From contig JAIOXO010000013.1 in the NCBI GenBank assembly GCA_022396035.1, positions 1 through 45,236 on the forward strand: a DNA stretch of 45,236 bases, written 5' to 3'. The notes under the pieces were generated by a model, which did not search any database, was not told the origin of the DNA, and saw only the letters and a program-made list of their open reading frames with translations. The stretch comes from Actinomycetes bacterium (GTDB lineage: Bacteria; Actinomycetota; Humimicrobiia; Humimicrobiales; Humimicrobiaceae). Positions within the stretch are counted from its first letter, which is position 1. Every line of letters starts with the position of its first letter. This document shows positions 1-45,236 of this stretch, in pieces. The translations under genes were made by a program, and so were the position numbers.

Positions 1-47
1 CCGATAAGACCCAGGCCTATTACGCATATGTTTTTTATATCCTTCAT
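1..47 (-). CDS. tyrA: N-terminal fragment of a Rossmann-fold dehydrogenase, probably prephenate dehydrogenase (TyrA)
   Basis: Only the first 15 codons and two bases are inside the window; the rest lies beyond base 1. The visible peptide is MKDIKNICVIGLGLI followed by a Gly codon start. This is a beta strand running into a GxGxxG NAD(P)-binding loop, the usual opening of prephenate dehydrogenases, which make 4-hydroxyphenylpyruvate for tyrosine synthesis. The ATG is preceded by a modest AAAGG ribosome-binding site and a TATAAT box at 91-96 on the same strand. The assignment is supported by context: tyrA often follows scpA-scpB-rluB, and rluB is the next minus-strand housekeeping gene (ending at 21308). 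Other NAD(P)-dependent dehydrogenases begin in the same way, so the identity is an inference. Confidence 0.5.
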   Translation of the reverse strand, partial: MKDIKNICVIGLGLI

Positions 48-90
48 GATGACCTTTAGTAAATGATTGAATTTCTTTAATAGATTAACC

Positions 91-96
91 ATTATA
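91..96 (-). promoter_or_regulatory. -10 box of a minus-strand promoter for the tyrA-like gene
   Basis: The minus strand reads TATAAT here, a perfect sigma-70 type -10 hexamer, about 44 nt upstream of the ATG at 47. No good -35 lies at 17 bp; TTTATT is present at that distance and TTGTTT at 20 bp. The -10 call is firm by sequence; promoter activity is inferred. Confidence 0.45.
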
Positions 97-138
97 CTTT
101 TTAAGCCAAAAAAAATAAACAACCTGGACAAATTTATA

Positions 139-167
139 TTGACAAAGCATTTTTATTCTGGTAATTT
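139..167 (+). promoter_or_regulatory. Plus-strand promoter candidate for the small RNA
   Basis: A consensus -35 TTGACA at 139-144 is followed after exactly 17 bp by TAATTT at 162-167, a weak -10. The predicted start is near 174. It points to the terminator at 280-343 and diverges from the minus-strand TATAAT at 91-96. Confidence 0.45.
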
Positions 168-173
168 AAAGTT

Positions 174-343
174 ATTCTTAAGGCAGGAGGCAACCTCCGA
201 GAAAAACTTGTTATTTGAACTGAAAAGTAAAAATACAGGTTAAAATTTTGGAGAGTCCCTAAGAAAAGTCTTAAGAGGTACCCCGAGGTGTTTATTAGCC
301 TAAGGCTTCTGGCTAAGGCAAACCATAACTCGGGGTTTTTTTT
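174..343 (+). ncRNA. Candidate structured small RNA of about 170 nt, class unknown
   Basis: This stretch has no credible gene but shows three possible hairpins: GGAGG (186-190) with CCTCC (194-198) around a CAA loop; CTAAGA (259-264) with TCTTAAG (269-275); and the terminator stem at 280-336. CTCCGAG at 195-201 could also pair with CTCGGGG at 329-335, because both it and 280-287 are complementary to the same 3' arm. That would be a mutually exclusive, attenuator-like arrangement. A promoter-like pair sits just upstream. Nothing on the plus strand follows that could be regulated: the next gene, ending at 342, is on the other strand. A free-standing RNA or an orphaned leader both fit. I could not match it to tmRNA, SRP RNA, T-box or a common riboswitch by eye. 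Confidence 0.4.
280..343 (+). terminator. Strong rho-independent terminator
   Basis: ACCCCGAG (280-287) pairs perfectly with CTCGGGGT (329-336) and runs into eight T residues (336-343). Inside the long loop, TTAGCC (295-300) pairs with GGCTAA (311-316). The T tract is on the plus strand only, and on the minus strand the stem is followed by ACCTCTTAAG, so it terminates plus-strand transcription. Confidence 0.75.
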
Positions 344-2417
344 ATTCTTCAGTAACCAGTTCAATCATCTTCTCTATATCGCTGGTTGGAAATTTACAGT
401 TAAAATCAGTGCAGACATAAGCGGTTGGCTTTTGTTCATAGCAAATATAGCTATGGGTAAATCCGGTCAGGTTATCCAGTTCGGTATTATCCTGCTGGCA
501 GGGCTTAAAGATAACATTTACCTGGGGCAGGTATCTCCTATTTAACTGATTAATCATATTCTGGCTGTCATCGGCAAAGCTCTGCCCGCAAACAACAACT
601 TCCCTGGTGCCATAATATAAGAGCAGATAAGCATAGAGCATAAACGGATGATACTGGGGGTTATTTTTTAAACTTTGAGAGAACTCTTTAATGATTTTTA
701 AACCAAACTGTCCCAGTTCTGGTTCACTGGTAAGCTTGGACAATCTGATCATATTTAGAAGAGACACTGAATTTCCCGATGGAAGTGAAGTATCGCTGGC
801 TTCTTTCTGCCTGTATATTAAAGCATCTTCGGTTACCGAAGTATAATAAAATCCACCGTTTTCTTCATCCCAGAACAATTCCAGCGCCTTACTGTTTAAT
901 TGTTTGGCAATTTTTAGGTATCTTAGATTAAATGTGGATTGATAAAGTTCCAGCAGGCCGTTTATAAAATAGGCATAATCATCAATGGTGGATCCGGATG
1001 ATGACAGTCCCTGGTTCCAGCAATGATAAAGTCTGCCTTCTTCAATCATATTCTTGATTATAAAATCTGCTGCCTTTTTGGCGGCTTCTATATATATTGG
1101 CCGGTCCAGTACTCTGCCCCCTATGGCCATAGCTGCTATCATAAGGCCATTCCAATCAGTCAGAATCTTGGGATCAATAAATGGATGCTGCCTTTTATTT
1201 CTGGCTGCCAGCAGCTTCTGTAGACATCCTGAAATCATATCACTTAGCTGCATGGCAGGCAGTTTTAATTTTCGGGAAAGTTTATCCATATCTTCATTTA
1301 TGTAAAGAATGTTTAGATCATTTTCCAGTGAAATGTTTCCCTCCGGCTGGATATTAAATACATTTACCGCCAGTTTGAAATCTTCCGGGTTCAAAGCTTC
1401 CTTTAGTTGCTGATAGGTCCATAAATAATATTTTCCTTCCTCACCCTGGCTGTCTGCATCCACAGAATCATAAAAACCACCTTCGCTACTGTAAAGGTCA
1501 CTCAGCACAAAGGTAAAAATATCTTTTACGGTCTGGCTGTAAAGTTGTTTTTTTGTCACCAGATAACCATCAATATAAGCCCGGGCTAACAGGGCCTGGT
1601 CATATAACATTTTTTCAAAATGAGGTAATTTCCAGCTTCTGTCAGTCGAATACCGGTGAAAACCAAATCCAATATGATCCCATATTCCACCTTTCCTCAT
1701 GTTATCCAGGGTTTGGGTAGCCATATGGATGCCGCTGGAAATTTCATTTTTATGGCTGTATCTTAGCATATAAATTATATTGGCAGCCTGTGGAAATTTA
1801 GGCTGATCACCGAATCCACCATATTCCTGATCATAAAACCTGCCCAGCTGGCTAAATCCCTGCTCAAAGATTGATTCATCCAGTTCGGCCCTGTTCTTGT
1901 ACCGGGAAGCTTTCTGCAGTGATGCGGTAATTTTATCAGATGATTTTAGCACCTCTTCCCTCTTGGTATCCCATATTTCTCTTATCCTGGGCAAAAGTTT
2001 AACCATGCCCACCCGGCCGTAAGCATCATGTTTGGGTATATAGGTAGAAGCAAAGAATGGTTTGCGCTCAGGAGTCATAACAATAGTAAGGGGCCATCCT
2101 GAAGTATTAGCCAGTATCTGGGCTGTGGCCATATAGGTTTTGTCTATATCCGGTCTCTCTTCCCGGTCTACCTTTATGCAAATAAAATTATTATTAAGTA
2201 AATCTGCCACCTGCTTGTCTTCAAAACTATCTTTTTCCATCACGTGGCACCAATGGCAGGCAGAGTAACCAATAGACAAAAAAATTGGTTTATCCTCTCT
2301 TTTTGCAGTCTCAAAAGCCTCCTGGCTCCAGGGATACCAGTCCACCGGATTGGTAGCATGTTGCTGCAGATAGGGGCTTTTTTCGTTTATTAATCTATTG
2401 TATTTTCTTTCATTCAT
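342..2417 (-). CDS. DUF255 thioredoxin-fold protein (YyaL / spermatogenesis-associated protein 20 family)
   Basis: This 691-residue protein has the full family layout. An N-terminal thioredoxin-like domain contains SACHWCHVM, with a CxxC pair at Cys54 and Cys57. A long alpha/alpha-toroid region resembling N-acylglucosamine 2-epimerases and glycosidases follows (motifs [19 protein letters not shown] and [10 protein letters not shown]). The opening, [20 protein letters not shown], is the family hallmark. The biochemical role is not established; a redox or carbohydrate-linked function is usually suggested. The ATG has an AGGG site just upstream. The gene starts 14 nt after the restored stop of the P-ATPase remnant, so the two were probably co-transcribed. 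Length is normal and no lesion is visible. Confidence 0.9.
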
Positions 2418-2431
2418 AACCCTGTTCGCCT

Positions 2432-3329
2432 CTAATTTTTATATTTTAACAATCTAGCATTAAAAGCAACTATTACTGTACTTATGGACATAAGCACAGC
2501 CCCAACTGCCGGGCTTAAAAGTATGCCTACCGGATACAGGACCCCCTGCGGCCAGGTTCTGGGTTTTGGATTTGCTTTGCTGGGCCTGCCTTACCCTTTT
2601 GACAATCTGTGAAAGAAATGACTCTTCCCCGGTGTTTAAAATTTTAACCTTTACCGAGTCTTCTCCGTTTATCGATCCCCCTATAACCTGGTCTCCACCA
2701 CTTTTTTCTACCGGCATTGATTCGCCGGTCAGCATAGCCTCATTCACCGAGGTCTGGCCTTCAATAATTTCTCCATCAGCCGGAATCTTTTCCCCAGGTT
2801 TTATTAACACCAAATCCTCTTTTTTAAGTTCTTTTATATCTACATCTTCTACCTGGCCCTTACTGTCAATGCGATGGGTCTGGGAAGGCATAAGCCGGGC
2901 CAGCTCTTCCAATGCGCTTGAAGCCCCCATCACCGATTTCATTTCAATCCAATGGCCCAGAAGCATTATATCTACCAGAGTAGCCAGCTCCCAGAAGAAT
3001 ACCTTGCCTTCTACCCCCAATACCACTGCACTGCTATAGGCATAGGCCACTATAATAGCCAGGGCTATTAAAGTCATCATGCCTGGTTGTTTTGCTTTTA
3101 ATTCCTTATACAGGCCTTTTAGGAAAGGCCAGCCTCCATAGAAGAATATAAAGCTGCTTAATGCCAGCAGCAGATACATGTCCCCGGTAAAAGAAAGGTA
3201 TCCCTCAATATTTAAAAACTGCTGAATAAGCGGAGATAACAGCAATACCGGTACCGTAACTATAACCGATACTATAAATCTTATCCTGAAATCCCTTACC
3301 ATGTGATGATGATTCTGCTTGTCTTTCAT
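2432..3329 (-). pseudogene. Internally deleted and frameshifted copper-type P1B ATPase (CopB-like)
   Basis: The first 256 or so residues are a normal heavy-metal ATPase start: a His-rich tip (NHHHMVRDF), transmembrane helices, and an actuator domain with TGES at 201-204. The sequence then jumps from QQSKSKTQ directly to a typical P-ATPase tail ([32 protein letters not shown]). The metal-binding CPx helix, the DKTGT phosphorylation site and the nucleotide-binding domain, about 350 residues, are absent. The tail is also out of frame: the run of five C at 2542-2546 (G on the coding strand) must be four to restore it, giving a stop at 2432. Without that correction the reading frame ends at 2460. 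It cannot be a working pump. Its ATG at 3329 faces the divergent photolyase gene. Confidence 0.88.
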
Positions 3330-3384
3330 AGGCTTTTTTAAAACTATAATATTAAGTATTATAATATCTGATTATATTAATTTT

Positions 3385-4761
3385 GTGGAGGGTCCAGATA
3401 TTAACTATCCACGACACAGAGAACTGAAAAAAGGCAAAACAGGATGTGGTGCGGTTGCCTTCTGGATGAGCAGAGACCAGAGGTCAGATGACAACTGGGC
3501 CTTGCTTTTTGCACAGGGCAGGGCAAAAGAATTAAACCGGCCCCTGATAACCTTCTTTTATTTATCAGACCAGTTTCTGAATGCGGATAAAAGCCATTTC
3601 TGGTTTATGCTGGAAGGCTTAAAGATGGTTGAAAAAAACTTAAACAGAAAAAATATACCTTTCTATCTGGTACAGGGCAAACTTGAAGATATTGCAGCCT
3701 TTTTAAACCAGAAAAATACAGCCGAACTGGTTACCGACTTTGATCCTTTAAATATAAAAAGAAAATGGAAAAAACAAATTTTAACCCGGATAAATATCCC
3801 TGTTTACGAAGTAGACACCCATAACATCGTGCCCTGCTGGATAGTTTCCGATAAGCAGGAATATGCAGCCTATACCATAAGACCAAAAATTAACCGCTTA
3901 AAAAGTAAATACCTGACTGGATTTATAAAATTGACCAGACAACAATCAATGCCCGATTCCAGCTACAGGCCTCCAAACTGGGATGATATTTATAGAAAAC
4001 TGCAGATTGGCAATATCAAACCCGCTTTTAAGGCAAAACCGGGTGAAGAGGCTGCATTCAAGACCCTGGAAATTTTTCTGGAAAGCAAGTTGAACCATTA
4101 CGGGCAAAAAAGAAATAATCCTAATCTGGATGCCACCTCCGGTCTCTCCCCTTATCTGCACTGGGGACAGATATCCGCCCAGAGAATTGTGCTGGAAGCA
4201 TTAAAGTTTAAGCCTGACTCCAATCTAGAATCCTTTCTGGAAGAATTAATAATCAGGCGTGAACTTTCTGATAACTTCTGCTACTACAACCAGAATTATG
4301 ATAAATTTGAAGGCTTTTCTTCCTGGGCAAAAAAAACATTGCTCCAGCACTGCAAAGATAAAAGGCCCTATACCTATAATCTGGAACAGCTGGAAGGTGC
4401 GCAAACCCACGACATGGTGTGGAATGCCGCCCAGAAACAAATGTTAATAACTGGAAGCATGCACGGGTACCTAAGGATGTACTGGGCCAAAAAGATACTG
4501 GAGTGGACTCCCGGTCCTCGGCAAGCTCTGGAATATGCCCTGTACCTGAATAACCGCTATCAGCTGGACGGCCGGGACCCCAATGGCTATACAGGAATTG
4601 CCTGGAGCATTGGCGGTGTACACGACCGGGCCTGGAACCAGAGAGATGTATTTGGTAAAATCAGGTATATGTCACTGGCAGGATTAAAAAGAAAATTTGA
4701 TACATCGGCCTATATATCAAAAATAAAAAAAATTGAACAAAATATTTACCAGGATTCTTAA
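3385..4761 (+). CDS. phr: Class II deoxyribodipyrimidine photolyase
   Basis: This enzyme repairs UV-made cyclobutane pyrimidine dimers using FADH- and light. The N-terminal Rossmann-like part carries AFWMSRDQR and the class II motif WIVSDKQEYAAYTIRPKIN. The C-terminal FAD-binding helical domain carries SGLSPYLHWGQIS, ELIIRRELSDNFCYY, MHGYLRMYWAKKI, NNRYQLDGRDPNGYTGIAW and GGVHDRAWNQR. Length is about 458 residues, normal for the class. The start is uncertain. A TTG at 3319 would overlap the divergent ATPase and has no ribosome-binding site. GTG at 3385 is used here. The only good Shine-Dalgarno, GGAGGG at 3387-3392, is placed for an in-frame ATT at 3400. TATAAT at 3345-3350 could serve as a -10. 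Confidence 0.9.
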   Translation: MEGPDINYPRHRELKKGKTGCGAVAFWMSRDQRSDDNWALLFAQGRAKELNRPLITFFYLSDQFLNADKSHFWFMLEGLKMVEKNLNRKNIPFYLVQGKLEDIAAFLNQKNTAELVTDFDPLNIKRKWKKQILTRINIPVYEVDTHNIVPCWIVSDKQEYAAYTIRPKINRLKSKYLTGFIKLTRQQSMPDSSYRPPNWDDIYRKLQIGNIKPAFKAKPGEEAAFKTLEIFLESKLNHYGQKRNNPNLDATSGLSPYLHWGQISAQRIVLEALKFKPDSNLESFLEELIIRRELSDNFCYYNQNYDKFEGFSSWAKKTLLQHCKDKRPYTYNLEQLEGAQTHDMVWNAAQKQMLITGSMHGYLRMYWAKKILEWTPGPRQALEYALYLNNRYQLDGRDPNGYTGIAWSIGGVHDRAWNQRDVFGKIRYMSLAGLKRKFDTSAYISKIKKIEQNIYQDS

Positions 4762-4837
4762 ATCACACCGGATTATTGATAATATTATTGAAACAGGATT
4801 ATAATTATAACTATAAATAATTTATTCCACAGGGAAC

Positions 4838-5653
4838 ATGAGAAAAGCTTATTCTAGAAACTTAATTAAATTAAGCAAGCTGATATCTCTACAAGGGAAA
4901 AAGACCCTTATAACCGGGGCAGGTTCCGGCATCGGAAGGGCTATAGCCAAAAGATTTGCAGAGGCAGGATCAGACCTATTGCTGCTGGATATAGATAAAC
5001 AAAGCCTGGATAAGACCCAGGAACTGCTAAGCCATTTTGCCTGCATAAAACATAGCTATGCTATAGATCTTACCAGCAAAAAGGATATAGATGATTATTG
5101 GGAAAGCCTGGGTTCCGATCTTCCCCATATACTTGTAAATAACGCCGGAATATACCCATTTAAGGATTTCCTTGAACTGGACTCTGATTATCTTAAAAAT
5201 ATTATAGATATAAACCTTAACTCAGTAGTCTGGATGTGCCAGAAATTTATCCGTAATAGAATTAATACCGGGGGCATTATAATAAATATATCCTCCATAG
5301 AAGCAATTCTCCCCTTTAAGGAAAATATGACCCATTACAGCATAACCAAATCTGGAATAATAGCCCTAACCAGATCGCTGGCCAGAGACTATGGCAAGAA
5401 TGGTATTAGGGCTAATGTAATACTTCCGGGAGCCATAAAAACTCCGGGTACTGATAATCTGGTTAAATTTGCCTTGAGGCGGTTTAAGTTTAAATTGATT
5501 AAAACAGGATATGATTTTCAGTCCAGACTAGCTCTGGGGCGATGGGGATACCCCGATGAAGTGGCAAAAGCATCGCTATTTTTAGCCAGCGATATGGCCA
5601 GCTACATCCAGGGAGCAATGCTGCCGGTAGACGGGGGTTTCCTCTCTTCTTAA
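4838..5653 (+). CDS. Short-chain dehydrogenase/reductase (SDR) family oxidoreductase
   Basis: This is a classical 271-residue SDR. The dinucleotide loop TGAGSGIG is at 26-33, Asp51 ends the second beta strand (suggesting NAD(H) preference), NNAG is at 101-104, and the catalytic residues are Ser153, Tyr167 and Lys171 in YSITK. The end, QGAMLPVDGGF, is also typical. The substrate cannot be read from the sequence; FabG-like keto-reduction or sugar and alcohol oxidation are possible. The first 18 residues are a basic extension before the fold. An AGGGA site lies just before the ATG. It follows the photolyase by 76 nt on the same strand and ends 2 nt from the convergent GGDEF gene, leaving no room for a terminator hairpin between them. 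Confidence 0.9.
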   Translation: MRKAYSRNLIKLSKLISLQGKKTLITGAGSGIGRAIAKRFAEAGSDLLLLDIDKQSLDKTQELLSHFACIKHSYAIDLTSKKDIDDYWESLGSDLPHILVNNAGIYPFKDFLELDSDYLKNIIDINLNSVVWMCQKFIRNRINTGGIIINISSIEAILPFKENMTHYSITKSGIIALTRSLARDYGKNGIRANVILPGAIKTPGTDNLVKFALRRFKFKLIKTGYDFQSRLALGRWGYPDEVAKASLFLASDMASYIQGAMLPVDGGFLSS

Positions 5654-5655
5654 AA

Positions 5656-8040
5656 TCAGGTCACAATATTGTTCTTTTCAAAAATAGCAACAAATTCGGC
5701 CGCTACCTCCGGATCAAACTGGGTACCTGCACATTTCTTTATTTCGTATAATGCTTCCTTGGGGGTTAGCGCCTTCCGGTAAGGACGGTCATTGGTCATG
5801 GCATCATAGGCATCTACTACCGCAATAATTCTGGCAAGTATGGGTATCTGATCTCCTTTTAAGCCCCGGGGGTAACCGCTGCCGTCCCAGTTTTCATGGT
5901 GGCTGAGTATGGCCTCTGCTATTAAGGTTAGCTCTGGACTCTGGCTGGCTATCCTGTACCCTATCTCTGGATGTTTTTTTATTATATCCCACTCGCCAAC
6001 CGATAATTTATCCGGTTTAAATATAATATTATCAGCTATGGCAATCTTGCCAATATCGTGAAGGGTAGCCAGCAAGTTGAGTTCATCCAGGTCGGATTCA
6101 GGAAGGCCTAAACGCTTGCCCATAACTCGGGATAATTTTTTCATCCTCTGCATATGTTCTTCAGTCTCAAAATCCTTCTCTTCCAGAGCTTTACCCAGGG
6201 AAGAAATCATCTGGCTGCGGGCACTTTTTGTCTCTATCAGCTTGTGTCTGTACATTTTATCTTCAGCTTCTTTTATAAGCAAACCTATGTTGCAGTCCGG
6301 GGTTTGTTTGCAGGCACACCCTAAAGATATGCTTAATGTGAGCTGTTTTTTGCTTTCATTACGGCACCTGACTTTTATTCTTTCTATTATTTTTAAAGCA
6401 TCTTTTTTAATGGTATGAGGAAGTATGGCTATAAATTCATCCCCGCCCCACCGGGCCAATATATCTTCTTTTCTAAAACCATCCTTTAATATTTGTGCAA
6501 TTTTGCGCAGCAGCTTATCTCCCTGATTATGTCCAAAGGTATCATTAATGAGCTTCAGCCCATTAACATCACCAATTATTATGCTAATGGGATACATCCT
6601 TTCAGTATCCAGCCTTTTTAGCTCCTCTTCAAAAAAGTAACGGTTATATAATCCGGTAAGGCTGTCATGAAAACTTAAATACTTTATTTTCTGTTCAGTC
6701 TTTTTCCGGCTGCTTATATCTCTTACTATTCCCTCATAATAGGTTTTACTGTTTTTATCCATAACAGACCATATGCTGGCTTCCACCCAGATCTTCTCTC
6801 CACCTTTTTTGGCCAGCCTGCACTCAACTGTTTTTTTGAAAGGCTGTAAAGACTTTTTCATTTCCTGGGCAATATCTATTAGCGGCAGTTCCTGCTTGCG
6901 GCTGCAGTTAAAAATTTTCAGCATGGACCCGTTCACTTCTATATAGTTGCCATCCATGTCTAAACGAAAAATTCCATCCAGAGAATTCTTAAAAATAGAC
7001 CTGTACCTCTCTTCAGCCAGGCGTTGTTCTGTAACATCATTAAATATAAGTATCTTTCCTATTATTTTCTTATTCATATCCATAAAAGGGTTTATGGTCA
7101 GGCTAAAGATATTGGGAAGACCACTCAGGGTAAGGTTGTCTATTATTTCAAAGCCGCTGGAAAGCTTGCTTTTTATACCGTTCCAACTGGGCCATATATT
7201 ATCCAGTTCTTCGCCTATCAGATTGTTTTTATCGAAATATCTTAAAACTGGCTGATTGGCATATACAACCCTGTCATTCTTATCCACTGCCAGTACCATA
7301 TCCTGGTTATTTTCAATTTCCGGTTCCACGCTAATAGGAATAAAATCACCTATTTTTAACCTCATAAACCCATACAGCAAGGCTGAACTACCCAGAGTTA
7401 GTCCCATAGGGGCAAGCTTTAGCTTAAACAGAAAATCAAAAGCAAAAACATCTAAAACAGTAAACAGGATAGGTATAGAAATAGTAATTATAAGCACAAT
7501 GGCATGACTTCTAAACACTTTTTGTCTGCTGGCAAGAAGCCTTGCCAGCATTATTAAGGCAGTAATGGTTAAACTATAACAATAGGTAATCCATAACCAG
7601 AACCAGGGTCCATAACTTTCATTTATATAAGAAAGTATTCCGCTGGTTTCAAAAGTTATACTTTCCCAGATCAGCCCGTGATACTGATTGGTAAACACCA
7701 GGGCCATAGTGGCTGCTGGGATGAGGCTAAACAATGCTATCTTTTTCAGGTTAACCCATTTGGAATAACCGGTATAATAAAGTACCAGAAAAAAAAGAGC
7801 AACAGGAATAGAAGTTACCCCCAGGTATTTTATTTTACTCCAAAAAAGCTTGGTGCCCTCTGCCAGACTGAGAAGTTCAAAATAATAACTGAGCACCCAT
7901 ATAAAACTGCCCCCAAAAAGGGCTATTCCAAATTTATAACCATAAATGTTCCTAAACCTCCCCAGAAAGAAAATCCCTGTAAGAGGAATTATCAATCCCA
8001 GCACCAGAGCAGATATATAGGGTATAACTTCTAAGTCCAT
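5656..8040 (-). CDS. Membrane sensor with PAS, GGDEF and HD-GYP domains (cyclic-di-GMP turnover)
   Basis: This 794-residue protein begins with about seven membrane helices (residues 1-230), resembling the 7TM region found on histidine kinases. Two PAS-like domains follow (about 240-340 and 345-455). The GGDEF domain has an intact active site, RWGGDEF, near 532-536, with an RKED inhibitory site (RxxD) five residues before it. The C-terminal HD-GYP phosphodiesterase has HDIGK near 661, HHENWDGSGYPRG near 715-725 and NDRPYRKAL. Both synthesis and breakdown of cyclic-di-GMP are therefore plausible. No ribosome-binding site is visible before the ATG; the 100 bp upstream are almost pure A+T and end at an IS element inserted 102 bp from the start. 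It may influence the type IV pili encoded elsewhere in the window, but that is inference. Confidence 0.92.
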   Translation of the reverse strand: MDLEVIPYISALVLGLIIPLTGIFFLGRFRNIYGYKFGIALFGGSFIWVLSYYFELLSLAEGTKLFWSKIKYLGVTSIPVALFFLVLYYTGYSKWVNLKKIALFSLIPAATMALVFTNQYHGLIWESITFETSGILSYINESYGPWFWLWITYCYSLTITALIMLARLLASRQKVFRSHAIVLIITISIPILFTVLDVFAFDFLFKLKLAPMGLTLGSSALLYGFMRLKIGDFIPISVEPEIENNQDMVLAVDKNDRVVYANQPVLRYFDKNNLIGEELDNIWPSWNGIKSKLSSGFEIIDNLTLSGLPNIFSLTINPFMDMNKKIIGKILIFNDVTEQRLAEERYRSIFKNSLDGIFRLDMDGNYIEVNGSMLKIFNCSRKQELPLIDIAQEMKKSLQPFKKTVECRLAKKGGEKIWVEASIWSVMDKNSKTYYEGIVRDISSRKKTEQKIKYLSFHDSLTGLYNRYFFEEELKRLDTERMYPISIIIGDVNGLKLINDTFGHNQGDKLLRKIAQILKDGFRKEDILARWGGDEFIAILPHTIKKDALKIIERIKVRCRNESKKQLTLSISLGCACKQTPDCNIGLLIKEAEDKMYRHKLIETKSARSQMISSLGKALEEKDFETEEHMQRMKKLSRVMGKRLGLPESDLDELNLLATLHDIGKIAIADNIIFKPDKLSVGEWDIIKKHPEIGYRIASQSPELTLIAEAILSHHENWDGSGYPRGLKGDQIPILARIIAVVDAYDAMTNDRPYRKALTPKEALYEIKKCAGTQFDPEVAAEFVAIFEKNNIVT

Positions 8041-8142
8041 TTACTATAATTATAAATATATTAATTTATATTATAATTATAATTAAATATATAAATAATT
8101 CAATAATATATTTTATAAATTTATGAATATATAAAATAATAT
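8041..8142. other. Almost pure A+T leader upstream of the GGDEF gene
   Basis: The stretch is nearly all A and T, with many overlapping TATAAT-like words on both strands, so no single promoter can be picked. It is the original upstream region of the GGDEF gene, now cut off from the sequence beyond 9243 by the IS element. It contains the left copy of the target duplication (8135-8142). Confidence 0.6.
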
Positions 8143-8167
8143 GGCTCTTTTTAAAAATATTGTTGAT
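8143..8167. repeat. Left terminal inverted repeat of the IS1595 element
   Basis: A 25-bp terminal repeat starting GGCTCTTTTT and ending TTGTTGAT. It pairs with 9218-9242 with two mismatches, at repeat positions 10 and 13. Confidence 0.92.
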
Positions 8168-8169
8168 TT

Positions 8170-9159
8170 CTACACCGCCTTTACAGAGCATGCCCTAAGC
8201 AACAGGGCCCTTCCTGCTGTTTCTAGTGTCTTATCTTTTGCCACAGTATCAACAAACTCGAACCAGTGTAGGTAATTGCTCAAATACTTGGTTGCCACAC
8301 CTTTAAATCTGTATATCCAATTCTTTAGCCTGCTGTGGTAGGAGTTAACGTTCTGTATGTGATATATCCCCTTAAGCGTCCTTCTGCCTTTTTGTAGATC
8401 AAGGTTTATATAACCAATCCCATTATCCTTGGCAAAGCGGCCAAAACTGGGGTGCCTGTCTGTTAGAAGAACTGATTTTCCAGAAAGTCTGCCACCTAAA
8501 AGTTTGCCGATCTCGTCTGCGGAAGGACGACCAAAAGTGGCAATATCTGACAGGGTGTGACTGTCTCTATCCCTGGCCACGATTACGCATACCTGGTCTC
8601 TGCTTATACCTCGCTTCTTGGATTTTCCACCCCTTTTTCTGGGTTTTCTTCCAATGTTTTTGCTGCCTTTCTGGGAATGAAGGAAAAAGGTATCATCCGC
8701 CTCTACAATCCCGGAAAGGCTGTCATCTTCAATGTTCTTTAATATAGAAAGCACCTTGTGCCTCCAGTTAAAGGCAGTAGGGATTGAGATCTTTGCCTTC
8801 TTGGCAGTCTCTTCCAGTGTGGCCCCGGAAAGCATAAGCTTTGCTGCATGTACAAATTTTTCCTTCTCATGGATATAGTGAAGGGCGGTAGAGGTAAGAT
8901 CGGTAAATGTCTTTGTGCAGCTTCTGCACAGGTATCTTTTCCTGCCTCTGTAATTGCCATACCTTACCACTCTGTCACTTGAGCAGTGGGGACAGTGATA
9001 TCCACTGCTAAATCTCCTGTCTCTTATCTCAGCCACCATATCTGTCAGGGTTTTACCGGAAACTTCCACATCCTTTAGATAGGATATGATTTCTGATTTC
9101 TCCTCTGAAGATAGCTTTGAGAGAAGTAAATACAGTTGTTTTTTTAAGTCTTCTGTCAA
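8170..9159 (-). CDS. IS1595-family transposase
   Basis: The protein catalyses movement of the surrounding element. An N-terminal zinc ribbon (CPHC then CRSC about 20 residues on) is followed by a helix-turn-helix-like segment and the DDE-type domain. The acidic residues are in GIVEADDTFF and LLTDRHPSF, and the family motif NVNSYHSRLKNWIYRF precedes GVATKYLSNYLHW. A longer frame reaches an ATG at 9225, but that lies inside the right terminal repeat. The TTG at 9159 has a good AAAGGA site 6 nt upstream and gives a normal 329-residue protein starting LTEDLKKQ. The TAG stop lies 3 nt inside the left terminal repeat. Confidence 0.92.
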   Translation of the reverse strand: MTEDLKKQLYLLLSKLSSEEKSEIISYLKDVEVSGKTLTDMVAEIRDRRFSSGYHCPHCSSDRVVRYGNYRGRKRYLCRSCTKTFTDLTSTALHYIHEKEKFVHAAKLMLSGATLEETAKKAKISIPTAFNWRHKVLSILKNIEDDSLSGIVEADDTFFLHSQKGSKNIGRKPRKRGGKSKKRGISRDQVCVIVARDRDSHTLSDIATFGRPSADEIGKLLGGRLSGKSVLLTDRHPSFGRFAKDNGIGYINLDLQKGRRTLKGIYHIQNVNSYHSRLKNWIYRFKGVATKYLSNYLHWFEFVDTVAKDKTLETAGRALLLRACSVKAV

Positions 9160-9171
9160 TTTATTTCCTTT

Positions 9172-9214
9172 CGAACATACTTGATTTAAGGATATATTAG
9201 CAAACGTATGTTCG
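9172..9214. repeat. Internal inverted repeat upstream of the transposase
   Basis: CGAACATAC at 9172-9180 and GTATGTTCG at 9206-9214 are perfect 9-bp inverted copies separated by 25 bp, inside the IS and just upstream of the transposase ribosome-binding site. It could be an operator, a transposase subterminal site, or an RNA hairpin that limits translation when the element is transcribed from outside. Confidence 0.6.
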
Positions 9215-9217
9215 TAT

Positions 9218-9242
9218 ATCAACAATATTCTTGAAAAGAGCC
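9218..9242. repeat. Right terminal inverted repeat of the IS1595 element
   Basis: On the minus strand it begins GGCTCTTTTC and ends TTGTTGAT, matching the left repeat at 23 of 25 positions. The adjacent AATAATAT (9243-9250) repeats the left flank. Confidence 0.92.
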
Positions 9243-9343
9243 AATAATATTTAAATTTACTATTTATAATAGCTGAAAATAAACCTTTAATTTATAAATA
9301 ACTAAAAATATGGTGTAAAGATTGATGGAACACAGCTGATCCC

Positions 9344-9355
9344 AGGTTTAAACCT
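9344..9355. repeat. 12-bp perfect palindrome
   Basis: AGGTTTAAACCT is self-complementary. It lies between the end of the zinc-ribbon gene and the IS element, in what was the region upstream of the GGDEF gene before insertion. An operator is possible; there is no T tract, so it is not a terminator. Confidence 0.35.
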
Positions 9356-9371
9356 AAGCTTAAAATAACTT

Positions 9372-9947
9372 CTACTGCATACTCAGCACTATCCTGTAAA
9401 TTATAAAGGTTATTATAGCCACCAGTATAAGGGCAAATATTACTATGCAGCCTGTATTCTTTAACATTGGGCCCCAGACATCCTGGCCGCCAGGATACTT
9501 ATTGGGGATATTATCTTTTTCAGGTTCAAAATCTTCATTCAAGGTAATGCTGCAATAAGGACACAGGTTATAATCATCTTTTATGGGCATATGGCAATCC
9601 GGACAGAGTTCCTTACCCAGCTTTTTGAAAAATTCAAGCTTGGCATCTATTTCTTTCTGGCTTAGTCCGAAATTATTCTTTATTTTATTCAGCAGATTTT
9701 CCTCTTTTTCGGTAATCTGTCCTTCGTTGGCAAACTGGGTGTAAGTTTTAGCATAGAGTTCGAGGATATTTTCTTTGTCAAATTTCTTTAAAATATCAAT
9801 CTCTTCGGGGGTAAGATCCTTATATACAATTATGTCATCCTCAATTTTATCAAACCTTTTGTCCAGCATATCATCGCATTGGTCACAATAAGGTGAATCT
9901 GTGTCCGGCGGCAGTTCTTTGCCGCATTGCTTGCATTTATCAACCAT
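9372..9947 (-). CDS. Double zinc-ribbon protein with a C-terminal membrane anchor, function unknown
   Basis: This 191-residue protein has two zinc-ribbon pairs: CKQCG with CDQCD near the N terminus (about 5-28), and CPDC with CPYC at about 114-136. Between them is a charged helical region rich in Glu and Lys (PEEIDILKKF, ITEKEENLLNKI) that resembles a SHOCT- or DUF-type helical hairpin. One hydrophobic helix near residues 165-187 (CIVIFALILVAIITFIIY) ends the protein, suggesting a tail-anchored protein with its ribbons in the cytoplasm. I do not recognise the family. It is 67 nt downstream of the MrfA-like helicase on the same strand and could be the last gene of that operon. Confidence 0.75.
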   Translation of the reverse strand: MVDKCKQCGKELPPDTDSPYCDQCDDMLDKRFDKIEDDIIVYKDLTPEEIDILKKFDKENILELYAKTYTQFANEGQITEKEENLLNKIKNNFGLSQKEIDAKLEFFKKLGKELCPDCHMPIKDDYNLCPYCSITLNEDFEPEKDNIPNKYPGGQDVWGPMLKNTGCIVIFALILVAIITFIIYRIVLSMQ

Positions 9948-10014
9948 GATAACTCCAATCCAAATAAGAAATTATTTAAACTTATAAAATAAAATAGTAC
10001 AACAACTACCGATT

Positions 10015-12270
10015 CTAAAATATACCATTAATATTATGCAATATCAATTTGGTGGCACTTTTATCCAGCGGCTGGTTATCATTGCCGCATTTGGGTGAAA
10101 ATACACAGGCAGGGCAGCCATTTTCACAGGGACAGTCCTTTACCAGCTCATAGGATACATTGACCAGTTTTCCAAACAGATCAAATGCTTTTTCAGAAAG
10201 ACCTATTCCTCCCTGATATGAATCATAAATAAATATAGTCGGTTTTCCGTTTGCAGGATAATAAGGAAAAGAGACTCCCCCTATATCCCAGCGGTCACAC
10301 ATCACCAGAAGAGGCATCATGGCTATCATGCAATGTTCCATTCCATGCAGTCCCCCATTAAAATCAAGGCCTTCTCTTTTAACCTTATCTTCTATATATC
10401 CGGGTATGGTAAACCACAGGCCATAGGTATCAAATTCGATGGGGGGCAGTTTTAATTCATTGGTGCCTATAGTACGGTCATTTTTTATAATTTTATAAGC
10501 ATAATAGTTTTCTTTTACCATTATCCGGCCATAAAAAGTCATGGTATCATTATCCGGCTGCTTAAGGGTTTCCTCTATCCTTATATCGGTATTTTTTAAG
10601 GGTTGCGTATAATAATCAACCGGGCGCCTCTCTACCTCTATGACCTGTCGGTCAAGGTTGAAATCTTTAACTATAAAGGTTTTCCCCTGATGAACCATAA
10701 CTGCACCCTGGTATGCTTCCCGGTAGGCCTGCTGCTGGCTTACCGTCTCCATCACTTCTCCCCCATTCACTATGGTATAGGTAGTCTGGCCAAAGTTCTC
10801 AAGATCTACAATATGGCTGGGCGAACCGTTTCCACAGTATATCCAGCCATGGGCTGTATCTTTTAGTAATCCGCTGTGTTTAAAATCAGGTAAATATTTA
10901 TTCCAATGGACCTCAAAATATTTAGTGTCTCTATCTTCTTTAAGCGGCAGCTCTGCGGAAGCGCATAGAAGCTGACCTGTATTTATATAGGTGTTATCTA
11001 CATCAATAATGGCATTTTCGGGAGAACTTTTAAAAATATAGTGAGGGTGATTTACCAGATACTGGTCCAGCGGATTCTGGAAAGCAACCATTATTACTAT
11101 GGAAGGATTGGTTTTTCTGCCTGCCCTGCCTGCCTGTTGCCTGGTAGATATAATAGTTCCTGGAAAACCAGAAATTATTACCGAGTCCAGGTTGCCAATG
11201 TCTATGCCCAGCTCCAGGGCATTAGTAGATACAATACCCTTAAGCCTGCCTTCTTTTATGGCTGCTTCAATGTTTCTTCTCTGCTGGGGCAAATACCCTG
11301 CCTTGTAACTGCTTATACTGGAGCCAAGCTTGCTGCCCTGTTCATCTAATTTGTCTTTGGTCCACTTGGCAATAAGTTCTGCCATCTTTCTGGAAGTGGT
11401 AAAGCAAAGGGTCTGGATACCCCGCTTAACCATATATATAAGTAAATCCACTGTCTCCTGATGGGTAGACATAATGCTGCGGTCCTGGAGGAAAGGATTA
11501 TAGAGCAAGAAATATTTATCCCCCCGGGGAGAACCGTCTTCCCGGATTATTTCAAATTTTAAGCCGGTGAGCTTTTCACCAAATTCCACAGGATTGGCCA
11601 GAGTAGCAGTAGAAAGTATAAACTGTGGGCTGGCTCCGTAGTAATCCATTATCCTTCGCAGTCTTCTTATCAACATGGCTATATTGGAGCCAAATACTCC
11701 CCGGTACTGATGGGCTTCATCAATAACTATAAATTTGATATTTCTAAAAAAACTCTCCCATTTCCAGTGCCAGGCCAGCGAATGGTGGAGCTGGTAGGGG
11801 TTAGTAATTACCACCCTGGATCTGGACCTGATCCTGGATCGTCTGGCTCTGGGGGTATCTCCATCATAAATATCAGAATAAAAGTTAAGGCCCATTGCCT
11901 CTTCCATATCCCTGATTTTTTTTAACTGATCATTGGCCAGAGCCTTGGTAGGATAGATATAAAGGGCAGTAGACTGCCGGTCCTTTATAAGCATATTAAA
12001 AACAGGGAGATTAAAAGCCAGTGTTTTGCCCGATGCAGTGGGGGTGGTTATAATTAAATTATGCCCCTTATTTATTTTCTCCATTGCCTTACACTGATGG
12101 CGGTACAGCCTGATATGATGATCTGACAGGTATGACTTAATCATATCAGCAAAGTTTTTGGTATCTCCATATACCGGATTCTTCTGGCCCAGCAGTTCCA
12201 CATGAACTATTTTTGAACCAAACCGGGCAGATAATTTTAAATGTTTTATGATGTCTGGAATTTTTTCCAT
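10015..12270 (-). CDS. mrfA: MrfA-type DEAD/DEAH helicase with C-terminal DUF1998 zinc domain (YprA family)
   Basis: This 751-residue superfamily 2 helicase has PTASGKT (Walker A) near 76-82, DEAH near 183 and STATLANP (motif III) in the first RecA domain. TNALELGIDIG and RQQAGRAGR (motifs V and VI) are in the second. The C-terminal DUF1998-like part ends with four close cysteines, CPCENGCPACVFSPKCG (about 714-730), which in Bacillus subtilis MrfA bind zinc. MrfA works with the exonuclease MrfB to repair mitomycin C lesions independently of UvrABC. Here the MrfB-like gene is immediately upstream and overlaps by 25 nt, which strongly supports a joint role. Length is normal and no lesion is seen. 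Confidence 0.88.
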   Translation of the reverse strand: MEKIPDIIKHLKLSARFGSKIVHVELLGQKNPVYGDTKNFADMIKSYLSDHHIRLYRHQCKAMEKINKGHNLIITTPTASGKTLAFNLPVFNMLIKDRQSTALYIYPTKALANDQLKKIRDMEEAMGLNFYSDIYDGDTPRARRSRIRSRSRVVITNPYQLHHSLAWHWKWESFFRNIKFIVIDEAHQYRGVFGSNIAMLIRRLRRIMDYYGASPQFILSTATLANPVEFGEKLTGLKFEIIREDGSPRGDKYFLLYNPFLQDRSIMSTHQETVDLLIYMVKRGIQTLCFTTSRKMAELIAKWTKDKLDEQGSKLGSSISSYKAGYLPQQRRNIEAAIKEGRLKGIVSTNALELGIDIGNLDSVIISGFPGTIISTRQQAGRAGRKTNPSIVIMVAFQNPLDQYLVNHPHYIFKSSPENAIIDVDNTYINTGQLLCASAELPLKEDRDTKYFEVHWNKYLPDFKHSGLLKDTAHGWIYCGNGSPSHIVDLENFGQTTYTIVNGGEVMETVSQQQAYREAYQGAVMVHQGKTFIVKDFNLDRQVIEVERRPVDYYTQPLKNTDIRIEETLKQPDNDTMTFYGRIMVKENYYAYKIIKNDRTIGTNELKLPPIEFDTYGLWFTIPGYIEDKVKREGLDFNGGLHGMEHCMIAMMPLLVMCDRWDIGGVSFPYYPANGKPTIFIYDSYQGGIGLSEKAFDLFGKLVNVSYELVKDCPCENGCPACVFSPKCGNDNQPLDKSATKLILHNINGIF

Positions 12271-13334
12271 TGTTTATGCAATAATGAGAAAAGTTTGGCT
12301 AAAGAAACTAAGTCCTGGCGATTGTGATTTATGACTGGAACCAGTGTGTCCACATTACCATTGTCCAGATACTGCTGGTAAAATTGAGGCACCATATAGC
12401 CGGGTAAATCCTGATGTCTCTGGATACCCAGCAAATTTTCTTCCAGTGAAGACAGCCTGAAGCTGTCAAATTGATCTTTCCAGAAAAATCTGCAAAACTG
12501 CAAAATATCCAGGTGTATTTTATCTAAATCGTGCACCAGACTGTAATAATAAAGTCTTTGCCTTATAAACGGTACATCAAACATCCTGCCGTTAAAGGAA
12601 ACCAGTACCGTATTTTTAGACAGATTATGGTTTAACAGATAAAGTACTGCTGCTTCTTCTTCATAACTTCTGGCCAGGTATTGCTTTACCCTTATTGATC
12701 CGTTTACTATCCTGGCAACCCCTATAAGTATAACCGGCATATTATAAAGACCCATAGTCTCAATATCCAGCAGAAGAAAGTTTTTCTGGTCACAAAAAGA
12801 AGAAACCAGAAGTTGATGGGGATGGGAGCAGGGACACCATCTGGAAATCCATTTGGTTAATTGCTTAGGCTGATTCTGTTCAAGATAAACCAGAAATTGT
12901 CTAGCCTGCTGGCCGTAACCAGGATGTGAGACCAGATCCCTTATGGACCTATAACCTTCATCTCTTAGTTTTTGCTCGGTAATCGAACCGATTCCATATA
13001 TAAGTTTTAGATCTGATAATAATATCTCCTGAGCCTGGCCGGGATCAAGGCAATTTAAGGAAAAGTCTTCACGGGTAGATATTAATAAACAATTCCCCTT
13101 TCTGGTCCTGATCTGGCTGCCCCCGAATATATCAGTCAAATTTTTACCACTATACTGGGGAGCAAGAGACTCTGTCCAATACTTTAAGTTCCGGGAATTA
13201 TCCTCTTTTCCCATATTGGCTGCCGCATTTTTCAAGCGGTCCATATGTCTGGCCCTTCCACTTATCAGTTGACCGCATTCAGGGCAATAATTTTTGCTTA
13301 TATCTATTTTAATGCCGCACTTTGAGCAATACAT
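12246..13334 (-). CDS. mrfB: MrfB-type DEDD exonuclease with N-terminal zinc ribbon (YprB family)
   Basis: The C-terminal half is an RNase H-like DEDD exonuclease. Counting from the upstream TTG at 13361, LLLDIETMGL supplies Asp199 and Glu201, FNGRMFDVPF supplies Asp262, and HNRQDLVSL supplies Asp350. A helix-hairpin-helix (IYGIGSITEQKL) lies before it at about 121-132. A zinc ribbon, CSKCG to CPECG, occupies the N terminus, beyond the minimal MrfB plan. The chosen ATG at 13334 has AGGGG about 10 nt upstream and begins directly at the zinc ribbon; the TTG at 13361 adds nine residues and has no site. In B. subtilis MrfB degrades DNA in the mitomycin repair pathway with MrfA, whose gene follows here. 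Confidence 0.85.
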   Translation of the reverse strand: MYCSKCGIKIDISKNYCPECGQLISGRARHMDRLKNAAANMGKEDNSRNLKYWTESLAPQYSGKNLTDIFGGSQIRTRKGNCLLISTREDFSLNCLDPGQAQEILLSDLKLIYGIGSITEQKLRDEGYRSIRDLVSHPGYGQQARQFLVYLEQNQPKQLTKWISRWCPCSHPHQLLVSSFCDQKNFLLLDIETMGLYNMPVILIGVARIVNGSIRVKQYLARSYEEEAAVLYLLNHNLSKNTVLVSFNGRMFDVPFIRQRLYYYSLVHDLDKIHLDILQFCRFFWKDQFDSFRLSSLEENLLGIQRHQDLPGYMVPQFYQQYLDNGNVDTLVPVINHNRQDLVSLAKLFSLLHKQWKKFQTS

Positions 13335-13470
13335 ATCAGTTTTTCCCCTAAAATATGGCAAATTGGCCAGATTAAAAAAACAGATTACCAGTGGCCAGGT
13401 CCTGGCAGTATTATAGCATAATCAGGCAGCTTAATTATGAAGATTACATTAATTTATAAGAATACTTTAA

Positions 13471-15303
13471 CTATAATATTGCCTTAACTCTTGCGGTTAT
13501 AGCATCTGCAGAAATCTCTTCAAAGTCCAGAAGCTCCTGTGGTGAACCGCTTCTGGGCATCTTTCTAACTGCCATTATGTGTACAGAAACATTGTCTCTG
13601 GAAAGCAAGCTGCAAACTGCTTCTCCCAGTCCCCCTTGGGCATAATGATCCTCTACGGTAACTATGGCTTCAGTTTCTCTCTGTGCTTTAAGCAAAGCTA
13701 AATAATCAAGAGGCTTTATACTGTAGAGATCAATTATTCTGACAGCAATACCCTCTTTTTTCAGATTGTAATACGCTTTTAAGGCCTGGTGCACGGTAAT
13801 TCCTGCCGCACAGATGGTAACCACATCTTTTGGACTACTTTTTAGCGTACTACTTCCCCCGATTTTAAATTCATCTTGGCTTTTATAGAGTATGGGGGTA
13901 TCCATCCGGGTGGTTCTAATATAGACATTACCCTGGTGCAAGGCTGCCTGTTCTACCAGCTTAATAGTGGATACAGCATCAGCAGGATAGAGTATTACCG
14001 AGTCCAGGTTGGTCCTAAACATTGCTAAATCTTCCAGCCCCATCTGGGAGGGGCCGTCCTCCCCTATGGAAACCCCGGCATGTGAACCCACAAACTTTAT
14101 ATTTGAATTAGAGTACTGGCTCATTCTTATCTGATCAAAGGCCCGGCTGTGGAAAGCTGCGAAGGAAGACATAAAAGGAATTTTTCCTCTCAAACTCAAG
14201 CCTAGAGCTACCCCGGTCATATTCTGTTCAGCAATAAACATCTCAAAATAGTTATTGGGATAATTGTTTCTGAATACTTCTGAATAGGTAGAATTGCTGA
14301 CCTCCCCATCCAGAGCTACAATATGGGGAAATTTGGGAAATATATTAACCAGGCCCATCCCATACGCTTTCCTGGTAGCCATCTTGTTTTTAGATACAGT
14401 AAGTATTTTATCTTCTGCCGGACTGCATTTATGGGGTTTTAAGTTTTCAGGTTCAGCCAGCTTTGCCCTCAGACCATATTCAATTTCTCCCAGTTCAGAC
14501 AGTGCTTTTTTTTCTTCTTTTTCAGTTAATGCCTTTCCGTGCCAGCCCTGCCTGTCCTCCAGAAAACTAACTCCCTTGCCCTTTACGGTATCGGCTATAA
14601 TCATTACCGGTTTATCTTTTGAGTCCATAGCAGCGTTAAAAGCGGAAAGGTTCTCCGTTATATTATGACCTTCTACCTCTATGGTTTGCCACCCAAAAGA
14701 TGAAAGCATTTCTGCATACCTCTGGGTATTATGGCCATACATGGTCCATCCGCTCTGCCCCAATCCATTTACATCAATAATGCCAACCAGATTATCTAAT
14801 TTATAGTGACTGGCCAGCTGCACTGCCTCCCATATGCTTCCTTCTGACATTTCACTGTCCCCTAAAAGGACATAGGTCCTGTATGGAAGCATATCCAGAT
14901 ATTTGGCATTCAAGGCCATGCCTACACCTATACTTAAACCCTGGCCCAATGAACCGGTAGCCGCTTCTCCGTATTTGAAATTTTTGGTAGGGTGGCCTTC
15001 CAGGTTACTGCCAAACCGGCGGAGCTGCCATAACTCTTCTTCATCAACAGCTCCGGCTATCGTCCACAATGCATAAAGCAGCGGACTGGCATGACCTTTG
15101 GAAAATATTAACCGGTCATTATTGGCAAATAAAGGGTAGTCAACCTTGTATTTAAACCACCCGCCGAACATCAAAGAAGCCATGGTTTCTACCGCTGAAA
15201 GTGATGATGTAGGATGGCCTGAACCGGCAATAGTGGTAGATTTTATTATATAGTACCTTAACAGTTTACAAATTCTGGTTAATTTATCTATGTCATTCAT
15301 CAT
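13471..15303 (-). CDS. tkt: Transketolase, single-chain, 610 residues
   Basis: The enzyme moves two-carbon ketol units between sugar phosphates using thiamine diphosphate. Visible signatures are AGSGHPTSSLSAVETMASL, SKGHASPLLYALW, EGHPTK, GSLGQGLSIGVGMALNAKY and the diphosphate/metal motif GDSEMSEGSIWEA near 147. The C-terminal half carries ALDGEVSNSTYSEVF, EQNMTGVALGLSLRGKIPF and VEDHYAQGGLGEAV. At 610 residues it matches the compact fused (TKTL-like) form rather than the 660-residue Escherichia coli type. It overlaps gnd by 11 nt and is the last gene of the HAD-gnd-tkt operon, which gives the cell a pentose phosphate module. Confidence 0.93.
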   Translation of the reverse strand: MMNDIDKLTRICKLLRYYIIKSTTIAGSGHPTSSLSAVETMASLMFGGWFKYKVDYPLFANNDRLIFSKGHASPLLYALWTIAGAVDEEELWQLRRFGSNLEGHPTKNFKYGEAATGSLGQGLSIGVGMALNAKYLDMLPYRTYVLLGDSEMSEGSIWEAVQLASHYKLDNLVGIIDVNGLGQSGWTMYGHNTQRYAEMLSSFGWQTIEVEGHNITENLSAFNAAMDSKDKPVMIIADTVKGKGVSFLEDRQGWHGKALTEKEEKKALSELGEIEYGLRAKLAEPENLKPHKCSPAEDKILTVSKNKMATRKAYGMGLVNIFPKFPHIVALDGEVSNSTYSEVFRNNYPNNYFEMFIAEQNMTGVALGLSLRGKIPFMSSFAAFHSRAFDQIRMSQYSNSNIKFVGSHAGVSIGEDGPSQMGLEDLAMFRTNLDSVILYPADAVSTIKLVEQAALHQGNVYIRTTRMDTPILYKSQDEFKIGGSSTLKSSPKDVVTICAAGITVHQALKAYYNLKKEGIAVRIIDLYSIKPLDYLALLKAQRETEAIVTVEDHYAQGGLGEAVCSLLSRDNVSVHIMAVRKMPRSGSPQELLDFEEISADAITARVKAIL

Positions 15304-16204
15304 TCCTCCTCCTTATTGCTGGATGACCTCCAAACCTGTTTCTTAATGCAGACAGTATCTTTTTGGTAAAATTGAAACCGTCGGTTTTATCTTTTCTAAA
15401 ATTTAATGCACTTTCAATTGAAGGTATTTTAATTTTTTTTACCCGGGCATACTCTACTGCCCACTGGCCTTCACCGGAATGTCCCACCCTGCTGCTTACA
15501 TTTTCCAAATCATTTCCGAACTTTTGGAAAGCATCCTGCAGCCAGGCAACCAGCCTGGATTTTATTACGCTGTCATGGTTGTAAAGGTCTGCTATCTGTT
15601 TCAGGTCAAAATCAAATTCTGATTCAGAAAGAAGGTTAAAACCTTCGGCCAGTGACTGCATCATCCCGTATTCAATACCATTATGTATCATCTTGGCAAA
15701 ATGGCCCGCTCCAGGCTTTCCAACATGTCTGCAGGCCTGAAAACCGGCCAGAGTATTTAACAGCTGTTTCTGGTCCTGAAAAGTCCGGGCAGCAGCACCT
15801 GCCATAAGGCAGGCCCCGTTTCTGGCTCCGGAAGGCCCCCCGCTGACTCCAACATCTATGAAGTTTATGCCTTTCCGGCTCAGAAAATCATAATTTTTTT
15901 GAGAATTCTTCCACCATGAATTGCCGCCATCAATAATGGTGCTGCCTTTTTCTAAAAAATTGGATAATTCGCTGATCATGCCACCGGTTTCATTATGGGG
16001 AAGCATTAACCATAAAACTGCAGGCTGCCTTAATCTGGTTATCATCTCCTCCAAAGAACGGGAATTGATTGCTCCGCAGGCTTCCAGCTCTATGCCGGGT
16101 TTTAAGTCCTGGTCAAAAACCACTACCCTGTAATTGTTTTCTAAAAGTCTTAAAACCATATTATAGCCCATTTTTCCCAGCCCTATAAAGCCCAGCTCTT
16201 TCAT
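15293..16204 (-). CDS. gnd: 6-phosphogluconate dehydrogenase, decarboxylating, short (YqeC/GndA) type
   Basis: It converts 6-phosphogluconate to ribulose 5-phosphate and CO2 with reduction of NAD(P). The N-terminal Rossmann motif is GFIGLGKMGYNM. GGNSWWKNSQKN and DVGVSGGPSGARNGACLMAG form the substrate site, and KPGAGHFAKMIHNGIEYGMMQ holds the catalytic lysine region. At 303 residues it belongs to the short bacterial class, not the 470-residue class. The start overlaps the stop of the upstream HAD gene by 4 nt (ATGA) and the end overlaps tkt by 11 nt, so translation is likely coupled across the operon. Confidence 0.93.
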   Translation of the reverse strand: MKELGFIGLGKMGYNMVLRLLENNYRVVVFDQDLKPGIELEACGAINSRSLEEMITRLRQPAVLWLMLPHNETGGMISELSNFLEKGSTIIDGGNSWWKNSQKNYDFLSRKGINFIDVGVSGGPSGARNGACLMAGAAARTFQDQKQLLNTLAGFQACRHVGKPGAGHFAKMIHNGIEYGMMQSLAEGFNLLSESEFDFDLKQIADLYNHDSVIKSRLVAWLQDAFQKFGNDLENVSSRVGHSGEGQWAVEYARVKKIKIPSIESALNFRKDKTDGFNFTKKILSALRNRFGGHPAIRRRNDE

Positions 16205-16998
16205 GGCCCGCCTTCAAGTATATGGTTATATATGGCCTTGCCTACCCCGGCCTCATTGTTACTCCCGGTAATAATATCCGCAGTATCGGTTAGCTGCTGA
16301 TGAGCATTTTTTACCGCAATCTTTAATCCTGCGGTATCAAACATACTTAAATCATTTAAATTATCACCAAAAACCGCAACCTCTTCCTGCCTCAGGTCTA
16401 AATGTTTAATTATTTCCTTCAATGCCCTACCCTTGGATGCTCTGGCCGGCAGGATGTTTACATAGGTTTTCCAGGGTCTGGTAATCATAACCCCACCATT
16501 GGAAAACTTTTCTACCAGTTTATTTCCAAATTCCTCCTGCTGGTGTAGAACACTTATAGCTATTGCATTATTCTTGAAATTATCACTGTCAAGATTGGAA
16601 GTCTGCTGCAGGTTTTCGCCGGTTTGCTTTATATAATCTACTACCGGAGTAAACTGATCATAATACATAATATTATCCTGCAGAGAGACCAGAGGGCTGT
16701 ACCCATTGGATTTAATATAGTCTATAATCTCTGAAAAAAGATCCGGATTTAATTTTATAGCTCTATGTACTTTCAGGTTTAAGTCAATCAGTGTTGCTCC
16801 CCCTGCTGTTATCTGGGGCATGGTAAGACCCAGGGGTTTAATTATTGGAATCAGGGAGTAGATAAGTTTACCGGTAGCCAGTACGATTCTTATACCTTCC
16901 CTTTTGCAGTCCTGCAGAGCCCGCATATTAAGTTCAGGTATCTGGTATTTTTTGTCGATCAGGGTTCCATCAACATCGGAAACAATAAGTTTTATCAT
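16201..16998 (-). CDS. Cof-type HAD-superfamily phosphatase
   Basis: A 265-residue haloacid dehalogenase-type hydrolase with the nucleophile motif DVDGT (Asp8, Asp10), ATGK in motif II, a C2-type cap domain, and GDNLNDLSMF as the final metal-binding motif. Such enzymes dephosphorylate sugar phosphates or related metabolites; its position as first gene before gnd and tkt suggests a sugar phosphate substrate. The ATG at 16998 is chosen because GGAGG lies about 7 nt upstream. A longer frame from 17022 starts before that site and adds MVISGGIN, which looks like read-through of the ribosome-binding region. Confidence 0.88.
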   Translation of the reverse strand: MIKLIVSDVDGTLIDKKYQIPELNMRALQDCKREGIRIVLATGKLIYSLIPIIKPLGLTMPQITAGGATLIDLNLKVHRAIKLNPDLFSEIIDYIKSNGYSPLVSLQDNIMYYDQFTPVVDYIKQTGENLQQTSNLDSDNFKNNAIAISVLHQQEEFGNKLVEKFSNGGVMITRPWKTYVNILPARASKGRALKEIIKHLDLRQEEVAVFGDNLNDLSMFDTAGLKIAVKNAHQQLTDTADIITGSNNEAGVGKAIYNHILEGGP

Positions 16999-17111
16999 GT
17001 TTATGCCTCCAGATATAACCATAGCAGTTTACATTTGTTTTTTCCAACAGGTACTTTTTATTTTTATTTTATCTGATAATATTAAAATAATATAAAGAGG
17101 CATAAAAAAGT

Positions 17112-17975
17112 ATGTCAAAAATTGCTGTAGTCACCGACAGTTCATCAGATATACCCCAAAAGATTGCCCACGATCTGGGAATAAGCATAATACCCATGTA
17201 CATAAATATTGAAGGCAAATCCTATAAAGAAGGCCGGGAGATAAATAATGAACAGGTATATAAAGCATTAGCAGACGGTTATATGGTACGTACCTCCGGA
17301 CCTTCAGCAGCTGATTTTATGGAGGTATTCACCCGGTTATTTGATGAGAAAATAGAAAAAATCTATACTATCTGCCTCAGCTCCAAACTCTCCGGCACGC
17401 TTAACTCAGCCTTACTTGCCCAGCGAAATTTTAAGAAGGGGCTGATAAAAATAATAGATTCCAGAAATACAACCATAAGCATGGGCCTTCTGGTAACCGA
17501 AACCGCAAGACTGGCTAAATTAGACTTAGCTGAAGATGAATTGGAATCAAAGATTGCTTACCTGATTGAAGAGACCAGTTTTTATGCCGCCATAGAGAAT
17601 TTTAAATACGTATTTAGAAGTGGGAGAACCCCTTTTTTAGGAAAATTTCTAAGCAAGGCCCTGATCTTTAAACCGGTAGTATCGATAAACAGTAATGGCA
17701 AAATCTATTTAAAAAGTTTTTCAAAAAGCAAGCAAAAAGCTATCCTTAAGCTATACAAACAGACCATTACCAGCATAGACACCCGGCGGGCATGGCGCAT
17801 AGGAATTTTTTATGGCGACCGGATTCAACCAGCCCTGGACCTAAAACAGCGTTTTGAAGAAAATAATAAGGGTAATATCAGGGAAATAATATTATCCGAA
17901 GTTACCACGGTTATAAGCGCCCATACCGGCCCGGGAATATGGGGCGTAGCTTATAGCCCTATTCTGAATTACTGA
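17112..17975 (+). CDS. DegV family fatty-acid-binding protein
   Basis: This 287-residue protein begins IAVVTDSSSDIPQ, the DegV signature, and continues with IIPMYINIEGKSYKEG, VRTSGPSAADFME, ICLSSKLSGTLNSA and FKYVFRSGRTPFLGKFL. The end, SAHTGPGIWGVAY, is also diagnostic. DegV proteins bind one fatty acid; some act as FakB, presenting it to the kinase FakA for phospholipid synthesis. No FakA gene is visible nearby, so the role here is open. It is divergent from the HAD-gnd-tkt operon with a 113-bp A+T-rich promoter region between them. An AGAGG about 11 nt before the ATG is a distant but possible ribosome-binding site. Confidence 0.92.
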   Translation: MSKIAVVTDSSSDIPQKIAHDLGISIIPMYINIEGKSYKEGREINNEQVYKALADGYMVRTSGPSAADFMEVFTRLFDEKIEKIYTICLSSKLSGTLNSALLAQRNFKKGLIKIIDSRNTTISMGLLVTETARLAKLDLAEDELESKIAYLIEETSFYAAIENFKYVFRSGRTPFLGKFLSKALIFKPVVSINSNGKIYLKSFSKSKQKAILKLYKQTITSIDTRRAWRIGIFYGDRIQPALDLKQRFEENNKGNIREIILSEVTTVISAHTGPGIWGVAYSPILNY

Positions 17976-18116
17976 ATTAAGTAAAATATTCTACTCTATT
18001 TAAGCCCTTAATTTAATCAATAAGTTTGGTTAACCTAATTTTATTTTAATTGTCTATCTAACCCAAATATGTTACCATCCCTGCTTAGATTAAATGGTCT
18101 AAAACGAGGAGTTTAT

Positions 18117-18904
18117 ATAAATATAGTGGTATGTATAAAACAGGTGCCCGGGACCTCCAAGGTAAACATAGACCCTAAAACAGGAGTTCTCATAAGAAGC
18201 GGTATTGATACCAAGATGAACCCCTATGACCTGTTTGCCCTGGAAGCTGCTTTAAAAATAAAGGAGGAAAAAGGCGGCACCATAAAGGTCATAAGCATGG
18301 GTCCCCCGCAGGCTGCAGATGTTATAAAAGAAGCTTACATGATGGGAGCTGATTAGGGGGTTTTGCTTTCCGATAAGAGTTTTGCCGGCGCTGATGTGCT
18401 GGCCACCTCCTATACCCTGTCACAGGGTATAGAAAAGCTTGAACCCTATGATTTGATTATTTGCGGAAAACAGACTACTGACGGCGATACTGCCCAGGTA
18501 GGGCCGGAGATAGCAGAGTTCTTAAAAATACCACATATAGCTAATGTGCTCAGCATACTTCAGCTGGATGCAGAAAGCATGTGGTTGAAATGGACATGCC
18601 CAACACCATAGAAATTGCCAAGTTGAATTATCCCTGCCTGATAACCGTAGAAAAGGATATATATGAACCCCGGCTGCCATCATTTAAGAAGAAGGTAGCT
18701 ACCAGGGATAGGGAAATTAAGGTACTGAGCTTAAAAGATTTCAAGGATCAGGATACCAACAAATATGGTCTTGACGGGTCACCAACGCAGGTAGAAAAGG
18801 TTTTTCCTCCTCCCCAGGATACCAGCCAGGAAAAATGGAGCGGAAGCCCTGAGGAGGCTGCGCAGAAAATTGCAGATAAACTCAGAGAATTAAAGTACAT
18901 ATAA
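18117..18904 (+). pseudogene. etfB: Electron transfer flavoprotein beta subunit, disrupted by three lesions
   Basis: Reading through the damage gives a normal EtfB of 262 residues: [29 protein letters not shown], then [36 protein letters not shown] and LPSFKKKVATRDREI. Lesion one: the expected ATG, 5 nt after GAGGAG (18106-18111), is ATA at 18117. Lesion two: an in-frame TAG at 18354-18356 within GAD-stop-GVLLSD, where homologues have a charged residue. Lesion three: one G is missing near 18579-18583, so SMVVEMDMP is read as SMWLKW. Each spoils translation and together they are convincing as decay rather than recoding. EtfB would pair with the EtfA gene 14 nt downstream to pass electrons to or from the flavin oxidase. 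Confidence 0.9.
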
Positions 18905-18918
18905 ACAGGAGAATATTT

Positions 18919-20142
18919 ATGGGAAGATTAAAGATAAATCAGGAAAAAGTAAATAGAGAAGTTTCCAAAAAACTTATAGAGTTATGCCCCTTTGGCAGTA
19001 TAAGTGAAAAAGAGGGGCAGCTTGAAATAGATTCAGGCTGTAAAATGTGTAAATTATGTGTAAAAAAAGGTCCCAAAGGAGTTATAGAGTTTATACAGGA
19101 TTCAGGACCAAAAGTGGATAAGGACCAATGGAAGGATATTACCGTTTATGTGGATCATGTAGATGGAGAAATACATCCGGTTACCTATGAGCTCATTGGA
19201 AAAGCCAGAGAACTGGCCCGGAAGGTTGGATTTAAGGTTAATTGCCTGTTTATAGGCCACAGCATTCTGGAAAAGGCTGAACAGCTCCTGGAATACGGAG
19301 TGGACCAAGTCTTTGTATATGATGACCAGAAATTAAAAGAATTCCGTATTGAGCCCTATGCTTTAGCCTTTGAAGATTATATAAAACAGCTTAAACCTTC
19401 CATCATTTTGGTTGGAGCCACCACCATCGGCAGGTCTCTGGCTCCCCGGGTTGCAGGAAGGTTTAGAACCGGCCTTACTGCTGACTGCACCGTGCTGGAC
19501 ATTAAAAATAATACAGACCTGGTGCAGATAAGACCGGCTTTCGGAGGCAATATAATGGCCCGGATCATTACTCCAAATTCAAGGCCGCAGTTCGCGACCG
19601 TAAGGTATAAAGTTATGGACGCCGCTGTTAAATTCAGCAACATGGAGGGGAAAATAAGGGCTATGGATACCGGACAGCTGAAATTTTCTTCAGGCATCGA
19701 TGTATTAAATATTACTGAAAAGGAAATTGAGGAAAATATATCAGATGCTGAAACTATAATTGCTGTAGGGAAAGCAGTAAAGGATAATAAACAAATGGAT
19801 ATGATCAAGAAACTGGCCCGGCTTCTGGGGGCACAGATTGCTGGAACCAGACCGTTGATAGAATCAGGACTTATAGAGCCTCAGAAACAGATCGGCTTAA
19901 GCGGGAGAACAGTTAAGCCCAAACTAATAATCACCCTGGGTGTATCTGGAGCAGTACAGTTTATTGCCGGCATGATCGGCTCTGACCATATATTTGCCGT
20001 AAACAAAGATACGCAGGCGCCCATCTTTAATATAGCCAATTACAGCATTGTGGGTGATATTTTTGAAGTGGTTCCCCAGTTAATTGAGGAAATAAAGAAA
20101 CATAAAGGTACCGATGTTAAAGAATGTGTGGGTGTAAAATGA
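18919..20142 (+). CDS. etfA: Electron transfer flavoprotein alpha subunit with N-terminal Fe-S segment
   Basis: The frame is intact: 407 residues. An N-terminal segment (about 1-65) carries CKMCKLCVKKGP and an upstream Cys in LCPFGSI, like the ferredoxin-type extension of EtfA proteins in lactate dehydrogenase-Etf complexes. The core has VGATTIGRSLAPRVAGRF and RPAFGGNIMARI. The C-terminal FAD domain has AGTRPLIESGL, GLSGRTVKPKL and GVSGAVQFIAGM, then NKDTQAPIFNIANYSIVGD. An AGGAG site precedes the ATG. In such complexes EtfAB and a GlcD-like enzyme couple lactate oxidation to NAD reduction with ferredoxin consumption. Both partner genes here are broken, so this product is probably stranded unless other copies exist. 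Confidence 0.9.
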   Translation: MGRLKINQEKVNREVSKKLIELCPFGSISEKEGQLEIDSGCKMCKLCVKKGPKGVIEFIQDSGPKVDKDQWKDITVYVDHVDGEIHPVTYELIGKARELARKVGFKVNCLFIGHSILEKAEQLLEYGVDQVFVYDDQKLKEFRIEPYALAFEDYIKQLKPSIILVGATTIGRSLAPRVAGRFRTGLTADCTVLDIKNNTDLVQIRPAFGGNIMARIITPNSRPQFATVRYKVMDAAVKFSNMEGKIRAMDTGQLKFSSGIDVLNITEKEIEENISDAETIIAVGKAVKDNKQMDMIKKLARLLGAQIAGTRPLIESGLIEPQKQIGLSGRTVKPKLIITLGVSGAVQFIAGMIGSDHIFAVNKDTQAPIFNIANYSIVGDIFEVVPQLIEEIKKHKGTDVKECVGVK

Positions 20143-20151
20143 GGAGGAAGA

Positions 20152-21255
20152 ATGAAAGAAGCAGTAATAAATAATGAATATAAAAAAATTGAATTAGAGG
20201 ATATAGATTATTTAGCTTCAATAGTGGGCAGGGAAAGCCTTTATTTGGGTGAAGATATACATGAAGATTTTTGCCATGACGAACTGTTTAGCATAAGCCA
20301 GATGCCGGATGTACTAATTGAAGTTAAAAATACCGATCAAATATCCAAGGTATTAAAATATGCAAACCAGCATAAAATACCGGTGGTAGCCAGAGGCTCA
20401 GGAACCGGTCTGGTAGGAGGAGCTGTTCCTATTTTTGGAGGTATCCTTATCAATATGACCAAAATGGACAAGATTATCAGCCTGGATGATGAAAACCTGG
20501 CTCTTACTGTAGAATCTGGAGCTTTGCTTATGGATATAGCCAAGCATGTAGAGGAAAACGATCTCTTCTATCCCCCCGATCCGGGAGAAAAGTCAGCTAC
20601 TATAGGCGGTAATATAAGCACCAATGCCGGGGGTATGAGGGCCTTAAAATATGGGGTTACCAGGGACTATGTATTGGGCCTGGAAGTAGTACTACCCAAT
20701 GGAGAAGTACTTGATATCGGAGGAAAGGTAGTAAAAAACAGTTCTGGCTATAGCCTGAAAGACTTATTCTGCGGTTCCGAAGGTACCCTGGGAATAATAA
20801 CCAAGGCTATACTCAAGCTATTGCCTTTGCCCAAGAAGTTCATCAGTTTACTGGTTCCTTTTCCTGATCTGGATAGTGCCATAGCTGTAGTTCCCAAAAT
20901 ACTTAAGCTGAAGATTGTACCTACGGCCATAGAATTTATGCAAAAAGAAGTACTGAAATCAGCAGAAGAATATCTGGGGAAAAGAATACCTGATAATTCA
21001 GGCGCTGCCTCCTATCTGCTGTTTACCTTTGATGGAAACAGTAAGGAAGAAGTTGAAAAGGAATATGAGACCGTGGCCAGGGCCTGTATAGACAATGGTG
21101 CTTTTGATGCTTATATAGTAGATACAGATGAAAGAAAGGAAATGGTATGGTCTGCCAGAAATACACTCCTGGAAGCAGTTAAGGCTTCCACTTCTGAACT
21201 GGATGAATGCGATGTTGTGCTTCCCCGTAACAAGATTGCTGAATTTGTAAATTGA
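20152..21255 (+). pseudogene. GlcD/LctD-type FAD-linked oxidase, 3'-truncated
   Basis: The 367 residues present include a good FAD-binding type 4 domain: [57 protein letters not shown] and [16 protein letters not shown]. Family members run to about 460 residues and end with a metal/substrate site around GHAGDGNxH. Here the protein stops at [10 protein letters not shown], just before that region, and I see no continuation in any frame before rluB's end at 21308. About 90 residues including catalytic residues are lost, probably by deletion. GAGGAGGAAG gives a strong start site. It is the third gene of the etfB-etfA-oxidase lactate-type operon; whether the original substrate was lactate or glycolate cannot be decided. 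Confidence 0.82.
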
Positions 21256-21307
21256 TCCCAACAATATATTAAATCCAGGCAAAGTATGCCAGTAATATCA
21301 AGAGGAT

Positions 21308-22021
21308 TTATTTTGAAACCAGTTTTTTAACCTGTCTGCTATCAAGTATCTTGTACTGGCCTTCTTTTAAATCCCCTAAATCATATTTTCCGATTTTGGT
21401 TCTTACCAGGTCCTGAACCTGGTAGCCCAGTTTTTTAAACACTCTTCTGATAATCCTTTTTCTGCCCTCTACCAGCCGTAAATCAATCAAGGAGTAATCA
21501 GGGTTTCTTTTTAAAACCCGGGTAGACAGTATAGCTACTTCCCGGTCCTCAATTTCTATTCCCTTATTAATCCGCTGTAGATGGGAGTCATCAATAAAAC
21601 CCTTAATTTTTACTCTATAGGTCTTGGGGATGCTAAATTTAGGGTGAGTAATCTGATAAGCAAGGTAACCGTCATTGGTCATAATTAACAGGCCTCTTGA
21701 ATTATAATCCAGCCTGCCTGCCGGATAAAGCCTCTGTTCTAAATCTATAAGGTCAGTTACCTTTTTTCTTTTAAAATCATCCTTAACTGTTGACAGATAG
21801 CCGCCGGGCTTGTTTAAAGCAATAACCAGCTTGGCCTGGGGATAAACCTTGCGGTCCAGGCAGTATACTTGGTCCTGCTTTCCTACTTTAAGAGAAAGCT
21901 TGTCTACAGGCCTGCCATTCACTTTAATTTTTCCATCCAGTATCAGCTGTTCACATTTTCTTCTGGAACCAAGCCCGCAATCTGCCAGATATTTAGCTAT
22001 TCTAACCTTATTCACTGTCAA
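21308..22021 (-). CDS. rluB: Ribosomal large subunit pseudouridine synthase B
   Basis: The N-terminal S4 RNA-binding domain (VRIAKYLADCGLGSRRKCE, then IKVNGRPV) is followed by the pseudouridine synthase domain with ALNKPGGYLST and the catalytic aspartate in YPAGRLDYNSRGLLIMTNDG. EGRKRIIRRVFKKLGY is the RluB/RsuA-family C-terminal motif. It modifies 23S rRNA near the peptidyl transferase centre. The start is a TTG at 22021 overlapping scpB by 14 nt, with a GTG at 22015 as an alternative. It is the last gene of the long minus-strand chain. Downstream sequence belongs to the converging, truncated oxidase, not to tyrA as is common. Confidence 0.92.
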   Translation of the reverse strand: MTVNKVRIAKYLADCGLGSRRKCEQLILDGKIKVNGRPVDKLSLKVGKQDQVYCLDRKVYPQAKLVIALNKPGGYLSTVKDDFKRKKVTDLIDLEQRLYPAGRLDYNSRGLLIMTNDGYLAYQITHPKFSIPKTYRVKIKGFIDDSHLQRINKGIEIEDREVAILSTRVLKRNPDYSLIDLRLVEGRKRIIRRVFKKLGYQVQDLVRTKIGKYDLGDLKEGQYKILDSRQVKKLVSK

Positions 22022-22568
22022 TACTATCTAATGGTGGTAACTGACTCAAGCTGTCTATTCCCATCAGTTCAAGGAATTTTTCAGTAGTCCTGTAGATTAT
22101 GGGGTTACCTGGTTCCTTGAGCTTACCTGCTTCCTTCAGCAACCCCTTTTCTACCAGGGTTACTACCACGCTATCGGTCCTTACCCCTCTTATCTCAGCT
22201 ATCTGGGTACGGGTAACCGGTTGTTTATAGGCGGTTATGGCCAGAGTTTCTAATGCCGCCTGTGAAAGATGGGATCTTATATTGGATTTAACGAAGTCTT
22301 TTATGTAATCACTTATGGCCGGATTGGAATAAAAACGGTAGCCGCCGGCCACTTTCCTTAATATAAAGCCCCGGCCGGAATCAATATATTCCTGCTTCAG
22401 ATTTTCAATTATTTCTTTGGCCTCACCGGGCTCTATGCCTAGAGCATCAGCAATTTCCCTGCTCTTTACCGGCTGCTCGGATATAAACAGGATTCCTTCT
22501 ATGCATGCTTTTAGAAGTGGCTGATCGGTTTGAAGTAGATTAAATTTTTTATTGGTTTTTTGATTCAT
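22008..22568 (-). CDS. scpB: Segregation and condensation protein B
   Basis: This 186-residue protein has two winged helices, with LKACIEGILFISEQPVKSREIAD at the start and LETLAITAYKQPVTRTQIAEI, RGVRTDSVV and TTEKFLELMGI later, all standard ScpB motifs. ScpB binds ScpA and the Smc ATPase to compact and segregate the chromosome. It overlaps scpA by 20 nt upstream and rluB by 14 nt downstream. Confidence 0.93.
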   Translation of the reverse strand: MNQKTNKKFNLLQTDQPLLKACIEGILFISEQPVKSREIADALGIEPGEAKEIIENLKQEYIDSGRGFILRKVAGGYRFYSNPAISDYIKDFVKSNIRSHLSQAALETLAITAYKQPVTRTQIAEIRGVRTDSVVVTLVEKGLLKEAGKLKEPGNPIIYRTTEKFLELMGIDSLSQLPPLDSIDSE

Positions 22569-23313
22569 CTTTATTTATTTTTTTAATGATTATATTTCCG
22601 AAGTTTTCAAATTGAATAATTTCTATTTGTTCATTTTTATACAATTCCAGAATGGATAAAAAGCAAATAATTATATCCAGAACCTGCTTGAACTCCATGG
22701 TTAATTGCTTGAAAGTAATTTCTTCTTTTTGTTCCAATCTTATATTTATTCTCTCCATTTCATCATAAATGGACCTTATATTCCGATGATTGTAAGCTAT
22801 ATCCAACCCCAGCTGTACCGGATCCCCCCTGAATAGATTTCTTGCTATCGAGGCCAGATCATTTTTATTAATTCCTTCTAGAAAATTTGGCATAATATCC
22901 AAAAATTCTTTTTCTACCGGAGCTTCTCTCACAAAAAACAATTCTTCGGTTTCCAAAGATTTTTCCAGGTATAAGCTCAGTTTCTTAAAAATCCTGTATT
23001 CTCTTTCCCTTAATTTAAGAATTTCTTCGCTTATCTCCTGCTGTTTCTGATTTTCTGTATTCTTGGAAGGCAAAAGTGACCGGGATTTTATTTCCAGCAG
23101 GACCGATGCAGTATAAATAAACCCGGACAAGGTATCAATAGCCACTTCCCGGTGCTGGTTTATAAAATCAACAAAGCCGCTGATAATCTCATTCATGTTT
23201 ATCTGGTATATATCAGCTTTTTTGGTTTGCACCAGCTCCAGCAACAATTTTACAGGACCAGACTGGTCCTGGTAATGGATGATGTATTGCCCTGAGCCCT
23301 CAGTCAATTCCAA
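22549..23313 (-). CDS. scpA: Segregation and condensation protein A
   Basis: This 254-residue kleisin bridges Smc heads. The N-terminal part has LLLELVQTKKADIYQINMNEI, and IYTASVLLEIKSRSLLP is the family's most recognisable segment. The C-terminal winged helix has VLDIIICFLSILELYKNEQIEI. The start is TTG at 23313, inside the end of trpS (14-nt overlap), with AGGG six nt upstream. It differs from the usual opening FEGPLDLLL, showing QSGPVKLLL instead, a modest divergence. Confidence 0.92.
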   Translation of the reverse strand: MELTEGSGQYIIHYQDQSGPVKLLLELVQTKKADIYQINMNEIISGFVDFINQHREVAIDTLSGFIYTASVLLEIKSRSLLPSKNTENQKQQEISEEILKLREREYRIFKKLSLYLEKSLETEELFFVREAPVEKEFLDIMPNFLEGINKNDLASIARNLFRGDPVQLGLDIAYNHRNIRSIYDEMERINIRLEQKEEITFKQLTMEFKQVLDIIICFLSILELYKNEQIEIIQFENFGNIIIKKINKDESKNQ

Positions 23314-24283
23314 TCTTTTCCCTAACCTGTTTTATAGTATTGTTTGATATTTCCCTTACCTGCTCTTTCCCTTTATTTAGTATCTGGTGAATTTTTTTAC
23401 TGTCCTTTTCCAGCTCTCTTCTTCTGGCCTGAAAATCTTTTAGTGACTCGTAAATAATATCTGCCAGCTCCTGTTTGCATTGTATGCAACCTATTTCAGC
23501 ATTCCTGCATCTGCTTTCAATGTTCTCTATATTATCTTTCTGATATATATTATGGAAAGTAAACACATTGCAAACCTCAGGATGACCGGGATCTTTGAGC
23601 TTTACTCTCTGGGGATCAGTAATCATCATTTTTACCTTTTTGGACATGATTTCATGGCTGTCTGTAAGATAAATGGCATTCCCGTAACTTTTGGACATCT
23701 TTCTGCCATCAGTGCCGGGAACCCTGGTGGATTGAGAAAGCAGCTCTTCAGGTTCATTGAAATACTGGCCGTACAGGTAATTGAACCTTCTGGCAATTTC
23801 CCTGGTAATTTCCAGATGCGGCAGCTGGTCCTCCCCTACCGGGACAATATTGGCATTAACTATAAGTATGTCTGCCGCCATTATCACCGGATAGGATAAA
23901 AACCCCAGCGTAGATAAATCTTTTGATTTCAGCTGGTTGATCTGTTCCTTATAGGTAGGACAGCGTTCCAGCCAGCTTATGGGGGTAATCATGGAAAAAT
24001 AGAGGGTAAGTTCGGTGATTTCCGGTATATCTGACTGCCGGTATAAATGAGTCTGGTCAGGGTTTACACCCAGAGCAATTAAATCAATTACACAATCCAT
24101 AAGATTCTGTTTAATATGGGAAGGATTCTGGTATTCGGTAGATAGGGCATGCCAGTCTACCAGAAAGAAGAAATTTTCATACTGGTGCTGATGTTCTATC
24201 ATATTCATAATATTGCCATGCAGGTGCCCCAGATGGAGCTTGCCTGTGGGCCTGAAACCGGTTAACATTTTTGTTTTTTTCAT
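23300..24283 (-). CDS. trpS: Tryptophanyl-tRNA synthetase
   Basis: A class I aminoacyl-tRNA synthetase of 327 residues. The HIGH motif appears as GKLHLGHLHGN and the KMSKS motif as GRKMSKSYGN; VPVGEDQLPHLEITREIARRF is the typical tryptophan-enzyme segment. The ATG at 24283 is preferred because AAAGGA lies 7 nt before it and the protein then opens MKKTKMLTGFRPTG as in homologues. A longer frame from 24307 includes the Shine-Dalgarno itself. CPTYKEQINQLKSKDL and the Cys-rich NAEIGCIQCKQELAD fit normal bacterial TrpS. It lies 27 nt downstream of the site-2 protease gene in the chain. Confidence 0.95.
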   Translation of the reverse strand: MKKTKMLTGFRPTGKLHLGHLHGNIMNMIEHQHQYENFFFLVDWHALSTEYQNPSHIKQNLMDCVIDLIALGVNPDQTHLYRQSDIPEITELTLYFSMITPISWLERCPTYKEQINQLKSKDLSTLGFLSYPVIMAADILIVNANIVPVGEDQLPHLEITREIARRFNYLYGQYFNEPEELLSQSTRVPGTDGRKMSKSYGNAIYLTDSHEIMSKKVKMMITDPQRVKLKDPGHPEVCNVFTFHNIYQKDNIENIESRCRNAEIGCIQCKQELADIIYESLKDFQARRRELEKDSKKIHQILNKGKEQVREISNNTIKQVREKIGID

Positions 24284-24310
24284 CCTTATTTCCTTTTGCT
24301 CTAGCATTCC

Positions 24311-24994
24311 TCAAATTAAATATTGCCACCAAAGGCACATACTATATATAAACCCTACAACTGGAGAAATTATATTCCAGAAAAAACTTCCCCCCAAAAA
24401 TAATATTATAAAAATAAATATAAAACCAAATCTGCCCAGACTCAAGTACTTATACATAGCATTGCTGGGCAAAAAGGAAGCAAGAACCTTGGAGCCATCA
24501 AGTGGCGGTATGGGGATAAGATTAAATACTGCTAAAAATATATTAATATAAATAGCAAAAATAAATATATCAGCTATAAATTGTATTGCTGCATTATAGG
24601 TATTTCTGGTTAAGAATGCATACAATCCAAAAACTGAACCAAGCATAAAAGCAATTAACAAATTAGTCACTATCCCTGCCAGGGATGTATACCTTATTCC
24701 TTTACGGAAATCCCTGAAATAATTAGAATTAATGGGTACCGGCTTGGCATAGCCAAATACTATATTGGAATTAAGCAAAATCAGCAGCAGGGGTAAGATG
24801 ATGGTGCCAAAAATATCTATATGGGCAACTGGGTTTAAGGTAAGCCTGCCCATATTCCTGGCAGTTGGGTCTCCCTGTTTGTATGCAATATAGCCGTGCG
24901 CATATTCATGCAATATTACCCCTAAAAACAGGCCCGGGGCCCAGGTTATTGCCTGCCTTAGGAAATCTACCAAAGAATTGAATAAATTACTCAT
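24311..24994 (-). CDS. Site-2 protease family (M50) membrane metalloprotease
   Basis: A small, 227-residue intramembrane protease of the type found next to scpA and trpS in many bacteria. HEYAH (zinc site, in GVILHEYAHGYIAYKQGD) lies in the first membrane helix, and NLIPIPPLDGSKV supplies the third ligand. MGRLTLNPVAHIDIFGTIILP and GYAKPVPIN are family motifs. No PDZ domain is present, so it is not RseP-like. An AGGATTTA site lies directly before the ATG. The substrate is unknown. Confidence 0.92.
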   Translation of the reverse strand: MSNLFNSLVDFLRQAITWAPGLFLGVILHEYAHGYIAYKQGDPTARNMGRLTLNPVAHIDIFGTIILPLLLILLNSNIVFGYAKPVPINSNYFRDFRKGIRYTSLAGIVTNLLIAFMLGSVFGLYAFLTRNTYNAAIQFIADIFIFAIYINIFLAVFNLIPIPPLDGSKVLASFLPSNAMYKYLSLGRFGFIFIFIILFLGGSFFWNIISPVVGFIYSMCLWWQYLI

Positions 24995-25024
24995 TAAATC
25001 CTGCCGTTTCTAACTTAATTTGTC

Positions 25025-25041
25025 GGCATAAATTATATGCC
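25025..25041. repeat. Short inverted repeat between xerD and the protease gene
   Basis: GGCATA (25025-25030) and TATGCC (25036-25041) are perfect inverted copies around AATTA. It lies 31 nt upstream of the protease start in a 126-bp gap. It may be an operator or weak hairpin; no T tract follows. Confidence 0.3.
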
Positions 25042-25120
25042 TGCCTGGTTATGACCTTATACCTTAACAAAAATTCTCAAATTTGCAACTATGGAAAACC
25101 TATGGAATAAGGCCTATATT

Positions 25121-26026
25121 TCAAACCTCTCTGGGATGATATTTAAAATATATTTTTTTCAGGTGTTTTTTGGTAACAGTAGTATAAATTTCGGTAGAAG
25201 ATATGCTGCTATGCCCCAGCAATTCCTGTACTGTTCTCAAATCTGCGCCTCTTTCCAGCATATGGGTGGCAAAACTATGCCTCAGTATATGGGGGTAAAG
25301 AGTCTTTTTTAAACCGGATAGCCGTCCATACTTTTTCATAATCTTCCACAAAGCCTGTCGTGATAATTGTTTTCCAAATCTATTTAAAAACACATAATCC
25401 TGGCCATACTTTACAACTGTTCTCCTTTCCTGGTCTTTGTACCTGGTTAATGCATCCAGCGCCTTCTGGCCTATGGGGGTAACTCTTTCTTTTTTTCCCT
25501 TGCCAATAAAGAAAAGCAATCCTTCATCAATATCAATATTTTTTAATTTCAGGTTAACCAGCTCGCTGGCTCTTAAACCACATGAATACAATAGTTCAAA
25601 CATGGCAATATCTCTCTGTTTAGACTTATTAGCCTTCTTTCTTACTATATCCAAAAAGATAGAGACTTCCTGTTCGGTTAAGACATCCACCAGCCTGCGC
25701 GGCAATTTTGGGTTGCTTAACTCTGCAAAAGGGTTTTTTTGAAGCTGTTGTCCCCTTATCAGAAACTTATAGAATCCCCGCAGCGATGATAGAATCCGGG
25801 ATATGGAGTTACTGCCCTGGTCCTGCCTTAATTGTTTTAAAAATTTAAGAATATCATCATCTTCAACCTGCAGATGGTTAACCTTTTTCTGTTTCAAGAA
25901 ATTGCCGTATTTTTGCAAATCTCTTCTATAAGCTACTTGAGTATTTGGGCTGAGCATTCTTTCAAACCGAAGATAATCTAAAAAATCCTGAAAATTTTCT
26001 TCAAAACTGCGGTCATTTTTTTTCAT
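25121..26026 (-). CDS. xerD: Tyrosine recombinase XerD-type
   Basis: A 301-residue site-specific recombinase that resolves chromosome dimers at dif. The N-terminal SAM-like domain includes FLDYLRFERMLSPNTQVAYRRDL. The catalytic set is Arg in LYSCGLRASELVNL, Lys in GKGKKERVTPI, HxxR in PHILRHSFATHMLERGAD, His in LLGHSS and Tyr in TEIYTTVTKKHL. It overlaps the upstream Nudix gene by 14 nt. Context with scpAB favours XerD over phage integrases. A 126-bp gap follows before the protease gene. Confidence 0.92.
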   Translation of the reverse strand: MKKNDRSFEENFQDFLDYLRFERMLSPNTQVAYRRDLQKYGNFLKQKKVNHLQVEDDDILKFLKQLRQDQGSNSISRILSSLRGFYKFLIRGQQLQKNPFAELSNPKLPRRLVDVLTEQEVSIFLDIVRKKANKSKQRDIAMFELLYSCGLRASELVNLKLKNIDIDEGLLFFIGKGKKERVTPIGQKALDALTRYKDQERRTVVKYGQDYVFLNRFGKQLSRQALWKIMKKYGRLSGLKKTLYPHILRHSFATHMLERGADLRTVQELLGHSSISSTEIYTTVTKKHLKKIYFKYHPREV

Positions 26027-26561
26027 TTATATAATCCCTGGCCAGCATAAGACCGATAATGGTTTTAGCGTCCTGTATCTGCCCGTTTTTAATCATATCT
26101 ATAGAATCCTTCAAGTTAAACTTTAATATATGTAGAAACTCATCATCATCCAGGTTGTTATCAGTTATTTTAAAGTCTAAGGCAAGGTACATGTGCAATA
26201 ATTCATCACAAAATCCAGGGGTGGTATAAAAAGAAGCCAGCTTAATCAATTTACCATTTTCTGCTCCCACCTCTTCCTTTAACTCTCTTTGGGCACAATT
26301 TATGGGATCTTCGCCTTCATCCAGTTTTCCTGCAGGTATTTCTATTAAAGTCTGATGAGGTGGGTACCTGAATTGTTTTACTAAATACACCTGGTCCTGG
26401 CCATTTATGGGCACAATCCCCACTGCTCCCGGATGGGTGACTTTTTCCCTGGAAGCAATTTTTTTATTGGGCAGCTGAACCTGGTCCAGGTACAGTCCCA
26501 GTATTTTACCTTTAAAAATTTGTTTTGAACTTATCTTTTTTTCATATAACTCTTGATCCAT
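26013..26561 (-). CDS. nudF: ADP-ribose pyrophosphatase-type Nudix hydrolase
   Basis: A 182-residue enzyme that splits ADP-ribose to AMP and ribose 5-phosphate. The Nudix box, GKLDEGEDPINCAQRELKEEVG, matches GX5EX7REUXEEXGU, and FRYPPHQTLIEIPAGK before it is the ADP-ribose subclass signature. Typical length. Located between the M20 peptidase (8-nt gap) and xerD, a common arrangement in Gram-positive relatives. Confidence 0.9.
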   Translation of the reverse strand: MDQELYEKKISSKQIFKGKILGLYLDQVQLPNKKIASREKVTHPGAVGIVPINGQDQVYLVKQFRYPPHQTLIEIPAGKLDEGEDPINCAQRELKEEVGAENGKLIKLASFYTTPGFCDELLHMYLALDFKITDNNLDDDEFLHILKFNLKDSIDMIKNGQIQDAKTIIGLMLARDYINEKK

Positions 26562-26569
26562 AAAAACCC

Positions 26570-27718
26570 CTAACCATTTATGCTGGATTTACAAATTTCA
26601 ACCATTAGACTGGAAAGGAGTATCAGCTGTTCCACTTTGACATATTCCTTACAGGTATGCACTTTTTCCATACCTGCAGACAAGTTTACCGCAACCTTTC
26701 CTCTGGAATTTATAATATTTACATCGCTGCCTCCGCCAGTAGCCTTCAACCTGGGTTTAATGCCCAATTTTTCAATGGCAGACCTGGCTATGGAAAGGGA
26801 TATGTCATCTTCTTTTATATCAAACCCATCATACTCTCTTTCCACTTTTACATCTATTTTGGCTTTATATTTTTCTTCCACTATCCTGGCATTTTTTAAG
26901 AATTGATCGGTAATCTCATTTAGCCGGTCCACATAAAGGCTTCTGGCTTCCATTTCCATATAAACCTTGTCCGGGACTATATTTTTTGCTTTCCCCCCCC
27001 TTATTATTCCCACATTAGCAGTGCTATAATCATCCAGGCGGCCAAATTTACATAACTGTACAAAGCTGGAAGACATTTCAATAGCGTTTATTCCCTTCTC
27101 CGGTTCAATACCCGCATGTGCTGCCTTGCCCTTAAAATTGATATAGAAAGAATTTTGATAAGGGGCTTTATTTATTATAGTACCTATATCTCCATCAGCA
27201 TCGAAGGTAAAGCCGTATTTGGCTCTAACCTTTTCCAGATCAATGTATTTGGCTCCAAATATTCCGCACTCCTCTCCAACTGTCAATAATAGGTATATAT
27301 CCGGGGTTGCAATTTTCTTTTCCATAATCACCCTGACTGCTTCTATAATTGCCGCCACTGCCACCTTGTCGTCTCCGCCCAGTATACAGCCCTGGTTGCT
27401 GTTTACTATCCTGCCATTTTTTAATACCGGCTCAACCTCTCCAGTAAGCTCCACTGTATCCAGGTGAGCATTTAAGAAAATAGGCTGCCCTTCCAGTTTA
27501 TATTTATTGGAAAACAGGGCAGTTATATTTCCAGAATTGCTGCCGAAATTCTTCCCACTGTCATCTATTGATACCTTAAGGCCCATATCTTCCAAGATAT
27601 TTTTTACATACTCCACTATTTCTCTTTCATTTCTGGTTGGGCTCTTCACCTTCAGCAGCTTAAAAAAAGTGTCTAGCAGCCGATCCTCGTTTACCCGGTT
27701 TTTTCTTTCTTGGTCCAT
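26570..27718 (-). CDS. M20-family peptidase T-like metallopeptidase
   Basis: A 382-residue zinc peptidase. Metal-binding motifs are FLNAHLDTVE, GCILGGDDKVAVA and LTVGEECGIFGAKY, followed by FDADGDIG. The dimerisation domain includes GKAAHAGIEPEKGINAIEM. The last ligand is near NLSAGMEKVHTCKEYV. It resembles Bacillus YqjE and peptidase T, which cut tripeptides, but the exact substrate is not settled by sequence. The start overlaps the DUF1461 gene by 28 nt. Confidence 0.88.
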   Translation of the reverse strand: MDQERKNRVNEDRLLDTFFKLLKVKSPTRNEREIVEYVKNILEDMGLKVSIDDSGKNFGSNSGNITALFSNKYKLEGQPIFLNAHLDTVELTGEVEPVLKNGRIVNSNQGCILGGDDKVAVAAIIEAVRVIMEKKIATPDIYLLLTVGEECGIFGAKYIDLEKVRAKYGFTFDADGDIGTIINKAPYQNSFYINFKGKAAHAGIEPEKGINAIEMSSSFVQLCKFGRLDDYSTANVGIIRGGKAKNIVPDKVYMEMEARSLYVDRLNEITDQFLKNARIVEEKYKAKIDVKVEREYDGFDIKEDDISLSIARSAIEKLGIKPRLKATGGGSDVNIINSRGKVAVNLSAGMEKVHTCKEYVKVEQLILLSSLMVEICKSSING

Positions 27719-28392
27719 AATTTCTTTATTCTTTCAGTTTTTAATAATATTATTCCTAATAGTAATGAAAACATCCATATTATGCCACTGGCTGTTATTA
27801 ATTTTAAAAAGTATTGGTAAAAAAATCCCATAGGGAAAAGGGTTATAAGCAGAGAATCACCAGGGAAAATATAATTGCCCTGGGGAAAAAATATCTGGTG
27901 AAATTTTTCAAATAAAAGCATGAAATTGCTGCTAAACAGATAGAGAAATACCAGCAATACCATCACCAGAGAAGTCCCGGTAACCAGAGACCATCCTGCA
28001 GACCGGATAAATTTTGCTTTATTGCTAAAAAAAAGTATAACTAATGACCCTGCAAATAAAGCTACGGAAATATAAAAAACACCCAGCAGCCAGTTGGTTA
28101 AAACCCTTACATCTTTTAGATGGCTTATTTCCTGTAAAGCAAAAGGCGGAGCAGCTCCCGGAGGGTCGTAAATAATTATTTCAGATTTATTTTTAAAAAA
28201 TTCAATTAAATTTAAGGTTATCTTTTCTAGGTGGGCTTTTTCTATCGACTCTGTGACCTGGTTTTGCCGGTATAGCTCCATATAGGTAGCAGTATTGAAA
28301 AAGTAAAGTGCAAAAGGCCCCAGGATTATAATAATCATCAGAGTAATTGCGGTTAAAGCTATAAAAATTTTCCTGAACCAGGTATTTCTCAT
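27691..28392 (-). CDS. DUF1461 (TIGR01906) integral membrane protein
   Basis: A 233-residue protein with about five hydrophobic helices: near 12-31, 100-120, 132-152, 183-199 and 203-221. The extracytoplasmic loop pattern [26 protein letters not shown] is characteristic of DUF1461; the rest of the loop ([11 protein letters not shown]) also matches. No function is known. It starts at an ATGA overlap with pyrG, so it is translationally coupled. Confidence 0.85.
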
Positions 28393-30011
28393 AAGCTCTC
28401 TAACTGTTGGGAATACTTTATAGCCGCTCCAACAAAGTCTCTGAATAATGGATGAGGCCTGTCCGGTCTGGACTTAAACTCAGGGTGAAATTGAACCGCT
28501 ACAAACCAGGGATGGTTTTTTACCTCTACAATTTCTACCAGGTCCTGGTCGGGATAAATACCGCTAACCATCATCCCTGCTTCTGTTAATCTGTCCCGGT
28601 ATTTATTGTTTAATTCATAACGATGCCTGTGCCTTTCATGTACCAGCTGCTTGCCATAGGCCTTATAGGCCAATGAACCCTTTTTAAGGCGGCAGGGATA
28701 CTTGCCCAGCCTCATTGTACCCCCCTTGACATTAATACTCTTCTGTTCGGGCATTAAATCAATTACCGGGTTTAAGGTATCAGCATCAAACTCGGAACTG
28801 TTGGCATCCTTTAATCCTAAGACATTTCTGACAAACTCGGTGACCGCGCATTGCATACCCAGGCATATACCCAGATAGGGTATATTGTTTTCTCTGGCAT
28901 AAGTAATGGCATTGATTTTTCCATCAATTCCCCTGGTGCCAAATCCCCCGGGAACCAGTATGCCCTGCAGCTTTCCCAGCTCCTGTTTAATATTATTTTC
29001 CGTGGTAAGGCTTTCAGAATTTATCCACTTAATTTCCACATTTTTTTTAAAATAATAACCGCCATGAGCCAGGGATTCTACTATACTTATGTAGGCATCT
29101 TTAAGGCTGGTATACTTTCCTACAATACCAATGGTAACCTTTCCTTCAAGATTATGGATATGTTTTACCATCTGTTTCCAGCTGCCTAAATTGGAGGGGT
29201 GCTGCGGTAATCCCATTTTTTCCAGAACTATACTGTCAAGCTTTTCTTTCTGCAATAACAGCGGCACTTCATACAGGTGTTCGGCATCCACTGCATTGAT
29301 AGTAGCATCCTTTTCTATATCACAGAACAAACCAATTTTAGCCTTTAAGTCATCATTCAGGCCCATCTCACTTCTGCATATTATTATATCCGGCTGAATT
29401 CCTATACTCCGTAGTTCTTTGACGCTATGCTGGGTAGGCTTGGTCTTAAGTTCTTCGGTGGTTTTAAGATAAGGCACATAAGTTACATGCATATATAAAA
29501 CATTTGTTCTGCCCACATCTTTTCTAAACTGTCTTATGGCTTCCAGGAAAGGCAGGCTTTCTATATCCCCTACAGTCCCCCCTATTTCGGTAATAACTAT
29601 ATCTACCCTGCGTTGCTGAAGGGTTTTTTTGATACTGGATTTGATTTCATCGGTTATATGGGGTATAACCTGAACCGTTGAACCAAGATATAATCCCTGC
29701 CTCTCATTATCTATTACTGCCTTATAAATCTTTCCAGATGTAAAATTATTGTATTTTGACAGCTCTTCATCTATAAATCTTTCATAATGGCCCAGATCAA
29801 GATCGGTTTCTCCACCATCTTCGGTAACAAACACTTCACCATGCTGTATGGGATTCATAGTGCCGGGATCTATATTTATATAGGGATCAAATTTCTGGAT
29901 GGTAACGCTATATCCCCTTGATTTCAGCAGTCTTCCCAGAGAAGCAGCACATATGCCTTTACCCAGAGAGGACAGCACGCCGCCGGTGACAAATATATAT
30001 TTAGTATCCAA
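28389..30011 (-). CDS. pyrG: CTP synthase
   Basis: Makes CTP from UTP with glutamine nitrogen. The synthetase domain has [40 protein letters not shown] and [19 protein letters not shown]. The C-terminal class I glutaminase domain has [10 protein letters not shown], the nucleophile Cys near 382 in [11 protein letters not shown], and the His-Glu pair in [11 protein letters not shown]. Length of 540 is standard. The stop overlaps the next start by 4 nt and recN ends 2 nt upstream of its start. Confidence 0.97.
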
Positions 30012-30013
30012 AA

Positions 30014-31771
30014 TTAATCCCTGCCTTTATCTATATTATGTTTAATAGTGCTGCATTCATTAATCAGCTCCCGGGCATGCTTTATGGATATATTGCTGTT
30101 TTTCATTCCGCTCAGCATCCTGGCAATTTCCCCGGTTTTTTGATCCCCGGATAATCTGGTTATTTTAATTTTTGTTCCACCTTCACTGCTGTATTTTTCT
30201 ATAGCAAAGTTATGCTGTCCAAAAGCAGCAATCTGCGCCAGATGGGTAATGCATATAACCTGGCAACCGGTGGAAATTTTATACAACTTTTCACCCACAA
30301 TCAGGGAAACAGCCCCTCCTATCCCCGCATCTATTTCATCAAATATCATCACCGAAATAGAATCCACAGACCCGATTATGGATTTTAGAGCCAGCATAAC
30401 CCTGGAAACTTCCCCTCCGGAAGCAATCTTGTTCAGCGGTTTGGGCTGCTGTCCAAGATTAAGGGATACCTGAAACTCAATATCATCTATACCTTTTTCG
30501 GTCAGCTTTACCCTGTCCTGACCTATCATTATGCCATCATCCGATAAGAGGTAATCCTGACTTATTTTAAAAACCACATTCTTGAAATTCAAATCTTTTA
30601 ACTCTCTGGTAATACGCTCTTCTAGTTCTTTACTGATTTCTTTCCTGATTTCGCTGAGATTTAAAGCCTTGTTGGCTACATCCTGCCGCTGGCCGGCCAG
30701 CTCTTTTTTTAAATCTTTTAACTGATTTTCCAGGCTGCTGTAATTATCTATCTGCTTTTTTAAATCCAGGGCATAGGTTTTAAGTTCACTTAAGGTCATT
30801 GAATACTTGTTCTTTACCTCATCCAGTTTAAATAAACGCTCCTGTATAAAATCCAATCTCTGGGGGTCATATTCAAAATCGGCCAGATAGCTGTTCAAAA
30901 AATGGCTAAGCTCATCAAGCATGTCGCTGGCGGAAGATACTTCTTGTTCAAACTGCGAAAATTGTTTATCTATTTCTGCCAGGCTGTTAAGGCTTTTATG
31001 CAGTAATCCCATATTGTTAATAAGAGTCTGATCCCGGTCTTCTTCTCCCTTAATTAGGTTTACCGCCTCGGATATATGCTGGAATATAACTTCATAATTC
31101 CTTAAAATTTTTCTTTCCTGTTCCAGCTTTTGCTGCTCGCCTTCATGGATATTCAAAGCTTCAATCTCTTCTAACCTGTACCTCAGGTCATTTAATTTTT
31201 CTTCTTTTGCCGACTCCATTTTTTGCAGCTGTTCCAGTTGTTTCTTAATTTTCTGGTATTTATCCAGGGCTTCCCTATACTGATGTTTTTTATCTTCTAT
31301 TTCCTTTTTGCCATACTTATCTATAACCTCTAAATGATTTTTTTTATTTAAAAGATACTGGTGATCGTGCTGGCCATGTATATCTATAAATATGGAACCA
31401 AGCTCTTTTAAGGTTGACACCTGGACAAATATTCCGTTGATAAAAGCCCTGTTTTTTTCATTTCTATTTACTTCCCTGCTAATTATTACTTCATCAGCCT
31501 GGTTATCACTGTCAATTAATCCGGCATTTACCAAGTAGTTTTTAGCTGCCCGGCTTTCGTTGAAATCAAAGAAGCCCTGTACCAGCAGCTTGTCCTGATT
31601 GTCCCTGATAAGAGAGCTGTCTGCTCTCTCTCCTATCAATAAATTAATAGCTTCAATGATTAAGGTCTTTCCCGCACCGGTCTCCCCGGTTAGAACGCAC
31701 AGGCCGTTACCCAGCGTTAATTCAGCATCATCAATTATGGCAAAATTTTTAACTTGAAGTTTCTTTAACAT
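30014..31771 (-). CDS. recN: DNA repair protein RecN
   Basis: A 585-residue SMC-like ATPase acting early in double-strand break repair. Walker A is [19 protein letters not shown] near 30; a [14 protein letters not shown] motif follows. The middle is a long coiled coil rich in Lys, Glu and Gln (for example [20 protein letters not shown]). The signature and Walker B are [19 protein letters not shown] and [13 protein letters not shown], and [11 protein letters not shown] ends the ATPase half. It follows nadK by 13 nt, the usual order. Confidence 0.96.
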
Positions 31772-31784
31772 TCCTTAAGCTAAG

Positions 31785-32654
31785 TTAACTCCTGCTCAGT
31801 AATTTTTGTTTAAATATCTTGAAGAAGATATTATCATTAAAAGTTATTAATTTTAACTTTAATTTGGAGCTGTTCACCCTGAACACATCCTCATTATTCA
31901 GATTAACAGAGCTTTTTACCCCATCTATGCTCAAGGTATTATTAATATTTTTGGTATTAATTTTTATCTGTATCTCACTTTCCGGACTTAAAACCATACT
32001 GCGGTTATAAAGGGAATGGGGACAGATAGGGGTAACTATAAATAAATTATTATTAGGTTCTACTACCGGACCCCCTGCCGATAATGAATAGGCAGTGGAA
32101 CCGGTAGGAGTTGATATTATTATTCCATCTGCGCCAAAATCCATCAGAGAACAATCATTTACTATAACCTCCATTTTTATTATTTTCTCCAGTATGGACC
32201 GGGTCAAAGTAAATTCATTTAATGCCAGGTAGGGAATGTTTTGCTCACCTACTATCTGGCCTTGCCTCCATATTCTTCCTTCTATGAGCATCCTTTCTTC
32301 AATGGAGTACTCATCTTCCAGCAAATTTTCCATAGCTGTATACAATTGATTGGTCTCGATCTCGGCCAGGAATCCCAGGTTACCAGCATTTACTCCCATT
32401 ACCGGTATTTCTCTTTTAAATGCATATCTGGCTGCCCTTAAAAAAGTACCATCTCCGCCTACCGAAATGATAATTTCGACATTTTTACTGAAATCATCTT
32501 TACTACAGGAAACAAGATTGTACTTCTGTGCCAGAATATCCTGATCCAGAAGATAAACCTGGCATTTATGCTTGATAAGGTAATCGTATACATCCTTGGC
32601 AACTAGTATCGCTCTCTCATTTTTATTATTAGAAACCAAACCAATCTTTTTCAT
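31785..32654 (-). CDS. nadK: NAD kinase
   Basis: Phosphorylates NAD to NADP. The 289-residue protein has IISVGGDGTFLRAARYAF (GGDG motif), GVNAGNLGFLAEI and the second conserved site GADGIIISTPTGSTAYSLSAGGP. Length and motifs are standard. It sits between tlyA (5-nt gap) and recN (13-nt gap). Confidence 0.96.
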   Translation of the reverse strand: MKKIGLVSNNKNERAILVAKDVYDYLIKHKCQVYLLDQDILAQKYNLVSCSKDDFSKNVEIIISVGGDGTFLRAARYAFKREIPVMGVNAGNLGFLAEIETNQLYTAMENLLEDEYSIEERMLIEGRIWRQGQIVGEQNIPYLALNEFTLTRSILEKIIKMEVIVNDCSLMDFGADGIIISTPTGSTAYSLSAGGPVVEPNNNLFIVTPICPHSLYNRSMVLSPESEIQIKINTKNINNTLSIDGVKSSVNLNNEDVFRVNSSKLKLKLITFNDNIFFKIFKQKLLSRS

Positions 32655-32659
32655 AAAAC

Positions 32660-33463
32660 CTATCCGTTCTTATTAAAATAGCAATGAGATTCTCTTACTA
32701 CATCTTCAACCATTTTATCATAATTTAGATTTATTTCTTTTCCTTTTGCCGATTTTTCCACATAAATCCAATATTCTATATTGCCTTTAGCTCCTTTTAT
32801 GCTGGAAAATGTAATTCCCTTTAGATGGATATCAGTATTTTTTATGCTTTCCATAAAATCACTTATTGCTTTTATATGCAGTCTGTAATCGGTGATTACG
32901 CCACCATCCGGGACCAGGCCTTTCTGTATCTCGAATTGTGGCTTTAGCAGCATCAGCAGCAACCCCCCGGTCTTGGTTATTTCCAAAAGTTTTTGAAAAA
33001 TAAGTTTAAGCGATATAAAGGAGACATCTACCACGGTTATATCTGCCAGATATGGAAGATCTTCACTGGATAAATTCCTGATATTGGTCCTATCCAGAAC
33101 TGTAACCCGGTTATCCTTCATTAGCTTCCAGGATAACTGTCCATATCCTACATCAATGGCCACTACCTTGTTTGCCGACTGGCTTAATAAAAAATCTGTA
33201 AACCCACCGGTGGAGGCCCCTACGTCTATAGCCTGAAATCCACTAACGCATAGGTCAAATTTAGCGAAAGCAGATTTAAGTTTCAGCGCTCCCCTGGAAA
33301 CATAATCCAGTTTTTGTTTTACCCTTATATCTGTGTTTTTATCGATTAGTGTTCCCGGCTTATCCAAAACTTGCTGGTTTCCAATTATCCGGCCTTCCAT
33401 AATAAGGGCCCGGGCCAGTTGCCGGTTTGCAGCCAGCCTCCTGGACATAACTTCATCTATCAA
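32660..33463 (-). CDS. tlyA: TlyA-family rRNA (cytidine-2'-O)-methyltransferase
   Basis: An N-terminal S4 domain (RRLAANRQLARALIMEGRIIG, then LDKPGTLID) is followed by an FtsJ-like SAM-dependent methyltransferase: KLDYVSRGALKLKSAF, AIDVGASTGGFTDFLLSQ, VVAIDVGYGQLSW and TVVDVSFISLKLI. TlyA methylates 16S and/or 23S rRNA. The start is uncertain: TTG at 33463 has only a weak AAAAGAG upstream, while ATG at 33448 would cut into the S4 domain. Codons upstream of the TTG stay open back to a TAA and encode KKKINSKRVK, which looks like a family N-terminus, so a rarer start further up is possible. Confidence 0.92.
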   Translation of the reverse strand: MIDEVMSRRLAANRQLARALIMEGRIIGNQQVLDKPGTLIDKNTDIRVKQKLDYVSRGALKLKSAFAKFDLCVSGFQAIDVGASTGGFTDFLLSQSANKVVAIDVGYGQLSWKLMKDNRVTVLDRTNIRNLSSEDLPYLADITVVDVSFISLKLIFQKLLEITKTGGLLLMLLKPQFEIQKGLVPDGGVITDYRLHIKAISDFMESIKNTDIHLKGITFSSIKGAKGNIEYWIYVEKSAKGKEINLNYDKMVEDVVRESHCYFNKNG

Positions 33464-33609
33464 TTTTACTCTTTTACTGTTGATTTTTTTCTTCCCTGCC
33501 TGATATATAAATTAAGAATTCCATCTGTTATAGCCATGATATAAACATTTTTTAATGATTATACCTGTATCTGCCAGATTTAGTTTGACCAAAGGGTTTG
33601 TAAAAAACC

Positions 33610-34026
33610 TTACTGGTCTTTCGAATTCATATTAGATAATATCTTTCCAAGAATGCCGTTGATAAATTTAGGGGTATCATCTTTCTGACCCAAAACCTTG
33701 GCTATCTCAATAGCTTCATCTACCGATACCTTTAGCGGTATATCATCCATATAGTACATTTCATAAATAGCAACCCTTAAAATATTTAAATCAATAATAG
33801 CTATACGGTCCAGGGTCCAGTTTTTTACTACACTTTCGATGATTGAATCCAGTTCTTTTTTTCTACTGTATACACCAAGGGCCAGCTTCCGGGCAAATTC
33901 ATCCAGATCTACCCCTAATGATTCCTGGTTTAATATAACTTTGTCTATATCTTTGCGCATAAGACCGCTTTGATACAGCAGGGTGATAGCTATTTCTCTA
34001 CTTTTCCTCCTGGATATCTTAACCAT
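33610..34026 (-). CDS. nusB: Transcription antitermination factor NusB
   Basis: A 138-residue all-helical protein that joins NusE at boxA RNA during rRNA transcription. It begins MVKISRRKSREIAITLLYQSG and has DRIAIIDLNILRVAIYEM, PLKVSVDEAIEIAKVLG and the closing FINGILGKI, all NusB hallmarks. It starts 2 nt after efp. A 146-bp gap to tlyA follows; folD, xseA and xseB, which often lie here, are absent. Confidence 0.95.
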   Translation of the reverse strand: MVKISRRKSREIAITLLYQSGLMRKDIDKVILNQESLGVDLDEFARKLALGVYSRKKELDSIIESVVKNWTLDRIAIIDLNILRVAIYEMYYMDDIPLKVSVDEAIEIAKVLGQKDDTPKFINGILGKILSNMNSKDQ

Positions 34027-34028
34027 TT

Positions 34029-34589
34029 TTATTTGGTAACCCTCTCCATGTATTCTCCGCTCCTGGTATCAATCTTTATGATGTCTCCTTCATTTATAAA
34101 TAAGGGGACCTGAAGCTTGGCCCCGGTGTCAACTGCAGCATCTTTGGTGGAAGAACCAACCGTATCCCCCTTAATACCTGGTTGAGTTTTGGTTACTTCC
34201 GCCTCTATGAATATAGGCAATTCTACTTCTATTGGTTCGCCCTTATAAAATACCACCGAAACTTCCATATTCTCTTTTAAATAATCTTTCTTATCCTCAA
34301 GACTGCCGGAGCCCAGAGGTATCTGCTCATAGGTTTGAGTATCCATGAATATATAATGAACATCATGATAAAGATACTGCATTTTTTTGGTTTCAAGTAT
34401 GGCCTGTTCTATCTTCTCTCCGGCCCTGAATGTCTTTTCGATGGTGGCTCCACTATTCAGGTTTTTAAGTTTGGTCTTTACAAAAGCTGCGCCTTTGCCT
34501 GGTTTAACATGCTGAAAAAATAATATTTTAAATAACTGGCCATCGTATTCAATGGTCATTCCGTTTTTTAAATCATTGGAAGTAATCAT
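34029..34589 (-). CDS. efp: Elongation factor P
   Basis: EF-P relieves ribosome stalling at polyproline. The protein is 186 residues: [20 protein letters not shown], then the tip loop [20 protein letters not shown] with the modifiable lysine, and a C-terminal OB domain, [25 protein letters not shown]. The ATG at 34589 is chosen because GAAGGG lies about 9 nt upstream and it gives the standard length. The longer frame to 34658 overlaps the upstream peptidase gene. The stop is 2 nt before nusB. Confidence 0.96.
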
Positions 34590-34606
34590 AAATATATTCC
34601 CTTCTT

Positions 34607-35716
34607 CTATCCAATCAAATTTGTATAAGTTTTGGTGCAATTTATAAGGGGCTGGCATCCGCCTTCTTCCACAAGCACCGTATCTTCTATCCTTACTCCC
34701 CCCAATCCTTCCAGGTAAATACCGGGTTCAATGGTAACCACCATCCCCGGCTTTAATTTCTGGCTGCTACTTTTGCCAATTACCGGCGCTTCATGGACTT
34801 CAAGTCCTGCACCATGGCCCAATCCATGGCCAAAACACTCTCCATAACCCTTGGATTTTATAAAATTTCTGGCAATCTGGTCAAGCTGGTTGCATTTAAT
34901 ACCGGGTCTGCAATTCTCCAAAGCTAATATTTGAGCCTGTAAAACTATATCATAAATTTTTTTAAATTTATCTTCTTTTTTTAAATCAATAAAAAATGTC
35001 CTGGTAATATCTGCATGATAATGCCCGTAAGCTGCCCCATAATCCAATAATAAGGCCCCCGGTCTTATCATTTTATTTCTTGCATGATAATGTGGGAAGG
35101 CTGATGATTGATTATTGGCTATTATAAAGTCAAAACTGGCCCCATCTGCACCCAGCTCATAAATTTTTTCCTCCATTTCCAGGCCCAGCCTGGTTTCGGT
35201 AAGGCCATAAAAGAAATCTTTCTTTGAAGCTATCAGGTATTCATAGACTTTATCTGAAACCTGGCAAGCTTTTTTTAGATTATTTATCTCAGTTTTATCC
35301 TTAATAATTCTTTGTTTTTCCAGCAGGCCGGAGACCACTTCCACCTTTATTTTTTTCTGTTGCATTATATCTTTTATTTTTTTGTAATCCTGGTAACTTA
35401 AACTGGATTCTTCCAGCACCAGGGAAGGTTTATCAAAGCTGTCTGCTAGTTTAAGAAAATGTTTAAATTTATCGGTTTGAAAGCCTACTATTTCTATATC
35501 TGTATTATTGATACTTTCTTTTGCTTCCAGATAATATATAAAATGTACCAACAGATAGCATTTATTGCTGCTTACCAGCAATATACTTGCCCCCTGATCA
35601 CCCCAGAAGCCGGTTAAATAGTAGATATTTTCTTTTTTCTGGACTGCAAATAACCGGTAATTTTTTTGTTCAATTTTTTCTTTTAAGCTGATTAGCCTTG
35701 GTTTAAAGATATCCAC
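34607..35716 (-). CDS. pepP: Xaa-Pro aminopeptidase (M24 family)
   Basis: The 369-residue protein has an N-terminal creatinase-like domain ([18 protein letters not shown]) and a pita-bread metallopeptidase domain. The metal ligands are two Asp in [19 protein letters not shown], His in [16 protein letters not shown], Glu in [18 protein letters not shown] and the second Glu of that segment. It removes an N-terminal residue before proline. It is almost always next to efp, as here (17-nt gap to the efp start), linking it to proline-rich protein handling. PepQ-like prolidase activity cannot be excluded. Confidence 0.92.
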
Positions 35717-35728
35717 AATAACCCTTTC

Positions 35729-37060
35729 TTACTGATTCCTTATCTCCTGCCAGTTGGCTATTATAATTTCATGTTCGAGCATAATCTGGGATTGCGGTAT
35801 ATCCTGGGGTAAATATTCTCTTATGCCTTCTACATAATATATTTGAGAATTGTTATCAATATCGATGTGACCGGCAATAAAGCTGCCTATAAGAATCACG
35901 TTTTCCTCAATATTTAAATTATTATTACTTATGGCTACAACCTCTGCATCGGGGCTACCCTCTGATTTTCCAAAATCAAGAAAAATATCAGACATAGAGA
36001 GCAGCATCATCAATGATTCTTGCGGAAAAGCATTTGCGGTTACTAACTGATAATAAACGATTATACTGCTATCACCGGTTACTATGATTTTTCCATTGCC
36101 CTTATAATAAATTGAATTAGGAGCTTTTTCTTTAATACCTATATTAACATTTCCATTTACTACTATATTTCCATTAATATTCAGTATTTCATTTTCATCA
36201 AAAAAGAGATAGTTACCCAAATTATCCACAGAAACGTTATTCACAGAAATGTTATTATCAGTTATGCTCAAGTCCCCATCTATTTCCTTTTTATCTGTTA
36301 ATCCTTGTATATAAGCATCATCAATTACCAGCATGGGTAATTCTACCAGTACATCCGAAAAATTGCTTATATGCACATTGGCCAAACCCCCGGTATTTAG
36401 AGGATCAATTTCTTGTCCGTTTCTATCTTCAAATACTCCTCCCAGATAAAGGTCTATGGGGTTGCTGGCTTCACCTATTGATGAATTGCCTCCCAGTATA
36501 ATATCTCCATTAACATATAAGGGACCGTCCAGGAATGAAACTCCCCCACTTAAGTTTAAGTTTCCATTGGTAAAAAAGGGACCAACAATGCGGGTATTGG
36601 AAGCAGTTATGTCTCCATAGTTCATTGAGGCATCTGAATATATATAGTCATAGATATCAAAGGGCAGAGTACCTCTAAAATACAGGGATGCCCTTATAGT
36701 TCTCTGTCTCTGGCTGCTATCAATTCCTATGGATGTAACGTCATACCCTATTACCTCGTCTCCGTCATTAATTGGTTGATAGCTTACCGAATAACTTCCT
36801 TCCACCACTTCATTTTCAACCAATTGCTGGGAATATCCAGTGGCCGGTAGTTCTTGATTATTATCCATTTGCATCTTTAATCTGTACTGGAAATCAGCAA
36901 TTCCGGCTTCCGCGAAACTAAGTGCCTTTAAATTTTCTTCATCTATTTTAGTAAAGTTAATATCTCTGAACACAAAGCCAATCATGGATGCTGTGCCAAG
37001 TAATATTACTATGGCCATAACCAGCACCAGTATAGTTACATTTCCTTTTTCCTTACTCAT
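35729..37060 (-). CDS. PilX-like pilus protein with a repetitive beta-solenoid-like domain
   Basis: The 443-residue protein starts MSKEKGNVTILVLVMAIVIL, a PilX/prepilin-like membrane helix near 8-30 preceded by a charged tip; the usual Glu5 is lacking. SFAEAGIADFQYRL follows, the region shared by PilX-like N-terminal domains. From about 150 on, short glycine-asparagine beta repeats dominate (FTNGNLNLSGGVSF, GPLYVNGDIILGGNSSIG, NINGNIVVNGNVNIG), suggesting a right-handed beta-solenoid like bactofilins or the polymer-forming domains of pilus tip proteins. It directly follows two prepilin genes, so it is probably a minor pilus or tip component. The exact function is not known. Confidence 0.75.
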   Translation of the reverse strand: MSKEKGNVTILVLVMAIVILLGTASMIGFVFRDINFTKIDEENLKALSFAEAGIADFQYRLKMQMDNNQELPATGYSQQLVENEVVEGSYSVSYQPINDGDEVIGYDVTSIGIDSSQRQRTIRASLYFRGTLPFDIYDYIYSDASMNYGDITASNTRIVGPFFTNGNLNLSGGVSFLDGPLYVNGDIILGGNSSIGEASNPIDLYLGGVFEDRNGQEIDPLNTGGLANVHISNFSDVLVELPMLVIDDAYIQGLTDKKEIDGDLSITDNNISVNNVSVDNLGNYLFFDENEILNINGNIVVNGNVNIGIKEKAPNSIYYKGNGKIIVTGDSSIIVYYQLVTANAFPQESLMMLLSMSDIFLDFGKSEGSPDAEVVAISNNNLNIEENVILIGSFIAGHIDIDNNSQIYYVEGIREYLPQDIPQSQIMLEHEIIIANWQEIRNQ

Positions 37061-37071
37061 ATAATTTGCCC

Positions 37072-37644
37072 CTAAATATTATTTCTGAGACTAACATGGG
37101 TATCCAGTTTTGTAGTATTGTCGGTTTGGACACCCTGACTATCCATGCTCAGACTTATGCCTATTATACCAATATCTTCCAGTTTTTCCTGTTCTACTGG
37201 ACTTAAAATCTGTTGCTGATCTGAATAATAGTAGCTGAAAAAATCAGAATTTATTATATTTTTGGTAATCTCCACCGGTTGATTGCTGCCTACAATCTTA
37301 TAAAGATTATAAGATTCACCTTCTAGTTGAAGGTAGTAACTGATTTCTTCTACCACCTGGTCGCTATTTATATCACTATTGAAGGTAATATAATCAGATT
37401 CTGCTCTTATCATCTGGGTTGTCTCTCGCAGTTCCCTGGTTAGGGTATAAATGGTAGTTCTTGCTTTTCTTTCTATAGTGGAAGATTGCAATACCAGCTG
37501 CGATGCTTTACTGGATGTAAAATAAGTTAAAGTAATTGCGGCAACCACTATTATCATAAGCATTAATACCAGTAATACTTCTATCATGGTATAGCCTGAC
37601 TGCTTTTTAAAATAGCTAGGTACTTTGGATTTCACTGGGCCCAC
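37072..37644 (-). CDS. Type IV prepilin-like minor pilin (PilW/GspJ-like)
   Basis: About 190 residues. The class III signal is KKQSGYTMIEVLLVLMLMI with cleavage expected after Gly, leaving Tyr1 and Glu5, followed by a long hydrophobic helix. The rest is a short globular domain (IYTLTRELRETTQMIRAES, EEISYYLQLEGESYNLYKI) like PilW/GspJ minor pseudopilins. The GTG at 37644 has GGAG six nt upstream. A frame from 37677 adds residues that overlap the end of the preceding prepilin and would be unlikely. It overlaps that gene by about 29 nt. Confidence 0.82.
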   Translation of the reverse strand: MGPVKSKVPSYFKKQSGYTMIEVLLVLMLMIIVVAAITLTYFTSSKASQLVLQSSTIERKARTTIYTLTRELRETTQMIRAESDYITFNSDINSDQVVEEISYYLQLEGESYNLYKIVGSNQPVEITKNIINSDFFSYYYSDQQQILSPVEQEKLEDIGIIGISLSMDSQGVQTDNTTKLDTHVSLRNNI

Positions 37645-38320
37645 TTTCAACTCCATCTTCATAAACTGCAGTAACAAAATAAATATAAATAATACCTGTT
37701 TCAGGATTATCTATATAGCCGGTATTCAAACTGGTTCCTATTAACTCGTAGTCACGATATATATTATAACCGGTAACCACAGAATCAGTATCAGGTGCAT
37801 TCCATTGTAATATAACCGTCTCATCATCATAACCTCTATCTATATACAGTCCGTAAGGCGCAGGGTGTTGGTTTAATTGTTCATCCCCGGTTGAAACAAC
37901 AGCAGGAAAAACAAGGGTAATGACCTTAACTTCCTCTACCATGGGCTGCTTATAGGCACTAACCGATATCTGCTTGTAATTCTGTGCATCATCAGCCCAC
38001 CCTATATTATAATTTACCCTGTATCCGTCTTCAGTGTTAACCTGTGCTTCCAGTATCCCCTCCGGATCGGAGCCAGTTAAACCGATATCCTGATAATCCA
38101 TAGCCCTTATTTTTTCTATTTCTTCATTAACAATATTTAATGCTACCGTCTTAGCCTGGTTTATCTGGGAAGTGTTTAAGGCCATGGTAGTACTGTGAAT
38201 AACCACACCGGTAATGATGGAAATGATAAACAAGGCAACTATTACCTCCACCAGAGTGAAGCCATCCTGGTCCTTACCCTTTTTCAGGGCACACTTGAAT
38301 TTATTGAATAATGCTGCCAT
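37616..38320 (-). CDS. Type IV prepilin with C-terminal fibronectin type III domain
   Basis: The 234-residue protein begins with a basic leader and the class III signal KDQDGFTLVEVIVALFIIS, giving cleavage after Gly20 and Glu5 in the mature form. A PilV/GspI-like region continues to about 130 (MALNTSQINQAKTVALNIVNEEI). From about 150 to the end is a fibronectin type III-like domain (PYGLYIDRGYDDETVILQWNAP, GYNIYRDYELIGTS, YIYFVTAVYEDGVESGPSEI). The fusion would display a beta sandwich on the pilus, likely for adhesion or subunit contact. The next gene is another prepilin, so the two may be assembled together at the tip. Confidence 0.85.
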   Translation of the reverse strand: MAALFNKFKCALKKGKDQDGFTLVEVIVALFIISIITGVVIHSTTMALNTSQINQAKTVALNIVNEEIEKIRAMDYQDIGLTGSDPEGILEAQVNTEDGYRVNYNIGWADDAQNYKQISVSAYKQPMVEEVKVITLVFPAVVSTGDEQLNQHPAPYGLYIDRGYDDETVILQWNAPDTDSVVTGYNIYRDYELIGTSLNTGYIDNPETGIIYIYFVTAVYEDGVESGPSEIQST

Positions 38321-38327
38321 AACTATT

Positions 38328-38762
38328 TTAAGCTAAGTAATTAATTGCTGCATAAAGAGCAATTTTGTACCCATCTGTTCCCAAACCACATATAACCCCG
38401 GTAACCGCCGGGGATATAACTGATTTTCTTCTCCATTGCTCCCTATTATAGATATTGGAGATGTGTACTTCAATAGCAGGCATTTTAATGGCTATTATAG
38501 CATCATGGATGCTATAGCTGTAATGAGTTAAGGCACCGGGATTTATTATAATCAGGTCAAAATCATTTCTGCACTGATGTATCTTATCAATTATGGCTCC
38601 TTCACTGTTGGACTGAAAATAAGATAGCTGTACTTCATTATCTTTGGCAAACTGCTCCAGACCATCATAGATTTCTTTAAAACTGTCCTGGCCGTAAATA
38701 TTTTCTTCTCTCTGGCCCAGGAGGTTTAAATTGGGACCGTTTATTATTATTATTTTTTTCAT
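38328..38762 (-). CDS. aroQ: 3-dehydroquinate dehydratase, type II
   Basis: The third shikimate pathway enzyme. The 144-residue protein has GPNLNLLGQREENIYG (catalytic Tyr in the flexible loop), FQSNSEGAIIDKIHQ, IINPGALTHYSYSIHDAI and VEVHISN-type EVHISNIYNREQWR. Length is standard for the dodecameric type II enzyme. The start is 3 nt after the aroB stop, continuing aroC-aroK-aroB-aroQ. It ends 7 nt before the FnIII prepilin start, tying the pathway to pilus genes. Confidence 0.95.
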   Translation of the reverse strand: MKKIIIINGPNLNLLGQREENIYGQDSFKEIYDGLEQFAKDNEVQLSYFQSNSEGAIIDKIHQCRNDFDLIIINPGALTHYSYSIHDAIIAIKMPAIEVHISNIYNREQWRRKSVISPAVTGVICGLGTDGYKIALYAAINYLA

Positions 38763-38765
38763 TTT

Positions 38766-39863
38766 TTAACCCATATTTTTTTTAATGTTGTTTATAATTA
38801 TATCTTTTTTTAGCCCGTAATAAAAAAATGGTTTATTTATACCCTTTAAAAGTATAAATTTATTTTTTTTACCGGTAAATTTCTTATCATACCCTACTGC
38901 CCCCATTATGGTTTCTATGTCCAGGCCTTCAATCTTTAACGGTAGCCCGATTTTATTATAAAGATTGACAATCTGTTTCTTAACTTCAGTTTCCATATAC
39001 CCCAAACTTATGGAAATATCTAAAGCTGCCAGCATCCCCAGGCTTACTGCCTTTCCATGATTTATAAGAGTTAAACCAGAAGCCTTTTCCAGGGCATGGC
39101 CAACAGTATGGCCGAAATTTAACAAATTCCTATATCCAGTATCATACTCATCAACGGCCACCACCTGAGCCTTAATCTTAGCGCAACGATATATTATTTC
39201 CATAAACCTATTACTTTCAACTGCCTTTTTTAAACTATCAGGACCGGTAATAATATTATCCAGAGACTGAAGTATTTTTCGGTCAAAAACTATTCCATAT
39301 TTTATTACCTCTCCCAAACCGTTTAGAATTTCCCCAGGTTTCAGGGTAGAAAGCAGTCGGGAATCCATTATAACCATATGAGGCTGATAGAAAGTGCCGA
39401 TAATATTTTTTACCTTTTGATAATTAACCGCCACTTTTCCCCCTATGCTGGAATCAACCTGGCTTATAATAGTAGAGGGATACTGTATCAGTTTTAACCC
39501 CCGGTGGTAAGTAGCAGCAGCGAAACCGGCCAGGTCCCCTATTACTCCCCCACCAAAGGCAACCACAATATCGTTACGATGAAAATTTTGTTCCAAAAGC
39601 TGGTTATATATTTGCTGGCAGCTGGCAATATTTTTATATTTTTCACCATCATCTATTAAATGTATGCTGTACTTAAGCCCCAGGCTTTTAAGCATTTCAA
39701 CTACCGGCTCATGGTATATGGCATCAATTTTATCATTGGAAACCAGCAGTATTTTTTCTGCATCCTTTATCCGGTTAATTAACCGGGTAGCATGTTTAAA
39801 AATACCATTGCCTAAATATATAGAGTATTTACGATTTGAAGTCTTGGCAATTATTTTTTTCAT
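38766..39863 (-). CDS. aroB: 3-dehydroquinate synthase
   Basis: Second shikimate pathway enzyme, converting DAHP to 3-dehydroquinate with NAD and a divalent metal. The 365-residue protein has AFGGGVIGDLAGFAAATYHRG, PSTIISQVDSSIGGKVAVN, LGEVIKYGIVFD and the metal-binding LLNFGHTVGHALEK plus NHGKAVSLGM. It overlaps aroK by 4 nt (ATGA). Confidence 0.96.
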   Translation of the reverse strand: MKKIIAKTSNRKYSIYLGNGIFKHATRLINRIKDAEKILLVSNDKIDAIYHEPVVEMLKSLGLKYSIHLIDDGEKYKNIASCQQIYNQLLEQNFHRNDIVVAFGGGVIGDLAGFAAATYHRGLKLIQYPSTIISQVDSSIGGKVAVNYQKVKNIIGTFYQPHMVIMDSRLLSTLKPGEILNGLGEVIKYGIVFDRKILQSLDNIITGPDSLKKAVESNRFMEIIYRCAKIKAQVVAVDEYDTGYRNLLNFGHTVGHALEKASGLTLINHGKAVSLGMLAALDISISLGYMETEVKKQIVNLYNKIGLPLKIEGLDIETIMGAVGYDKKFTGKKNKFILLKGINKPFFYYGLKKDIIINNIKKNMG

Positions 39864-40375
39864 TTTTTTTCAAATATGGAAATAATAATATCCGCAATCT
39901 GGTAGGGTTCATAAATATCAGTATCTATTATCACATCAGCGCTACTGCGGTAAGTCTGGTCTCTTCTTTGCATAAGATCCATAATTTTTTGTTTTTTGTC
40001 CGGAACATCCAGAAGTGGACGTCCTGACACTCCTTCAGTTCTCTCTAAAACTTTAAGGGGAGAAGCCTTAAGATAAACCACCAGGCTGTTTTTTTTTAAA
40101 ACCCTGATGTTTTCCCCCCTCTCTACAACTCCGCCCCCACAGGCAAACACACAATCCTTATTGTCACCTAATTTAGCAATAACTTCTGACTCCTGATCTC
40201 TAAAATATATCTCTCCAAAATTCTTGAAAATGTCAGCCACAGGCATACCCTGTTTCAGCTCTATAACCCTGTCTGTATCAATGAAAACCATTTGCATCTT
40301 GTCTGCTATCAATTTACCCACAGTACTTTTACCTGAAGCCATAAAACCTATAAGTGATATATTGCAGTACTCCAT
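39860..40375 (-). CDS. aroK: Shikimate kinase
   Basis: Phosphorylates shikimate. The 171-residue form from the ATG at 40375 opens MEYCNISLIGFMASGKSTVG with the Walker A motif. IDTDRVIEL supplies the metal and shikimate contacts and YFRDQESEVIAKLG is the substrate segment. FACGGGVVERGENI is the shikimate-binding glycine loop, and the lid has RTEGVSGRPLL. A longer frame reaches 40474 but lies over the end of aroC; the 40375 start begins 4 nt after the aroC TAG stop and gives the usual length. Confidence 0.95.
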   Translation of the reverse strand: MEYCNISLIGFMASGKSTVGKLIADKMQMVFIDTDRVIELKQGMPVADIFKNFGEIYFRDQESEVIAKLGDNKDCVFACGGGVVERGENIRVLKKNSLVVYLKASPLKVLERTEGVSGRPLLDVPDKKQKIMDLMQRRDQTYRSSADVIIDTDIYEPYQIADIIISIFEKK

Positions 40376-40379
40376 CTGC

Positions 40380-41525
40380 CTAGATGCTTCTATAATATTT
40401 TTTCCAATGGTTGTAGCTTTTGAGTATTTCTTCCATGCTATCCCTGCCAAACTTGTCTTGAACTGCTCCCGCAAGCACTATGGCCATCATAGCCTCGGCT
40501 ACAATTGATGCACTGGGTACCGCGCATACATCCGACCTTTCCTTGAGGCTGATTTCCGGCTGTTTGGTTTTAATATTAACCGATTTCAGGCCTCTGGTGG
40601 TTGTGGGTATTGGTTTCATAACTGCTCCCAGAATTATATCCTGCCCATTGCTTATGCCTCCCTCAATTCCTCCGCAATGATTGGTTTTCCTATAAAATTG
40701 TTTTGTTTTTGAGTAAAAAATTTCATCATGAAATTCAGTCCCGGAAATATTTCTGGCATCAAAGCCATCCCCTACCTCTACTGCCTTAATGGCCGGTATG
40801 CTCATTACATGCTGGGCCAGCATCCCATCTAATCTCTTATCCCACTGGCTGTAGGTTCCAAGCCCAGGAGGTACATTTGTGGCCAGAACCTTAAAACTTC
40901 CACCCAGTGTATCCCCCTGCTGCCCGGCTGATTTTATCTTGAGTTTAATTTTTGATTCCATATCCTTATCCGGAACCCTCAGTTCCGAGTTTTCAATCTG
41001 TGCCCAGAGCTCAACATTCATTGAAACCGGCTGTTTTACTGTTATTCCTCCAATATTATCCACATAACTGTAAATGTTTATACCCAAACCGGATAAAAAT
41101 TCTCTGGCCAAAGCACCTGCGCATACCCTGGCTGCAGTTTCCCTGGCACTGCTTCTTTCTATAACATCCCTTATGCCCTTAAGATGGTATTTTATAACAC
41201 CGTTAAGATCAGCATGTCCCGGCCGGGGATTGTAAATTGGTTTTTCTTTGTTGTTCTTCCAATTCTTCCAGTCGAGGTTGGCAATTAAAAAAGATATGGG
41301 GTTACCGGTACTGACTCCTTTATTTAAACCGGACAAAAATTCAACGGTATCTTCTTCAATATCCATCCTTTGTCCCCGTCCATAACCTGATTGCCTTCTT
41401 TTTAGCTGTTGGTTGATAAAATTCTGGTCAATGGTTACACCGGAGGGAAAATCATCCACTATACCTACCAGAGATTTACCATGCGACTCTCCTGCGGTTA
41501 GAAATCTCAAGCTACCACCTGTCAA
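40380..41525 (-). CDS. aroC: Chorismate synthase
   Basis: Last step of the shikimate pathway, releasing phosphate from EPSP with reduced FMN. The 381-residue protein has AGESHGKSLVGIVDDFPSGV, QLKRRQSGYGRGQRM, PRPGHADLNGVIKYH, ERSSARETAARVCAGALARE and GGIEGGISNGQDIILGAVMKP, all family signatures. The start overlaps the PilP-like stop by 4 nt, so shikimate genes are embedded translationally in the pilus chain. aroA and aroE are not in the window. Confidence 0.96.
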   Translation of the reverse strand: MTGGSLRFLTAGESHGKSLVGIVDDFPSGVTIDQNFINQQLKRRQSGYGRGQRMDIEEDTVEFLSGLNKGVSTGNPISFLIANLDWKNWKNNKEKPIYNPRPGHADLNGVIKYHLKGIRDVIERSSARETAARVCAGALAREFLSGLGINIYSYVDNIGGITVKQPVSMNVELWAQIENSELRVPDKDMESKIKLKIKSAGQQGDTLGGSFKVLATNVPPGLGTYSQWDKRLDGMLAQHVMSIPAIKAVEVGDGFDARNISGTEFHDEIFYSKTKQFYRKTNHCGGIEGGISNGQDIILGAVMKPIPTTTRGLKSVNIKTKQPEISLKERSDVCAVPSASIVAEAMMAIVLAGAVQDKFGRDSMEEILKSYNHWKKYYRSI

Positions 41526-42004
41526 TCATATAATAGTTGTCCTAAAATCAAGGTTATTATTTCATCACCCTTTAGCAAAACCACGGAATTCTCATTAATG
41601 GCCTGTATCTGATATACCTCTGCAAATACATCGGTTTCGGTTAACTTATAGTCAAATTCATTGAATTTAATTTCAGCATATTCTACCCCGTCCTGGCTGT
41701 ATATTTGATCCAACCTTATCGTATTCTCTTTTTCCTGGGCCTGCTGGGTATAGTAGGGTTTAAAGGGATCAGCCACATCCGGGTTTACGGTAGATTCTTT
41801 CTGTGCCTGATAATTGGTTTCCATATTTTCATCAATATTTTCTATAATTGCCAGTTCTCGCTCATCTATTTCTACTTCTGGAATGGAAGTAAGTTCCTGG
41901 TTTTCCTGGATTTCGGGAAATAAGAATTGGCCAATACTGCACCCTGGCAAAAACAAGATACTTAGTGTTAATATCAATATTGTTAATGTAATCTTCTTTC
42001 CCAT
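41522..42004 (-). CDS. PilP-like lipoprotein of the type IV pilus
   Basis: About 160 residues, from the ATG at 42004, 4 nt after the pilO stop. It starts MGKKITLTILIL and has a lipobox FLPGC with the lipidated Cys22, so it is predicted to be membrane-anchored. A disordered Glu/Asn-rich linker follows, then the PilP-type phrase VADPFKPYY and a small beta domain (YAEIKFNEFDYKLTETDVF, VLLKGDEIITLILGQ). The order pilM-N-O-this gene equals pilMNOP. A longer frame from 42040 adds residues inside pilO and is not favoured. Sequence conservation with PilP is weak, so the name rests largely on context. Confidence 0.72.
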   Translation of the reverse strand: MGKKITLTILILTLSILFLPGCSIGQFLFPEIQENQELTSIPEVEIDERELAIIENIDENMETNYQAQKESTVNPDVADPFKPYYTQQAQEKENTIRLDQIYSQDGVEYAEIKFNEFDYKLTETDVFAEVYQIQAINENSVVLLKGDEIITLILGQLLYD

Positions 42005-42008
42005 AATA

Positions 42009-42545
42009 TTAAGGATTAATTTGATAATATGTTCTTCCATATACCAGACCTATCATATCAGGATAACCTTCTGCAGCCAAACCCAGTTCAGTACTGTCCA
42101 GGCTGATAGACCTGGGCATCGATTCCAGTGCTTTTAGAAACACCAGTAAATCATAGTAGGTACCCTTAACTGTGATATTGATATCTATAGCCATAATCTC
42201 TTCCTGATCGCCAGCATCCACCTCATTGTAATTTACCGACTGGATATCCACATCCGCAAACTGTGCAATATTATAGATTTCATTGGTTAGAACCTGAATA
42301 TCAGTTTTACTGGGCAACTCTACGGAATATTTCTGGTACTGGGCATAAAGTATATTGAATCTATCCTTCAGACCGGAAAGCTGGTTTATCCTTTCAGCAA
42401 GCTGCCGGTTAGTTTGCCTCTGTTCCTGTATTGAATTCTGTGTACCCATATTGGTTCTAAGGGCAGGCATTATAAATACCAGAAATACTGCCAGCATAAC
42501 CACAATAATTATTACTATAATTAATATTCTGAGAGTATTAGTCAT
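42009..42545 (-). CDS. pilO: Type IV pilus assembly protein PilO
   Basis: A 178-residue bitopic inner membrane protein. A single N-terminal helix (LRILIIVIIIVVMLAVFLVF) is followed by a coiled coil (NSIQEQRQTNRQLAERINQL) and a ferredoxin-like periplasmic domain, with IDINITVKGTYYDLLVFLKALESM and SLDSTELGL typical of PilO. It forms the alignment complex with PilN and PilM. It starts 15 nt after pilN. Confidence 0.9.
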   Translation of the reverse strand: MTNTLRILIIVIIIVVMLAVFLVFIMPALRTNMGTQNSIQEQRQTNRQLAERINQLSGLKDRFNILYAQYQKYSVELPSKTDIQVLTNEIYNIAQFADVDIQSVNYNEVDAGDQEEIMAIDINITVKGTYYDLLVFLKALESMPRSISLDSTELGLAAEGYPDMIGLVYGRTYYQINP

Positions 42546-42560
42546 AATTTATTCAAACTC

Positions 42561-43226
42561 CTATTCTAAATCCTGCTGCTGTTCCGGTTCTTCCTTTTTT
42601 TCACTAATATCCCATTCTTCTATCAGTCTTCCGGTATCCCAGAAGGTGGCCACCGCAAAATTCAATCCATTGACCCCTTCAGTTACCTGGGCTTGACTAA
42701 TGCTTTCAACCCAGGCATCACCAATGTATGGAATTTTTTTCAAACCTATTATTAACCGGGAAACATCAGTATAATCATTTGCATATCCCCGAATGGTAAA
42801 ACAGGTTACCTTCTGTCCGCTAATTTCTGCTGAATATTCTTCTACAAATTTCTCTAAATCAGCCATGCTTCCCTCAAAATTGGTCAAACTGGCTTTGGGA
42901 GGTACTGCCTCCCCCAGGTTATAAATAATATCAGACCACAATACATCTTTGTCTTCGATTGAATCCACTAACTGGGCTTTCTTCTGTACTTTTTTCTCAA
43001 ATTGCTCATAAATCTCTAATTTATCTACATACTCCTCCAGCTTTCCCCCTGTATCCTGGTATTGGGCTAAATTTGAATTAAGGTCTTTTGCCCTATCCTT
43101 TATTACAATAAAAGACATTACCATTGCTGCAAGCAGTATAATTAGCAAAACTATAACCACATTCAAGGTTACAGTCCTTTTATTAAACGCTCTCTCTTTT
43201 TTGGGAAGCAGGTCTATATATTTCAA
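42561..43226 (-). CDS. pilN: Type IV pilus assembly protein PilN
   Basis: A 221-residue protein. The short cytoplasmic tip KYIDLLPKKER is the conserved PilM-binding motif (IDLLP versus the family INLLP). A transmembrane helix lies near 19-45, then a coiled coil (LEEYVDKLEIYEQFEKKVQKKA) and a periplasmic domain with CFTIRGYANDYTDVSRLIIGL. It overlaps pilM by 4 nt, so intact pilM translation would be coupled to it. Confidence 0.92.
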   Translation of the reverse strand: MKYIDLLPKKERAFNKRTVTLNVVIVLLIILLAAMVMSFIVIKDRAKDLNSNLAQYQDTGGKLEEYVDKLEIYEQFEKKVQKKAQLVDSIEDKDVLWSDIIYNLGEAVPPKASLTNFEGSMADLEKFVEEYSAEISGQKVTCFTIRGYANDYTDVSRLIIGLKKIPYIGDAWVESISQAQVTEGVNGLNFAVATFWDTGRLIEEWDISEKKEEPEQQQDLE

Positions 43227-44351
43227 AGGCCATACCCCCTTAAAGCCATCCCTATGGCCAGGGTCAGCTGATTGGCAAAATGGTTAAGATCCTTATTCAG
43301 ATAATAGGTTTTTTTATTTAATACATCCAGGTTGAAATAGTTGCCTACATTAAACTGTTCTACCTCAAAGCCAGTCTCCTTTTTGATTAATAGATCAAAA
43401 TTCTTAAAAGTATCGCCACTGATTATAATTTTTTCTATATTATAAGTAGAATAACGATTTAAGAAATAATCTATGGAACGGTTTATTTCATTTATGAACT
43501 GACTGCTAGCTTCTTTTATAGCAATGTTTAAGGTAATATCATGGTCATCTTTTCTTACAGAAGTTTCAGTATCTCCCCCCCATTCCCGGTTCAAGATTTC
43601 TGTCAAACTGCATATCCAGGGACTGGTCAAAATCAAAATCATCCAGTATTTTTTCAATATCCCCATAACTTTTATTGGTTTTCTTACTTATGTAATCAAT
43701 AAAGGTTTTTATACTGATATTACTGAACCGGGGAAATTTTAGCTGGTTGCCGGTCAACATATTTATTATGGATATGTCCTTTCCTATATTAACCAGGCAA
43801 TAGGCATTCTTCTTATCTGTAGCTTTCTGGCTCTGGAAATGATAGGCAGTATTTATTACCCGGTACAGGGAAAAACAATTAAGATCTATGGCCACAGGGT
43901 TTATTCTAATGTTTCTTAAGCTCTCCACAATACTGTCAACCATATTTTTGGCAGCCCCGGCAATCATGATATTTGATGATTCATCATCCTTATCCACCAC
44001 AAAATAATCATAGGTTATATTATTTTTAGAAATGGGTACCAGATCATTAATTTGATACTTTATGGAAGACTCTATCTCACGGTCATCGGTAATAGGCAGT
44101 TTTATCTCTTTTATAATAACTTTAGGATTGGACAAACCCACAAATACTTTTCGGGAACCAAACCGGTAATACCCCCATATATCTTTTATGGCGCTGGACA
44201 CTACCCTGGTGTCTTTTATCTCACCTTTTTCTATAACCTGCTCGGGCACTTCAAACACCGCAGCATTATCTATTATAAAGGTGTTCCTTTTTTTAGTTAC
44301 CTCCGCTACCGCTATCCGGTTGGAGCTTATGTCCATGCCTATGTATCCCAT
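43223..44351 (-). pseudogene. pilM: PilM-like actin-fold ATPase, frameshifted at a seven-G run
   Basis: The N-terminal 257 or so residues are a standard PilM: YIGMDISSNRIAVAEV, IKEIKLPITDDREIESSIKYQI, IMIAGAAKNMVDSIVESLR, VAIDLNCFSLYRVI and CLVNIGKDISIINML (the second phosphate-binding region). At coding-strand G7 (43575-43581) the frame moves, ending in PGMGGRY-stop at 43566. The remainder continues in another frame as DTETSVRKDDHDITLNIAIKE, NEINRSIDYFLNRYSTYNIE and IISGDTF. Six Gs would restore one 375-residue PilM, the usual family length, ending in an ATGA overlap with pilN. PilM is the cytoplasmic platform contacting PilN. Phase variation, decay and a sequence error remain possible. Confidence 0.85.
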
Positions 44352-44360
44352 TTAATCTCC

Positions 44361-45125
44361 TTAAAAATAACCCAGATACCAGTTAATTATAATATTTCCC
44401 CAGAACAGCGCAATAATGCTGCCCAGGGAAATAAAAGGGCCAAAAGGGATAGCCTGCTTAAATTTTTTCTTTCTGGTGGCTATAAGGACCAACCCGTATA
44501 TGGAACCGATCAAAAAACCTGCAAACAAAGCCACAATAACTGATTTTACCAGGAATGCCCCCACCATAAGAGCCAGTTTTACATCACCCATGCCCATTCC
44601 TTTGGGGTATATAAGGTGTATGATCAGCATAAAAACAAAGGCACCGACGCTAAAGGCCAGAGGCATCCACCACTGGGATGGCCTGTCAATTATATTCAGC
44701 GCAATCCCTACCAGAGTCATGGGCCAGGTAATAGAATTGGGTATAATTCTAAACTGTATGTCTATGACCGAAATTGCTATCAGGGCACTTACCAGTATCA
44801 GGCCAATTAAAAGTTGAATGGTTATTCCAAAAAAATAAAAGACCAATAGAAACAGTAAAGCTGTTGCCAGTTCTACCAGGGGATATATATACGGTATTTT
44901 TGCCCCGCAGCTGCGGCATCTCCCCTTTAATACCAGATAAGATATCAGGGGTATATTGTCATAAAAAGCTATCCTTGCTTTGCACCGGGGGCAGATAGAA
45001 AAGGTAGGCTTGTATATAGAAAGTCCCCGGGGAATACGATAAATTACTACATTTAAGAAACTTCCTACTATAAGGCCGGCTATAAATAGTATTATATATA
45101 TTAGTATGTCTGCCATTTCTGCCAT
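44361..45125 (-). CDS. pilD: Prepilin peptidase / N-methyltransferase (A24)
   Basis: The 254-residue polytopic membrane enzyme cuts and N-methylates type IV prepilins, matching the two prepilin genes downstream. GSFLNVVIYRIPRGLS is the family start. CPRC and CRSC form the zinc site (about residues 44-75). The catalytic aspartates are in SVIDIQFRIIPN and GMGMGDVKLALMVG, and AIPFGPFISLGS is the conserved end. The ATG at 45125 has AAGG 7 nt upstream; a second ATG three codons in (45116) is possible. It is the first gene of the pil chain in the window. Confidence 0.93.
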   Translation of the reverse strand: MAEMADILIYIILFIAGLIVGSFLNVVIYRIPRGLSIYKPTFSICPRCKARIAFYDNIPLISYLVLKGRCRSCGAKIPYIYPLVELATALLFLLVFYFFGITIQLLIGLILVSALIAISVIDIQFRIIPNSITWPMTLVGIALNIIDRPSQWWMPLAFSVGAFVFMLIIHLIYPKGMGMGDVKLALMVGAFLVKSVIVALFAGFLIGSIYGLVLIATRKKKFKQAIPFGPFISLGSIIALFWGNIIINWYLGYF

Positions 45126-45236
45126 GCTATTGCCTTATTTTATTACATTTTTACTACAGTCAGGGCTACTTTTAAATTTCTATAATTTTAAATATGGAAA
45201 TAACTATTTGTACCTTTGTATATTAACACAGCAATT
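45126..45236. other. Right edge, no gene recognised
   Basis: This 111-bp A+T-rich stretch holds the pilD ribosome-binding site (AAGG near 45133-45136) and no convincing frame or hairpin. It may contain the promoter of the pil chain or the end of an upstream gene outside the window. Confidence 0.5.

Follow-up and report, generated by a model that had tools for sequence, protein, structure and literature searches.

The pilM gene of an uncultured member of the Actinomycetota, encoded on the minus strand of the analysed window (the whole stretch of DNA that we examined, 45,236 nucleotides long, which is the entire contig C13 of a 1.6-Mb genome in 40 contigs), is interrupted in its reading frame, and the two frames that together encode PilM join at a run of seven G nucleotides. 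In this one draft genome, the break is probably a real and recent loss of function through slippage at the G tract. Since such a tract is able to slip back, the loss would in principle be reversible by chance. If the break is real, it is a case of pilus loss by homopolymer slippage in a lineage that apparently has neither MutS nor NucS; if it is an error, it is a caution against calling switches from a single draft genome.

pilM is divided between two reading frames at a G7 tract

The coding-strand G7 tract of pilM occupies positions 43575-43581, where direct reading of the letters gives C7 on the plus strand. The N-terminal piece of the gene (43566-44351, minus strand) encodes 261 amino acids and ends with a stop codon at 43566-43568, 6 nt downstream of the tract. 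The C-terminal piece (43223-43564, minus strand) lies in another frame, which is open over 43226-43687, and its conserved sequence begins at about 43560. From start to stop, pilM spans 1129 nt, a multiple of three plus one nucleotide, which agrees with the arithmetic by which the sequence-only reading had found one G too many for a normal PilM. The frame needed for full-length PilM is open across the tract, and the third frame is closed.

Both pieces are recognized by the Pfam family PilM_2 (PF11104): the N-terminal piece matches profile positions 1-232 (E 1.3e-26, 93.8 bits, with a cut-off of 27), and the C-terminal piece matches positions 253-339 (E 6.9e-6, 25.7 bits). Solved PilM structures also match the N-terminal piece. 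The gene has the characteristics of the PilM/PF11104 family, with the domain extending over most of the protein and with pilN and pilO adjoining, except that a single full-length open reading frame is absent from this genome. Since its frame is interrupted, we classed the gene as a broken pilM. We also considered that the C-terminal part might restart as a separate protein, and rejected this candidate: no ATG, GTG or TTG codon occurs before 43249, so this part is not a second gene.

The open reading frames, the matches to PilM_2 in two frames and the direct reading of the letters therefore bear out the earlier claim that the G7 run interrupts PilM. As in a contingency locus, the two frames join at the tract, so that a change in tract length would toggle the frame. 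Judging from the sequence, the G7 run is the most likely location of the indel, although its exact position is uncertain: because the linker in which it lies cannot be aligned with that of relatives, the indel can be placed only within approximately 43565-43600 (about 35 nt).

No aligned relative carries the tract, and the lesion appears to be young

In an alignment of PilM with 11 proteins from ten other genomes of the family, the break falls in a linker between the two conserved halves of the protein, and this linker is highly variable in both length and sequence. Each of the 11 is an intact PilM, and at the linker site a G run is found in none of them. The sister genome (G002), which belongs to the same genus, encodes an intact PilM of 373 amino acids, to which the N-terminal part of the interrupted protein is 75% identical, and at the tract site it has unrelated sequence with no G run. 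Of three genomes in the same genus, two (79% and 84% complete) gave no detectable pilM. Scanning the contigs of named genomes with the N-terminal part returned a single distant relative and nothing else, and viral contigs contained no match to the PilM protein or to a 20-nt pattern adjoining the tract. Comparison with related genomes at the tract site, which had been suggested as a check on the idea of a switch, thus speaks against it.

Relative to the sister genome, pN/pS is 0.19 for the N-terminal half of pilM (41st percentile of genes) and 0.28 for the C-terminal half (69th percentile). These ratios indicate that both halves still show purifying selection and look recently functional, which suggests that the lesion is young. 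Relative to the sister, synonymous rates have reached or nearly reached saturation, and the lesion can therefore be dated no more closely than 'recent'.

The other pilus genes are intact, and the assembly ends at pilA

The sequence-only reading had described the neighbouring pil genes as intact, and this was confirmed for pilD, pilN, pilO and the prepilin genes, and it extends to pil genes elsewhere in the genome. All of those in the window are on the minus strand: pilN (42561-43226; 221 amino acids, with a TTG start), pilO (42009-42545; 178 amino acids; PF04350, E 3e-13), pilD, which encodes a prepilin peptidase (44361-45125; 254 amino acids; PF06750 and PF01478), and two genes for prepilin-like proteins with an N-methylation motif (37616-38320, PF07963, E 3.5e-8; and 37072-37677, PF07963, E 9.2e-5). 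Outside the window, pilT and pilC, which lie at the end of contig C2, are likewise intact, as is pilB, on contig C7. In none of these genes did we see a further lesion.

The start of pilN overlaps the stop of pilM by 4 nt, as had been proposed. Its start codon at 43226 is TTG here versus ATG in the sister, and a Shine-Dalgarno-like sequence, AAGGGGG, just upstream of pilN is the same in both genomes. It is uncertain that loss of pilM would uncouple the translation of pilN, which has this Shine-Dalgarno-like sequence of its own.

The gene order in relatives is pilT-pilC-pilA-pilD-pilM-pilN-pilO, and the contig end (45126-45236) stands where this order would place the major pilin gene, pilA. As both flanking contigs end at pilA, this gene is absent from the assembly. 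Of 11 genomes of the family, 7 have an assembly that is interrupted at pilA, in the pilC-pilD interval, where a simple random-break model predicts 1.06 (P ~1e-5 under that model); the seven are this genome (G000), G002, G026, G008, G015, G016 and G017. In G002 and G026, the contigs that flank pilA overlap by one k-mer (exactly 127 nt), which marks a branch in the assembly graph. One explanation of the repeated breaks may be that pilA is variable among strains, and diversifying pressure on the pilus locus would be in keeping with them.

Long G and C runs are avoided in a lineage in which MutS and NucS were not detected

MutS_I was found in none of the six family genomes searched (G000, G001, G002, G003, G023 and G026), versus 11 of 14 controls. 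NucS, the substitute for MutS in many Actinobacteria (PMC5290159), gave no match above the cut-off in the same six genomes and one sub-threshold match in G023. WhiB, for which Corynebacterium was the one control of 14 to give a match, was matched in 6 of 13 same-phylum genomes tested, which points to Actinomycetota as the phylum.

We compared homopolymer runs in samples of this genome (828 kb) and of the sister (1.16 Mb), taking expectations from within-gene synonymous shuffles that preserve codons. G runs of at least 7 in genes number 7 against 19.3 ± 4.7 expected (6 against 24.8 ± 4.3 in the sister), and C runs of at least 7 number 4 against 14.4 expected (2 against 12.7 in the sister). By the same shuffles, G runs of at least 5 exceed expectation, and A/T runs show no depletion. 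Having no detected MutS and an under-representation of G/C runs of at least 7, the lineage thus has the features of mismatch-repair deficiency with homopolymer avoidance. It would seem that G/C runs of 7 carry a cost here, probably because they slip. In Mycobacterium tuberculosis, which likewise lacks MutS, context-dependent codon choice keeps long runs rare, but A/T runs, unlike those here, are depleted too (PMC2430213). Within the 828 kb sampled there are 18 G/C runs of 7 or more, most of them within intact open reading frames of ordinary genes, and a G7 run is therefore unremarkable in itself. An unusual abundance of G tracts was considered and discarded, the density being 21.7 per Mb here versus 18.9 in the sister. 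With such runs avoided in the genes of these genomes, those G/C runs of 7 or more that remain would be natural hot spots at which function could be reversibly lost.

A possible course of events

In the reading that we favour, a +1 slipped-strand mutation would have occurred in the G tract within the variable linker of pilM, an event made likely by the absence of detectable MutS and NucS in the lineage, and the broken allele would now be carried by most of the sampled population. PilM acts in an alignment subcomplex with PilN, PilO and PilP. Loss of the C-terminal part from the actin-like PilM should halt pilus assembly; the truncated product of 261 amino acids, which has lost that part of the fold, would thus be predicted not to support assembly, and cells of the broken genotype would presumably be non-piliated or poorly piliated. 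The loss might be neutral, or it might be favoured, for example by phages that use the pilus. In pilus-phage-resistant Pseudomonas aeruginosa, pilM is the most often mutated gene, and its mutations include truncating deletions of a single G (PMC13170266).

Sequencing error, evolved switching, decay and recoding as alternatives

The sequence-only reading had weighed sequencing error against real mutation at the G7 run, and we judge that weighing sound. If the base were an error, pilM would be intact in the population and the consensus would hold one spurious base in the G run. An error would fit a single lesion that is isolated in an otherwise constrained gene and operon, and G7 is a classic error context. 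By the criteria of the GeneTack authors, pilM is a singleton frameshift, and hence either an indel mutation or an error, and these authors expected most BLASTp-validated singleton frameshifts to be sequencing errors (PMC3711429). Furthermore, this genome and the sister each show a few isolated indels per half megabase. Among about 530 genes comparable between the 828 kb of this genome and the 1.16 Mb of the sister, three are clearly broken here, namely pilM, etfB and a gene for a protein resembling PLP-dependent sulphur-amino-acid lyases; two of the three, pilM and etfB, share one contig, which could reflect locally poor sequence. However, only in pilM does the break lie at a long homopolymer, and the lesions in the other two genes lie outside homopolymers. 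In the 828-kb sample, 441 coding runs of 7 or more (432 A/T and 9 G/C) are read in frame, against one exception, which rules out a systematic homopolymer problem and with it the candidate explanation of widespread homopolymer error. Contig ends overlap exactly, by 139 nt in this genome and by 127 nt in G002 and G026, which indicates assembly on a k-mer graph and thus, we infer, short accurate reads, in which spurious indels are a concern chiefly for tracts longer than 14 bp (PMC8808543). Since a graph assembler normally outputs the majority path, the broken length of pilM, if real, would be that of the majority. We therefore regard sequencing error at the G7 run as the less likely origin of the break, to be held as a rather doubtful reading but a serious one.

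It is considerably less probable that selection keeps the tract as a hypermutable on/off site for piliation, an idea close to that of the sequence-only reading, which had called it a possible phase-variable pilus switch. The out-of-frame tract does lie early enough to cost a third of PilM, pilM is a surface-structure gene in a lineage in which no MutS or NucS was found, and seven Gs are just enough for the Campylobacter cut-off, which is set at 7 or more (PMC6321876), and equal the tract length of M. tuberculosis glpK (PMC6667613). Yet a contingency locus would be expected to have its tract retained in relatives or enriched in the genome, and here the 11 other family PilM proteins aligned have no G run at the site, G/C runs of at least 7 are depleted rather than enriched in the genes of both this genome and the sister, and the other long G/C tracts sampled are, for the most part, within intact open reading frames of ordinary genes. 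Campylobacter tracts proven to switch are, moreover, of 8 or more (PMC6321876). The claim of a switch is thus unsupported: the tract is found in this genome alone, lies at the floor of the length range, and is of a class that the genome avoids. Similarly improbable is the broader conjecture that, in a class of the Actinomycetota with no detectable MutS or NucS, ordinary G tracts of 6-7 bases slip fast enough to serve as reversible switches, pilM being one of them, so that a population could shed its pili, when attacked by phages for instance, and regain them later. An ongoing decay of the pilus system, once pili had become dispensable, would account for a broken pilM, for the two breaks in etfB on the same contig, and for the patchy occurrence of pili in the family (PilO is present in 11 of 15 family genomes tested); we consider it very unlikely, given that pilB, pilT, pilC, pilD, pilN, pilO and the prepilin genes are intact (pilA being outside the assembly) and both halves of pilM are still constrained. 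We give even less credence to recoding, in which the ribosome or the transcribing polymerase would slip on the G run and some full-length PilM would result. Seven identical bases, an in-frame stop 6 nt downstream and a required frame that is open across the tract would suit it, but no slippery site is conserved among the 11 aligned orthologues, as would be expected of programmed frameshifting, a -1 ribosomal shift enters the closed frame, and the slippage tracts known from bacteria consist mostly of poly-A/T (PMC3711429). Weighing the criteria for singleton frameshifts together with the evidence on switching, we thus prefer a recent, potentially reversible slip and do not claim an evolved switch.

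Comparison with known systems

The nearest precedent is the G7 tract of M. tuberculosis glpK, in which expansions of GGGGGGG recur (PMC6667613) and reverse (PMC8339072). Both cases concern the same phylum, a seven-G run in a coding region, a one-base expansion that truncates the protein, and the absence of MutS. However, in M. tuberculosis reversal has been demonstrated and the allele recurs in many isolates, whereas the pilM allele comes from one genome; in addition, the out-of-frame length is here seven itself, and the gene is a pilus gene. In P. aeruginosa exposed to the pilus phage PO4, as here, the pilM gene of a type IV pilus is hit by a loss-of-function indel, but those indels were selected in the laboratory and are not demonstrated homopolymer switches (PMC13170266), and selection by phages is a conjecture in the present case. 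Campylobacter poly-G genes likewise have a coding G tract whose length sets the frame. In the PhasomeIt analysis, their tracts are taken from 7 G/C upwards, switch experimentally at 8 or more, and usually have 9-10 Gs (PMC6321876); they are abundant and recur across strains, whereas the G7 run of pilM is unique and lies in a genome that avoids such runs. The absence of MutS and NucS may lower the tract length needed for hypermutability. The PilM proteins of G002 and of Thermus thermophilus (2ych) are actin-like pilus assembly proteins of PF11104, like the one studied here, but intact.

Other lesions and G/C tracts in the genome

The broken etfB gene (electron-transfer flavoprotein beta; window positions 18069-18904, plus strand) carries two lesions, an in-frame stop codon (TAG) at 18354 and the loss of one base near 18585. 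It lies upstream of an intact alpha gene, the etfB of the sister is intact, and contig C4 of this genome carries another intact ETF pair. The gene resembling PLP-dependent sulphur-amino-acid lyases, on contig C5, lacks one base that the sister copy has (at about position 4305 of L149).

The longest G/C tract of the genome is a C13/G13 run on contig C1 (G000:C1:110604-110616; L109, 10604-10616). It is situated within a SAM-methyltransferase-like gene, in the downstream portion, and the same gene also contains an in-frame TAA (L109, 10486-10488). As a candidate site of variation in tract length, this run is stronger than the one in pilM. A G9 run on contig C26 (G000:C26:13437-13445; L162) lies between divergent genes, which encode a 509-amino-acid protein and a cation-efflux-like protein, and variation in promoter length is possible at this site.
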